Source: Ignavibacteria bacterium
Lineage (GTDB): Bacteria > Bacteroidota > Ignavibacteria > Ignavibacteriales > Melioribacteraceae
Direction of reading: 5' to 3'
Length of the DNA: 53,402 nucleotides
Assembly (NCBI GenBank): GCA_012719345.1
Contig: JAAYAN010000066.1
Location: 1 to 53,402 of the forward strand
Numbering within the stretch: position 1 is the stretch's first letter; each line of letters begins with the position of its first letter. The notes beneath the pieces were generated by a model that saw only the letters and a list, made by a program, of their open reading frames with translations, did not search any database and was not told the origin of the DNA. The position numbers and the translations under genes are program-made. Positions 1 to 53,402 of the stretch are shown piece by piece.

Positions 1-366
1 AAACAGCAATATCAATTTCTCCCACTTCGTGAACTTACACAATTTGTCACAAAACAGAAAATATTCTGTGAATCCAACATTATCAGCTGCTTTTTATATG
101 AGAAATTAGCCAAACTCGAGAGAGACGCAGCATGCTGCGTCTCTACACCGGCAACAGGTTCATTATCAGCGATAGTCAGATCATACAAATCAGCAGTATC
201 AAATATTGTTAGAAAAAACATCAATCCCCATTTCCAATGGCAAACGCGGTTTTATGATAGAATTATCAGGAATGAAAAGGAATTGTACCGGATAAGAAAA
301 TATATAGAACAAAACCCGTTAAAATGGGAATTGGAGAAAAACAATCCCGGAAATATTATAACGTAG
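1..366 (+). CDS. RAYT (REP-associated tyrosine transposase), 3' part
   Basis: The frame is open from base 1 to the TAG at 364-366 and has no start codon in the window, so this is the 3' end of a gene beginning upstream. The last 75 codons carry typical RAYT C-terminal signatures: SLSAIVRSYKSAV, FQWQTRFYDRIIRNEKEL and IEQNPLKWELEK. RAYTs are Y1/HUH single-strand transposases tied to REP hairpins. The catalytic HUH and Tyr region is not visible; the first 38 codons do not look like the usual family core. A 24-bp perfect palindrome is translated in frame (codons for ERDAACCVS). The stop codon lies inside the left hairpin of the REP composite that follows. Degenerate copies of this C-terminus recur at 2457, 3395 and 4699. 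Confidence 0.75.
   Translation, partial: KQQYQFLPLRELTQFVTKQKIFCESNIISCFLYEKLAKLERDAACCVSTPATGSLSAIVRSYKSAVSNIVRKNINPHFQWQTRFYDRIIRNEKELYRIRKYIEQNPLKWELEKNNPGNIIT
121..144. repeat. 24-bp perfect palindrome inside the RAYT frame
   Basis: Each 12-nt half (AGAGACGCAGCA and its complement) is exact, centred between 132 and 133, and followed by TAC. It shares the GAGACG...CGTCTCTAC edges of the REP right hairpins at 469-493, 1388-1413, 2351-2376 and 4634-4659, so it looks like a REP variant absorbed into the coding frame of the transposase. Confidence 0.7.
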
Positions 367-494
367 AGACGACCCGGCGGGTCGCCTCAAAACCAGATGC
401 AAGAGGCGCGGGAAATAATTTTGATGAACCGGAAAAATAATAAAGGTGAAAACCAATATTCAAGCAAGACGACGCACCGCATCGTCTCTACGGA
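361..494. repeat. REP composite (BIME-like), copy A, complete
   Basis: Two imperfect GC-rich hairpins face each other about 75 nt apart. The left one (363-388) has the core GACCCGGCGGGTC; the right one (469-493) has the core GCACCGCATCG, closed by GTCTCTACG. The outer ends CGTAGAGACGA and TCGTCTCTACG are inverted complements, so the unit has terminal inverted repeats. The spacer (GGGAAATAATTTTGATGAACC) is shared with copies B and C. It starts on the stop codon of the RAYT frame. Confidence 0.75.
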
Positions 495-564
495 TTAGGG
501 AAATACAGTTCGAAAAAAATAAAACTCAGAAATTACAAAATATTGAAAAATCAGATAAAAATAT

Positions 565-572
565 TATCTTTA
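565..572 (+). promoter_or_regulatory. Possible -7 box for the DUF433/DUF5615 operon
   Basis: TATCTTTA differs by one base from the Bacteroidota TAnnTTTG box and lies 41 nt before the ATG at 614. No clear -33 element was seen. Such boxes are common by chance in AT-rich DNA, so support is weak. Confidence 0.25.
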
Positions 573-613
573 TGCGTGTGTTAAAATCTATTAACATAAA
601 AGCAGGGGAATAA

Positions 614-847
614 ATGGAAAGACTTTTAGACAGAATAACTATAAATCCAAATATTTGTCACGGAAAACCATCAATCAGGAATATGCGGTATCCGGTGGAA
701 TTAGTGCTTGATCTTTTAGCTTCGGGGATGACAAATGAAGAGATAATAAATGATTATCCTGCAATAGAAATGGAAGATATAAGGGCTTGTCTTGCTTATG
801 CTTCAAAACTAACTCAAGTTAAATCAATTCATAAGATTGTTGCGTGA
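614..847 (+). CDS. DUF433-family antitoxin
   Basis: This 77-residue protein matches the DUF433 pattern along its whole length: RITINPNICHGKPSIRN, then LVLDLLASGMTNEEII and a C-terminal DYPAIEMEDIRACLAYA. DUF433 proteins are small helix-turn-helix-like proteins usually paired with a DUF5615 PIN-like protein, where they are the proposed antitoxin and autoregulator. The ATG at 614 has AGGGGA a few bases upstream. Its TGA overlaps the GTG start of the next gene in a 4-nt GTGA, which supports translational coupling. The pair sits between two REP composites (361-494 and 1287-1414). Confidence 0.85.
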   Translation: MERLLDRITINPNICHGKPSIRNMRYPVELVLDLLASGMTNEEIINDYPAIEMEDIRACLAYASKLTQVKSIHKIVA

Positions 848-1197
848 AATATATTATTGATGCCCAGTTACCAAAATCCATTTGCTGGATTTTTAACAGC
901 AGAGGTTTTGATGCAATTCATACAGATGATTTGCCTGATAAAGCTCGGACAACCGATGATCAAATCAGGGAGATTTCAATACGTGAGGATAGAATTGTAG
1001 TAACAAAAGATTCGGATTTTATAAATTCTCATTTAATTATTGGGGTACCAACAAAATTATTAATAATTACGACAGGCAACATAAGTAATAATTCATTATA
1101 TAATCTTTTAGCAAAAAATATTGAACAAATAACAGAATTGTTTGAAGAACACAACTTGTTGGAACTTAACAATATCGAAATAATTGCACACAATTAA
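844..1197 (+). CDS. DUF5615 PIN-like toxin
   Basis: This 117-residue protein starts with a GTG that overlaps the antitoxin stop. It follows the DUF5615/Mut7-C-like PIN pattern: an N-terminal acidic strand (IIDAQLP, D6), a TTDDQI segment with acidic residues near 38-39, and VVTKDSDF with D56 and D58. These acidic positions would form the metal site of a PIN-type RNase. DUF433/DUF5615 pairs are regarded as VapBC-like toxin-antitoxin modules; the RNase role here is by family only. The frame shows no sign of decay. Confidence 0.8.
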   Translation: MKYIIDAQLPKSICWIFNSRGFDAIHTDDLPDKARTTDDQIREISIREDRIVVTKDSDFINSHLIIGVPTKLLIITTGNISNNSLYNLLAKNIEQITELFEEHNLLELNNIEIIAHN

Positions 1198-1286
1198 AAG
1201 AGATACCTGACTTTTATACCGGATAAAATCTGCAAGATTAGAGGGATATTATTATATCCAGCCGTTTTCAATAATAATAATTAAAC

Positions 1287-1414
1287 CGTAGAACCAACCC
1301 GGCGGGTCGTCTCAAAACCCGGTGTAAGGTGCGGAAATAATTTTGATGAACCGGAAAAAAATAAATGTGAAAACCAATTATTTAAAAGAGACGACGCACC
1401 GCATCGTCTCTACG
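1287..1414. repeat. REP composite, copy B, complete
   Basis: It has the same order as copy A: left hairpin (CGTAGAACCAACCCGGCGGG onward), the shared AAATAATTTTGATGAACCGG spacer and the right hairpin ending CATCGTCTCTACG at 1414. The left hairpin carries the variant CGTAGAACCAACC also seen at 4754. There is no RAYT remnant directly upstream, only the AAACCGTAG that ends the RAYT frame elsewhere. Confidence 0.7.
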
Positions 1415-1495
1415 AAGGCAACTAAAACATTATTTCAGTTTATAGACAGCACACCTGTAAACCAATTATTCATTTTTAATTCTTAATTTTTAATT

Positions 1496-1521
1496 ACTAA
1501 AGGGCGTTTCCGCCCTTTAGT
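1496..1521. terminator. Stem-loop between convergent TA operons
   Basis: ACTAAAGGGCG (1496-1506), loop TTTC and CGCCCTTTAGT (1511-1521) form an 11-bp perfect stem, followed on the plus strand by TTT. It lies just beyond the stop of the minus-strand HEPN gene and could end transcription arriving from either side. Confidence 0.6.
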
Positions 1522-1533
1522 TTTGCTTCCAAA

Positions 1534-1950
1534 TTATGAATATTTTTTAATATTATTTTTGAATTCATCAAATACAGTTTTTGAATATTCTACCAAAGTT
1601 GCCATCCTCTCCGGAAATAAATCCAACGAATAAGCATGGCTAAAATAATGCCGGAATGCCAAATACTGCCCTAGATTGAGCTTGCATTTTTCTGTAATAA
1701 TTTCATTTTGTACAGCTTTCTCGAGTAATTCTTTATGCCAGGAATTACCATTTGGTACAGTTAGCTTTATGCTGATAAAAATTTGTTTTAAAATATTTTC
1801 TATTCCATTATAAAAGCTGTGTAAATAGGCCGCAACTCCTGCCAATTCAAGCGGTGAAAGAAAAGGCAGTTTTGTATGCAACGGCATTTCATTAAGTATT
1901 TCTTCAATATTTTCAAATTCAGCCAGAATCTTTTGAGATAGTTTATCCAT
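1534..1950 (-). CDS. HepT-like HEPN toxin
   Basis: This 138-residue all-helical protein carries the HEPN RNase motif Rx4HxY as RHYFSHAY (R100, H105, Y107), preceded by helices with the HepT-like LAGVAAYLHSFYNGIENILKQIF. In HepT/MntA modules the HEPN protein is the toxin and the paired minimal nucleotidyltransferase neutralises it by AMP addition near this motif. The gene overlaps the nucleotidyltransferase upstream by 8 nt, a typical arrangement. All key residues are present, so it looks functional. Confidence 0.85.
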   Translation of the reverse strand: MDKLSQKILAEFENIEEILNEMPLHTKLPFLSPLELAGVAAYLHSFYNGIENILKQIFISIKLTVPNGNSWHKELLEKAVQNEIITEKCKLNLGQYLAFRHYFSHAYSLDLFPERMATLVEYSKTVFDEFKNNIKKYS

Positions 1951-2218
1951 AAAGAAGAAGACCTTCAGCTTTAATATTATTATTAAATAATGACTTTTTT
2001 TTCAAGTTAATTAAATCAACCGGTTTAGAAAGTGAAAAAATCAAATCACTATAAAATTTAAAGAAAACTGCTTCGGAAATACCTTCAACAGCAATATCAA
2101 TATCTTTAGAAAATTTTCCTTGACTAAGGTTTGAACCAAAAAGATATACTTTGGAAACCCCGTATTTTTTGGCTAATTCGATTATTCTATATTTGTCTTC
2201 ATCAGAAATCATATTCAA
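1943..2218 (-). CDS. MntA-like nucleotidyltransferase antitoxin
   Basis: This 91-residue minimal nucleotidyltransferase has the family signature as FGSNLSQGKFSKDIDIAV: G28, S29, then D39 and D41. The spacing between GS and DxD is nine residues; the usual HepT/MntA description has ten. The N-terminal helix (DKYRIIELAKKYG) and the C-terminal IKAEGLLLYG are also typical. It comes first in the operon and overlaps the HEPN gene by 8 nt. By family knowledge it would act as antitoxin, AMPylating the partner. Confidence 0.85.
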   Translation of the reverse strand: MNMISDEDKYRIIELAKKYGVSKVYLFGSNLSQGKFSKDIDIAVEGISEAVFFKFYSDLIFSLSKPVDLINLKKKSLFNNNIKAEGLLLYG

Positions 2219-2290
2219 AGTTAAAATAATGCTGCTAATTTTACAAATAAATTCTTATCTATAATTAAATAACAATAATGAAATAAAATT

Positions 2291-2377
2291 ACGGGAAATA
2301 ATTTTGTTGAACCGGAAAAAATATTAAACGTGAAAACCAATCATTCAAACGAGACGACGCACCGCATCGTCTCTACA
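2291..2377. repeat. REP composite, copy C, left hairpin missing
   Basis: It begins in the conserved spacer (ACGGGAAATAATTTTGTTGA) and ends with a complete right hairpin at 2351-2376. The left hairpin is absent. From 2378 to about 2456 a further stretch (AATCGGACAAAT, AAATCTGTTAGTACATAACG) is shared with the sequence after copy D, so the repeat extends beyond the hairpin and runs into a RAYT scar. Confidence 0.7.
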
Positions 2378-2456
2378 CCAACATTGACAACAATTAAAAA
2401 ATTCTGTGAGTTCAATAATCGGACAAATTAAATCTGTTAGTACATAACGAATTAAA

Positions 2457-2513
2457 AATATCAATCCCCATTTCCAATGGCAGGCGCGGTTTTTTGGCAG
2501 GATAGTCAATTAA
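2457..2513 (+). pseudogene. RAYT C-terminal remnant, scar 2
   Basis: Translation gives NINPHFQWQARFFGRIVN and then a stop, matching the RAYT segment at 217-273 before breaking down. Nothing of the rest of the transposase is present. Confidence 0.65.
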
Positions 2514-2548
2514 TCGAGAATAGTATTTATTATTGATATGAATATTAT

Positions 2549-2575
2549 TAAATTTGCGTAGATTTTTATAATCTA
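2549..2575 (+). promoter_or_regulatory. -7 box and inverted repeat before vapBC
   Basis: TAAATTTG (2549-2556) fits the Bacteroidota TAnnTTTG -7 box exactly. An inverted repeat, TAGATT (2559-2564) and AATCTA (2570-2575), follows and would overlap the transcription start, where an autoregulating antitoxin could bind. No good -33 element was found. Confidence 0.4.
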
Positions 2576-2616
2576 AAAGTATTCCATAAAATAAATTTAA
2601 TGTTGCGGTGGTAAAG

Positions 2617-2856
2617 ATGAATTTGCAAAATAGTGACCTTTCTAATATAAAGTCGATATATCATTTTTTAAAGAACATCGATACAAATGAAAAAATGATG
2701 TTGATATCAATGCTTTCAAGCAAGGGAACAGTTTCTCCAAAGAAATCTGATTTTTTTGAATGTTTCGGAAAACTTGAAACTAAAGAAAGTGCTGATAAAT
2801 TAGTGGGTGAAATTTATAATTCGCGGCAATTTATTGAAAAAGAAATAGCTTTATGA
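2617..2856 (+). CDS. Small VapB-like antitoxin
   Basis: The protein has 79 residues from the ATG at 2617. A GTG at 2608 would add three residues, but GGTGG before 2617 fits a ribosome site for the ATG. The C-terminal segment FGKLETKESADKLVGEIYNSRQF resembles the toxin-wrapping tail of Bacteroidota VapB antitoxins (ESAEKLIEEIRSSR type). The N-terminal part is not a fold I recognise. Its stop overlaps the toxin start by 4 nt (ATGA), as in most vapBC operons. The antitoxin role rests mainly on this context. Confidence 0.65.
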   Translation: MNLQNSDLSNIKSIYHFLKNIDTNEKMMLISMLSSKGTVSPKKSDFFECFGKLETKESADKLVGEIYNSRQFIEKEIAL

Positions 2857-3248
2857 AGAAGTATTTATTAGATACGGATATTTGTATTTATTTCCTAAAA
2901 GGCTTATATGATATAGATAAAAAAATAAACTCAGCCGGATTTGAAAATATTTCCATTTCCGAGATTACTGTTGCCGAATTGAAATATGGAGTTGAAAACA
3001 GTTCAAACAAAGTAAAAAACAGAAAAGTTATTAATCAATTTATTGATTCGATTTCGATACTCCCGATTATTAACTGCCTTGATTATTATGCATCCGAGAA
3101 AGTCAGACTAAGAAAAAGCGGTTTGCCAATTGATGATTTTGATTTACTGATAGGTTGTACAGCAGTTTCAAATAATATGACTTTAGTTACAAGGAATATT
3201 CGCCACCTGAACAGAATAAAAAATATATCCATCGAAAATTGGGTTTAA
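2853..3248 (+). CDS. vapC: VapC-like PIN-domain toxin
   Basis: This 131-residue PIN protein has the expected acidic positions: LLDTD (D7), VAELKYG (E42) and IDDFDLLIGCTAV (D97), followed by LVTRNIRHLNRI, where the fourth position is Asn, as in many Bacteroidota VapCs. VapC toxins are Mg-dependent endoribonucleases that cut tRNA or rRNA. It is translationally coupled to the antitoxin ahead of it. Length and motif order are complete, so it is probably functional; the target cannot be read from the sequence. Confidence 0.88.
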   Translation: MKKYLLDTDICIYFLKGLYDIDKKINSAGFENISISEITVAELKYGVENSSNKVKNRKVINQFIDSISILPIINCLDYYASEKVRLRKSGLPIDDFDLLIGCTAVSNNMTLVTRNIRHLNRIKNISIENWV

Positions 3249-3287
3249 CTAAAATACCAATCTATAAAAAAATCTAATAAAAATAAT

Positions 3288-3310
3288 CGACGCACCGCAT
3301 CGTCTCTACG
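3288..3310. repeat. REP right hairpin, copy D
   Basis: Only the right hairpin remains (CGACGCACCGCATCG then TCTCTACG), 40 nt after the vapC stop. The sequence to about 3390 repeats the flank behind copy C (TTCAATAATCGG, AAATCTGTTAGTACATAACG). Confidence 0.65.
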
Positions 3311-3394
3311 ACAACAACGATAACAATTAAATAATTCGGTAGTTTCAATAATCGGGCAAATAAAATCTGTTAGTACATAACGCATTAAAACGTT

Positions 3395-3466
3395 AAGCCG
3401 GGTTTCCAATGGCAGTCGCGGTTTTATGACTGAATATTGAGAAATGAAAAGAAATTGCACCGATAG
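3395..3466 (+). pseudogene. RAYT C-terminal remnant, scar 3
   Basis: Translation gives KPGFQWQSRFYD, a stop, ILRNEKKLHR, then another stop. This matches the RAYT segment around FQWQTRFYDRIIRNEKELYR with two in-frame stops. The rest of 3249-3576 holds only REP copy D and the promoter region of the next operon. Confidence 0.7.
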
Positions 3467-3526
3467 CGGGTTATAATAAAACAAAAAGATAATAAAAATA
3501 TTCTTTCTAATTAGAATCGATTTATA

Positions 3527-3569
3527 TATCTTTGGAAAGAAAGTAAACAATTGTTTATTTAAGTAAACA
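3527..3569 (+). promoter_or_regulatory. -7 box and 14-bp palindromic operator
   Basis: TATCTTTG (3527-3534) is an exact TAnnTTTG box. TAAACAATTGTTTA (3544-3557) is a perfect 14-bp palindrome, and its half AGTAAACA (3542-3549) repeats at 3562-3569. The start site would fall within these sites, immediately ahead of a gene with an N-terminal winged helix, which suggests autorepression. Confidence 0.55.
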
Positions 3570-3576
3570 CTATCTT

Positions 3577-4191
3577 ATGATATTCAATCAAATATTATCT
3601 CATATCTTTTCATCAAAATCAAATGTACTTGTATTTCGGGAGCTTCTAAATGTTTCCGGCGGTCTTAACGGGAGAGAAATTGCAAGAAGAAGCGGACTGA
3701 CACCGAAAACCGCCCACAGAGTACTTTCATTGTTGCTTGATTATAATCTTGTTGAAAGACAAAGCGGAAATACTGAGCATTTTTACAAGTTGAATAATAA
3801 AAATTGGCTGGTAGCAAATATTGTACGTCCTTCATTTGAAGCCGAAAACAGATTCCTGAAAGACGTTACTGATTTTATTGTAAATCAGACATATGAATAT
3901 TGTTTGCAGATACTTTTGTTTGGCAGCGTTGCGCGGAAAGAGGAAAATTTGAGTAGCGATCTTGATGTTTGCTTTATTCCTAAAGATGTAAATCTAAAAG
4001 ATAAGCTTGAGGATAAAATACTTGATATTACAGAAAAAATTAAAATTACTTACGGCGCCAACCTCTCTCCCATATATTTAAGTATTAAAGAATTTGAAGA
4101 AGCTAAAAAAAAGGTCGTTAAAAATATAAAGAAAGAAGGTATTTTGTTATATAAGGAAAAGATAATTGGTAAGGAAAAGCAGCAGAACTAA
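3577..4191 (+). CDS. Winged-helix-nucleotidyltransferase fusion protein
   Basis: This 204-residue protein has two parts. Residues 15-75 form a MarR/ArsR-like winged helix (GREIARRSGLTPKTAHRVLSLL, then a wing ending EHFYKL). Residues 100-190 form a minimal nucleotidyltransferase with FGSVARKEENLSSDLDV: G116, S117, and D128 and D130 ten residues on, the canonical GSx10DxD. MNT domains pair with HEPN proteins as antitoxins. Here the added DNA-binding domain probably makes the antitoxin its own repressor. It overlaps the HEPN gene by 26 nt. All metal-binding positions are intact. Confidence 0.8.
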   Translation: MIFNQILSHIFSSKSNVLVFRELLNVSGGLNGREIARRSGLTPKTAHRVLSLLLDYNLVERQSGNTEHFYKLNNKNWLVANIVRPSFEAENRFLKDVTDFIVNQTYEYCLQILLFGSVARKEENLSSDLDVCFIPKDVNLKDKLEDKILDITEKIKITYGANLSPIYLSIKEFEEAKKKVVKNIKKEGILLYKEKIIGKEKQQN

Positions 4192-4579
4192 ATATGATAG
4201 AAATGATGCAGTTAAGTTCAAACGCGTTGCAGAAAATTTTATTGAAGGAGCAAAATTAGCATACGAATTTGAATATTATAATGCGGCAGGCGTATTGGTT
4301 GTGCATGCAGCAATTGCTTTAGCAGATTATGTTACGATTTATTTAAAGGGAGAAAAGTGCAAAGGAGATAATCATTTTGAAATTTTAAATCTGATTAAGG
4401 AAATAACCTTCGAGGAAGAGAAAAGAACTAAAGCTATCAAAAATCTCGAATCAATACTTCATATCAAGAGCAGTGTTTCATACACGGGTGAAATTTATAC
4501 TAAAAGTGATATTGAAAAATTATTTCAGAAATACACTAAATTCGAATCCTGGGTGAAAATAATTACGCCATTTTTATAA
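4166..4579 (+). CDS. HEPN-domain protein, partner of the NTase
   Basis: This 137-residue helical HEPN protein has FKRVAENFIEGAKLAYEFEYYNAAGVLVVHAAIALADY at its start and SYTGEIYTKSDIEKLFQKYTKFESWV near its end. The start is a TTG at 4166, supported by AAGGAAAAG five bases upstream; no in-frame ATG offers a better choice. I do not see the RNase motif Rx4-6H: the matching region reads HIKSSVSYTGEIY. So it may belong to the non-nucleolytic HEPN group, or act by another mechanism. It is coupled to the upstream winged-helix-nucleotidyltransferase gene. Confidence 0.7.
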   Translation: MVRKSSRTKYDRNDAVKFKRVAENFIEGAKLAYEFEYYNAAGVLVVHAAIALADYVTIYLKGEKCKGDNHFEILNLIKEITFEEEKRTKAIKNLESILHIKSSVSYTGEIYTKSDIEKLFQKYTKFESWVKIITPFL

Positions 4580-4633
4580 CCACAATTGACAAGAAACAAC
4601 TGCTATTTAAAGAACTTTCCAAAAATCATAAAC

Positions 4634-4659
4634 GAGACGACGCACCGCATCGTCTCTAC
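4634..4659. repeat. REP right hairpin, copy E
   Basis: GAGACGACGC and GCATCGTCTC form the stem, followed by TAC, as in the other copies. It lies 55 nt after the HEPN stop. The sequence following it (AACATTGATAACAA) repeats the flank of copies C and D. Confidence 0.65.
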
Positions 4660-4698
4660 AAAAACATTGATAACAAATAACACAATCCGAGATTGTCT

Positions 4699-4758
4699 GA
4701 ACAAAATCCTTTAAAATGGGACTTGGAGAAAAACAATCTTCGAAATTTCAAACCGTAG
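4699..4758 (+). pseudogene. RAYT C-terminal remnant, scar 4
   Basis: Translation gives EQNPLKWDLEKNNLRNFKP and a TAG, matching the last 20 codons of the RAYT at 1-366. The TAG is again part of the left REP hairpin. Confidence 0.7.
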
Positions 4759-4783
4759 AACCAACCCGGCGGGTCGTCTCAAA
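4754..4783. repeat. REP left hairpin, copy F
   Basis: CGTAGAACCAACC, GGCGGGTCGTCTC and AAA form a left hairpin of the copy B type, with no spacer or right hairpin behind it. It marks the right end of the REP/RAYT-rich island, 21 nt from the stop of the glycosyltransferase. Confidence 0.65.
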
Positions 4784-4804
4784 GCACACGGGAAGAAAAA
4801 TCAG

Positions 4805-6031
4805 TTAATCATTATTATTGTGTTTTAACATCCTTATCGCAAAGGGAAGTAAGATTACAATTAAATATTTTTCCCAAACCTGGTAGGAAAACGGCATTAT
4901 CAGTAGAAATGAAATAACAGATAAATCCAGAAAAACTAAATAATCCACATTCTTTTTCATCACCTTTTTTATACTGCCGGAAAATAAAAAAGTAAGCGCC
5001 AGCAAACCAAGCAAAAAGAAAAAATACAGCACCAAATGCTCTAAAAAATCTATCGGAAAAATCACTTTAATTAGTCTGTGCGCGAACCCCACGGTTTCAA
5101 ATCCCGTCATTTGCAATGTTACTTGTGATGGAGTTACAGGGAAGAAAAAGTAAAGGAAAGAAATTACAATCACAGTAAGCGTTAAATTTCTATTTTCCTT
5201 AAAAAATTGCCAAAAGCTTTTAACTGAAAACAAAATAAAAGGAAGCGAATACACTGCTAAAAAAGTAATGTAAGTTACTAAGTTCGATATTCTGAAATTA
5301 AATGCTTCGTTTCCGGTCGTCCATCTCTCTAATCCGGATTTTGGCGCTAATCCGTTCCATAAAAAAAATAAATATAAAAGCGGAATTATTGAAATGAACG
5401 AAACGATTAAGGGTTTAATCCATAGTTTATTTCTTATATGCAAAAAGTTTATTGCTGCATAACCCGAGACAGCAACAAGGATGAAAATATTGTATTGTCT
5501 TATCAGCAAAGAACCCATTGCCCCAATAAATAAAAGGAAATTGCTTCGCAGGTAAACAGCATAAAATATAATTAATAGGAAAAGATAACTTAACGAATCG
5601 GTATAGACAAATAAATGCGAGCCTAACAAATAAGGATTTAAGATTATTGCCAGACTTGCGAAAAATGAAGCCTTAGCATTTTCTGTTGTCATCTTAAAAA
5701 TGTAATAAACAAATAGGAATGAAAATAAACCCGTAATAACTGAAAGAAGACGTAATGTTTGGATTTCATTCCCGAATATTTTTCCCCAATACGAGTAAAC
5801 TATATAAAACAGCGGCGGCGTAACTTCGGGATAATCTTGAACTGCTTCTGAAATAGTTCTATCCGAAAAGAAGGAAATCGTTTCTGCAAAGTGACCTTCA
5901 TCGCCCCAGTAATCTGCATTATAAAAGAATGAATAAGCAGAAAAAAGGATTGAAATATTGATAAGAAAATATAGTTTACCGAAAACCGACAGATTTATAT
6001 ATTTAAATAAGGAACTCTTCAAAATATTCAC
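4805..6031 (-). CDS. GT-C fold membrane glycosyltransferase
   Basis: This 408-residue protein has about ten hydrophobic segments. The first outside loop holds the acidic pair typical of GT-C enzymes (ADYWGDEGHFAETISFF), followed by PEVTPPLFYIVYSYWGKIFG. This matches the ArnT/PMT-like (GT39/GT83) or ALG10-like architecture, which uses lipid-phosphate sugar donors on the periplasmic side. The acceptor cannot be read from the sequence. It stands between the REP island and the SulP gene and reads away from both. No truncation is evident. Confidence 0.65.
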   Translation of the reverse strand: MNILKSSLFKYINLSVFGKLYFLINISILFSAYSFFYNADYWGDEGHFAETISFFSDRTISEAVQDYPEVTPPLFYIVYSYWGKIFGNEIQTLRLLSVITGLFSFLFVYYIFKMTTENAKASFFASLAIILNPYLLGSHLFVYTDSLSYLFLLIIFYAVYLRSNFLLFIGAMGSLLIRQYNIFILVAVSGYAAINFLHIRNKLWIKPLIVSFISIIPLLYLFFLWNGLAPKSGLERWTTGNEAFNFRISNLVTYITFLAVYSLPFILFSVKSFWQFFKENRNLTLTVIVISFLYFFFPVTPSQVTLQMTGFETVGFAHRLIKVIFPIDFLEHLVLYFFFLLGLLALTFLFSGSIKKVMKKNVDYLVFLDLSVISFLLIMPFSYQVWEKYLIVILLPFAIRMLKHNNND

Positions 6032-6049
6032 TTAGTATTTTAAAAGCAT

Positions 6050-7717
6050 TTACTTCTTTTCATTATCCAAGCCTAAAACCGTTCGTGAGCGTTCAAGCGC
6101 AAGATCAATATTTCCGCAGACGTTATCTTCACCTATTAAATCGAGCAGACCGTCTTTCTGGAGGGCGAACAAAGGCTGTGCGTGAACTCCCGAAAGAATT
6201 AGATGTATTTTGTGTTTCTGAGAATCTTTGTAAACATCTTTTAGAATATTAATTCCGGTAGCATCAATTGCAGGTACGCTCCTCATTCTTATAATTCGAA
6301 CTTTAGGCGGAAATTCAATATCCTGCATAGCTTCCTTGAATTTTTCTGCGGCTCCGAAGAAGAATGGACCGTTAATTTCAAAAACTTCTACACCTTCCGG
6401 AATAGATTTTTTATCTATTGCCATAGGATCAATAATTTGTTCTTCGCTGTCTTTAAGTTCTCTTGTAATCACACCTACATTTGTTACTGCAGCCATACGT
6501 CTCATAAAAAGAAATACAGCCAATACCATACCCACTTCAATAGCAATTACAAGATCGAAAACAACTGTAAGTCCGAAAGTTGTAAGCAGTACCGCTACAT
6601 CGCTCATCGGGCTTTTAAGTATTGCCCGGAAAGTTTTCCACTCGCTCATATTGTAGGAAACAATAACTAAAACAGCTCCTAAAGATGCCATAGGTATCAA
6701 TCCGGCAAGGCTTCCGAAAAAGAGCATAACAAGCAGAAGTGTCATTGCGTGAACAATTCCGGAAACCGGTGTTCTTCCGCCGTTTTTAATGTTGGTGGCA
6801 GTCCGCGCTATAGCTCCTGTTACTGGGATTCCTCCGAATAACGGAACTATAATATTAGCTGCTCCCTGAGCAATCAGTTCTGTATCGCTTTTATGTTTGC
6901 TTCCTATCATACCGTCGGCAACAACAGCCGATAAAAGCGATTCTATAGCTGCTAAAAGAGCAATTGCAATTGCAGGCTGAAGAAGATTCCTAATGGTATT
7001 AAAATTAATATCAATCATATGAGGTTCGGGAATTGAAGATGAAATTTCTCCGAATCGGCTTCCTATTGTTTCTACAGGCAATTTAAAATAATAAACAATT
7101 ACAGTTGATATTATGATTGCTACAAGACTCCCTGGTATTTTGTGAGTTATCTTTGGCCAAAAAATCATTGTTAAAAGAGAAAAAACACTTATTGTCAGGG
7201 AATAATAATTTATTGAAGATAAATAATGAAAATATACCTGCCATTTTTCAAAAAATTCCGACGGCACATTTTCAATCTTCAGACCGAAAATATCTTTAAT
7301 CTGGGTTGAAAAAATGGTTAAAGCAATACCGCTTGTAAAACCGACTGTAACCGGATAGGGGATGAATTTTATAACGCTTCCGAAGCGCGCAAAACCCATA
7401 ATAAGAAGCAAAACTCCCGCCATTACTGTGGCTATTGTAAGTCCGGTTAGTCCGTACGTTTGAATAATTCCGTAAACAATTACTATAAACGCGCCTGTCG
7501 GTCCGCCTATCTGAACTTTGCTTCCGCCGAAAGCAGAAACAATAAAACCGCCTATAATAGCGGTTATCAAACCTTTTTCGGGTGAAACACCTGATGCAAT
7601 ACCAAAGGCAATTGCCAAAGGCAAAGCTACAATTCCAACAATAATTCCTGCGGAAAGGTCTTTAAGAAATTTTTCTTTCGTGTAATTTTTAAAAGTACTG
7701 AACAGCTCCGGTAACAT
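6050..7717 (-). CDS. SulP-family anion transporter with STAS domain
   Basis: This 555-residue protein has an N-terminal SLC26/SulP membrane core: [20 protein letters not shown] (about residues 20-40), then [26 protein letters not shown], and [20 protein letters not shown] near residue 300. A cytoplasmic STAS domain lies at about 440-545, with [17 protein letters not shown] at its phosphorylation-loop position. The family moves sulfate, bicarbonate or other anions; substrate is not decidable here. The stop is 18 nt before the start of the GT-C gene at 6031, so the two could be co-transcribed. Length and domain order are normal. Confidence 0.9.
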
Positions 7718-7805
7718 TTTTTATAATTCCTGAATTTTAATTCACTAAATATAATAAAAGCTTAGATTATTATTTAAATGCAGGTTGGAAAAACAAAAAA
7801 AAGAT

Positions 7806-7846
7806 GAAAAAACGCAGAGACGTTGTTTTCAACGCCTCTTTTTTAA
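7806..7846. terminator. Bidirectional stem-loop terminator
   Basis: AGAGACGTTG (7816-7825), loop TTTT and CAACGCCTCT (7830-7839) pair with one mismatch. T-runs follow on the plus strand (7840-7844) and on the minus strand (complement of 7806-7811). It closes the barrel gene ending at 7856. Confidence 0.7.
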
Positions 7847-7855
7847 CGGTAGTAT

Positions 7856-8575
7856 TTATAAATAAACCGAAAGACCGAAAAGAACTGAACCTGAGTAAAA
7901 GCCCCAGGATGTTTGCTTAATATCAGATTCAGTGATTTGTGGATTATTCTTATCATAAATGTAAATTCGTTCTCCCGAATTTTTCTGCTTTTGAATTTGA
8001 TAAGCAAAAGTAGCTGAATATTCAGCATGGACACTTAAATATGAGGTAAGGAAGTATTCAGCGCCAAGAATTCCATTTAGTCCTACTTGTAAATTATTTC
8101 GAGTAATTTTTTCAGTTAGTGAATTATTTAATGTATCATTTTGGTAGTTATTATCAGTCCCACTAACTTCATATTTTGACCATCCTAAAATTGGTCCGGC
8201 ACCAAAGTATAGCTTTATCTGTTTATCGTTATTAGGATAAAATAGATACGCTGTTTTGAGTGTTAAATTGTAATCCTCAAAAGGTTTAGATTGCTCATTA
8301 GAAGCACTTGGATTATATTTTGTTGAACTACTTTGGTCTCTATCTCCCGTTTGTCCACTTAATGTTAAACCAACACGTATTGCTGAATTATCAGTTAAAT
8401 GATATTTACCTGAAAAAGTGCTGCCGTTAAAATTTGATAATGTGAAATTATTTGAGATGCCGAATTGCAAAGCCCAGGAGCCGGCTTTTAGTGAATGTGT
8501 AGAATCGGTTTTTCCCTGCGCGTAGATAAATGTAAAAAAAAGAGCTGCTGTAACGAAGACTGGTTTTAAATTCAT
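7856..8575 (-). CDS. Small outer-membrane beta-barrel protein
   Basis: This 239-residue protein has an N-terminal signal peptide (MNLKPVFVTAALFFTFIYAQG) followed by alternating amphipathic strands such as WALQFGISNNFTLSNF, YNLTLKTAYLF, IKLYFGAGPILGWSKYEV and LNGILGAEYFLTSYLSVHAEYSATFAY. The last strand ends SGSVLFGLSVYL, typical of a barrel terminus. It resembles the outer-membrane protein beta-barrel domain family of Bacteroidota. No enzymatic motif is visible. It is a single gene ended by the stem-loop at 7806-7846. Confidence 0.7.
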   Translation of the reverse strand: MNLKPVFVTAALFFTFIYAQGKTDSTHSLKAGSWALQFGISNNFTLSNFNGSTFSGKYHLTDNSAIRVGLTLSGQTGDRDQSSSTKYNPSASNEQSKPFEDYNLTLKTAYLFYPNNDKQIKLYFGAGPILGWSKYEVSGTDNNYQNDTLNNSLTEKITRNNLQVGLNGILGAEYFLTSYLSVHAEYSATFAYQIQKQKNSGERIYIYDKNNPQITESDIKQTSWGFYSGSVLFGLSVYL

Positions 8576-8840
8576 TTAATGCCTCCCAGAATTAGATCTT
8601 AGTTTTATATCAGTTAAAATTAAAATTGGATTGTTAAAGAAATTATTTATTATACCAAACTTTTTATTGATGTAAGTCGTAAATTAAGAAAATTACTTAT
8701 ACAATAAAATACATTTGATGTATCTAAATATGTACAGGCAATTTTGATTAAAAATGATACTTAACTTAAAACAAAAATAAATACTCTGAAAATTTTAACG
8801 GAATGCCTATTTTTCGGACATTAAAAAAAACTGAATAAAA

Positions 8841-9950
8841 ATGAAATTACTTTTCACGTGTTTATCGGAAAGCTGGGGCGGGATGGAAATGATATTTCTG
8901 GAAACTGCCGGCTATATGAAATCGAAAGGATATGATGTTACTGTTCTTGCCTGCAGAAATTCGCGGATTGCACGCGAATCATTAAAAGAAGATATGCAAA
9001 CCCTGCAGATTAAAAATCCCGGTTACTTTGCCCCTTTGTTAATCTGGAAAACAAGCAGAATAATGTTAAAAGAAAATTTTGATATTATCCATTCACATTA
9101 TTCAAAAGATTTGTGGCTTCTCGTACCTGCATTAAATTTATCCGAAAAAAAAACTCCGCTGATACTTTCGAAACAGCTTGGTTCTTATATCGTAAAGAAG
9201 GATTTTCTTCATCAAATATTATACAAAAGAATTGATAAAGCTATATCTATCAGTAAAGTAATTTCGCAAAATCTTCTTGATACGTGTCCGCTTGAATCCG
9301 GAAAAATTGAATTGATTCATAACTGGACTGACCTTAAAAAGTTTGATCCGGCAAAATACAACAGAACCGCAGCTCGTGCTGAGTTAGGAATAAAGGAAAA
9401 CGAAACAGTAATAGGAATGTCTGCCAGATTTTCGCCTGGCAAAGGTCACGAAGAATTTATTATTGCTGCGAAAAAAATAAATAAAGATAATTTGCGATTT
9501 ATGTTTGTGGGCGAAGCAAGCCGCGGCGAGCAGGAATATGCAGATAAAATTAAGCAGATGGTAAAGGATTACGGAATTGAACAACAGACAATATTTACCG
9601 GATACAGAAGCGATATGCCCGAAGTTTTGAACGCGATGGATATTTTTGCTTTCCCTTCGCACTCCGAGGCTTTCGGGATTGCGCTTATTGAGGCAATGGC
9701 AATGGGAAAACCAAGCGTTGCAACAAGATCGGACGGAATTCTTGATATCGCGGTTGACGGCGAAACTTCGCTTCTTTTCGAAAAACAAAATGCCGAAGAT
9801 CTTGCCGAAAAATTAAACATTTTGGCTGAATCCGGAGAACTTCGCAAGCGGATGGGTAAAGCAGCAAGATTAAGGGTCGAGAATAATTTCCGTAAAGAAG
9901 ATCAGCTTGATAAAATTATTCTTCTTTATAATAAGCTGGCAAAAAATTAA
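8841..9950 (+). CDS. Glycosyltransferase family 4
   Basis: This 369-residue GT-B enzyme has an N-terminal half beginning LLFTCLSESWGGMEMIFLETAGYMKSKGYDVTVL, the glycine-rich acceptor loop of family 4. The C-terminal half has IGMSARFSPGKGHEEFI and the donor-site Ex7E motif in PSHSEAFGIALIEAMAMGKPSVAT (about residues 275-300). Such enzymes transfer sugars from nucleotide donors to growing LPS or capsule chains. It is a lone plus-strand gene, separate from the glycan cluster at 27-34 kb, and converges with prfC. It shows no defect. Confidence 0.88.
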   Translation: MKLLFTCLSESWGGMEMIFLETAGYMKSKGYDVTVLACRNSRIARESLKEDMQTLQIKNPGYFAPLLIWKTSRIMLKENFDIIHSHYSKDLWLLVPALNLSEKKTPLILSKQLGSYIVKKDFLHQILYKRIDKAISISKVISQNLLDTCPLESGKIELIHNWTDLKKFDPAKYNRTAARAELGIKENETVIGMSARFSPGKGHEEFIIAAKKINKDNLRFMFVGEASRGEQEYADKIKQMVKDYGIEQQTIFTGYRSDMPEVLNAMDIFAFPSHSEAFGIALIEAMAMGKPSVATRSDGILDIAVDGETSLLFEKQNAEDLAEKLNILAESGELRKRMGKAARLRVENNFRKEDQLDKIILLYNKLAKN

Positions 9951-9988
9951 CTTAATAAATAGCTTCGTTGATTAAATCCTCAAAAAGC

Positions 9989-11584
9989 TTATTGATTCTT
10001 TTCCGTCTTAAACTCCGATGTAAAATGAAACTGAATTTTCTTGTTATCTTCCATCGTCCGGTTCAGCATCCATTCGGATTCGGCAAAATAAACCATATTA
10101 TCATCTTTATCGAAGGCAATGTTCTGACCTTTATACCGTGCAAAATCTTCAAGAATTTTCGGGTCATCTGCTGTGAGCCAGCAAGCTTTGGAAAATGAAA
10201 GAGGACGAAACATTGCGTTTGCGCCGTATTCCTGTAAAAGCCTGTATTGAATTACATCGAACTGCAAATCACCCACGGTTCCTACAATTTTTTTAGTTCC
10301 CTGATGCTGTAAAAACAACTGAGCAACTCCTTCATCGGTTAACTGCCGGATTCCTTTATCAAGCTGTTTCGATTTCATCGGATCCTGATTTACAAGCTCT
10401 TTGAATATTTCCGGTGAAAAACTCGGAATTCCGCGGAACACCATTTTTTCGCCTTCCGTAAGCGTATCGCCAATCTTAAAATTTCCTGTATCGTAAAGTC
10501 CAACAACATCGCCCGGATAGGCTTCATCTATTGTGCTTTTTGCCTGTGCCATAAACGTAGCAGGGTTTGCGAACCTGAATTCTTTATCCAACCGGACGTG
10601 ATAAAAGAATTTATTCCGCTCAAATTTGCCCGAACAAATGCGCAAAAATGCGAGTCTGTTGCGGTGTTTGGGATCGAGATTAGCGTGAATTTTAAACACG
10701 AACCCGCTGAATTTTTCTTCTGTCGATTCTACTTTCCGCGTGTCGGTTTCTCTTCCTACAGGCGCCGGACCAATTTCGGTAACCGTATCAAGCAGTTCTT
10801 TCACCCCGAAGTTATTTATCGCGCTTCCGAAAAATACCGGGGCTAACATTCCTTCCAAATATTCTTCACGGTTAAATTTGTCGTAAACTCCGGTAATCAA
10901 ATCAATATCTTCGCGTAGTTTTTCTTCGTCGCCGTAAAGATAATTTGCAATTTCAGGGTCGTTTAAATCGGAAATTGAAACAATATCGTCTTCTATTTTA
11001 GTCTTGTTTGCTTTGAAAAGATCGAGATTCTTTTTGTAAATATTATAAACTCCGCGGAAAGTTGCACCTTTGTTTATCGGCCAGGTTAGCGGACAAACCT
11101 TAATTATCAGTTTTTCTTCAAGCTCATCAAGCAGGTCAATCGGGTCGCGTCCTTCGCGGTCCATTTTGTTTATAAAAACCGTGACCGGCGTGTTCCGCAT
11201 ACGGCAGACTTCCATCAACCTTTCAGTCTGCTCCTCAACGCCTTTTACGCAGTCGATTACCATAATTACGCTGTCGACAGCCGTAAGCGTTCTGTAAGTA
11301 TCTTCGGCAAAGTCTTTGTGACCCGGAGTATCGAGCAGGTTAATAATTGTATTATTATGTTCAAAAGTCATTACGGATGTTGCTACCGAAATACCTCTTT
11401 GCCGCTCGATTTCCATAAAGTCGGATGCCGCGGTTTTCTTAATCTTGTTTGATTTTACCGCTCCGGCTACCTGTATCGCTCCGCCGAAGAGGAGAAACTT
11501 TTCGGTAAGAGTTGTTTTCCCGGCATCTGGGTGACTGATGATTGCAAGCGTGCGTCGTTTTTTTATTTCTTTAATAATGCTCAT
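9989..11584 (-). CDS. prfC: Peptide chain release factor 3
   Basis: This 531-residue translational GTPase has the G1 loop [15 protein letters not shown] near residue 20, [14 protein letters not shown] (G3) near 90, and [19 protein letters not shown] (G4) near 145. RF3-specific features include [14 protein letters not shown] and a C-terminal domain with [17 protein letters not shown]3 recycles RF1 and RF2 from the ribosome after termination. Length matches the usual 525-530 residues. Its end converges with the GT4 gene, 38 nt away. Confidence 0.95.
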
Positions 11585-11737
11585 AGTTTTTGGTTTTTTA
11601 ATAAGTGATAAAATAAATCTTTGCGGAAGGATTTAGTAGAATACTGCGAATATTTTGAATAAATCTAAAATCATAGGGTGTAAATGTAAGAAAAATCAAG
11701 CAAACAGAAAATAGATGAAATTTTTATAACGGCGTTA

Positions 11738-12259
11738 TTATTCAATTATTAACTGATATAATGCCAACAAATATTTAACGTCGCTATAGGCTTTGTGATT
11801 TGGCGGGGAAATTTGTTTCGCTTTAGTTTTCAGAGTTTCCAATTCAGCTTTTTTATTTAACACATTGTTTTTTGCTAACATTTCGAGGAAAAGTTCGTTG
11901 GAATCTTTGAACTCAATTTCAGGAAAATCAAGACGGCAAGCTTTGAAAAGCTCCTGCATCCAGAATTTATCAAATTCGGGGTTGTCAGTATAAACTGTTT
12001 TTCCGGCTAATTGCTCAATAATGTTATTACAAACACTACGCGGATTTTCTCCTTCCTTGATAAGTTTTTCTTTTGAAATTCCGTGAAGTTTTTCCGATTT
12101 AAAATCCCAGTCTGTCCAGCCGGGAACAGTTTCCGGTGAAATAAGAAAAACGTAAATCTCACCGGAACCGGAATTCCACGCAACTTGAATTGGATATGAC
12201 CGCGAACCTAAAGATGATGCCTCTATGTCGAGGAAAGTTGGTAAAATTATTTTATACAT
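11738..12259 (-). CDS. DEDDh-type 3'-5' exonuclease-like protein
   Basis: This 173-residue protein has the DnaQ-fold metal ligands: FLDIEASSLGS (D11, E13), TDNPEFDKFW (D97) and HKAYSDVKYLLALY (H155, D160), the HxAxxD form. A HGIS element at 59-62 is also typical. It has only the exonuclease domain, so it is neither a polymerase III epsilon fusion nor an RNase T by obvious signature. It is the last gene of the nine-gene minus-strand run, 35 nt behind an unrecognised gene. The substrate is unknown. Confidence 0.75.
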   Translation of the reverse strand: MYKIILPTFLDIEASSLGSRSYPIQVAWNSGSGEIYVFLISPETVPGWTDWDFKSEKLHGISKEKLIKEGENPRSVCNNIIEQLAGKTVYTDNPEFDKFWMQELFKACRLDFPEIEFKDSNELFLEMLAKNNVLNKKAELETLKTKAKQISPPNHKAYSDVKYLLALYQLIIE

Positions 12260-12294
12260 CGACTTCTAATATGATTTTTTGCTTTTTCTTCCTT

Positions 12295-12972
12295 CTATGG
12301 TGTGTTTCCTTTTGTAAATCCATACATATCAATCAATTTAGCTTTAGTATAATTATAGTTAGTCGGGTTTCCTGTGCTGAAATCTATAGTTTTCCTTTGA
12401 TTACGATCTGCATCTATATTCGTATGATTTGCTATATAAAAATTATATAACTGAGTTAATGCATTTTGGTTGAAACTTCTGAACCCACATGTACCTTCAG
12501 CAAGAGCCCGAAATGTGTTGCAAAAGTATTGGTCAAATGCTGGTACACATCCAAAAACGCCCATCATTATTTTTGTAACTAAAGTTAAATGGCTTTGCTG
12601 ATCATTTATTATTAAATTTCTAATTTCTTTATAAACTTTTAATAGTTTTTTTATATTTTCCTCATTATCATAATGATTTACATCAAGGTTCCAGATATTA
12701 TCGTTTTCAAGGCTGGAAATATATTCAATCAATTTTTTGTATTTGTAAGCACTTTGCCCCAAATTTTCACCGCGACCTCTGTACATACCCCAGCTCGCTA
12801 AATAGAATCCGATGGCATAACAGCTTTTTTCCATATCTCTTATTAAAGCCTCACCTCTTACATTACGAAAATAATTATAACAAAAATCATAAGAAGCATT
12901 TCTGTGAGCAGGTCCCTCAAATTCAGTATTATATTGATCAATTATTTCATTAAAATCATAAACTTCTGGCAT
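12295..12972 (-). CDS. Unrecognised conserved-looking protein, 225 aa
   Basis: The start is the ATG at 12972, with GGGAGG five bases upstream; a TTG at 12984 would read through that ribosome site. I do not recognise the family. Features include SCYAIGFYLASWGMYRGRGENL near residues 55-75 and TLVTKIMMGVFGCVPAFDQYF near 135-155, both with the aromatic and glycine density of a conserved core. There is no signal peptide or membrane helix, so it is probably cytoplasmic and helical. It is the eighth gene of the minus-strand run. Confidence 0.6.
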   Translation of the reverse strand: MPEVYDFNEIIDQYNTEFEGPAHRNASYDFCYNYFRNVRGEALIRDMEKSCYAIGFYLASWGMYRGRGENLGQSAYKYKKLIEYISSLENDNIWNLDVNHYDNEENIKKLLKVYKEIRNLIINDQQSHLTLVTKIMMGVFGCVPAFDQYFCNTFRALAEGTCGFRSFNQNALTQLYNFYIANHTNIDADRNQRKTIDFSTGNPTNYNYTKAKLIDMYGFTKGNTP

Positions 12973-12990
12973 ATAACCTCCCAAATAAAT

Positions 12991-13374
12991 TTAATTTGTT
13001 GTTCCTTTTTTATCAAAAAAAACTTTAACATTTTTTATCATCGCAGGCACGAAGAAATAATTTACTTCAAAAGGGGCAATTTTTTCATATTTAAGTTTGC
13101 TGCCTGTAATAATATTTCCAGTGCCGTAATCAATTGGTTTGCCTGCGCTGAACAGACTTAAAGTTTTTATATCGAAATATTTATACGATATCGAAACGTT
13201 TTTCAGGGTATCCTGAGTAAGATTTGTAACCGAATAATAAAAACCGTTTTCACCTGTCCGGGTTTCATATTTCACTAAAAGAACATCGGATTTTAAATAT
13301 TCATTCTGTGCAGGAATATTCTGCACAAAAGCTACAAAAAGAAAAAACATTACAATCGCTTTCATTTTATTCAT
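12991..13374 (-). CDS. Small exported protein of unknown function
   Basis: This 127-residue protein begins with a signal peptide (MNKMKAIVMFFLFVAFVQNIPAQ) and then about 100 residues rich in beta strands, for example GFYYSVTNLTQDTLKNVSISYKYFD, resembling a small Ig-like or DUF-type periplasmic domain. Its start overlaps the previous gene by 8 nt. It is the only clearly exported product in this minus-strand cluster. No motif identifies a function. Confidence 0.6.
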   Translation of the reverse strand: MNKMKAIVMFFLFVAFVQNIPAQNEYLKSDVLLVKYETRTGENGFYYSVTNLTQDTLKNVSISYKYFDIKTLSLFSAGKPIDYGTGNIITGSKLKYEKIAPFEVNYFFVPAMIKNVKVFFDKKGTTN

Positions 13375-13903
13375 CCCACAATATGTGATATTTTTCCGGA
13401 AATCCTCTTTCCGTCAGGTCATTTTTAAATTCCAGTTTTGCATAATAAACCAAATTCCATTCGCCAAGATCCAAAAAATAATTTTCTATTTCGCCCCAAT
13501 ACTCATTTTTAAATTCAATCAGCATTGGTAAATCCGGCGTGTAATCGCAATCATTTCCTAAAATCACATAAGGGATTGTATGACCTGCTGAAGAATGTGA
13601 ATAAACTTTTGGGAATGGATATTTTTCCCTGAACTGCTCGTAAAGATTTTCATTCAGGAAAAGATTTTCATTCTGTTTTTTTGTAACAGTGTAAATGACT
13701 TGATCAATCCAAACTGACCAAAATAAACCGCTTGCAAGAAGTTTTTTTTGCTTCAAGGTTGGGGCCTTTAAAATAGCGGCTTGTGCTTCACATTCACACC
13801 AGCCGTAATCACCATAATGTTCATGATGATTTGTTTTGGAAGTATTGTCCCAAAGGTTTTTAATCTGGGTACCCCAATTTTTCAAATCTTCCGAAGGATA
13901 CAT
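13367..13903 (-). CDS. Unrecognised protein, paralogue of the gene at 13941
   Basis: This 178-residue cytoplasmic protein has AGGAG ahead of its ATG. It shares with the upstream neighbour the N-terminal YPxE, WCxC (WCECE), LFWSVWIDQVIYTV, a Y..FR.KYPFPK block and the C-terminal NDLTERGFPEKYHILW. The two cysteines near the N-terminus and the Trp-rich centre are the most constant points. The family is not one I can name. Tandem duplication of small soluble genes is common in immunity-gene arrays, but no toxin is visible here. Confidence 0.6.
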   Translation of the reverse strand: MYPSEDLKNWGTQIKNLWDNTSKTNHHEHYGDYGWCECEAQAAILKAPTLKQKKLLASGLFWSVWIDQVIYTVTKKQNENLFLNENLYEQFREKYPFPKVYSHSSAGHTIPYVILGNDCDYTPDLPMLIEFKNEYWGEIENYFLDLGEWNLVYYAKLEFKNDLTERGFPEKYHILWDE

Positions 13904-13940
13904 TTTTTATCTCCTATATTTAATGAATAACGAAATCTTA

Positions 13941-14453
13941 TTACTTCCACAACTTATGATATTTTTCAGGAAATGAACGTTCAGAAAGGTCATTTATAAA
14001 TTCCTGCTCAACTTTTTTTACTAATTCATCTTCGCCAATACTTTTCAGGTATCCGGCAATTTCTTTCCAAAAATCTTCTTTATAATATTCAAGTAATGCA
14101 ATCTCATCTTCCTTCGAATACCTTTCTTCCAAAAATGTAAGCAATTCGTGTGGCGCTGGATTTTGAACTTCCAGAAAAGTTTTTATTTTAGGAAAGTTAT
14201 ATTTGCTTCTGAAGTCTTTGTAAACTTCAGCTTTATTATTTTCATTAGCAACTTTTTCAATTATCTGGTCAATCCAAAACGACCAGAATAATTTGCAAAC
14301 ATTATCGTGATCAGGGAAACCGGTTTTAGAGTTTAATGCTGCGTTTAGAAAATCACAAACACACCATTCATAATTGATAAAAGAATTATTCTCATTCCAG
14401 TTCCAGTAAAATCCGTCAATCCGATTTCTCATTACTTCTGTTGGGTATGGCAT
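13941..14453 (-). CDS. Unrecognised protein, paralogue of the gene at 13367
   Basis: The start is placed at the ATG at 14453 (AGGAG seven bases upstream), giving 170 residues; a longer frame to 14558 would overlap the gene before it. Shared blocks with the downstream paralogue are YPTE, WCVCD, KLFWSFWIDQIIEKV, DFRSKYNFPK and FINDLSERSFPEKYHKLW. The centre is more charged and longer than in the paralogue (EERYSKEDEIALLEYYKED). No membrane segment is present. Function is unknown. Confidence 0.6.
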   Translation of the reverse strand: MPYPTEVMRNRIDGFYWNWNENNSFINYEWCVCDFLNAALNSKTGFPDHDNVCKLFWSFWIDQIIEKVANENNKAEVYKDFRSKYNFPKIKTFLEVQNPAPHELLTFLEERYSKEDEIALLEYYKEDFWKEIAGYLKSIGEDELVKKVEQEFINDLSERSFPEKYHKLWK

Positions 14454-14487
14454 ATTAACTCCTAAGTTTGTTATCAGAATTCTTAGT

Positions 14488-14730
14488 TTAAGGTAGTTTT
14501 TCTTTGTTTTCCAATATAAATTGTTCAAACTTATCATCTTCAAGAGAAAAGAAGTCAAAACCTGTTAAAGGCAAATCGCTATTATTAATTACCTTTCCAT
14601 AATTATTATTCATGGCGGCGTATTTTTCTTGAAGAGTATATATAAGTTGGAAAAATCTTAAGTCCGGGGCTTTTTCCCATATCTCTTGCAGTAAACTCAT
14701 TAATTTAGAAATTCGTTTTGGGTCTCTCAC
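14488..14730 (-). CDS. Small protein with RDPKRI N-terminus
   Basis: This 80-residue protein starts with GTG at 14730, preceded by the strong ribosome site AAGGAGG. It begins RDPKRISKLMSLLQEIWEKAPDLRFFQLIYTL, a pattern I associate with a widespread family of small bacterial proteins of unknown function, and ends with an acidic FSLEDDKFEQFIL segment. Only 2 nt separate it from the peptidase-like gene before it, so the two are probably co-translated. Confidence 0.6.
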   Translation of the reverse strand: MRDPKRISKLMSLLQEIWEKAPDLRFFQLIYTLQEKYAAMNNNYGKVINNSDLPLTGFDFFSLEDDKFEQFILENKEKLP

Positions 14731-14732
14731 TT

Positions 14733-15542
14733 TTATCCTCCTTTTTTATTAATTGATTTTCCTTTCTGCCTGAATACTTTATCCTGATTTTCAATTAGTA
14801 ATTCTATAAATCTTGCTGCATTTTCTATTGTTTTCCAATTACATTTCTCACTATCTGTGTGATATTCGGTGATTGGCAAGCCAATGTGTGCGCCTCTTAA
14901 TCCGGTGTTTCTGTGTAAATATCCAGATTCAACTGCTGTCCATCCAATTCTTTCATCAATAAATTCAATATTATTTGCGGAAGCCAATTTACGTAATTTT
15001 GCAACAAGACTTGTTTTATAAAATCCAATTACGTCTTTTGAACGCAATGAAAATTTTCCGTCCTTTAGATAAATTTCTTTGATAATGTCAATATCAAGTG
15101 AAACTGGTATTAGTTTTGGGTTTAAGAACATTATTTCCTTAATCTGTTCCCACGAAATAAATACTTCCTCTTTTGTTGTGAATAGAATATTAAATCTTAA
15201 ACCTTTCGAGAATAAATATCTAAGTATTCCTATCGAAATCATATTATCCAATTGTCCAGTTAGAATATCTTCGTTAAAATCCTTAATTGTGTTTAAGTAA
15301 TTTTTAACTCTGTCAATATGGACCGTAAAAAAGAACTTGGCACTTGGATTTGCTTCAAGAAAAAAGTAATGCAGATTTCCGTTTTCCAGAACAGTTCGGG
15401 TTTTGATTTTTTCATTGGTTAGCAGTTCCCCATTCTCACCAAGAAAATCTTTCTCCAAAAATTCGCCGAATAATTTTTCGTCTCCTGAACAGGAACTGAT
15501 TGCGGAGTATTCTTTAAGTTTGTTAAAAATATACTTTTTCAT
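14733..15542 (-). CDS. Clan-MH-like zinc metallopeptidase
   Basis: This 269-residue protein keeps the ligand order of M28/M20/M42 co-catalytic peptidases: H75 and D77 (TVHIDRV), D99 (GQLDNMISIG), E125 and E126 (TTKEEV), D150 (VSLDID) and H228 (TEYHTDSEK). It lacks the beta-barrel lid inserted in M42 enzymes and the dimerisation domain of M20, so it is a bare catalytic core like M28. No signal peptide is seen, which suggests a cytoplasmic amino- or dipeptidase. It is the third gene of the minus-strand cluster. Substrate unknown. Confidence 0.6.
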   Translation of the reverse strand: MKKYIFNKLKEYSAISSCSGDEKLFGEFLEKDFLGENGELLTNEKIKTRTVLENGNLHYFFLEANPSAKFFFTVHIDRVKNYLNTIKDFNEDILTGQLDNMISIGILRYLFSKGLRFNILFTTKEEVFISWEQIKEIMFLNPKLIPVSLDIDIIKEIYLKDGKFSLRSKDVIGFYKTSLVAKLRKLASANNIEFIDERIGWTAVESGYLHRNTGLRGAHIGLPITEYHTDSEKCNWKTIENAARFIELLIENQDKVFRQKGKSINKKGG

Positions 15543-15554
15543 TTTCCACCTTTA

Positions 15555-16346
15555 TTAATACCAAAATTCATATTTGTACTTTTTTTCTTCAATTAGTAGG
15601 TATTCGGCACCTTCAACTTTATATGTCCGCGATACTTCGGTTAATCCGTTTAATGTATTATGATTGAAAGTTCTTTTTACCATTTTATCATTCTCATAAA
15701 AACTCCTGATTTCCCAACACGATTTTTTACCAATTACAATCTGTTTTGTAAACTTCGTATCCTCTTTAAATTCAACAAGTTCATATATATCTTCTACAGT
15801 ATTTGAAAGATGATAGGAAAGAGTTTTCAGCTCGTCATTTTCTTTGTAAAAACTGAAATTCTCAAACGGATAAATAGAAGATTTTGCGCACATTTTTAAT
15901 GTTTCGTTGCCAAAAATATCAATCGTTTCAGTTACAGATTTTTTGCTTCCGCGTACAAAATAATCTTTTCGTAATTTTATTTTCCCGTTGCTTTCAGTCT
16001 CGAGAGCTGTAAAAACTTCTTTTTCTTTATCGTACTTGCTCTGAATCGTAATGTATTCGTTATCTTTTGTAAGAATTATTGTTTTTATCAACTCACCGTT
16101 TTCATCAAACACAAAATCTCTTTTTCCTAAAAACTCATTAAACTTCTTTAACGCATCTCCCCGTGAATCTCTTCGAATTTCTTCACCTGTTTCATTATAT
16201 TCAATTATCAGAGTTATTATACCAAGATCATCATATTCTGTAGCCCTTAAAAGATATGCAGAAATCACATCTCCCTTTTGATTGATAACAGAATTGTATT
16301 CGTAACTGCTTTTTGGGTTTTTGCCATATTCTTCACTAAAAATCAT
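15555..16346 (-). CDS. Unrecognised protein with tyrosine-rich beta repeats
   Basis: The ATG at 16346 is preferred over a GTG at 16361 because GGGGG precedes it at a fair distance. The 263-residue product has several stretches of the type YNETGEEIRRD, FDENGELIKT, YDKEKEVF and FYENDKMVKR, reminiscent of MORN/YwqK or YD-like beta repeats. There is no signal peptide or obvious catalytic motif. It lies 12 nt before the peptidase-like gene in the same operon. Confidence 0.5.
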   Translation of the reverse strand: MIFSEEYGKNPKSSYEYNSVINQKGDVISAYLLRATEYDDLGIITLIIEYNETGEEIRRDSRGDALKKFNEFLGKRDFVFDENGELIKTIILTKDNEYITIQSKYDKEKEVFTALETESNGKIKLRKDYFVRGSKKSVTETIDIFGNETLKMCAKSSIYPFENFSFYKENDELKTLSYHLSNTVEDIYELVEFKEDTKFTKQIVIGKKSCWEIRSFYENDKMVKRTFNHNTLNGLTEVSRTYKVEGAEYLLIEEKKYKYEFWY

Positions 16347-16463
16347 TTGAGAAGCCCCCACAGTTTTTGAATGAATATGTTAAACATAAATACTCCTAAA
16401 TTAAAATTAAATTTAGAGTAAAATATGTTTTGAATTATTTAAATTCATTAAGTGTAATAAAAA

Positions 16464-17108
16464 TCATACGGTCCTTGACTTTTCTGCAGATTTTATTATG
16501 CTGAATGGAATAATAACAAGATCAGCGTCATATCCTTCTTCGCAATGTAATACCCAATCGTTAATATTTTCATCATAAATTATTTTATCAATGACTACTT
16601 CTTTAGTTGTTAAAGAGTTATTTGTTTCATAAGTAATTGATATGGGATTTGAACACCCTCTCTCATTAACAGAATCAAGCATAATCATCAGTGTAGATAA
16701 TGGAAATTTTGAGTTGACTAGAAAATCTTCAACAAATGACAACTCCCCCTTTTTTAACAATAATAAAACGAATGCAATTCTAAGAAGTTCCTTATAAATT
16801 CCAGGATCAGAAGTATTTCCTTTTGAAAGATTAAAAAAATATCCTCCTTGTGGAGAATTCCTTGTCCCTTCATCCCAATTAATAATTCTTTTCCCATATT
16901 CATCACCTTTTGTCCATTTGCGGATTAATTCCATATAATCACTTACATCCCCTCTCCCTAACTCTTTTTGATCTGTGTATGATTCGTGATATTTTTTTCT
17001 AATTTCTCCTGATGCTAAATGATTTCTATCTGCGCTTTCGAGAACACTTATGAAATTTAAAACCTTTCTGACAGATTTTGTACCATCAAATGCAATATCC
17101 ATTGCCAT
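16464..17108 (-). CDS. Unrecognised protein, first gene of the minus-strand run
   Basis: This 214-residue protein has a GAGG site before the ATG at 17108. The N-terminal half is charged and helical (SVRKVLNFISVLESADRNHL), the middle has GIYKELLRIAFVLLLLKKGELSFVEDFLV, and the C-terminal third is beta-rich, ending DLVIIPFSIIKSAEK. I do not recognise the family. The intergenic stretch before it, shared with the divergent radical SAM gene, has the inverted repeat TTCGTA/TACGAA (17171-17188), a candidate operator. Confidence 0.5.
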   Translation of the reverse strand: MAMDIAFDGTKSVRKVLNFISVLESADRNHLASGEIRKKYHESYTDQKELGRGDVSDYMELIRKWTKGDEYGKRIINWDEGTRNSPQGGYFFNLSKGNTSDPGIYKELLRIAFVLLLLKKGELSFVEDFLVNSKFPLSTLMIMLDSVNERGCSNPISITYETNNSLTTKEVVIDKIIYDENINDWVLHCEEGYDADLVIIPFSIIKSAEKSRTV

Positions 17109-17222
17109 AAATACCTCAACTATTTTTTGTGGTTTGTAATTTATTAAAATGTTAAAATCTTAATTAACATTTCGTAGGAACTTACGAAAAAAAATATAAA
17201 TCGCTTAATATTTTTATTGGAT

Positions 17223-17242
17223 AAATTTACTTTGTAAATTTG
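17223..17242 (+). promoter_or_regulatory. Hairpin and -7-like box before the radical SAM gene
   Basis: AAATTTAC (17223-17230) and GTAAATTT (17234-17241) form an 8-bp stem with a 3-nt loop, and TAAATTTG (17235-17242) matches the Bacteroidota -7 box. The ATG is at 17253, so the leader would be very short. The spacing to a -33 element is not good. Confidence 0.35.
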
Positions 17243-17252
17243 CATCAGTAAT

Positions 17253-18263
17253 ATGCAAAAACACATTAACATACCGGTATTCATTCCCGAGCTTGCCTGC
17301 CCGCACCAGTGCGTGTTCTGCGACCAGAAAAAAATTTCGGGCAGACTTAAAACTCCCGGGATTGATGAAATAAAAAGCACGATAAACAGTTATCTTTCTT
17401 CGGTTGATAAGGCAAACTGCCGGGTTGAAATTGCATTTTTCGGCGGGAATTTTACAGGAATTGCACAAGCTGACCAGAAGATTTATCTCGACATAGCGCA
17501 GGAATATGTTGATAAAGGTATGGTTGACGGTATTAGAATGTCCACGCGCCCCGACTATATTAACGGTGAAATAATTAAATTTTTAAGCGGCTACACAATA
17601 AGCACAATTGAGCTCGGCGCTCAGTCGTTTGACGAAAATGTACTGAAAAAATCGGGCAGAGGACACACGTCTGCCGATATTATAAATGCTTCCGGACTGA
17701 TAAAACAGGCTGGCATTTCGCTTGGATTACAGATGATGACCGGACTTCCCGCGAGCTCGCCGGAAGCGGAAATTAAAACAGCAAAGAAGATTATCGAGCT
17801 CGGCGCGGACAATACCCGTATTTATCCGGCATTGGTTATTAAAGGGACAAAACTGGAAGAACTTTACAACGAAGGAAAATACAAACCGCAGTCATTGGAA
17901 GATGCAGTTGCAATATGCGCCAAATTGTACAAGCTGTTCGAAGCTGCCGGAGTAACAATCCTTAAACTTGGGCTTCATCCTTCGGAAGGGCTGCTTTCTG
18001 GCTGCGAGCTTGCCGCCGGACCGTTCCATCTTTCTTTCCGCGAGCTGGTATTAACTGCCCTGTGGAAAGAGCTTTTGCTGGATATTCCTGCTGATAAATC
18101 AAAAGGGGATTCGGTAATAATTGAAGTCCCGCCGGGAGAAATTAATTACGCTGCCGGTTACGGAGCTTCAAACAAAAATATGCTTTTGCAGAAATTTGCA
18201 AAGGTGAAATACAGGATTAATAGTCAGTTAACCGGAAGAACTTTTAATGTTATTTATAATTGA
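17253..18263 (+). CDS. Radical SAM protein, Elp3/coproporphyrinogen-oxidase-like
   Basis: This 336-residue protein has the SAM-binding cluster motif CPHQCVFC (Cx3Cx2C) near residue 17, followed by VEIAFFGGNFTG, RMSTRPDYI and STIELGAQSFDENVLKKSGRGHT. These are the B12-independent, Elp3-like radical SAM signatures, without the Elp3 acetyltransferase domain. The exact substrate is unknown. It overlaps the next gene by 17 nt, so the two should be made together, and the partner is a DUF6873 protein. Confidence 0.85.
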   Translation: MQKHINIPVFIPELACPHQCVFCDQKKISGRLKTPGIDEIKSTINSYLSSVDKANCRVEIAFFGGNFTGIAQADQKIYLDIAQEYVDKGMVDGIRMSTRPDYINGEIIKFLSGYTISTIELGAQSFDENVLKKSGRGHTSADIINASGLIKQAGISLGLQMMTGLPASSPEAEIKTAKKIIELGADNTRIYPALVIKGTKLEELYNEGKYKPQSLEDAVAICAKLYKLFEAAGVTILKLGLHPSEGLLSGCELAAGPFHLSFRELVLTALWKELLLDIPADKSKGDSVIIEVPPGEINYAAGYGASNKNMLLQKFAKVKYRINSQLTGRTFNVIYN

Positions 18264-18939
18264 TAAACGGATTCCCACAGAAGCGAAACAGAAACTTGCT
18301 TCCTTTGGAAAGATAATTGAGCTGGAAACATCCGGGACTACTGATAATTACCTCTCCGGTCACCCCGATATTTTCCTGTTCCAGTTGGGGAACTCAATCA
18401 TTTATGCGCCCAACACGCCCAAAAGTTTTATTGAACAACTCCGCAGAGAAAACCTGGATTTAGTGAAAGGAAGCAGGGAAATTGCTAAGGGTTACCCGGA
18501 TTGCGCGGCATATAACGCGGTTATCAGCGAAAAATATTTTATTCACAATCTGACCATTTCCGATGAAACTTTGCTTAAAGCTGCCGAAACAAAAGAGAAA
18601 ATAAACGTGAAGCAGGGATTTACCCGCTGCAGTCTTCTTCATTTAAAAGATGATAAGTTCATATCATCCGACAAGGGAATTGAGAAAGAACTGATAAAAA
18701 ACGGCTGCAAAGTTCTTTATGTAAAACCGGAAAAGATACTATTGCCGGGATGCAGACACGGCTTTTTCGGCGGGTGTGCCGGGGTTAACGGAAATAATGT
18801 TTTTGTTATCGGCAGTTTGAAATACATTGATGACGGCAACTCTGTTAAAGATTTTATAAGTAATTGCGGAATGAATCTTATCGAACTTTACGACGGACCT
18901 CTGTTTGATGCTGGCAGTATCTTAGTGCAAAGTGTATAG
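18247..18939 (+). CDS. DUF6873 (GME-like fold) protein
   Basis: This 230-residue protein overlaps the radical SAM gene by 17 nt. Its pattern fits DUF6873: YPDCAAYNAVISEKYFIHN near residue 80, VKQGFTRCSLLHLKDDKFISSD near 120-140, LLPGCRHGFFGGCAGVNGNNVFVIGSL near 160-185 and a C-terminal LYDGPLFDAGSI. The fold is related to guanidino-group-modifying enzymes. The cysteines and the Gly-rich stretch may be functional. No signal peptide is seen. The reaction is unknown; linkage to the radical SAM gene suggests one pathway. Confidence 0.65.
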   Translation: MLFIIDKRIPTEAKQKLASFGKIIELETSGTTDNYLSGHPDIFLFQLGNSIIYAPNTPKSFIEQLRRENLDLVKGSREIAKGYPDCAAYNAVISEKYFIHNLTISDETLLKAAETKEKINVKQGFTRCSLLHLKDDKFISSDKGIEKELIKNGCKVLYVKPEKILLPGCRHGFFGGCAGVNGNNVFVIGSLKYIDDGNSVKDFISNCGMNLIELYDGPLFDAGSILVQSV

Positions 18940-19020
18940 TTTTTTTCTCACTCTCGAATCTTAATCTCACTCTTTCTGGATAACGGAGACTGGACCGGGA
19001 AAGGCAAAAGAATACACCGA

Positions 19021-19167
19021 ATTATAAATCCCCTCTTGAGAGGGGAAGGAGCGAAGCGACAAGGGGTGTGTAAGCATTAGAAAATACAACAAATAAATAA
19101 TTCACTCAATTCATTGTTTCCCAGCGATAAATCGCTGGGTTAACGAAATATCCGATTATCGTTAACC
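19021..19167. repeat. REP-like hairpin cluster
   Basis: Three hairpins lie in the 260-nt gap after the DUF6873 gene: CCCCTCT-TG-AGAGGGG (19030-19045); CCCAGCGAT (19120-19128) with ATCGCTGGG (19131-19139); and GGTTAACGA (19138-19146) with TCGTTAACC (19159-19167). The last two share bases and are alternatives or a compound fold. Similar hairpins are dispersed in many Bacteroidota genomes. They resemble degraded REP units, unrelated in sequence to those at 0-5 kb. Confidence 0.5.
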
Positions 19168-19199
19168 AATGGTTTTCCCTGCCCCGCTTTAGTAGCTTA

Positions 19200-21422
19200 T
19201 CATAAAATATCGCTTAATTCATTTGGGAATCCTTTATCTCTGTACTCAGAATACTCAAATATCTTTATCATCTCTATACCTTTTTTCCATTTGATTTCAA
19301 GCTGAAGAATAATGCTTAATAAAGCATATTTGCGCAATTCATCATCGGTGGCATTATCAGAAACATTTTCTTTTCGTATTTCATCTTCATCATTTAAGTC
19401 TATAACCGATGCATAAATACCAAAATCATCACTTACTTTATCAAGTTTGTATTTATCAATTACATTAACATTTAATGCAGGTAAGTCGGATGCCTTTAAT
19501 ATAAACAGTAAGGGAACTTCATTGACTGGTTTATCAAAACTATAAATCTTTGATCCATTATAATTATTCTTTTTTAATCCTTCAATTTTATATGTTTTAA
19601 TATACTTCTCAATGCTAATTCCAAAACAGATTACCACAAGATCGTCTTTCCATTTTAATTTTAACTTATTTATCGCGTCAAATAAATCAACTGGTTTAAA
19701 CAAATAAGTTTTTGTGGAATTGATGTGAAAGGTTAAAACAACATTTTCGAGAATATCTTTTGATAATCTTTCAGCTAAATAAGTATCAAAATTGTCTACA
19801 TCGGTTTCAGGTGTTGAAGAAAATATTTCTTTCCTTTGTCTCATTGTACGTCCGTGTACAATATAAGAGCTATAATCTTTATTTATTTCTGCTTGATTTT
19901 TTATAGCTTCAAGGTTTTTTAATCTTTTTTCAATTATTTCTTTTGTCGAATTTTTAAACTGATCTTTCTTCTTTTCATCAAGTGTTATTTTATTTTCCCC
20001 ATCAGTGTAGGCGTTTATGAGCTGTTCATTAAACATATCGATAAATGATAACGGGTATGGTTTATTGTTATTTGAGCACCATTCTTCAGTAAGTACATCA
20101 AACCCAATAGCATGTAAAAGTTCATTATCCTTTAATAGTTCCTCAACTAATTTACGGAAATAGGGTAATAAATCAATCCATCTCTTGATTTCCCTTTGGT
20201 TAGTTGGGATACTCGGAAAAGCCAATGGGTCATTTATATATTTATACAATTTAAATTGCCTTATAAATAATAGCGCAGAATAATATGAAATCCATTTATT
20301 CACAACAATATCTTCATTAATTCCTCTTTGCCCTGGGAAATAATATCTGCCTGTTATTTGTGGATACCTTCTACTATATGTGTCCCAATAACGATAAAAT
20401 ATAACTAATACTTCACTCATTGTTTCTGGTATCAGTTCATATTTTGGCGGGTGATTTGTAGTATATTCAAAAATACTCTTAAGGCACACAAAACGTTTCT
20501 GGGATAAAAGTAAACCGCCGAGAGCATAATGAAACTCTAAAAATCTTTTCCTTTGCGTTTCTCTTTCTACTATTAATTCCGAATTTGTTGGTTGTTCATA
20601 ATTAGAATCCTCTTCCTCTGCATGGATTTTGCTGAGTTGGCAACTAAAATATTGATGTGCTGTTTCCCAATAATCTAATATAAAATCATCTCGCTTGTAT
20701 TTGAGTATTGCATTTAAATTATCCCATAACCAGGAAAATGTTTTTTCAGAAATTTGAACCTCGTCGGCTTCACCCAAAAGAAAAATACCGCCTGCTGTTA
20801 AATATTCAATTCCAAGTCTTTTTGCATTTGTTGAAGCTGCCAATTCTTCAACCGATTTGTTCACCAAATCATAAAACACATCAGGGTATTCTACCGGTCT
20901 ATCTTTAGAATTTTCTCTTTCCCTTTTAAATTCATAATAAAAAAAATTTGAAAGAGTTTCTAAACTATTTTTATCCTGCTTCTTTATTGATTTCAAAAAT
21001 ATATCACTTAATGCTCTGAAAAAAATAAAATCTTTTTTGTCTTTATGGTGTTGTTTTATTAAATAGTTAATCAAACTTGATGGAGTGTAGTAGCATAAAA
21101 CTTTTTCAACAAATATGAAAAAAAATATAACCAATGCAATGGATAGAAATATTATAATAATAGCAGCAGAATTATTTATTAAATAATTCAAACCATCTAT
21201 CTGCAATAACGGATCAAATTCCAGTGTCCAAACCAATAATGATAGAAGTGAAGCAACCAAAAAAAATTGAAATAACCTGTACTCCCTTTCTTTTTTAAAT
21301 AGTGCGACTATATGATCTGATGAATACTTTTTTTCCAACCGGGCTATAACTTGAAGCAAAATTGGGTAAGCAACACTTAACATTGTAATAATCAAAGTGC
21401 CGTATAATTCTATATTTTCCAT
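19200..21422 (-). CDS. Large membrane-anchored protein of unknown function
   Basis: This 740-residue protein has three N-terminal membrane segments (about residues 8-28, 50-68 and 85-108), a cysteine after the third, and then some 620 residues of soluble, mostly helical sequence. An insert near 265-290 is highly acidic (HAEEEDSNYEQ). The C-terminal part from about 560 has strands such as VVLTFHINSTKTYLF and DLVVICFGISIEKY. I do not recognise a domain. It is a single gene between the REP-like cluster and the repeat array behind the HU-like gene, an accessory-looking position. Confidence 0.6.
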   Translation of the reverse strand: MENIELYGTLIITMLSVAYPILLQVIARLEKKYSSDHIVALFKKEREYRLFQFFLVASLLSLLVWTLEFDPLLQIDGLNYLINNSAAIIIIFLSIALVIFFFIFVEKVLCYYTPSSLINYLIKQHHKDKKDFIFFRALSDIFLKSIKKQDKNSLETLSNFFYYEFKRERENSKDRPVEYPDVFYDLVNKSVEELAASTNAKRLGIEYLTAGGIFLLGEADEVQISEKTFSWLWDNLNAILKYKRDDFILDYWETAHQYFSCQLSKIHAEEEDSNYEQPTNSELIVERETQRKRFLEFHYALGGLLLSQKRFVCLKSIFEYTTNHPPKYELIPETMSEVLVIFYRYWDTYSRRYPQITGRYYFPGQRGINEDIVVNKWISYYSALLFIRQFKLYKYINDPLAFPSIPTNQREIKRWIDLLPYFRKLVEELLKDNELLHAIGFDVLTEEWCSNNNKPYPLSFIDMFNEQLINAYTDGENKITLDEKKKDQFKNSTKEIIEKRLKNLEAIKNQAEINKDYSSYIVHGRTMRQRKEIFSSTPETDVDNFDTYLAERLSKDILENVVLTFHINSTKTYLFKPVDLFDAINKLKLKWKDDLVVICFGISIEKYIKTYKIEGLKKNNYNGSKIYSFDKPVNEVPLLFILKASDLPALNVNVIDKYKLDKVSDDFGIYASVIDLNDEDEIRKENVSDNATDDELRKYALLSIILQLEIKWKKGIEMIKIFEYSEYRDKGFPNELSDIL

Positions 21423-21471
21423 ATTTTTCCTTATTCAACAATAATCATTTTCAACTCTCCGGTACCTTACC

Positions 21472-21606
21472 CCCAAAAGCCCGCCGGGTTTTTTAAAAAG
21501 CCGGAAGAGAGTTTTTAAAAGCCGGCGGTGATTTTTAAAAACCCGGCGGGCTTTTAAAGGAAAGCCGGCGGGCTTTTGGGTAAAAGCTGCCCGGCTTTCT
21601 TAAAAG
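21472..21606. repeat. Six-unit imperfect repeat of GC-rich mini-hairpins
   Basis: Six cores related to AAAAGCCGGCGGGCTTTT begin near 21475, 21495, 21517, 21537, 21561 and 21583, about 20-24 nt apart and separated by T/A runs. The outermost arms CCCAAAAGCCCGCCGG (21472-21487) and CCGGCGGGCTTTTGGG (21565-21580) are exact complements. Cores 4, 5 and 6 each fold as a short terminator-like stem with a T-run. It lies behind the HU-like gene and ahead of the 740-aa gene. Confidence 0.7.
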
Positions 21607-21612
21607 TCGCAC

Positions 21613-21996
21613 TTAGCTTATTTTTTCAAAGGTCATAGCGTTTAGTTTTTCTTTTACTAAAGCGCCGGGACGGAACTGCATTTTAACGCCGTGTCCGCTG
21701 TTGCTTTTAATATTATCGGGAGCGTCAAAGGCTTCACTTTTAATTGAAACCGAGAAACTGCCGAACTCGCCCAATCTTACTATCTTTCCGTTTCCTAATT
21801 CTTCGGGTATTACTTGTAACATTCCTTCCAGCACAGCCAACGCGTCAATAGAGCTTACTGTGGACATATCGGAAATTCTTTTGGCAAGTTGACGGAGTGT
21901 CATCTGACCGTTTGAAACCGCTTGTGCATAAAACTTGGGCGGTTTTGTTCTGTCAGCCGGGTTAACTCGTGCAACTGCTTTGAATTGAACTGCCAT
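21613..21996 (-). CDS. HU-related DNA-binding protein
   Basis: This 127-residue protein matches the Bacteroidota HU-related family: FKAVARVNPADRTKPPKFYAQAV at the start, MTLRQLAKRISDMSTVSSIDALAVLEGMLQVIPEEL in the helical part, and IVRLGEFGSFSVSIKSE as the beta arm core. These proteins bind and bend DNA and are often present in several copies. A strong AGGAGG precedes the ATG. The hairpin repeat array starts 7 nt after its stop and may act as its terminator. Confidence 0.88.
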   Translation of the reverse strand: MAVQFKAVARVNPADRTKPPKFYAQAVSNGQMTLRQLAKRISDMSTVSSIDALAVLEGMLQVIPEELGNGKIVRLGEFGSFSVSIKSEAFDAPDNIKSNSGHGVKMQFRPGALVKEKLNAMTFEKIS

Positions 21997-22224
21997 TTTT
22001 CCTCCTTTAGTTTAATGTGTTATTTATAGATTATCATTCCGCTGAATGAAGTTATCTCGCGTATCAACCTGCCCGAAACATATATTAAATAAATCATTTA
22101 AACCAAACCAACGTTAACTTTTCAAAAATAAGTTAAAATTATACTCAAATCAAATAAAATATTTTTTACAGATGTTTTTTGGGAAGGGGAAGAAAGTGAT
22201 GCTTTTAGGTGTAGTTTTGTTATT

Positions 22225-22254
22225 AAAAAGGGACATTTCCGCGATGCCCCTTTT
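22225..22254 (-). terminator. Stem-loop after the ybjQ-like gene
   Basis: AAAAGGGACAT and ATGCCCCTTTT pair with one mismatch around a 7-nt loop. On the minus strand a U-run follows. It lies 12 nt after the last gene of the sigma-factor operon. Confidence 0.6.
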
Positions 22255-22265
22255 AATTGTTTCAA

Positions 22266-22592
22266 TTATTCTTTTTTATCTTCAACCAGAACTGCTGTTC
22301 CGTAAACAAGTATTTCCGCTGCGCTTTGCATAATAGAACTTGTTGAAAACCGGCAGTTTACAATTGCGTTTGCCCCAAGCTGCTTTGCCTGAAGGCACAT
22401 CCTGTCAATCGACTGATCTCTGGATTCGGCAAGAAGTTTCGTGTATTCTTCAATTTCGCCGCCAACCATATTTTTAAATGCTGCAATAATATCTTTGCCT
22501 ATATGACGGGCGCGCACCGTGTTTCCTCTCACTACTCCAAAAGATTTTATCGTTTTCTTTCCGTCAACAAACGGAGTATTTACAATTATCAT
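22266..22592 (-). CDS. YbjQ/UPF0145-family protein
   Basis: This 108-residue protein has the UPF0145 pattern: IKSFGVVRGNTVRARHIGKDIIAAFKNMVGGEIEEYTKLL, then AKQLGANAIVNCRFSTSSI and AEILVYGTAVLV. These proteins form a pentameric fold; some are called heavy-metal-binding, but the role is not settled. It overlaps the anti-sigma gene by 4 nt (ATGA), so it is part of a sigma/anti-sigma operon here. The start ATG is at 22592. Confidence 0.85.
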   Translation of the reverse strand: MIIVNTPFVDGKKTIKSFGVVRGNTVRARHIGKDIIAAFKNMVGGEIEEYTKLLAESRDQSIDRMCLQAKQLGANAIVNCRFSTSSIMQSAAEILVYGTAVLVEDKKE

Positions 22593-23032
22593 CTTTGTAT
22601 CTCCTTGTATTTATCGTGTTTTCGGGTAAATAGTTTTTCGCGAATTACAGAAAACAGCAGGAGCGTTAACCCGAATACCACTGCTGCTGTGCTATACTTA
22701 ATAACTGCCGGAGTTTGTGTATCCGCAAGAAATGTTTCAACGGCTTCATAACTTCCGAGCGCAAGCAGCACCGCGGCTCCCGCGAAGATGAAAAGCCATG
22801 CTATCGATCTTTCGAGACGATTATAAATGCCCTCCCAGTAGCCGTCCCACACTTCGTTTGTTGGATTTTTTAATTGCACCATTTTTAGTACCTCCTTTAT
22901 ATGTTTTTGTTCTTCAAATTCTTTTTTCATTTTCGGTTCATTTATTATAATTTGTTCAAATTCTGCTTTTTCCGCGGCATTTGCGGAACCGTCCAGAATT
23001 TTTTCCATTAAAATTAAATTATATTCAGTCAT
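22589..23032 (-). CDS. Membrane anti-sigma factor-like protein
   Basis: This 147-residue protein begins with a short helical domain (LILMEKILDGSANAAEKAEFEQIIINEP), which resembles an anti-sigma N-terminal domain without a zinc motif. Two membrane segments follow at about 79-97 and 110-130 (SIAWLFIFAGAAVLLALGS and YSTAAVVFGLTLLLFSVI). The gene overlaps the ECF sigma gene by one base. By position and form it should hold the sigma factor at the membrane until a signal releases it. Confidence 0.75.
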   Translation of the reverse strand: MTEYNLILMEKILDGSANAAEKAEFEQIIINEPKMKKEFEEQKHIKEVLKMVQLKNPTNEVWDGYWEGIYNRLERSIAWLFIFAGAAVLLALGSYEAVETFLADTQTPAVIKYSTAAVVFGLTLLLFSVIREKLFTRKHDKYKEIQR

Positions 23033-23571
23033 TATAACACTCCTTTCAAAAGTTTTAATAATTTTTTCCGGGCATAGAACAGTTTGGACATTACAGTTCC
23101 TTCTGGCAGATTGAGCAGTTCCGAGATTTCTTTGTAAGATAATCCCTGAAATTCTTTAAGGATAATAATCTCCCTGTCCTCAAAATTAAGTTTTAGCAGA
23201 GCTTCCTGCACTAATTTTCCTGTTTCATCTCTTTCCAAATCCTGTTGCGGCGTGCTGTTTGCTGGCAAATTATCTGTAGAATCGAGAAAACTAACATTAT
23301 TATATTTTTTAGAATCGCGGATAAAATTGAGACAGAGGTTTTTAAGTATTTTGTAATACCAAGTAAAAAACTTCCTATCGGGGTTGAACTTATTGTAGTT
23401 TTTATAAGCCCTTATAAAAGCTTCCTGCGAAAGTTCAAGCGCCGATTCGTGCGAGCCTGTAAATCCAAGCGCGGTAAAATATGCCCGTTTCATGTTGATT
23501 TTAACGTTTTGTTCAAATTCTTTCATTTTGTTTTCATCCGGTTTTGTTTTAGTAAACAAATTATTTTTCAT
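23032..23571 (-). CDS. ECF RNA polymerase sigma factor
   Basis: This 179-residue protein has sigma region 2 (SQEAFIRAYKNYNKFNPDRKFFTWYYKILKNLCLNFIRD) and region 4 with a helix-turn-helix (LNFEDREIIILKEFQGLSYKEISELLNLPEGTVMSKLFYARKKL). It is the sigma-70 family ECF type, with no region 3. It opens an operon with a membrane anti-sigma factor and a YbjQ-like protein. The regulon is unknown; autoregulation is likely. Confidence 0.9.
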   Translation of the reverse strand: MKNNLFTKTKPDENKMKEFEQNVKINMKRAYFTALGFTGSHESALELSQEAFIRAYKNYNKFNPDRKFFTWYYKILKNLCLNFIRDSKKYNNVSFLDSTDNLPANSTPQQDLERDETGKLVQEALLKLNFEDREIIILKEFQGLSYKEISELLNLPEGTVMSKLFYARKKLLKLLKGVL

Positions 23572-23755
23572 ACTGATAATGATACACGTAAAAGAAAGTT
23601 TTATTCAAAACTTTTTAAAAATAATGCTTAAATGCAAAAAAGAGTAAAAGATTTAAGGGCATTAACTGCTTAAAAGTATAAGAAAGGTTTGTTGAACATT
23701 CCCGGGTAAAAGAAACTTTAAAACTGATAGTAACAATCATTTTCTGAAAAAATGC

Positions 23756-25162
23756 TTAAAAACTATTTACTGTTTCTTTCGCGGTTTCTTTCCAATGATT
23801 GATGAAATGCTCGTTTTCTTCTTTTAAAAATTTGATACTGCCATTAAAAATTGAATCAATCTCTTTATCATTTGCAAGCATAACTATGCAATTCATAAGC
23901 GCACGGCTGTTATGATACGCGCATTGCCAGATATTGCTTTTTGTGTAATATTTCATTTCAGGTTCCTTTTCCAGGCTTCCCCAATACCAGCCGCCGTTTT
24001 CTTTATCGATAAGATATTCTTTTACATATTCCCAAAGTTTCAGGAACATTTCTTCGTATCGTTTTTCTTCCGGAAAAATATTAGAAAACAGTAATAATGT
24101 ATTCAATCCTTCTGCCTGAGCCCACCAGGTTTTGGTATCTTTAATAATTTCGCATTTCCCGTTTTCTTCAAAATAATATCCTTCATCAAAAAAGCCGGCG
24201 CTATTTTTATCCCAGCCATTTTCAATTGCGTGATCGAGCATTATTTTTGCAGTTATTAATGTTTTAGTGTCGTTTTTTAATCCTGCGGTAAAAGAAGCTT
24301 CCAGCATTAAAAATGCTGTTTCGTAATCGTGCCCGAATGAAATGTGATCAATCTGATAATATTGCTCGCGTATTTCTTTGGGAGCATTTCGGAATGAAAC
24401 AGGTGTCCAGTCTCTTTCAAAAAACATCTGCAAATAACCTTTAGGATGAGTTTGAACATCTCTTATAAGCTCAAGCAGGCCGATAAGCTTTTCTTTTAAT
24501 AATTCATCTTTCCATACTTTATAAAGTTCGGTATAAGCTTCCAATAAATGAATTGATGAGTTTTGGTCTTTGTATCCTACTTCAATTGCATCGACCGCTT
24601 TTACGTCTATCCCGTCGGATTTGTTAAAGATTTTCAAATCGCGCGTCATAAACTGGAAATAGCCCTTATAATGCGGGTCGTAAAAATACTTTTCAATCCA
24701 GTTAAAGACTTTCTTTGCATAGCCGAGAATTTTTTCATCTTTTGTTAAATTATAAAGAGCTGCAAGTCCGTAAACGGCAAAAGCATTTCCGTACATCCTT
24801 TTCTGATCAAGCCAGCCTAATGCTTCAGTTTCTCCGCCTTCTCTTCCTCTAATCTGATAAAAACCGCCGTACTGGCTGTCCCACATTTTATGCATCAAAA
24901 AATCGAGTCCGTGTTCTGCTGCTATTTTAAAGTCTGTATTTGAAGGATAAAACCCCGCTGCTTTGTTGGAAGTCCAGATATGCCTTGCCTGCGTAACAAT
25001 CATTTTTTCCTGCTCGGCGCATAATTCCCAGTTATAAGCAGCATTTGTAAAATAGCCGCCAAATTCTTTATCAATTACAAGCGGATAGAATTTCTGCAAT
25101 AATTTATCGTTAAGATAAAAGTTCATTTCGTTGATAATTTGCGTACGTATGTTTTCGTTCAT
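23756..25162 (-). CDS. AGE-family sugar epimerase (cellobiose 2-epimerase-like)
   Basis: This 468-residue protein has the alpha/alpha-barrel family features: ARHIWTSNKA, LMHKMWDSQYGGFYQ, KRMYGNAFAVYGLAALY, SSIHLLEAYTELY, ISFGHDYETAFLMLEA, TWWAQAEGLN and a C-terminal CAYHNSRAL. The His residues in GHDYE and AYHN are the expected catalytic positions. The family interconverts N-acylglucosamine/mannosamine or glucose/mannose ends of disaccharides; the pattern fits cellobiose 2-epimerases best. It is longer than the roughly 400-residue norm. No signal peptide was found. Confidence 0.8.
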   Translation of the reverse strand: MNENIRTQIINEMNFYLNDKLLQKFYPLVIDKEFGGYFTNAAYNWELCAEQEKMIVTQARHIWTSNKAAGFYPSNTDFKIAAEHGLDFLMHKMWDSQYGGFYQIRGREGGETEALGWLDQKRMYGNAFAVYGLAALYNLTKDEKILGYAKKVFNWIEKYFYDPHYKGYFQFMTRDLKIFNKSDGIDVKAVDAIEVGYKDQNSSIHLLEAYTELYKVWKDELLKEKLIGLLELIRDVQTHPKGYLQMFFERDWTPVSFRNAPKEIREQYYQIDHISFGHDYETAFLMLEASFTAGLKNDTKTLITAKIMLDHAIENGWDKNSAGFFDEGYYFEENGKCEIIKDTKTWWAQAEGLNTLLLFSNIFPEEKRYEEMFLKLWEYVKEYLIDKENGGWYWGSLEKEPEMKYYTKSNIWQCAYHNSRALMNCIVMLANDKEIDSIFNGSIKFLKEENEHFINHWKETAKETVNSF

Positions 25163-25291
25163 CTCAAAAATATTTTTTGTTAAAAAGTATTGTTTAAAAA
25201 TAGAAAAGAAAACGGAAATGAAAGTAAGCTTGAAAATCTAATTCGTAAAATTGTTGTTAAATTTACCGGAAAAGAATTCTTGAAGTTTTAT

Positions 25292-25299
25292 TATCTTTG
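25292..25299 (+). promoter_or_regulatory. -7 box for lhgO
   Basis: TATCTTTG is an exact TAnnTTTG box, 30 nt before the ATG at 25330. A matching -33 TTTG at the usual distance was not found. Such boxes occur by chance in AT-rich DNA. Confidence 0.4.
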
Positions 25300-25329
25300 T
25301 CCAACTCATTTTTATAAATTCATATTGTT

Positions 25330-26565
25330 ATGGAAAAAATAATTATTATCGGGGCGGGAATTGTGGGATTGGCAACAGCTTACAAATTACTTGAAGCAGA
25401 GCCGGATTTGAAGATTACTATTATTGAAAAGGAAAAAGACATTTGCAAACACCAAACCGGCAATAACAGCGGGGTAATTCATTCGGGAATTTATTACAAG
25501 CCCGGAAGTCTTAAAGCCCAAAACTGCCGCAAAGGTTATCAAAAATTAATTGACTTTTGCGATATAAATGGAATTGAATATGATCTTTGCGGTAAAATTA
25601 TTGTAGCCGTTGATGAAAAAGAAATTCCGTATCTCAATAATCTTTATGAAAGAGGAGTTGCAAACGGACTTGAACGAATGAAGAAGCTTTCCGCTGCCGA
25701 ATTAAAAGAATACGAACCGAATGTTAATGGAGTTTCCGGAATCTTTGTTCCCCAAACAGGTATTATTGATTATAAACAGGTAGGGAAAAAACTTAAGGAA
25801 TTACTTATTGAAAAGGGAGTTGAGTTTAAGTTTGGCGAGGCGGTAAAAAAAATTAAGAGTAAGAGTGAGAGTAAGAGTAAGGAAAAGATAATTGAAGTCG
25901 GGACTGACAAATGTAATTACTCTGCTGATTTTGTTATTTCCTGTGCCGGATTACATTCGGACAGAGTTGCCCGTATGACAAATCCAAATCTTAATGTCCG
26001 GATAATTCCTTTCCGCGGTGAGTATTACAAAATATCCGAAGAAAGAAAAAATCTTGTCAAGAATTTAATTTATCCCGTGCCCGACCCGGCATTTCCTTTT
26101 TTGGGAGTGCATTTTACCAGAATGATTGACGGCAAAGTTGAAGCGGGACCAAATGCTGTATTGGCATTCAAACGCGAAGGTTATAAGAAAACCGATATAA
26201 ATATTCCCGATTCAATTGAAACTTTTGCCTGGCCGGGTTTTCGCAAAGTTATGTATAAATACTGGCGCACCGGTTTGGGAGAATTTCACCGAAGTTTTAG
26301 TAAAAAGGCTTTTGTAATTGCTTTGCAACGATTACTTCCGGCAATTAAGGAAGAATATCTTGTTCACGGAGGAGCAGGAATACGTGCACAAGCCTGCGAT
26401 AAATACGGCGGACTTGTGGACGACTTTCTGTTTGAAGAGCAGGAAAATGTTCTTCACGTGCTTAATGCTCCTTCACCGGCTGCAACATCATCCTTAGCCA
26501 TCGGCGAGGAGATTGCGAAAAGAGTAAGAATGAATAAAGATTATGGTTCAAGAGTAAGAGTATAA
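25330..26565 (+). CDS. lhgO: L-2-hydroxyglutarate oxidase-like FAD enzyme
   Basis: This 411-residue protein has the FAD-binding dinucleotide motif GAGIVGLATAYKL and the LhgO/D-amino-acid-oxidase signature GNNSGVIHSGIYYKPGSLKAQNC. Later segments such as FVISCAGLHSDRVARM, IPFRGEYYKI and VHGGAGIRAQA fit the LhgO family. It oxidises L-2-hydroxyglutarate to 2-oxoglutarate, feeding electrons to the membrane. A run KIKSKSESKSKEK (residues 174-186) is encoded by a TAAGAG repeat, and the C-terminal RVRMNKDYGSRVRV is also encoded by an AT-rich repeat arm. The active site seems intact. Confidence 0.88.
   Translation: MEKIIIIGAGIVGLATAYKLLEAEPDLKITIIEKEKDICKHQTGNNSGVIHSGIYYKPGSLKAQNCRKGYQKLIDFCDINGIEYDLCGKIIVAVDEKEIPYLNNLYERGVANGLERMKKLSAAELKEYEPNVNGVSGIFVPQTGIIDYKQVGKKLKELLIEKGVEFKFGEAVKKIKSKSESKSKEKIIEVGTDKCNYSADFVISCAGLHSDRVARMTNPNLNVRIIPFRGEYYKISEERKNLVKNLIYPVPDPAFPFLGVHFTRMIDGKVEAGPNAVLAFKREGYKKTDINIPDSIETFAWPGFRKVMYKYWRTGLGEFHRSFSKKAFVIALQRLLPAIKEEYLVHGGAGIRAQACDKYGGLVDDFLFEEQENVLHVLNAPSPAATSSLAIGEEIAKRVRMNKDYGSRVRV
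25853..25887. repeat. TAAGAG repeat inside lhgO
   Basis: Five TAAGAG-like hexamers in a row (TTAAGAGTAAGAG, GAGAGTAAGAGTAAGG) lie in frame and encode a Lys/Ser/Glu run. The same hexamers make up intergenic repeat arms at 26.55, 27.07, 29.76 and 32.77 kb. Confidence 0.65.
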
Positions 26566-26665
26566 GTTTGAAATCTTAATAAAATAACTAAACAAAAAAT
26601 AAGATTAGAATTTTAAGTTAAGAGCATTACCAGTTTCTCTTAATATCAATTCTTAATCTTAATCT
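26537..26665. repeat. AT-rich repeat element at the lhgO end
   Basis: AAGATTATGGTTCAAGA (26537-26553) is a 17-mer that recurs at 29722-29738. It continues as AAGAGTAAGAG (26550-26560) and is followed by TCTTAATATC and CTTAATCTTAATCTC up to 26665. The left arm encodes the last residues of lhgO. Confidence 0.6.
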
Positions 26666-26671
26666 CAAAAT

Positions 26672-27067
26672 ATGAAACAATATTTTAATCATGAAAAGCT
26701 GCAGGTATATAATAAAGCGTTGGATTTCGTATCTTGGAGCAATAGTCTCATAACAGAAAATAAACTTTATAAATATTCGGTAGCGGATCAATTAGATCGA
26801 GCTTCTACTTCAATTGTGCTTAATATTGCAGAAGGAAACGGAAAATACTCCAGTAAAGACAAATGCAGATATTTTGATATTGCCAAAGCCTCATCATTGG
26901 AATGTTCAGCATGTCTTGATATTATATATACAAAAAATTCAATAAGTGAAAAAACTATTGAAAATGGAAAAGAGAAATTAAAAGAAATTGTATCTATGCT
27001 TTATGGATTAATAAAAAGTAATTACGACAGAATTTGTGAACCAGACGAAGGTTACGAAAATCTATGA
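26672..27067 (+). CDS. Four-helix-bundle protein (S23/IVP-like), copy 1
   Basis: This 131-residue protein has the family features: FNHEKLQVYNKALDFVSWSN, VADQLDRASTSIVLNIAEGNGK and a C-terminal KLKEIVSMLYGLIKS. The family is known as the 23S rRNA intervening-sequence protein and in diversity-generating loci, and occurs freely in Bacteroidota genomes. It is bounded by AT-rich repeat arms (26550-26560; 27069-27090) in inverted orientation. Its role is unknown. Copy 2 is at 28550 and shares QLDRAS/QMRRSS and NIAEG. Confidence 0.85.
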   Translation: MKQYFNHEKLQVYNKALDFVSWSNSLITENKLYKYSVADQLDRASTSIVLNIAEGNGKYSSKDKCRYFDIAKASSLECSACLDIIYTKNSISEKTIENGKEKLKEIVSMLYGLIKSNYDRICEPDEGYENL

Positions 27068-27068
27068 T

Positions 27069-27090
27069 CTTACTCTTAAACCTTACTCTT
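27069..27090. repeat. Right repeat arm after four-helix-bundle copy 1
   Basis: CTTACTCTT occurs twice (27069-27077 and 27082-27090), the inverse complement of AAGAGTAAG in the left arm at 26550-26560. It ends 5 nt before the ATG of the next gene. Confidence 0.6.
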
Positions 27091-27095
27091 TTACA

Positions 27096-28493
27096 ATGAA
27101 CAAAACACTCGAAAAAATATTTATACTTTCGTCCGATTTTATAGCAATAAATCTTGCTATGATATTCTATTTCTATTTCAGGGTGGAATCGGGACTTTTC
27201 CAGCTTTTGATTTATCCCGAATTTTTCCTGCCAATGGCAGCCCTTTATATTTACTGGCTTTTGCTTTTCAGTTTTGTAGGAATGTACCGTACCTGGTTTG
27301 CCGCCTCCCGTTTTGATGAACTATCTACTTTATTCAAAGCAACTGCTGTGGGTGTGTTTATAATGTTTTTCGGCATTCTGCTCGATGATTTTATAACCGG
27401 AAGCCCCTCAAGCAACAGGTTTCTGATATTTATATATTGGGGATTTCTCCTTTTCTTTACAAGCATCGGCAGAATTTTTATACGCAGTTTCCAGCGCAAA
27501 CTTTTAATTAAAGGAATTGGCAGAAGAAACGGAATAATTGTCGGTTATAATCAAAAAGCATTTAATATTCTTAAAACCGTTGAAAATTACAAAGGATTAG
27601 GAATTGATATAAAAGCTTTTGTTGCCATAAATAAAGAAAATGTAGGAAAAAAAGTTGAAAACATTGAAGTTGTAGGGACTTACAAAAATGCTGCCGAAAT
27701 TATTAACCGGTTTGATATTAAAGAAGTAATTATTGCTCTCGAAAAGCAGGAAAAGGACGAAATGCTTGAAGTAATTTCAGCCTGCGATTCGAAAAATACA
27801 GGGATGAAAATTGTCCCCGACCTTTACGAAATAATAAGCGGGCAAGCCCGCACTTCGCAGCTTTACGGATATCCGCTTATCGATATTAAACCTCAGCTTA
27901 TGCCCGAATGGGAAAAGAAAATTAAAAGAATGGTTGATTTAATTGTATCGGTCATGCTGCTGATTTTCAGTCTTCCGGTGATGATAATTACAGCAATAGC
28001 CATAAAATTGGAAAGTGAAGGTCCGGTTTTATTCAAGCAAGAAAGACTGGGGCTTGAAGGAGAAAAATTCAATGTACTCAAATTCCGTTCTATGGTTAAT
28101 AATGCCGAAAAGAAAACCGGTCCGGTTTGGGCGCAAAAACGCGATCCCCGAATAACAAGGGTAGGAAATTTTATCCGTAAGGTGCGAATTGATGAACTTC
28201 CGCAATTGTTTAATGTTTTAAAAGGCGAAATGAGTCTTGTGGGACCCCGTCCCGAACGCGAATTTTTCTTTGATAAACTTGAAAAAGAAATTCCTCTTTA
28301 TCGCAGACGATTATCTGTTAGACCCGGAATTACCGGCTGGGCTCAGGTTAAGCACAAATACGACGAAACAATTGAGGATACAAAAACGAAATTGCAGTAC
28401 GATTTGTTTTACATCGAGAATATCTCGTTGCGAATGGATTTTAAGATTTTAATAAGAACTGTATTTACAGTGATTTTCGGAAAAGGACAGTAG
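27096..28493 (+). CDS. Polyprenyl-phosphate glycosylphosphotransferase
   Basis: The ATG at 27096 is chosen over a GTG at 27036, which would overlap the preceding gene; the protein then has 465 residues. Four membrane helices are followed by a CoA-binding-3-like Rossmann domain (NGIIVGYNQKAFNIL, about residues 145-265), a fifth hydrophobic segment and a Bac_transf catalytic domain with FKQERLGLEG, KFRSMV, DELPQLFNVLKGEMSLVGPRPE and SVRPGITGWAQV. This is the WbaP/EpsE-like enzyme that puts the first sugar phosphate on undecaprenyl phosphate. No ribosome site is visible; the repeat arm lies there instead. Confidence 0.9.
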   Translation: MNKTLEKIFILSSDFIAINLAMIFYFYFRVESGLFQLLIYPEFFLPMAALYIYWLLLFSFVGMYRTWFAASRFDELSTLFKATAVGVFIMFFGILLDDFITGSPSSNRFLIFIYWGFLLFFTSIGRIFIRSFQRKLLIKGIGRRNGIIVGYNQKAFNILKTVENYKGLGIDIKAFVAINKENVGKKVENIEVVGTYKNAAEIINRFDIKEVIIALEKQEKDEMLEVISACDSKNTGMKIVPDLYEIISGQARTSQLYGYPLIDIKPQLMPEWEKKIKRMVDLIVSVMLLIFSLPVMIITAIAIKLESEGPVLFKQERLGLEGEKFNVLKFRSMVNNAEKKTGPVWAQKRDPRITRVGNFIRKVRIDELPQLFNVLKGEMSLVGPRPEREFFFDKLEKEIPLYRRRLSVRPGITGWAQVKHKYDETIEDTKTKLQYDLFYIENISLRMDFKILIRTVFTVIFGKGQ

Positions 28494-28504
28494 AAAAAGT
28501 TATT

Positions 28505-28528
28505 AGTTATAAGTTTTTAGTTTTAAGT
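28505..28528. repeat. Left inverted-repeat arm of four-helix-bundle copy 2
   Basis: AGTTATAAG...TTTTAAGT. Its complement, with a 7-nt gap, occurs at 28955-28971, so the arms bracket the four-helix-bundle gene at 28550-28918. Confidence 0.65.
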
Positions 28529-28549
28529 AAAAGAATTAGGAGTGAGTTT

Positions 28550-28918
28550 GTGCAGGATTTTATGAATCTTAAAATTTGGGAAAAGTCGCATAAATTAACA
28601 ATTTTAATATATAATATTACAAATACATTTCCGATTAGCGAGGAGTTTGGTCTAAAATCGCAGATGAGAAGATCGTCTGTCTCAATTGTTTCAAACATAG
28701 CCGAAGGTTGTGGAAGAAATTCTAACAATGAGTTTATTCATTTCCTTAATATTTCGATTGGGTCTATTTTTGAACTTGAAAGCCAATTGGAGTTAACAAA
28801 AGATTTGGGATTTATTCAAAACGAATATGAAATTATAAAATCAGAAATAACTGAATTAAAAAAAATGCTCTTTTCTTTTCAGAATAAATTAAAAGAGAAA
28901 AAAATAAATAATAACTAA
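28550..28918 (+). CDS. Four-helix-bundle protein (S23/IVP-like), copy 2
   Basis: This 122-residue protein starts with GTG at 28550, seven bases after AGGAG; an ATG at 28562 is an alternative. FMNLKIWEKSHKLTILIYNITNTFP, LKSQMRRSSVSIVSNIAEGCGRNS and FLNISIGSIFELESQLELTKDLGF are the standard S23-like sequence. It is about as diverged from copy 1 as unrelated members of the family, so it is not a recent local duplicate. It lies between inverted repeat arms within a glycan operon, reading in the same direction as its neighbours. Confidence 0.88.
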   Translation: MQDFMNLKIWEKSHKLTILIYNITNTFPISEEFGLKSQMRRSSVSIVSNIAEGCGRNSNNEFIHFLNISIGSIFELESQLELTKDLGFIQNEYEIIKSEITELKKMLFSFQNKLKEKKINNN

Positions 28919-28954
28919 TAGAAAATGGTCAACCTGTTTAAGGGATTGACAAAT

Positions 28955-28985
28955 ACTTAAAACTTATAACTGAAAACTTAAAACT
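28955..28985. repeat. Right inverted-repeat arm of four-helix-bundle copy 2
   Basis: ACTTAAAACTTATAACT (28955-28971) complements the left arm at 28505-28528 with a 7-nt gap; GAAAACTTAAAACT continues to 28985, one base before the next ATG. Confidence 0.65.
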
Positions 28986-28986
28986 G

Positions 28987-29712
28987 ATGAGTATGCTAAA
29001 ATCACTTGTAATAATACCCACCTATAACGAACTTGAAAACATTCAGAAGTTAATGAATGTACTTTTTGAAATGTATCCGAAAATAAACATTCTCGTGGTG
29101 GATGATAATTCTCCCGACGGAACTGGAAATTTTGTAAAGGATTTATCGCAAAATGATAACAGGGTTCATCTGTTGCAACGCAGTGGTAAAATGGGACTGG
29201 GAACAGCCTATGTTGCCGGATTCAAATATATGATTGAAAAAAAATATGATCTGGCTATCCAGATGGACGCGGATTTTTCGCACGATCCAAAAGAAATTCA
29301 GCAGTTTCTTGCGGAAATTGGAAATTCAGATCTTGTAATTGGCAGCCGTTATATAACAGGTGTAAATGTAATTAATTGGCCGATGCAAAGACTTTTGCTA
29401 AGTTATTTTGCCAATATTTATACAAAAATAATTACAGGACTTCCCTTAAAAGATGCTACAGGGGGGTACAAATGTTTTAAGCGTGAAGTTCTTGAAGCCT
29501 TAAATCTTGATAATATCAAAAGCAACGGTTATTCGTTCCAGATAGAAATGAATTATAAAGCCTGGAAAAAAGGTTTTAAGATTAAAGAAGTGCCAATTAT
29601 TTTTACAGACAGAGTAGAAGGTACTTCGAAAATGAGTAAAAAAATTGTTCACGAAGCTATTTTTATGGTTTGGAAATTACGATTTCAGAGTATCTTCGGA
29701 TTGTTAAAATGA
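28987..29712 (+). CDS. Polyprenol monophosphomannose synthase (GT2)
   Basis: This 241-residue enzyme has VIIPTYNELENIQKLMNVL, ILVVDDNSPDGT, DLAIQMDADFSHDP, GSRYITGV and DATGGYKCFKREVLEAL, the DPM1-like set. It makes mannosyl- or glucosyl-phosphopolyprenol used by GT-C enzymes such as the one at 4805-6031. The DxD-like metal site is in DADFSHDP. No C-terminal membrane domain is present, so it is the short form. A repeat arm ends just before its ATG and no ribosome site is visible. Confidence 0.9.
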   Translation: MSMLKSLVIIPTYNELENIQKLMNVLFEMYPKINILVVDDNSPDGTGNFVKDLSQNDNRVHLLQRSGKMGLGTAYVAGFKYMIEKKYDLAIQMDADFSHDPKEIQQFLAEIGNSDLVIGSRYITGVNVINWPMQRLLLSYFANIYTKIITGLPLKDATGGYKCFKREVLEALNLDNIKSNGYSFQIEMNYKAWKKGFKIKEVPIIFTDRVEGTSKMSKKIVHEAIFMVWKLRFQSIFGLLK

Positions 29713-29718
29713 ACTTAG

Positions 29719-29787
29719 ATCAAGATTATGGTTCAAGATTAAGAAGAATGTATTTTTACTCTTACTCTTACTCTTTTATCTTAATCT
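29719..29787. repeat. ORF-less AT-rich repeat element
   Basis: Left part: AAGATTATGGTTCAAGA (29722-29738) then TTAAGAAG. Right part: ACTCTTACTCTTACTCTTTT and ATCTTAATCTC to 29787. The parts are imperfect inverted complements. No ORF lies between them. The 17-mer is shared with the element at 26537. Confidence 0.55.
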
Positions 29788-29821
29788 CTTTTAAGATATC
29801 AGTTATAGGAAAATTTAATTA

Positions 29822-31807
29822 ATGACAGATATTTCGGTAATAATAGTCAATTATAATGTTAAGGAATTTCTTCACAATTCCATCAAGTCTATCATTAAAA
29901 GTTCTATCGGATTTAATACTGAAATTATTGTTGTTGATAATGCTTCTTCGGATGGAAGCGCCGAATATATTCTTAAAAGTTTCCCTGATGTAAAGGTAAT
30001 TGCAAACAAAGAAAACCTCGGGTTCGGCAAAGCCAATAATCAGGCGCTCGAAATAGCAAAAGGAAAATTTCTGGTAATTATTAATCCCGATACAATTGTT
30101 AAAGAAGATACTTTCCGAAAAGTTATTGAATTTTTTAATAACACGCCCGATGCCGGTATGGCAGGATGTAAGGTGCTTAATCCGGACGGAAGTCTGCAAT
30201 TGGCTTGCCGCAGGAGCTATCCGGGTCCGTGGGTATCTTTTACAAAAGTTACCGGGTTGAGCAATCTTTTCCCGAAAAGCAGATTGTTTGCGCAGTACAA
30301 TCTTACTTATCTTGATGAAAACCAGACGTATGAGGTTGATGCAATTTCGGGTTCGTTTATGGTACTTAAGCGCGAAGCATATGAAAAAACCGGCGGATTC
30401 GATCCGCAGTTTTTTATGTACGGCGAAGACCTCGATCTTTGTTTCCGCGTAAAAAAAAATGGTTATAAAGTTTATTATCTTCATACAACCGAAATTATTC
30501 ATTATAAAGGCGAAAGTACAAAACGGAGCCCGATAGATGAAACGCGACATTTTTACAAAGCAATGTCGGTTTTTGTAAATAAACATATGTCAGCCTCGCT
30601 TTTTATAAATATAATTTTGCGCACCGCCATTTTTTTAAGAAGAATAATTGCCTTTATCAATATTTACCGCCTTGTAATATTTTCTGCAGCTGCTGATTTT
30701 ATTTTATTTAATCTTTTTGTTTATGCAGCAGAGCATATTTATCTCAGTGAAAAATGGACAGGTTTCCCTGATGAATATATACCCTGGACTTACATTATTC
30801 CCGCAGCGGTTCAAAGTATTATATCTTTTACAAGCGGAGTATATCAGAAAAAAACCTTATCGGTAATGAAAATTATAGTCGCTTTGTTTATTGGTCTTTT
30901 TACAGTTTCGGCAAGCACGTTCTTTTTTAAACAATTTGCTTACAGCCGCGCAGTTGTTTTAATTATGTATTCGCTGGCATTTGCAGGCTTGGTTCTGTGG
31001 CGGGTTTTCTTTAAACTGTTTTTTAAAGTCGGCATTGCAACAGAATCCAAACAGAACCGAACAATAGTTGTTGGAACCGGAAACAGCGCGATTAAAATAG
31101 CCGAAAAATTGAAAAAGAATATATCCTCAATTCATAAAATAATCGGACTGATTTCTTCTTCAATGACAGAAGTAGGTACAAAAAAAGACGATTACGAAGT
31201 TATTGGAAGCATAGAAAATATTCATAAAATTGTTGAACAGAATAAAATAGACCGTATAATTTTTACATCCGACGAAATAACCTTCGATAAAATGTTCCGG
31301 GCAGTTTCACTTTGCCAGGGGTTGAATGTAGAAATTAAAGTAAGCGGAAGCGAGAAAGATTATCTTGTGGGAAAATCTTCAGTTACAATGCTCGATAATA
31401 TTCCGCTTTTAAATTTGCAGTATAATATCCTGTCACCAGGCCACCGCATTACAAAAAGAATTGTGGACTTAATGATTTCTGTGCCGGTTTTACTTTTTAT
31501 TTTTCCTTTTATATATTTAATATCTAAACAGTCCTCAAAGCAAAGTTCTTTCAGTAAATTTATTTCAGGTTTCCCGAAAGTCTTATCGGGGAAAAACAGT
31601 CTTGTTGGTCCCGCAGCCGAAAATAAAATAAAAGGGATTTATTTAGGCAAACCGGGATTAACCGGATTCTGGTTTACCGAGCAATTTGAACCTTCTGCAG
31701 AAGAAGAGGAAAAACTTAATATTTATTATGCAAGAAATCAGAACATTTGGCTCGATTTGGAAATTCTTGGCGGTACACTTAGTAAATTCTTTTTTAAAGG
31801 AGAATAA
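29822..31807 (+). CDS. GT2-pseudo-glycosylphosphotransferase fusion
   Basis: This 661-residue protein joins three parts. Residues 1-240 are a GT2 enzyme of the WbbL/rhamnosyl type ([41 protein letters not shown]). Residues 275-400 hold four membrane helices. Residues 410-661 contain a CoA-binding-3-like Rossmann domain ([17 protein letters not shown]) and a reduced Bac_transf domain with [10 protein letters not shown] and KPGLTGFWF but without KFRSM and DELPQ. The last domain is therefore probably not catalytic. The gene has TAGGAAAA ahead of its ATG and carries the ribosome site of accA at its end. Confidence 0.8.
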
Positions 31808-31809
31808 AT

Positions 31810-32760
31810 ATGGCGGAAGTAATACTCGATTTCGAGAGACCAATCCGCGATCTCGAGAACAAAATAGAAGAAATGCGTAAATACGAGGACAATCTCGGTT
31901 TAAAAAAAGAAATAGAAAATCTCGAAAAAAAAGTAAATCAGCTTAAAGAAAACATATACGAAAATCTTACACGATGGCAGCGGGTTCAGCTTGCCCGTCA
32001 TCCCGAAAGACCTTACACGCTGGATTATGTTTATATGATGACGGAAGATTTTATTGAGTTTCACGGCGACAGAAATTACGCGGACGATAAAGCAATTGTC
32101 GGGGGATTTGCAAAAATTGACGGGCAAAAAGTTATGATCATAGGACATCAGAAAGGGCGGGATACAAAGTCGAATATTTACCGCAATTTCGGAATGCCGA
32201 ACCCAGAAGGATACCGCAAAGCTTTAAGACTGATGAAACTTGCTGCGAAATTCGATGTTCCGGTTATTACTTTGATTGATACCCCCGGCGCATTTCCTGG
32301 AATTGAAGCCGAAGAACGCGGACAGGCAGAAGCAATTGCCCGCAATCTTTTGGAGATGAGCAGACTGAAAGTTCCGATTATTGTTGTTATAATAGGCGAA
32401 GGAGCCAGCGGCGGAGCTTTGGGAATCGGAGTAGGCGACAGAATATTGATGCTGGAAAATACCTGGTATTCGGTAATTAGTCCCGAATCCTGCTCAAGTA
32501 TTTTATGGCGTACTTGGGAATATAAAGAACAGGCAGCCGAAGCGCTTAAACTTACCGCAAAAGATTTGTTGGAACAAGGAATAATTGACCGGATAGTTCC
32601 TGAACCGTTAGGCGGCGCTCATAAAAATCATCAGAAAATGGCAGATATTCTTAAAAATACATTGCTCGAAGAACTTGTTCTCTTCCGAAAAATTAAACCG
32701 GAAAAATTAATTGAGCAAAGGATAAATAAATTTGGTAAAATGGGATTTTACAAGGAATAG
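31810..32760 (+). CDS. accA: Acetyl-CoA carboxylase carboxyltransferase alpha subunit
   Basis: This 316-residue protein has the AccA N-terminal coiled-coil-like region ([37 protein letters not shown]), then [70 protein letters not shown] and [20 protein letters not shown]. It transfers the carboxyl group from biotin to acetyl-CoA in fatty acid synthesis. The start follows the upstream stop by 2 nt and its ribosome site AAGGAG is inside that gene. The domain is full length. Confidence 0.95.
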
Positions 32761-32763
32761 ATT

Positions 32764-32826
32764 AAGAGTAAGAAGTAAGAGTAAGAAAATAGTTGTCTTG
32801 CTGTTACCTCATACTCTTACTCTTTT
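32764..32826. repeat. ORF-less AAGAGTAAG inverted-repeat element
   Basis: AAGAGTAAG occurs at 32764-32772 and 32777-32785; ACTCTTACTCTTTT follows at 32813-32826 after about 27 nt. It lies just before the ATG of the thioesterase gene and holds no ORF, as at 29719. Confidence 0.6.
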
Positions 32827-32831
32827 ATAAT

Positions 32832-33248
32832 ATGATAACAAATAAAACAACAATTCGCGTAAGATATGCCGATACTGATAAAATGCAGTTTGTATATAAC
32901 GGAAAATATCTTGAATATTTCGAAGTGGGAAGAGCAGAATTGCTGCGCGCATACGGACTTCCGTACAGTCAGATTGAAAAACAAGGTTATCAGCTTCCGT
33001 TAATTGAAGCTGGACTAAAATATTATAAACCTGCCACATACGACGATATAATAGAAATTGAGGCAAGCTATTCCAATCTTTTATCGGCTAAATTAAAGAT
33101 TGAATACAAAATTAGAATTTTGGGCAGCGAAGAAATTATAGTTGAAGGATTTACAGAACATATTTTTATGAATGCCGAAACAAAAAAAGCTGTGCGGCCG
33201 CCAAAATTTTATATAGATTCTCTTTTGCCATATTTTAAAAAGAATTAA
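32832..33248 (+). CDS. Acyl-CoA thioesterase, YbgC/4HBT family
   Basis: The ATG at 32832 gives 138 residues; a longer frame from 32793 would run through the repeat. The hot-dog fold motif is IRVRYADTDKMQFVYNGKYLEYFEVGRAELLR, with the catalytic Asp in DTDKMQFVYN. A later segment YKPATYDDIIEIEASYSNL is also typical. These enzymes hydrolyse short acyl-CoAs; the cluster position next to accA is suggestive only. No ribosome site is visible; the repeat arm ends 5 nt before the start. Confidence 0.85.
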   Translation: MITNKTTIRVRYADTDKMQFVYNGKYLEYFEVGRAELLRAYGLPYSQIEKQGYQLPLIEAGLKYYKPATYDDIIEIEASYSNLLSAKLKIEYKIRILGSEEIIVEGFTEHIFMNAETKKAVRPPKFYIDSLLPYFKKN

Positions 33249-34712
33249 ATGATAGAAAAAATAAAAAGTCTTACTAAGGATACTGCAATTTACGGAATCA
33301 GCACTATTGTCGGCAGATTTTTAGGATTTTTGCTCGTTCCTTTATACACAAATGTTTTTTCGGAAGCCGATTTCGGAATCTATTCCAATATCTATGCATA
33401 TCTGGCGTTTTTTAATATTTTTTTCATCTACGGAATGGATGCAGCATATATGAAATATGCTTCTCTGGCTGAGGATTCGGAACGAAAAAAAGTATTTTCA
33501 ACGCCTTATATTTTAGTTTTTTTTACTACAGTGCTATTAGTTATTCTTATGCTTGCTTTTAAGAATACATTAAATGTAATTATGCAGGTTCCGGATATTT
33601 ACAGCAATTTAATTTATTATGTTACCGGTATAGTTTTTTTCGATACTATTGTAATGATTCCTTTTTCTTACCTGAGGCTTTACAACAATGCTCGTAAATT
33701 TGCCGCAGTAAAAATTATTAATATCCTTACAAATCTGGTTTTTAATATTATTCTCATTTTTAATTACAAAATGGGGATAGAAGCAGTTTTTATAAGTAAT
33801 TTTATTGCATCTGTTGTAACTTTTATTATTATGTCTCGCGATATTTCTAAAAATTTATCTCTGGTTTTCAGCAACGAAATTATAAAAAAAATGCTGAAAT
33901 TCGGGCTTCCTTATCTTCCGGCAAGTCTTGCTGCAATTGTAGTTCAGGTAATCGACAGACCTGTTATGATGCTTCTTAAAGGTCCCGAAGCAACCGGAAT
34001 ATATCAGGCAAATTACAAATTGGGCATATTTATGATGCTGGTTGTTTCTATGTTTCAGTATGCCTGGCAGCCGTTTTTTCTTGTAAATGCCAAAGAAAAA
34101 AACGCAAAGGAAATATATTCCAAAGTGCTTACTTTATTTGTTACGGCTGCCGCTGTAATATGGATTTTCATTTCCCTGTTTATTGATAATGCCGCATCGT
34201 TCGAAATATTTGCCGGACGCTCGCTTATAGGAAAGGAATATCTTTCAGGAATTCATATCGTTCCTATAATTCTTTTCGCATATATTTTTCACGGGATTTA
34301 TATAAATTTTACCGCGGGAATTTATATTGAAGAAAAAACAAGTTATCTCCCGTTAATTACAGGAATTGGCGCGTTGGGAAATGTTGTTTCAAATTTTCTG
34401 CTGATCCCTTATTTAGGTTTAACGGGTGCCGCAATTTCTACTTTTATCAGTTATTTTTTAATGGCGGCTGCAAACTATATTATAAGTCAGAAGTTTTATC
34501 CTGTTAAATATGAAATTCGTAAAGTTGCCTCTGTTTTATTTCTGATTACAGTAACAATTTGTATTTATTATTTTCTCTATACAAACAATAAATTAACATT
34601 TTTTGTTAAATTGGTTATGCTTTTCGTTTTTCTTGCATCAATGTTTTTATTTGGAATTATTAAAACAGAAGATTTAAAGAAGACTTTAACCTTATTCCTT
34701 CGGAAAAAATAA
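33249..34712 (+). CDS. Polysaccharide flippase (Wzx/MATE-like)
   Basis: This 487-residue membrane protein has about 12-14 hydrophobic segments and the family start IYGISTIVGRFLGFLLVPLYTNVFSEADFGIYSNIYAYLAFFNIFFIYGMDAAYMKYAS. It also has LKFGLPYLPASLAAIVVQVIDRPVMMLLKGPEATGIYQANYKLG, typical of the polysaccharide-exporter group. It moves lipid-linked oligosaccharides across the inner membrane. It follows the thioesterase stop directly (TAAATG) and is followed by dut after 2 nt. Confidence 0.88.
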   Translation: MIEKIKSLTKDTAIYGISTIVGRFLGFLLVPLYTNVFSEADFGIYSNIYAYLAFFNIFFIYGMDAAYMKYASLAEDSERKKVFSTPYILVFFTTVLLVILMLAFKNTLNVIMQVPDIYSNLIYYVTGIVFFDTIVMIPFSYLRLYNNARKFAAVKIINILTNLVFNIILIFNYKMGIEAVFISNFIASVVTFIIMSRDISKNLSLVFSNEIIKKMLKFGLPYLPASLAAIVVQVIDRPVMMLLKGPEATGIYQANYKLGIFMMLVVSMFQYAWQPFFLVNAKEKNAKEIYSKVLTLFVTAAAVIWIFISLFIDNAASFEIFAGRSLIGKEYLSGIHIVPIILFAYIFHGIYINFTAGIYIEEKTSYLPLITGIGALGNVVSNFLLIPYLGLTGAAISTFISYFLMAAANYIISQKFYPVKYEIRKVASVLFLITVTICIYYFLYTNNKLTFFVKLVMLFVFLASMFLFGIIKTEDLKKTLTLFLRKK

Positions 34713-34714
34713 TT

Positions 34715-35170
34715 ATGGAAAAAATCAACCTGAAAATTAAAAGACTTTCTGATAAATTTGCAGATGTAGAATTACCTGGATATGCAACTCACGGAAGCGC
34801 TGGAATGGATATTCGCGCAGCAGTGGAAAACGATTTTATAATTCAGGCAGGCAAAGCAGCTTTATTGCCTACTGATTTAAGCGTCGAAATTCCATATGGT
34901 TACGAACTTCAGGTTCGCCCCCGGAGCGGACTTGCCGTTAAAAATAACATCGGCGTGCTTAATTCTCCCGGCACAATAGATTCGGATTACAGGGGAGAAG
35001 TTAAAATTATTTTAATGAACTTTGGAACGGAAGATTTTGTAATTAAGCGAGGCGACAGAATTGCGCAGCTTGTTCTTGCAAAAGTTTATAAAGCCGAAAT
35101 TGAAGTTACTGATGAGCTTAACATTACCGGACGCGGAACAGGGGGTTTTGGACACACGGGGAAAATATAA
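34715..35170 (+). CDS. dut: dUTP diphosphatase
   Basis: This 151-residue enzyme carries the five dUTPase motifs: HGSAGMDIRAA, RPRSGLAVKNNIG, LNSPGTIDSDYRGEV, GDRIAQLVL and GRGTGGFGHTG. It turns dUTP into dUMP, preventing uracil in DNA and supplying dTMP. The Asp of TIDSDYRGEV is the water-binding residue. It starts 2 nt after the flippase stop. It is the standard trimeric form. Confidence 0.95.
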   Translation: MEKINLKIKRLSDKFADVELPGYATHGSAGMDIRAAVENDFIIQAGKAALLPTDLSVEIPYGYELQVRPRSGLAVKNNIGVLNSPGTIDSDYRGEVKIILMNFGTEDFVIKRGDRIAQLVLAKVYKAEIEVTDELNITGRGTGGFGHTGKI

Positions 35171-35201
35171 TTAAGAATTAAAAATTAAGAATTAAGAATT
35201 T
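35171..35201. repeat. AAGAATTAAAAATT repeat before dnaE
   Basis: TTAAGAATTAAAAATTAAG and AATTAAGAATT run up to 5 nt before the dnaE start. Only one orientation is present; a mirrored tract occurs at about 1467-1495. Confidence 0.5.
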
Positions 35202-35205
35202 TTTG

Positions 35206-38200
35206 ATGAGCGGATTCATACATTTACATAATCACACACATTACAGTCTTCAGGATGCTGCATGCACTGTTGACAGTCTTATAAATGCAGCGGTTAAAAA
35301 TAATATGCCTGCTGTTGCTCTTACCGATCATGGAGTGATGTTCGGAGTTTCGGAATTTTACAAAAAAGCTAAAAAATCCGGGATTAAACCAATAATCGGG
35401 ATGGAAGCTTATATAGTTGTTGACGGGAGCAGATTTGAAAAAGGCAGTGAAGATGCGGGACGCAAAAAATCGAGACACTACAATCATTTGCTTCTTCTTG
35501 CTAAAAACGATACAGGTTATAAAAATCTGTCAAAACTTTCATCTATAGGATTTACCGAAGGTTTTTACTATAAACCCCGGATTGATATGGAAGTCCTTGA
35601 AAAATATAAAGAAGGATTAGTCTGTACATCTGCTTGCGCTTCGGGAGTTGTTTCCGTGCATCTGGTAAATGGCGATTACGAAAAAGCAAAAGAGGTTTCT
35701 TTAAGATTTAAAGAAATGTTCGGGGACGATTTTTATCTCGAAATTCAGGATCATGGTCTTGAATATGATAAATACATTTTGGAAGGAGTTCCTAAATTAT
35801 CGAAGGAACTCGATATAAAAATGGTTGCTACCAACGATATTCACTACATCGAAAGCGACCACGCAATAGCGCACAACATATTACTGCAGTTATCCGATAA
35901 AACGGGAGAATTCGATTATAAAAAGCTGCGTTATCAAACCGATCAGATTTACTTTAAATCTTCCGAAGAAATGATAAGCCTTTTTAAAGATTACGAAGGC
36001 GCAGTTGAAAACACACTGGAAATAGCATCGAAAATTGAAGACAGTATTAAATTCGGCGGACTGCATTTCCCCACTTTCCCTATTCCCGAAAATTCGCCGG
36101 CCCAGAACCTTGACGATTACTTTGAATTTCTTTCCAGAGAAGGACTTAAAAAAAGGTATAAAGGCAAAGAAATTCCGCAGGAAGCAATTGAAAGATTTGA
36201 TATGGAAATTAAGGTAATCCGAGATATGGGTTATTCAGGTTATTTCCTTATTGTCCAGGATTTTATTAATGCAGCTAAAGATCAAAAAATACCTGTTGGA
36301 CCCGGAAGAGGCAGCGCGGCTGGAAGTCTGGTTGCATTCGCTTTGGGAATTACAAACGTTAACCCGTTGGATTTCGACCTTCTGTTTGAAAGATTTTTAA
36401 ACCCTGCCAGAAGATCGATGCCTGATATAGATATAGACTTTGCCGACGATCAGCGGGGTGAAGTAATTGAATATGTTAAACAAAAATACGGCGAAGATTC
36501 GGTATGCCAGATAGTTACTTTTAATACTCTTTCTTCAAAAGCTGTATTAAAAGATGTTGCACGCGTTCTTAAAATTCCTATTCCGGTTGTTAATGAAATA
36601 ACCAAACACATTCCTTCATTATTCGGTAAAGTATATTCTATCGAAAAGGCATTAAACGAAGTTCCTGAATTACAGCCGGTAAAAGAATCGACAGATCCGG
36701 TTATCCAGGAACTTATAAAATATTCAAAAGTTCTTGAAGGAATGAATAGAAATTCTTCGAAACACGCCGCGGGAGTTGTAATAGCTCCTGGTCCTGTAAG
36801 CGATTATGTGGCAATTGCGCGTGCTGGAAATGAAGGAGATATTGTATCCCAGTTTAATATGAAAGAACTTGAAGCAAGCGCCGGTTTGCTTAAAATGGAT
36901 TTTCTCGGATTAAGAACTCTTTCAATTATCCGAGATACATTAAATCTGGTAAAACAGACACGAAACATAGATCTTGATATAGATGATATTCCTCTGGACG
37001 ATCCTAAAACATACGAGCTTTTTGCAAAAGGACAAACAACAGCGATATTCCAGTTTGAATCCGGTGCAATGCGCGAATACCTGAAAAATCTTCAGCCTGC
37101 AAGCTTAAAAGATCTTGCGGCAATGAATGCCCTTTACCGTCCCGGTCCTATGGATCAGATACCGGATTTTATCGACCGTAAATTTGAAAGAAAAAAGGTT
37201 GAATATCTTCACGAAGTACTTGAACCTATACTTAAGGAAACTTATGGTATTATTGTATATCAGGAACAGGTAATCCAGATTGCAAATAAAGTTGCCGGAA
37301 TGAGCCTTGCCGATGCTGATTTATTGCGCAGAGCAATGGGTAAAAAAGATGCCAAGGCGATGGCAGAACAGCGCGATATTTTTGTTAAGGGAGCAGTAGA
37401 ACGAAATATTCCCCAGAAAATTGCCGAACAGATTTTTACGGACATCGAAAAATTTGCAAGCTACGGATTTAATAAAAGTCACGCTGTGGCATACAGTCTG
37501 GTTGCATATCAAACAGCATATCTTAAAGCCAATTATTTACCTGAATTTCTTGCGGCAAACCTTTCAAACGAATTTGGCAATCCAGATAAAGTATCAGTAC
37601 TGCTGGATGATTGCAGAAAGATGAAAGTAAAAGTTCTGCCGCCAAGCGTAAATAATCCTTCAACAAAATTCAGCGTCGAAAACGGACAAATTATTTTCGG
37701 GATGTGTGCAATTAAAAACGTTGGAATAAATGCGGTTGAAGCTTTAAAAGAAAGCCGGAAAAAACTTGGCAGAAAATTCAACACCATTTTCGATTTGTGC
37801 TCGAATACCGATAACCGTATAGTTAACAAAAGAGTGCTGGAAGGGTTGGTAACTGCCGGAGCACTTGATGAACTTACCGGATTCCGTTCGCAGAATTTTG
37901 CTGCAATAGAAACCGCGCTCGATTTTGCTTCGAAAGCAAAAACAGCAAAAGAAAAACAGGTTGGCAGTCTGTTCGGTGAAGATTCCGAAGAATTTAAAAT
38001 TCACGAACCTGAGCTTCCTAATATACAGCCTTGGGACGATAAAGAAAAACTGGCTCGCGAAAGAGAAGTATTAGGATTCTATTTATCCGATCATCCATTG
38101 CGCAAGTTCGAAAGTGAATTTGCTTCTTTTGCAACAGTACAATTAGGCGAACCGGATACTTTTACTCAGGAAGATAATGTGCGGGCTTGCGGAGTTATTA

Positions 38201-38670
38201 CAGAAGTAAAAACTAAAATTGATAAATCCGGCAGAAAAATGGCATTTATAAAATTGGACGATTTTACCGGAAGCTGCGAATGCCTTATGTTTTCAAAAAT
38301 TTATGAAGAATTTGGCAAGTGCATCGAAAAAGAAAATACTGTTCTTGTAAAAGGAAGACCCGAAAGCAGCGGCGATTCAATTAAATTGCACATCGAAGAA
38401 GCATTCCCTTTAAACGAAGCAAAACAGATGCTTGCAAAAAATATAATTATTTATCTCGATTCCGAAAAACACGATAAAGATACTTTGTTATCGCTGAAGA
38501 ATATTTTTAATGAAAATAAAGGCGGGGTTCAGGTTTATCTTTGCATAAATAATAGCGGAAAAGGAATTGAAAAATATATGCTTCAGGATATAAAAATAGA
38601 CCTCATAGATGAATTTATATCAAAAATAACAGATTTATTGAAGGAAAACAGTTTCAGATATACAGTATAA
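35206..38670 (+). CDS. dnaE: DNA polymerase III alpha subunit
   Basis: The ATG at 35206 is used (a TTG at 35203 is possible), giving 1154 residues. An N-terminal PHP domain is seen in HLHNHTHYSLQDAACTV and ALTDHGVMFG. The polymerase core has GPGRGSAAGSLVAFALGI and PDIDIDFADDQRGEV with catalytic Asps, then NSSKHAAGVV and the later YRPGPMDQIP. A fingers/HhH region and an OB-fold (RACGVITEVKTKIDKSGRKMAFIKLDD) close the protein. It is the usual DnaE length. Upstream is an AT-rich repeat. Confidence 0.95.
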   Translation: MSGFIHLHNHTHYSLQDAACTVDSLINAAVKNNMPAVALTDHGVMFGVSEFYKKAKKSGIKPIIGMEAYIVVDGSRFEKGSEDAGRKKSRHYNHLLLLAKNDTGYKNLSKLSSIGFTEGFYYKPRIDMEVLEKYKEGLVCTSACASGVVSVHLVNGDYEKAKEVSLRFKEMFGDDFYLEIQDHGLEYDKYILEGVPKLSKELDIKMVATNDIHYIESDHAIAHNILLQLSDKTGEFDYKKLRYQTDQIYFKSSEEMISLFKDYEGAVENTLEIASKIEDSIKFGGLHFPTFPIPENSPAQNLDDYFEFLSREGLKKRYKGKEIPQEAIERFDMEIKVIRDMGYSGYFLIVQDFINAAKDQKIPVGPGRGSAAGSLVAFALGITNVNPLDFDLLFERFLNPARRSMPDIDIDFADDQRGEVIEYVKQKYGEDSVCQIVTFNTLSSKAVLKDVARVLKIPIPVVNEITKHIPSLFGKVYSIEKALNEVPELQPVKESTDPVIQELIKYSKVLEGMNRNSSKHAAGVVIAPGPVSDYVAIARAGNEGDIVSQFNMKELEASAGLLKMDFLGLRTLSIIRDTLNLVKQTRNIDLDIDDIPLDDPKTYELFAKGQTTAIFQFESGAMREYLKNLQPASLKDLAAMNALYRPGPMDQIPDFIDRKFERKKVEYLHEVLEPILKETYGIIVYQEQVIQIANKVAGMSLADADLLRRAMGKKDAKAMAEQRDIFVKGAVERNIPQKIAEQIFTDIEKFASYGFNKSHAVAYSLVAYQTAYLKANYLPEFLAANLSNEFGNPDKVSVLLDDCRKMKVKVLPPSVNNPSTKFSVENGQIIFGMCAIKNVGINAVEALKESRKKLGRKFNTIFDLCSNTDNRIVNKRVLEGLVTAGALDELTGFRSQNFAAIETALDFASKAKTAKEKQVGSLFGEDSEEFKIHEPELPNIQPWDDKEKLAREREVLGFYLSDHPLRKFESEFASFATVQLGEPDTFTQEDNVRACGVITEVKTKIDKSGRKMAFIKLDDFTGSCECLMFSKIYEEFGKCIEKENTVLVKGRPESSGDSIKLHIEEAFPLNEAKQMLAKNIIIYLDSEKHDKDTLLSLKNIFNENKGGVQVYLCINNSGKGIEKYMLQDIKIDLIDEFISKITDLLKENSFRYTV

Positions 38671-38696
38671 ATTTTTTGTATATGATTATTGTCAAA

Positions 38697-38727
38697 TTGA
38701 CTTAAACAAATAAAATATTTACTTTTA
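38697..38727 (+). promoter_or_regulatory. Possible promoter of the fabL-like gene
   Basis: TTG at 38697 and TACTTTTA at 38720-38727, 20 nt apart, resemble the Bacteroidota -33/-7 arrangement (TTTG, about 19-20 nt, TAnnTTTG). The -7 box has one mismatch. Confidence 0.35.
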
Positions 38728-38760
38728 AAGCTGTAATTAATATTAAAGAAAGCAGGTTAG

Positions 38761-39585
38761 ATGGAAAACAAATATGCACTTATTTTAGGAGCTTCAAGCG
38801 GATTTGGAGGAGCAGCCGCTATTGAGTTAGCAAAAAACGGATATAACATTATAGGAATTCACTTAGACAGGCAAGTTACAATTCCAAACGTAAATCAGAT
38901 TATAAAAAAAATAGAAAAAAATCACAGAAAGGGGTTATTTTTTAATATAAATGCTGCCGATCAGATAAAAAGAAATGATGTTCTTGATGAAATTACCGAA
39001 CGATCTTCAGGAGAAGATAAAATTAAGATAAATGTACTGATCCATTCCTTGGCTTTTGGTACACTTAAACCTTTTATTACATTAAAACCCGAAGACGGAA
39101 TAAACAAAGCTCAAATGGAAATGACGCTTGATGTAATGGCTCATTCTCTTGTTTACTGGACGCAGGGTTTGGTTCAGCGTGGACTTCTTGCAAAAAATGC
39201 AAGGATAATTGCTTTAACAAGCGCCGGTTCGCAGACTGTAATTCCATCCTACGGTGCGGTTTCTGCTGCAAAAGCTGCTGTTGAATCCCATATCCGATAC
39301 CTTTCTGTTGAGCTTGGCTCGATGGGAGTTACGGCTAACGCAATTATGGCGGGAGTTACAGATACCCCGGCGCTCAGGAAAATACCCGGATCGGATATGA
39401 TGCTTTCTTCTGCCAAATTAAAAAATCCTATGGGCAGACTTACCACTCCCGAAGATGTTGCAAAAGCTATTATTTGTCTTTGCGATGAAAAATCCGATTG
39501 GATCAGCGGTAATGTAATAGGTGTTGACGGCTCTGAATACAGAGTTAATTATATGGGAGAAAAAGTTTGTAAAAATATTAAATAG
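38761..39585 (+). CDS. Enoyl-ACP reductase-like SDR (FabI/FabL type)
   Basis: This 274-residue short-chain dehydrogenase starts ALILGASSGFGGAAAIELA. The catalytic stretch is SYGAVSAAKAAVESHIRYLSVELGSMGVTANAIMAG, with Tyr and Lys separated by six residues (Y-x6-K), the enoyl-ACP reductase spacing rather than the YxxxK of most SDRs. IHSLAFGTLKPF and the GRLTTPEDVAKAIICLC end are compatible with FabL. So I read it as an enoyl-ACP reductase of fatty acid synthesis, though a different SDR cannot be excluded. Confidence 0.7.
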   Translation: MENKYALILGASSGFGGAAAIELAKNGYNIIGIHLDRQVTIPNVNQIIKKIEKNHRKGLFFNINAADQIKRNDVLDEITERSSGEDKIKINVLIHSLAFGTLKPFITLKPEDGINKAQMEMTLDVMAHSLVYWTQGLVQRGLLAKNARIIALTSAGSQTVIPSYGAVSAAKAAVESHIRYLSVELGSMGVTANAIMAGVTDTPALRKIPGSDMMLSSAKLKNPMGRLTTPEDVAKAIICLCDEKSDWISGNVIGVDGSEYRVNYMGEKVCKNIK

Positions 39586-39623
39586 ATTTTAAAAATTTTC
39601 TAAGATTATTCCGGAGAAACATA

Positions 39624-39944
39624 ATGAAACCAATTACATTTACAGATTCAAATTTTGAAAATGAAGTAGTGAAATCGGATATACCGGTTGTAATAGACTT
39701 TTGGGCTGCCTGGTGCGGACCTTGCCGGATGATTGCTCCGGTTATAGAAGAACTTGCCGGAGAATTTGACGGTAAAGTTAAAATAGGAAAACTTGATGTT
39801 GACGAAAATCAGCAGTCTGCTATTAAATACGGTGTGCGCAGTATTCCTACAGTTCTTTTTATTAAAAACGGACAAGTTGCAGATACCGTAATAGGAGCAG
39901 TGCCAAAATCAGTTTTTGTAGAAAAAATTAATGCATTGTTATAA
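39624..39944 (+). CDS. trxA: Thioredoxin
   Basis: This 106-residue protein has the active site AAWCGPCRMIAPVIEELA and the cis-proline region GVRSIPTVLFIKNG, exactly as in thioredoxin 1. DFWAAWCGPC is preceded by the usual VVIDFW strand. It reduces disulfides in the cytoplasm. It has no signal peptide. The gene follows the fabL-like gene by 38 nt and is followed by serA. Confidence 0.95.
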   Translation: MKPITFTDSNFENEVVKSDIPVVIDFWAAWCGPCRMIAPVIEELAGEFDGKVKIGKLDVDENQQSAIKYGVRSIPTVLFIKNGQVADTVIGAVPKSVFVEKINALL

Positions 39945-39989
39945 TAAATAATTTGATAACGGAAGCATAACTAAACAGGAAAATTGGAA

Positions 39990-41567
39990 ATGAAAAAGAT
40001 ACTTATCTCAGATAATTTAGATCCGCGCTGTGTTGAAATATTTAAAGAGAGTAATATTCAGGCAGATTTGAAACCAGGTTTATCGAAAGAAGAACTTCTT
40101 AATATTATTGGCGATTACAACGGCTTAATAGTCCGAAGCGCTACTCAGGTTACTGCCGAAGTAATTGAGAAAGGCGTTAATTTGGAAGTAGTAGGCCGCG
40201 CAGGAACAGGTATTGACAACATTGACGTAAATGCTGCAACGCGTAAAGGTATTCTTGTGATGAACACTCCCGGTGGGAATACAATCTCTGCTGCCGAGCA
40301 TACATTTGCTTTAATGATGTCTCTTTGCAGAAATATTCCGCAGGGTGACCGTACAATGAAAGAAGGAAAGTGGGAAAGAAAAAATCTCAGCGGCTGCGAA
40401 TTGAGCGAAAAAACAGTCGGAATAATCGGCCTTGGAAAAATCGGGCGCGAAGTTGCTTTAAGGGCACAAGCTTTTAATATGAAAGTACTCGGTTACGATC
40501 CGATTATGTCTGAAGAAGCTGCTGCAAAATTAGGTATTCAGCTTGTCTGTTTGGATGATATTTATGCTCAGGCTGATATTATAACATTGCATGTTCCTTT
40601 AAACGACAAAACAAAAAACTTAATATCCCTTGAAACATTGAAAAAATGTAAAAAAGGTGTTAAAATAATAAATTGCGCCCGCGGCGGAGTTGTTAATGAA
40701 GATGAAATTGTAGAAGCTATTGATAACGGATATGTTTCCGGGGCTGCATTCGATGTATATTCCGAAGAACCGCCGAAAAATGAAAAACTTGTTAAACATC
40801 CTAAAATAATCTGCACACCTCATCTGGGTGCTTCTACTGTTGAAGCTCAGGAGAAAGTGGCTTTTCAGATTGCCGAGCAGATTGTTGATTTTTATAATGG
40901 AAAGGATTTCAGCGGTGCAGTAAACAGTACTGCAGTTAAAACATCCGATAAAACAATTTCTCCATTTATCCGCTTAGCCGAAGTTTTAGGTTCGATGATT
41001 GCGCAGTTTTCAGGAAAGAATATTTCGGATATAAGAATTATTTACGATGGCGAAAATTTAAAGGAATACGCAAAAGCATTATCGGTTGGTGCTGTTAAAG
41101 GAATTCTTTCAAATACAATACACGAACCTGTTAATACAATTAACGCTTTATTTTTTGCAAAAGAAATGGGATTGGATTATAAAGAAATTTTTAATCCATC
41201 AAGTATTAATTATGCTGCCGAAATAACGATAAAAGCAAAAACAGAATTAACTGAAATTAGTGTTTCGGGTACTGTTTTTAACGATACAGAAATAAGAATT
41301 ACCAGTATTGACGGTATAAAATGCGAAATTATTCCATCAGGTTATATACTTTTTTACAGAAATATAGATAAACCAGGAATGCTTTCTCAGGTAAGCAAAA
41401 TACTGGCCGATTACAATATAAACATAGGCGGGTTATCGCTTGCGCGTCAAGATAATGTAAAAGAAGCTATGACTGCTGTTAGTGTTGATTCCGAAATTTC
41501 TAATGAAGTATTAGCTCAAATATCGCAAATTAAAGATGTTAAGGAAGTTTTCTTTGTACATTTTTAG
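39990..41567 (+). CDS. serA: D-3-phosphoglycerate dehydrogenase
   Basis: The start is the ATG at 39990 (a TTG at 39984 exists), giving 525 residues. It has VVGRAGTGIDNIDVNAATRKGILVMNTPGGNT, the nucleotide motif GIIGLGKIGREVALRA, NCARGGVVNEDEIVEAI and TPHLGASTVEAQEKVA. A C-terminal ACT domain starts near 450 (YRNIDKPGMLSQVSKILADYNINIGGL). The intervening ASB-like domain makes it the long form. It begins serine synthesis from 3-phosphoglycerate and is probably feedback-regulated through ACT. Confidence 0.93.
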   Translation: MKKILISDNLDPRCVEIFKESNIQADLKPGLSKEELLNIIGDYNGLIVRSATQVTAEVIEKGVNLEVVGRAGTGIDNIDVNAATRKGILVMNTPGGNTISAAEHTFALMMSLCRNIPQGDRTMKEGKWERKNLSGCELSEKTVGIIGLGKIGREVALRAQAFNMKVLGYDPIMSEEAAAKLGIQLVCLDDIYAQADIITLHVPLNDKTKNLISLETLKKCKKGVKIINCARGGVVNEDEIVEAIDNGYVSGAAFDVYSEEPPKNEKLVKHPKIICTPHLGASTVEAQEKVAFQIAEQIVDFYNGKDFSGAVNSTAVKTSDKTISPFIRLAEVLGSMIAQFSGKNISDIRIIYDGENLKEYAKALSVGAVKGILSNTIHEPVNTINALFFAKEMGLDYKEIFNPSSINYAAEITIKAKTELTEISVSGTVFNDTEIRITSIDGIKCEIIPSGYILFYRNIDKPGMLSQVSKILADYNINIGGLSLARQDNVKEAMTAVSVDSEISNEVLAQISQIKDVKEVFFVHF

Positions 41568-41939
41568 CTTATATTAAAAAAAAAGCTAAATTATTTAATA
41601 ATATTTGTATTTAGGCGCAAAATTATTATTTTATGGAATAGTAATTTTATTGTGTGATATTAGAAGTATACATTGTTGGGGGCAATGTATGGTTTTAAGG
41701 TAATTTTTATTATTTAATATAAGCGAAAGTCCATGAAAAATTCTGTTTCGCCAAATACAATTTATATTCTACTTTCCGAATATTTCTTTTGTTCCAATCG
41801 CAGCCACATATTGTTATATTTTAATAAGACTATTGTTCCATTAATTCTGAACCAGAAAATAAAAGGAGGAATAACAGGAATAACTATAATACAGTTTAAT
41901 TTATTTTGCTTTATTTAATTAACTATTCAGGAGAATAAT
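41568..41939. other. Intergenic between serA and the TonB-receptor gene
   Basis: A weak stem TTTAGCTT/AAGCTAAA follows serA (about 41564-41590). A cleaner hairpin is ATACATTG (41668-41675) and CAATGTAT (41683-41690) with the loop TTGGGGG. A short frame at 41733-41918 has no ribosome site or recognisable sequence and is not called. Promoter elements for the receptor probably lie in 41690-41920. Confidence 0.5.
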
Positions 41940-44912
41940 ATGCATCGAAAAATTTTTTACTGTCTCTTACTTCTTTTGTTAATGCCGGTTTTATTGCTGG
42001 CAAGCACAAAAGGAAGAATTAAAGGTAAAGTTGTTGATCTTCAGACAAACGAACCTTTAGTTGGTGCAAACGTTCTTGTTATCGGTTCAAGCACAGGAGC
42101 TGCAACCGATGCAAGCGGAGAATTTGTGCTGCAAAACCTTGAAGCCGGGACTTATACCCTGAAAGCTTCATATCTCGGTTATCAGTCGATAACAATTTCT
42201 AATATAAGGGTAAATGCAGATCTTACTACAGATATAGATTTCCAACTGCCGGCAGAAGGAATTAATGTAGGTACTGTGGAAATCATAGCAAAAAGACCCC
42301 TTATACAAAAAGATAATACTAATAAAATTAGAATCACTTCAAGCGAAGATATTGCCGCTTTGCCTGTGAGAAGCGTTAACCAGATTATTGGATTAAGCGC
42401 GGGAGTTGTATTGCAGGATAATGCAGTTTTTATCCGCGGCGGACGTATTGATGAAGTTGGATTTTACCTTGAAGGAACTTCAATAAAAAATCCTATGACA
42501 GGAGGAAGAGGAATTACATTGTCGCAAGATGCAATTGAAGAAGTTCAGGTTCAATCCGGCGGTATGACTGCTGAATTCGGTAACGGAAATGCCGGTATTG
42601 TAAGACAGTAGCTTAAAACTGGAGGAGCTGAATTAAAAGCTAGTCTCGAATACATAACTGATAACATTACTTTTAAAAGTAAAAATAATGCTTATGATGG
42701 CGAAAAGCGTTTAGGCGCTTACTGGTATGGATATGATGAATTAAGCGCTGTTTTAAGCGGACCTATGCCGTATTTTGAAAACAGAGTGAAATTTTTCGCT
42801 AATTTTAATTATCAATTTAATAGAGACAACGATCCACAGCCTTATCCCGGTATCAATATCGGTAATATTGTATTTACAAATGGCGATAGTGCCAATTTTG
42901 TATATCCTGCAGGAGCTATTAAAGGAAACAGACGCGAATCATATTCGTATGCCGGTACTTTAAATATCGATCTTAATCCGGTTATAATCCGTTTATCCGG
43001 AACTTATGCCGACATTACATTTGATGATTACAGACCGACTTTACAAAGTATGTTTAACGACAGAATAGAAAAAGGCAAGCAATTTAACGGTTCCTTAAAC
43101 TTAAAATTAACTCACGTAATTGATAACGAAATGTTTTATGAGGTCTCTTTGGGTTACTTCTATATGGAAGGAAATACCAGAGATCCTTATCTTAAAGGAG
43201 ATTACTGGTCTTACGGAGATTCATTAGCCAATGCAAAATACGGTTTTAATGCGCAGCCTTCACGTTATGCCGCTCCTGTTGACTGGAGAATTTACACTTT
43301 CAATTTTACAAAACCGGGAACAGTAGTATCCAATTTTACAAAATTCGATAGAAGAAACTTTAACATTAACGCATCTTTAACTTATAATCCTAATAAAACA
43401 CACTCTTTGAAATTAGGAGGAGAGTTTATTCAATATACTATGAGAAATTGGAGTACAAGCGTATTGCAATCTTCACTTATTGGAACATATATGAACCAGC
43501 GCGCTTCGTATCCTGGACTTACTTCAAAAGAACTAAAAGAAACTATTTTACGCGGAAATAACGGTGGCGTAAACAATTACGGATATGATGTTTTAGGTGA
43601 AGAATATGACGGCAACGGATTTTACGCTCCGCATAAACCTATAATGGCAGCAGCATATATTCAGGATAAAATTGAATATCAGGATATTATTCTTAATCTT
43701 GGTTTAAGATGGGATTATATGGATGTTGATAACCTGCAGATGAAAAATCCTGCCAGACCATGGGAAAGTATTGATTTTGCTAACAATAACACGTTGCTTG
43801 AAAATGGTTGGGAAGCTACGCGTTCTTTCAGTTATGTAAGTCCCCGTATAGGAATATCTTTTCCTGTATCGGATAAAACAATGTTTCATGCACAGTTTGG
43901 TAAATTTGTTCAATATCCGCGGTTAGTAGATGTTTATCAGGGTTATCACAGAACAGCTTATGAAATCGGTCAGAATTTCTTCTTCGGATCCCCGACAGGA
44001 AGAAATATTGAACCTACCAAAACAACTCAATATGAAATCGGTTTTACTCAGCAGTTAACAGATTTTCTTTCATTTGATTTAACAGCTTATTATAAAGATG
44101 TTAAAGATCAGGTAGTGTTTGCAAAACAAGTACTAGATAAGGATAGTCCTGTTGCAGGGTTACGCGATTATAATACATTAGCAAACGGCGATTTTGCAAC
44201 TACAAAAGGATTTGAAGTAACCTTTACTATGAGAAGATATCAAAGATTGCAGATGAATGCAAACTTATCTTTCCAGGATGCACGCGGAACAGGATCTTAC
44301 CCGAATTCAAACAGAGGTATAATGGGTACGCCTGTTGAAAACAGATTTTTCCAGCCGGTTTATATTTCTCCTCTTGAATATAATAACGATTTAAGAGCAA
44401 ATTTAAACCTCGATTACCGTTTTGGCGTGAATGACGGCGGAAGTATCTTAGAACAGATGGGAGCTTCTTTACTGGTTGAATATTCAAGCGGACATCCTTT
44501 TACCAGAGGAACAGGCGGAATTGATTTGGAAGGCGATGCAAGAAACAGACAGCCTGTTGAACCATTAGGTGCATCAACAACTCCTTCAACTTTGCAATTC
44601 GATCTTAGAATTGATAAATCTTTTGATATTTACGATAAATTAAAAGCAAATGTTTATGTTCTGATTATCAATTTGTTCGATGCTAAAAATATCGAGAATG
44701 TTTTCCTCAGAACAGGTACAACTGACGATGACGGAGTAATTAACGATCCTTCCTTGCGTCCTGCCGGTTATGGAGCGGATTACGATGCTTTGTATAAAGC
44801 AATTAATGTTGATTATTACGAGCAATATCAGGCAGCAGGCGGATTGCAGACAGCGCCATATTTTTATGGGTCGCCTCGTCAAATCAGATTAGGAATTAAG
44901 CTTGAATATTAA
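41940..44912 (+). pseudogene. TonB-dependent receptor interrupted by one in-frame TAG
   Basis: From the ATG at 41940 (AGGAG upstream) to 44912 is a single reading frame of 990 codons interrupted only by a TAG at 42609-42611. It starts with a signal peptide and a carboxypeptidase-regulatory-like domain (KGKVVDLQTNEPLVGANVLVIGSS), then a plug domain ending AEFGNGNAGIVRQ, the TAG, LKTGGAELKASLEYITD and a full barrel ending IRLGIKLEY. The stop would remove the barrel. Either it is a recent null mutation, a sequence error, or it is read through. Neighbouring genes are T9SS and barrel genes. Confidence 0.8.
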
Positions 44913-44951
44913 TAAAATCTTGCTAATCAAGATGCTAAACAGGAGTTTAAT

Positions 44952-47900
44952 ATGATGAAAAAATTAAATAAAAGTATAAGGATCTTTTTTATTATATCTT
45001 TTGCAGTAGCTGTTTCGGTTAATGCTGAAGGCATAAGAGATAAAAAAGCTTCTCTTAATAAAAGTGCAGGAAGTCCTGCCCAAACAAAATTTAATATTAA
45101 TAACGTATCAACTTATTTTTCCAATAACGGCGATTCGGATTTAGACCCTGCCAGCAACAGCGGATTTATATTCCCGAAAGGAAGCAACAGAGGCGTATTC
45201 TTTGAATCCGGATTAGTTTGGGGTGGGAAAGTTGATAATAGTGTAAGAGTAGGAGGTTCTACTTATTCACAAGGATTGCAGGGAGGCAGAATAACAAATT
45301 CAGGTTTGCCTACAAATCAGCTTATTGCAGAAAATCCTTCAGAAAATCATGTAAGAATTTACCGTGTTAGAAGAGATTACAAAATCGGAATTTTAACACC
45401 GGAAGCTGTTGATGAAGGTGTTACTGTTGATGAAATATATGCACAGTATGAAAAAGACTGGAATGAGTGGCCGGCACAATACGGCGCTCCTTACGATGAC
45501 GTCGATTCAAATGGTGTATATGATCCAACAGTCGATATACCTGGTGTCCCAGGTGCAGACCAGACAATCTGGTATGTTGCAAACGACTTAAATACATCCT
45601 ATGTCTCTGGTTTATACGGTTCACCGCCGATGGGAATAGAAATGCAATTAACTGTTTGGGGATATAATCGAGGCGGAGCATTAGGTAACATGCTCTTCAG
45701 AAAATATCAAATAATCAATAAATCGAATAAAAATTTCGAAGATATGTATGTTGCAATGTGGTCTGACCCTGATTTAGGAGATGCAAACGATGACTATGCA
45801 GGATGCGATACAACTTTAAGTTTAGGTTTTATTTATAACGGACAATCTGCCGATCAGACTTATACTGACGGCAGAGTTCCTGCAGCAGGATTCGACTTCT
45901 TCCAAGGACCTTTAATTCAGGGTGAAGCAGGAGATAGTGCAATATTTAAGAATAAAAAAGTTTATGGAAAAAAGAATATGCCAATGACAGCATTTTTCTA
46001 TTTTATAAATTCTGATGCTATTTATTCCGATCCACCTTTAGGTGAATATCAAGGTACAACTGAAATGTATAATCTTTTGCAGGGAAAAATCGGTACTTCC
46101 GGTGATTTATTCCCTATTCCCGATGAAGTTGGCGGAGGTTTTACAACTCTTCCATTATCAGGTGATCCAAATAGCGGTACCGGATATATAGATGGTATAT
46201 TATATCCTCCAGGTGATAGAAGATTTGGTATGGCATCCGGACCATTTACAATGGCTGCCGGTGATACTCAGGAAGTTGTAGTAGCTCAAATTGCCGCTAG
46301 AGGTTCAAATTATATGTCTTCTGTTGAACTCTTAAAATCATATGATGAAGCTGCACAGAAGGCTTATGATAATTTCTTTAAATTACCTTCTCCGCCTAAC
46401 CCGCCCAAAGTATCTGTTACTGAAATGGATAATAGCATTATTCTCAATTGGGGAAAAGATTTAAAAAATGCTGAGTTAACAGAATCACAAGATGATCAAG
46501 GGTATAAATTTCAAGGATATAATATTTATCAACTACCTAATGCCTTTAATTTTGATGAGGCTCAAAGAATTTTCACATTTGATATTAACGATGGTGTTAA
46601 AACAATAGTTGGTGAAGAGGTTGACCCTGCAACTAGTGCAACAATTACTACCGTTCAGCAAACAGGAAGTGATAATGGAATTTCAAGATCTGTGAATATT
46701 ACAAACGATAAATTCAGCGGCAAACCTCTTGTTAACGGAAATAAATATTATTTTGCTGTAACAGCTTATAATTATAATGAAGATCCGTTAGCAGTACCAA
46801 ACAATTTGGAGAATACAATAGCTGTTGTTGAAGTTATACCTCAGGGACTTAATCCAGGTTATCGTTACGAAGGAGCTTATGGACAGAATATAGAAGTGAT
46901 ACACAATGGTCCTTCTGATGGCATAATTGAAGCAATTGTAGAAGATCCCAAAGAATTAACAGGAAAAACATATACAATATTTTTTGAAGAAATTGCAGAT
47001 ACAAATTCTGCATTGTATGGAAGCACTGTATGGGGGGCTTTTTCAGGAAATGATACTCTTATTAAAAGGCAACCTCAAATACCTTATGATAATAGTAATA
47101 GTTCAGCGCCTGTAATTGATGGGGTAAAAGTTGCTGTAAAAGGTCCCTCCCTTGGTTTTAAGAGTGTTTATGAAACAGATGCTTCAGATGCAGTTGTTGA
47201 TCCAAGTGTATCAATTTTAACACCTAGTCTTGGATCAACAGGTTATATACTTAGTCATCGTTTACATGTTTCTGGCTCAGCAGGCAGAACTTGGGATCGA
47301 TTTGAACAATGGGGTATGGATGATGTAATCATTGATTTCTCAGAAACATCTTTAGCTTGGGACTACATAAATGAAACTATTCAAGTAGACACAAGTACTT
47401 TGCAGCCTATTAGAATTCCTTATTCAGTATATAGGGTTAAATTTCCTTCTGGTGAAAAAATAAGGTTATTTGCAGGTTTTTACGACATTGATGGAGATGG
47501 CACTTGGAATATGCCGAAGGATGGAGATGAATATATTTGGGTAGATGTTTATGGACCTTGTTATGAATCTATTTTTGCATGGCAGGGATATGATGCTAAT
47601 GGTAATGAGATTCAATATAATCCAGCAAATGATGCTCAATATGTTGAAGAAAACAACCTCTATACTTCTGCGAATACTACTTTCGGAGATGCAACAGGTG
47701 AGTTTATATACCCATTTTTAACCGAAACATTTTTCTGTATGTATCTTACAAATGCAACACCTCCGTTTGGGAACAAGATAGTAATATCTACAAACAAAGC
47801 AAATACAAATGCAGACCAATTTACCTTTACAGCTCCAACTTCCGGATATGATGCTGAGTTGGCAAAAGAAGATGTTAAGAAAATTAACGTTTATCCTAAT

Positions 47901-48191
47901 CCGTACTATGCTGTTAATCCAGAAGAAATAAATAAATACGAAAGATTTGTTACATTCACTCATTTACCGCGCAAAGCAAATATTAAAATATTTAACCTTG
48001 CGGGACAATTAGTTAGAAGTATTCAAAAAGAAAATAATTCGCAGTTTGCAAAATGGGATTTGAAGAACGATTCAGGTTTACCAGCTGCCAGCGGTATGTA
48101 CATTGCTCATATAGATTTACCAGAAATCGGTAAATCTGTAATTGTAAAACTGTCGATTATTCAGGAACAGCAGATTTTGGATAGATTCTAA
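44952..48191 (+). CDS. Secreted protein with T9SS C-terminal sorting domain
   Basis: This 1079-residue protein has a signal peptide (IRIFFIISFAVAVSVNAEG) and a large beta-rich body with Asp/Gly-rich loops (YDDVDSNGVYDPTVDIPG, DIDGDGTWNMPKDGDEY). A fibronectin-III-like part starts near 480 (PPNPPKVSVTEMDNSIILNWG). The last 95 residues form the Por-secretion type A domain: INVYPNPYY, IKIFNLAGQLVRSI, WDLKNDSGLPAASGMYIAHI. Such domains direct export through T9SS. No catalytic motif is seen; the body resembles adhesin-like cargo. It follows the receptor by 39 nt. Confidence 0.82.
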   Translation: MMKKLNKSIRIFFIISFAVAVSVNAEGIRDKKASLNKSAGSPAQTKFNINNVSTYFSNNGDSDLDPASNSGFIFPKGSNRGVFFESGLVWGGKVDNSVRVGGSTYSQGLQGGRITNSGLPTNQLIAENPSENHVRIYRVRRDYKIGILTPEAVDEGVTVDEIYAQYEKDWNEWPAQYGAPYDDVDSNGVYDPTVDIPGVPGADQTIWYVANDLNTSYVSGLYGSPPMGIEMQLTVWGYNRGGALGNMLFRKYQIINKSNKNFEDMYVAMWSDPDLGDANDDYAGCDTTLSLGFIYNGQSADQTYTDGRVPAAGFDFFQGPLIQGEAGDSAIFKNKKVYGKKNMPMTAFFYFINSDAIYSDPPLGEYQGTTEMYNLLQGKIGTSGDLFPIPDEVGGGFTTLPLSGDPNSGTGYIDGILYPPGDRRFGMASGPFTMAAGDTQEVVVAQIAARGSNYMSSVELLKSYDEAAQKAYDNFFKLPSPPNPPKVSVTEMDNSIILNWGKDLKNAELTESQDDQGYKFQGYNIYQLPNAFNFDEAQRIFTFDINDGVKTIVGEEVDPATSATITTVQQTGSDNGISRSVNITNDKFSGKPLVNGNKYYFAVTAYNYNEDPLAVPNNLENTIAVVEVIPQGLNPGYRYEGAYGQNIEVIHNGPSDGIIEAIVEDPKELTGKTYTIFFEEIADTNSALYGSTVWGAFSGNDTLIKRQPQIPYDNSNSSAPVIDGVKVAVKGPSLGFKSVYETDASDAVVDPSVSILTPSLGSTGYILSHRLHVSGSAGRTWDRFEQWGMDDVIIDFSETSLAWDYINETIQVDTSTLQPIRIPYSVYRVKFPSGEKIRLFAGFYDIDGDGTWNMPKDGDEYIWVDVYGPCYESIFAWQGYDANGNEIQYNPANDAQYVEENNLYTSANTTFGDATGEFIYPFLTETFFCMYLTNATPPFGNKIVISTNKANTNADQFTFTAPTSGYDAELAKEDVKKINVYPNPYYAVNPEEINKYERFVTFTHLPRKANIKIFNLAGQLVRSIQKENNSQFAKWDLKNDSGLPAASGMYIAHIDLPEIGKSVIVKLSIIQEQQILDRF

Positions 48192-48217
48192 TTAAATAAT
48201 AGTTTAGGAGAAATAAA

Positions 48218-49243
48218 ATGAAACATATAAAATTATTGACATTACTATTTGTCCTTATTTCTGCTGTAAATATATTTGCAAGCGGCGGAAAAAGGAACGG
48301 TACAGCCGGAGCTGCAACGCTTTTAATACCGGTTGGTGCCAGAGGAGTAGCAATGGGCGGTTCTACCCTTGTTAACTCTGTCGGTGTGGAATCGATGTAT
48401 TGGAACCCGGCAAACCTTGCCAGAAGTGAAAACTCAACAAGCCTTTTTATATCGCATATGACCTATTTAGCTGATATAAATGTAGAGTATGGAGCTCTTG
48501 GTGTAAATCTTGGAAGTTTCGGATCGTTGGGAATTGATATTAAGGCCTTAAAAGTCGGTGATATTCTGATAACAGATACACAAAATCCTGACGGAACAGG
48601 TGCAACATACAATCCTTCTGTTACAGTTATAGGTTTAACATATGCCCGTGAATTAAATGACAGAATAGCTGTTGGTGTTACTATAAATTATATAGATGAA
48701 ACTATAGACCGTGTGAGCGCTTCAGGTATTTCATTTAATGCGGGTGTTTCATATATTAATTTTGCAAACATTGACGGTTTATCTTTTGCAGTAACAATGA
48801 AAAACCAGGGGCCTGAAATGAAATATGAAGGATCGGGTTTGAGAATTGATGCTACTGCCGATGATCTTAAACGCGGAAAACAGTCATATCTTGCTGATGC
48901 TGCCAGTTTCGAATTACCTTCTTCTCTTGAGTTCGGCGTTGGTTATAAATATGCATTAGATACCCAGAATGAAGTTAATGTTTCGGGTGTTTTTCAAAAC
49001 AATAACTTCTGGAGCGATGAATATAAAATAGGCGCCGAATATGGTTTCGACAATATGTTCTTTGCCCGCGTGGGATATGATTTTGCTCCCGATGTTGATA
49101 AAGAAGCACATATTTACGGTTTTGCAGCAGGCTTTGGTATAAACTACGAATCCAACGGTTTTGCAGCAAAATTTGATTATGCTTACAGACAAACAGAAGT
49201 GTTTGACGGCAACCACGTATTTTCAATATTACTAGGATTATAA
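48218..49243 (+). CDS. PorV/PorQ-family outer-membrane protein
   Basis: This 341-residue protein has a signal peptide (KLLTLLFVLISAVNIFASGG) and the family start GTAGAATLLIPVGARGVAMGGS with SVGVESMYWNPANLA, then repeated strands to the final FSILLGL. PorV is a 14-stranded barrel needed for T9SS cargo handover, and members of this UPF0164-like family occur as many paralogues. It comes 26 nt after the T9SS-CTD gene, so the pair may be a cargo with its own shuttle. A strong terminator follows. Confidence 0.85.
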   Translation: MKHIKLLTLLFVLISAVNIFASGGKRNGTAGAATLLIPVGARGVAMGGSTLVNSVGVESMYWNPANLARSENSTSLFISHMTYLADINVEYGALGVNLGSFGSLGIDIKALKVGDILITDTQNPDGTGATYNPSVTVIGLTYARELNDRIAVGVTINYIDETIDRVSASGISFNAGVSYINFANIDGLSFAVTMKNQGPEMKYEGSGLRIDATADDLKRGKQSYLADAASFELPSSLEFGVGYKYALDTQNEVNVSGVFQNNNFWSDEYKIGAEYGFDNMFFARVGYDFAPDVDKEAHIYGFAAGFGINYESNGFAAKFDYAYRQTEVFDGNHVFSILLGL

Positions 49244-49249
49244 TTACTT

Positions 49250-49283
49250 AAAGAAACCCGGTTAAAATGCCGGGTTTCTTTTT
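49250..49283 (+). terminator. Rho-independent terminator after the PorV-like gene
   Basis: AAAGAAACCCGG (49250-49261), loop of 8 nt, CCGGGTTTCTTT (49270-49281), then more T. A perfect 12-bp stem. Confidence 0.9.
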
Positions 49284-49377
49284 CCAAAATAAACATTCCT
49301 TTTATTCCTTTTTGAAATATCTTCCGCAATTAGTATAATTGGTTTTAAGATTATTTTCTTTCACTAGAGGAATTCCA

Positions 49378-50751
49378 ATGAAACGTCTTTTTTTTATTAT
49401 GCTGTTAATTATGCTTGAATTCTTGCAAGCTCAAGCTAAAATGAATTTTGAAGTTGATTACGCAAAATTCAAATATGATTCTGTTTCAAATTTTGTTGAA
49501 GTTTATTACTTAGTAGACGCATCGGTACTGACTCCTAAACCCGACAGTTCGGGTTTCCTTTCGCAGGCTGTGTTGAATTTTGTTATTTTTAATCCTGTTA
49601 CAAAAGATACAATTGCAGGAAACAGTTATAAGTATGAAAAGTTTTATAACGACTCAACTGAATTAAGAGCTCCGAACCAATCGCAATTAGGTTTGCTTTC
49701 ATATGCAGTTCCTTTAGGGAAATACACATTAGAGGCAACAATATATGATGCAAATAATTTAAAAAAATGGCAGAAAAAAACACAAGAAATTATAATAGAA
49801 AACTTCGAATCGGCTTATGTAAAGGTAAGCGATATTGAATTAGCTGTAAATATTAAACAAATGGATGAACAACAAAAGTCTATTTTCTATAAAAATTCCT
49901 ACGAGGTTTTACCAAATCCTTCGGGTTTATATACCGATAATTCGCCTGTATTATTTTATTATTCCGAAATTTATAACCTTAAAAGTCTTGCTGATACCTC
50001 TTACTTAATAACAAAAAGCCTGTTTAACAGCAGAAATCAAAAAATGACATCTCAGTCAAAGAGTGTTCGTTCAGATGTTAATTCAATAGTTGATGTAGGA
50101 CTTTTTCAATTAAAAAATTATCCGACAGATAAATATTATATAATGATTGAAATTACAGATCCGGTAACGCGACGTATTTCTTCTTCAGTAAGAAGTTTTA
50201 TTTTATATAATCCCAATGTAAAGGATTCAGTTGTTGCTTATAATGTTTCAGGAACATATATGCAATCGGAATTTGTAAATATGAGCGAGGAAGAATGCGA
50301 TTTAATGTTCGATCAATGCAAATATATTGCCGTTGAAAATGAGACTGATGAATATAAATCTTTAAGAACTGAAGAATCGAAAAAGGAATATATGTATAAT
50401 TTTTGGTTAAAAAGAGATCCAAACCCTGGTACAATGATTAACGAATTAAAAAGCGATTATATGCAAAGAGTTGATTTTGTAAACAGAAATTACGGTAATT
50501 TTAACAGTGCCGGATACAAAAGCGACAGAGGAAGGATTTATCTCATATACGGAGCTCCCGATGATATTGAAAGATATCCGAATGAAAAAGATAAAAAACC
50601 ATACGAAATATGGACATACCAGTCGATTGAAGGTGGAGTTTACTTTGTTTTTGCAGATGTAAGGGGAATATCGCGCTATGAACTTATGCACTCAACAAAA
50701 AACGGTGAGATGAAAGACCCTGAATGGGAAAGAAGAATAGCTACAGAATAA
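49378..50751 (+). CDS. GWxTD-domain protein
   Basis: The ATG at 49378 follows AGAGGAATTCC; a longer frame from 49339 is unlikely. The 457-residue product has a signal peptide (KRLFFIMLLIMLEFLQAQA), a beta-rich body and a C-terminal GWxTD-like domain: YMQRVDFVNRNYGNF, GYKSDRGRIYLIYGAPDDIERYP and KPYEIWTYQSIEGGVYFVFAD. The name-giving GW is GY here. The family is found in Bacteroidota and Ignavibacteria and is of unknown function, probably in the envelope. It precedes an LpxL-like gene. Confidence 0.85.
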   Translation: MKRLFFIMLLIMLEFLQAQAKMNFEVDYAKFKYDSVSNFVEVYYLVDASVLTPKPDSSGFLSQAVLNFVIFNPVTKDTIAGNSYKYEKFYNDSTELRAPNQSQLGLLSYAVPLGKYTLEATIYDANNLKKWQKKTQEIIIENFESAYVKVSDIELAVNIKQMDEQQKSIFYKNSYEVLPNPSGLYTDNSPVLFYYSEIYNLKSLADTSYLITKSLFNSRNQKMTSQSKSVRSDVNSIVDVGLFQLKNYPTDKYYIMIEITDPVTRRISSSVRSFILYNPNVKDSVVAYNVSGTYMQSEFVNMSEEECDLMFDQCKYIAVENETDEYKSLRTEESKKEYMYNFWLKRDPNPGTMINELKSDYMQRVDFVNRNYGNFNSAGYKSDRGRIYLIYGAPDDIERYPNEKDKKPYEIWTYQSIEGGVYFVFADVRGISRYELMHSTKNGEMKDPEWERRIATE

Positions 50752-50754
50752 GGA

Positions 50755-51630
50755 ATGTCTTTCAATAAAAATAAAATAGAGTTTTTAATTTTTAAGTTGT
50801 TAGAGTTTTTCAGTAGTATATTCGGACTGAAAAACTCTTATATCATAGGAACAATTGTAGGATTAACTTTCTGTTATTTAATCCCGGTCAGAAAAAAAAC
50901 TGTTTACAGCAATCTGCAAAAAGCTTTTCCTGAGTACGAAAAGAAAAAAATCAAAAAACTAATCAGGGCAAATTATATCAGCATCGGAACCCTTTTTGCT
51001 GAAATTATGTGTGTTCCTCGCTGTACCGAAAGAGAAATATTCGAAAAGTTTGAAGCAGATAGAGAGCTTATGATTAAAAATTTCACTCACGATAAAGGGG
51101 TGATTTTGTTAACCGGGCATTTCGGTAATTGGGAGCTTGGGGCAATTTTAACCGGCTTGATTTTACAAAAAAGTATAAATGTTTTGGCAAAACCACAAAG
51201 GAACGGCTATATAACAGATTGGCTTAAAGAAATGAGAGGAAAATTCGGTAACAAATCAGTTATGCTGGGCACTTCTGTGCGCGAATTATATTCGTTACTG
51301 AAAAAAGGAGAAATTGCAGGTGTTGTTGGCGATCAGCGCGGACCGATTGAAGGTATGAGAGTAAATTATTTCGGTTACGAAACAGCAGTTTACTCTGGTG
51401 TTGCAGAAATAGCAGTTAAAACTGAAAGTAAAATAGTGCTTTGTTTTGTTGTAAGAAAACCAAATAAAAAATACACTCTCGAAATGGAAGAGATCGATTA
51501 TAAAAATTTTACCGGCACTTCGGAAGATAAAGTAAAAATGATTAATGTTCAGTATTTTTCAATTTTAGAAAAATATGTAAGGCTTTATCCCAGTCAATGG
51601 TTCTGGATGCATAAGATTTGGAAATACTGA
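50755..51630 (+). CDS. Lipid A acyltransferase, LpxL/HtrB type
   Basis: This 291-residue protein has the catalytic Hx4E motif as LTGHFGNWELG (about residues 120-130), and GVVGDQRGPIEGMRVNYFGYETAVYSGVAEIAVKTESKIV, the second conserved block. One membrane segment lies near residue 25-45. It adds a secondary acyl chain to the lipid A precursor at the inner membrane. It begins 3 nt after the GWxTD gene and ends one base before the GT9 gene. Confidence 0.88.
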   Translation: MSFNKNKIEFLIFKLLEFFSSIFGLKNSYIIGTIVGLTFCYLIPVRKKTVYSNLQKAFPEYEKKKIKKLIRANYISIGTLFAEIMCVPRCTEREIFEKFEADRELMIKNFTHDKGVILLTGHFGNWELGAILTGLILQKSINVLAKPQRNGYITDWLKEMRGKFGNKSVMLGTSVRELYSLLKKGEIAGVVGDQRGPIEGMRVNYFGYETAVYSGVAEIAVKTESKIVLCFVVRKPNKKYTLEMEEIDYKNFTGTSEDKVKMINVQYFSILEKYVRLYPSQWFWMHKIWKY

Positions 51631-51631
51631 A

Positions 51632-52645
51632 ATGAAAAGAATTTTAGTTTTACAGACTGCGTTTCCGGGTGATGCAATTTTAACTTTGCCTTTAATTCAA
51701 AAGATATTTGAAAAATACGAAAAACCTGAGATCGATGTCATATGTATTCCGGCTTCAGCTGATATTTTTAAGGCTTCACCTAAAGTAAATTCAGTGTTGA
51801 TTCTTGATAAAAAAAATACTGAAAAAAGCTTATTCAGTCTTTTAGGTTTTTCTAAAAAGATAAGAAAAAATAAATATGATATATTATTCTCTCCGCACAG
51901 ATCATTTCGCAGCGGAATTATATGCTTTTTTTCTTTTATTCCCGAAAGAATATCTTTTGATAATGCAAGTATAAAGGAAGCATATACTAAAGTTGTAAAA
52001 TACCGGAAAGATTTGCACGAAGTCCAAAGGAATTTATCGCTTTTGAACACCGAAGCATTATCAGATTTTCCGGAAATATTACCGGAAATTGTTGCAAGCA
52101 GTGAATGCAAGGCAAAAATACAAACTATACTTGGTAAAATTAAAAGTGAAGAAATTGTTATTGTTGCGCCGGGTAGTGTTTGGGAAACAAAAAAATATCC
52201 CGAGGAGTATTTTAAAACGATTATCGAATATTTAATAAAAAAGGGCAAAACTGTTATAGCAGCAGGTTCTTCAAACGACAAAGACTTGTGCGGCAGACTT
52301 TCGGAAGACAAAAATAATTATTTCAATTTAGCCGGAGAATTAACAATTCCTGAAACTGTTGAACTTATGCGGTATGCCAGTCTTGTAATCTGCAACGACA
52401 GCGCACCGGCACATATGGCAGTTTCGGCAAATCAAAAAGTATTAACAATATATTGTTCAACAATTAAAGATTTCGGTTTTTATCCCTATACTTCTAAAAG
52501 CAGCATTATAAGTTATAACGAAATTGACTGCAAACCCTGCGGAATTCACGGTCATAAAAAGTGTCCTTTAGGGCATTTTAATTGCGGGAAATTATTATTA
52601 CCTGAAAAAGTTATTGAAAAGATTAAAGAAATTTTGGCATGTTAA
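51632..52645 (+). CDS. Glycosyltransferase family 9 (heptosyltransferase-like)
   Basis: This 337-residue GT-B enzyme has the N-terminal ILVLQTAFPGDAILTLPLIQ of the ADP-heptose:LPS heptosyltransferase family, VIVAPGSVWETKKYPEEYF in the donor domain and CNDSAPAHMAVSANQKVLTIY as the final family signature. It probably adds heptose or a related sugar to the LPS core. It follows the acyltransferase gene with only one base between, so the two lipid A/core genes form an operon. The donor sugar is not certain. Confidence 0.9.
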   Translation: MKRILVLQTAFPGDAILTLPLIQKIFEKYEKPEIDVICIPASADIFKASPKVNSVLILDKKNTEKSLFSLLGFSKKIRKNKYDILFSPHRSFRSGIICFFSFIPERISFDNASIKEAYTKVVKYRKDLHEVQRNLSLLNTEALSDFPEILPEIVASSECKAKIQTILGKIKSEEIVIVAPGSVWETKKYPEEYFKTIIEYLIKKGKTVIAAGSSNDKDLCGRLSEDKNNYFNLAGELTIPETVELMRYASLVICNDSAPAHMAVSANQKVLTIYCSTIKDFGFYPYTSKSSIISYNEIDCKPCGIHGHKKCPLGHFNCGKLLLPEKVIEKIKEILAC

Positions 52646-52685
52646 CAAAAAAATCATTTAAATTAGACTTTAAAAAAACTTTATA

Positions 52686-53402
52686 ATGAAAAAATTAAAA
52701 CTAAAAGATCTTAAAAATTCATCGGTCTATCTAACACCGCATTTCCCGATATTAAGTACAAAACGATATAAAATCGGTTTCTTAAGTTTTGTATTAATTA
52801 TTGGCAGTTATTCGCTTTTAGTAGCTTTATTTACTACGGGAATACTTATTTTTACACCGGCAAAAGAAATTCCATTTCTGTTTGAAAACATTGAATTGCA
52901 AAAACAGCAGACGAATTTTGAAATTCTTGAGCAGAAAGTAAGACTTCTTACTGCTGAAATTAATAGGATTTCGGACATTAACAAAAGCTTAAAGTATGCA
53001 ATTATATTAGGAGTAGAAGATTCTGTTGATACTACGAATGCAGTTTACGACAGTCTTAAAGCAAAAAAAGAATCCGGTTTCGGGAATAATATTTTCACTA
53101 TTACGGCTTTTCTGATAAATAAGTATTTCGCACAAAACAGCTCAACTTTTTTTATTTCTCCTGTAAACGGTTTTATAGTAAAAGAGTATAACGAAAAGAA
53201 GGGTCATTTGGGGATTGATTATGGAGTTAAGGAAGGAACTGTAGTATCTGCTGCTGCAGGAGGTTATGTGGTTTTTGCAGGAAGAACTTTTGAAGACGGA
53301 AACGTAATAATTATAAAACATAAAGGCGAGTACATTTCAATTTATAAACATTGTTCGGTCTTGTTAAAAAAAAACAGGGATACGGTAGTGCAGGGGGAAA
53401 CA
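52686..53402 (+). CDS. M23 peptidase, truncated by the window edge
   Basis: This frame starts at the ATG at 52686 and is open to the window end (239 codons). One membrane segment lies at about residues 35-60 (IGFLSFVLIIGSYSLLVALF), followed by a coiled-coil stretch (LQKQQTNFEILEQKVRLLTAEINRI), then the LytM domain with GHLGIDYG (H174, D178), and IYKHCSVL (H222). M23 peptidases cut peptidoglycan cross-links or act as inactive activators. HxxxD is present; the last motif position is lost off the edge. It starts 40 nt after the GT9 gene. Confidence 0.85.
   Translation, partial: MKKLKLKDLKNSSVYLTPHFPILSTKRYKIGFLSFVLIIGSYSLLVALFTTGILIFTPAKEIPFLFENIELQKQQTNFEILEQKVRLLTAEINRISDINKSLKYAIILGVEDSVDTTNAVYDSLKAKKESGFGNNIFTITAFLINKYFAQNSSTFFISPVNGFIVKEYNEKKGHLGIDYGVKEGTVVSAAAGGYVVFAGRTFEDGNVIIIKHKGEYISIYKHCSVLLKKNRDTVVQGET

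Follow-up and report, generated by a model that had tools for sequence, protein, structure and literature searches.

A single in-frame amber codon interrupts an otherwise intact TonB-dependent receptor gene at the head of a conserved three-gene cassette in an Ignavibacteria genome

TonB-dependent receptors such as PfeA, PirA, FepA and BtuB are built from a plug and a barrel, a fold common to them and to the structural model obtained when the receptor gene described here is read through its internal stop codon. As it stands in the draft genome of an uncultured Ignavibacteria bacterium, this gene differs from the listed receptors in stopping before the barrel and in sharing 10–14% sequence identity with them; compared with the solved structures, its protein adds an N-terminal CarboxypepD_reg-like domain. 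A second point of reference is provided by young bacterial pseudogenes, in which a single in-frame stop lies within a sequence that is otherwise intact and similar to its relatives, as is the case here; sequence error aside, we see no difference between this gene and such young, one-disablement pseudogenes. According to one source (PMC522871), pseudogenes account for 1–5% of most prokaryote genomes.

The window, that is, the whole 53,402-nucleotide stretch analysed, corresponds to contig C56 of a draft genome that totals 4.02 Mb in 323 contigs. Within it, a forward-strand frame running from the ATG at 41940 to a TAA at 44910–44912 is cut once, by a TAG in frame with that ATG, which leaves 223 codons on its 5' side and 766 sense codons on its 3' side (Table 1). 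The first-pass annotation had described a lone amber codon in an otherwise intact TonB receptor, and the alignments bear this out: the read-through frame aligns nearly full length (to residue 990), the read-through protein, with X at the stop, is 44–60% identical to relatives over nearly its whole length, and residues 1–766 of the 3' part align to relatives. The same annotation correctly reported an open frame behind the TAG, although its length of 767 codons has to be corrected to the 766 counted, the higher figure either including the terminal stop or being off by one. That a 766-codon open frame should match the family along its whole length by chance would not be credible. Within the 5' part, Pfam profiles placed PF13715 at residues 27–113 and the plug, PF07715, at residues 124–219 (31.1 bits against a cut-off of 23.9). 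Residue 224, the position of the stop, falls inside a model strand spanning 219–225, with the following strand starting at 233; the first start codon after the TAG lies 51 codons downstream.

Table 1. Coordinates, in the window, of the interrupted receptor gene, the other cassette genes and further genes that end in TAG
Feature	Position	Strand	Description
Receptor, 5' part	41940..42611	+	223 aa + TAG; signal-peptide-like start, CarboxypepD_reg-like domain, plug
In-frame TAG	42609..42611	+	Residue position 224; last plug strand before the barrel
Receptor, 3' part	42612..44912	+	Beta-barrel, 766 open codons + TAA; from alignment to relatives and fold match
Longest ATG frame after the stop	42765..44912	+	715 aa; without signal peptide, without plug
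Second cassette gene	44952..48191	+	1079 aa, open; secreted, T9SS-type C-terminal tail (TIGR04183)
Third cassette gene	48218..49243	+	341 aa, open; PorV/PorQ family (NF033709)
Glycosylphosphotransferase	27036-28493		TAG stop
accA	31810-32760		TAG stop
FabL-like gene	38761-39585		TAG stop
serA	39984-41567		TAG stop

The identity of the receptor was examined at the level of both structure and sequence. The read-through model, built with 31 relatives in the alignment, has a mean pLDDT of 74.1, and a Foldseek comparison returned 292 PDB matches at E <= 0.001. All 50 matches listed are TonB-dependent receptors, some of which we take to be such from their names; the best among these 50 is PirA (E 2e-27), PfeA, FepA and BtuB are also among them, and the four are matched at a Foldseek probability of 1.00. 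Sequence profiles are less telling for the 3' half, where no Pfam family was detected at 0.001, unlike in relative L003, whose barrel family PF25183 does reach this threshold; an NCBIfam TonB-siderophore receptor profile showed weak similarity to the same half (32.9 bits against a cut-off of 223.5). Matches in sequence-profile searches fell mainly in the N-terminal domain for RagA and others, and in the barrel for PhuR. The likeness to SusC/RagA (TIGR04056) covers the CarboxypepD_reg-like domain and part of the plug (residues 27–159), and membership in that family was rejected, as the score of 54.5 bits lies far below the curated cut-off of 368.25 and concerns the N-terminal half only; no SusC match appeared in the barrel half when the two halves were scanned apart. 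The ancestral gene carries both features of a TonB-dependent receptor, the plug by Pfam profile and the barrel by the read-through model. As now encoded, no product has both, for the TAG follows residue 223.

To place the stop in a comparative context, 58 genomes were searched, comprising the organism's own and 57 relatives. Some match to the receptor was found in 57 of the 58; among the 57 relatives, a hand count gave 29 that reach 1e-150 or better. The comparison set comprised 32 sequences, drawn from the 1e-150 matches and four named loci (three Melioribacter or Melioribacteraceae records). It left aside the two sequences of the genome itself, namely the receptor copy L001 and its distant paralog L002, as well as L032, which shares its coordinates and identity value with L004 and was taken to be the same sequence; L016 and L034 are identical and were both kept. 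None of these 32 relatives has an internal stop. The column occupied by the TAG holds glutamine in 25 of them, aspartate in three, serine in two, glutamate in one and alanine in one (glutamine in 24 of 31 with one identical pair removed), and the glutamine codons, counted by hand, are 9 CAG and 16 CAA. The site thus tolerates several residues, the stop being unique to the window among the sequences compared, and the prevalence of glutamine agrees with the earlier proposal of a C-to-T change of CAG as the origin of the stop. Relative to its intact homologs, the frame is disabled, a pseudogene feature of the nonsense type. The genus is represented by one genome only, and the nearest relatives stand at about 60% identity. 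Because the close family is patchy, loss of the receptor is taken to be tolerated in the clade.

How long ago the interruption arose can be gauged from the 3' part of the frame. After the stop, 173 columns are conserved at 90% among the other sequences; the window protein breaks 6 of these and ranks 13th of 33 in increasing order. Before the stop, 6 of 69 such columns are broken, a rather high figure exceeded only by L022, L024, L025 and L027; this high 5' breakage cannot stem from the stop. With columns conserved at 97%, 1 of 82 is broken after the stop and 0 of 34 before it. An old pseudogene is ruled out, as the 3' frame shows no decay. With a transition weight of 2, every 1% of neutral divergence would be expected to add about 1.1 stops over 766 codons, so that the lack of any further stop places the interruption below about 2.4–3.5% neutral divergence, depending on the transition weight and ignoring indels. 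The absence of decay leaves either a very young interruption or a sequence error. Taken together, the tests reported here narrow the choice first put forward among mutation, strain switch, readthrough and error to fresh mutation or sequence error.

We favour, with somewhat better than even confidence, the inactivation of a TonB-dependent receptor gene by a single nonsense substitution of very recent date. Translation would then end after residue 223, yielding a truncated product in which the export signal and the regulatory-like domain would be retained together with most of the plug, but not the barrel; such a product would neither insert into the outer membrane nor transport, and is presumably inactive. 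The rest of the gene would have been under normal constraint until very recently, in keeping with its lack of decay, and the two downstream cassette genes may be expressed less through polarity.

The evidence for such a null allele is equally expected under a sequencing or assembly error. A sequence, assembly or strain-mixture artefact, in which a sense codon is carried by the organism or by the bulk of its population and the base in the contig is wrong or belongs to a minority, is possible, if less probable than the favoured substitution: the 990-codon frame bears a single disablement and is otherwise intact and free of decay, the source is a draft assembly, and many internal-stop pseudogenes in assemblies are described as artefacts in one source (PMC11017572). 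Against this stands the scarcity of comparable interruptions elsewhere in the genome. We ran a codon-usage scan for stops with same-frame coding on both sides and no ATG within 12 codons. Of 2925 simulated positions it recovers 1294 (44%), and it is blind to frameshifts. Five places passed it in 1.42 Mb, namely the receptor TAG and four that are otherwise explained: three (L176 17406, L082 18951 and L192 13637) are each antisense to a long open frame, and the fourth (L125 19699) precedes a non-ATG start, the sequence after it being one that we take to resemble ribosomal protein S3. The window was excluded from the count because it had been chosen for its stop; outside it, no other interrupted gene was found in 1.37 Mb at 44% sensitivity, for an upper bound of about 5 interruptions per Mb (3/(1.37 × 0.44)), and an earlier version of the scan over 694 kb gave the same picture. 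Errors of this kind are therefore not frequent in the assembly, nor is the genome decaying as a whole. Further against an artefact, no second receptor allele or copy was found at the DNA level in the own assembly. None of the 25 plug-domain matches in the genome was reported to contain a stop within the matched region. Separately, a TonB-receptor-like frame on another contig (C183; L139 1120–1737) ends after 205 aa, still within the plug and about 90 bases short of the end of the contig; the gene may be truncated, or the contig faulty at this end. On balance, a real null allele is more likely than an assembly error, and the stop is probably present in the living organism.

The meaning of TAG in this genome bears on whether the codon terminates translation at all. 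The release factor RF1 is present (516.1 bits against a cut-off of 423.25, in an open frame of 369 aa), and PylS gave no match in the own genome, while the control exceeded the cut-off in 1 of 14 genomes. Among 40 tRNAs found none has a CUA anticodon. This set is not complete: scoring covered 150 of the 241 first-look candidates, and common isoacceptors such as tRNA-Ile GAT and tRNA-Ala TGC are missing, which the draft may have lost together with the rRNA operons. Across 91 stretches of the same genome (1,422,630 bases), TAG is the stop of 79 of the 814 coding segments that reach 150 codons or more, against 560 for TAA and 175 for TGA. Within the window, 7 of the 46 ORFs examined end in TAG, the interrupted receptor included; four others stop within 1–4 positions of the end of their family profile, and the two remaining gave no NCBIfam match. 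TAG had been read at the outset as an ordinary stop in the glycosylphosphotransferase, accA and FabL-like genes, whose profiles indeed end within that distance, and serA behaves likewise. The accompanying view that general recoding is unsupported therefore stands, and UAG recoding was rejected on the presence of RF1, the wide use of TAG as a terminator, and the failure to find PylS or, among the 40 tRNAs found, one that reads UAG.

Functional readthrough or suppression, in which UAG is sometimes decoded so that a full-length receptor is made, perhaps at a regulated level, is a separate matter and one that we regard as improbable. The decoding might be by a tRNA absent from the draft or by near-cognate recognition, for a low, perhaps strain-specific receptor dose; this, too, seems improbable. 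Selection would then maintain the frame behind the stop, which is indeed fully constrained, and with an incomplete tRNA set a suppressor could lie unseen. For E. coli, one source (PMC11126739) describes some basal readthrough of UAG, below that of UGA and above that of UAA, and reports readthrough to be favoured by high G and low T downstream. Here, by contrast, the first bases after the TAG are A- and T-rich, and the downstream RNA structure is unremarkable (z -1.16). The stop is common to none of the 32 orthologs, in contrast to the conservation that goes with programmed readthrough, and the tRNA, RF1 and PylS results and the other TAG-ended genes of the window likewise speak against it.

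Phase variation often targets outer-membrane receptors, and for this reason a reversible strain or phase switch at the TAG codon was also weighed; we consider it very unlikely, since the stop is a single-base change with no repeat tract at its position, and there is no second DNA-level copy for conversion, the only other barrel match in the genome being 27% identical. A split gene, with the two halves made as separate proteins, draws on the 715-aa ATG frame that follows the stop and is equally hard to sustain. That frame begins inside the region aligned with relatives, none of the 32 relatives is split, and, having neither signal peptide nor plug, its product could presumably not reach the outer membrane; a split gene was rejected on this expected lack of export.

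Beyond the stop itself, the receptor heads a conserved three-gene cassette (41940–49243) seen across L003–L035. Profile scores for the two downstream genes are 27.7 bits against a cut-off of 23 for the second and 176.4 bits against 90 for the third. The secreted-protein gene adjoins the receptor in all 33 relative loci (31 distinct), and the PorV/PorQ gene is present in all four relative loci with enough flank. No close second copy of the receptor or of the secreted protein was found in the own genome. A divergent set with the same gene order lies on contig C177 (L192 6830–13324), consisting of a 1093-aa TonB-like frame, a 716-aa frame and a PorV-like frame; its 1093-aa member is the 27%-identical barrel match mentioned above. 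Promoter and terminator scans returned about as many hits as shuffled sequence did, and a narrow literature search found no published account of the cassette.

Should the stop be a genuine null allele, it would represent one more receptor loss in a group where the close family occurs in about one genome in two (29 of 57); should it be an error, draft-genome annotation would break up a single receptor into two separate genes. The cassette is more informative than the stop itself, since its conserved composition suggests a dedicated surface complex.
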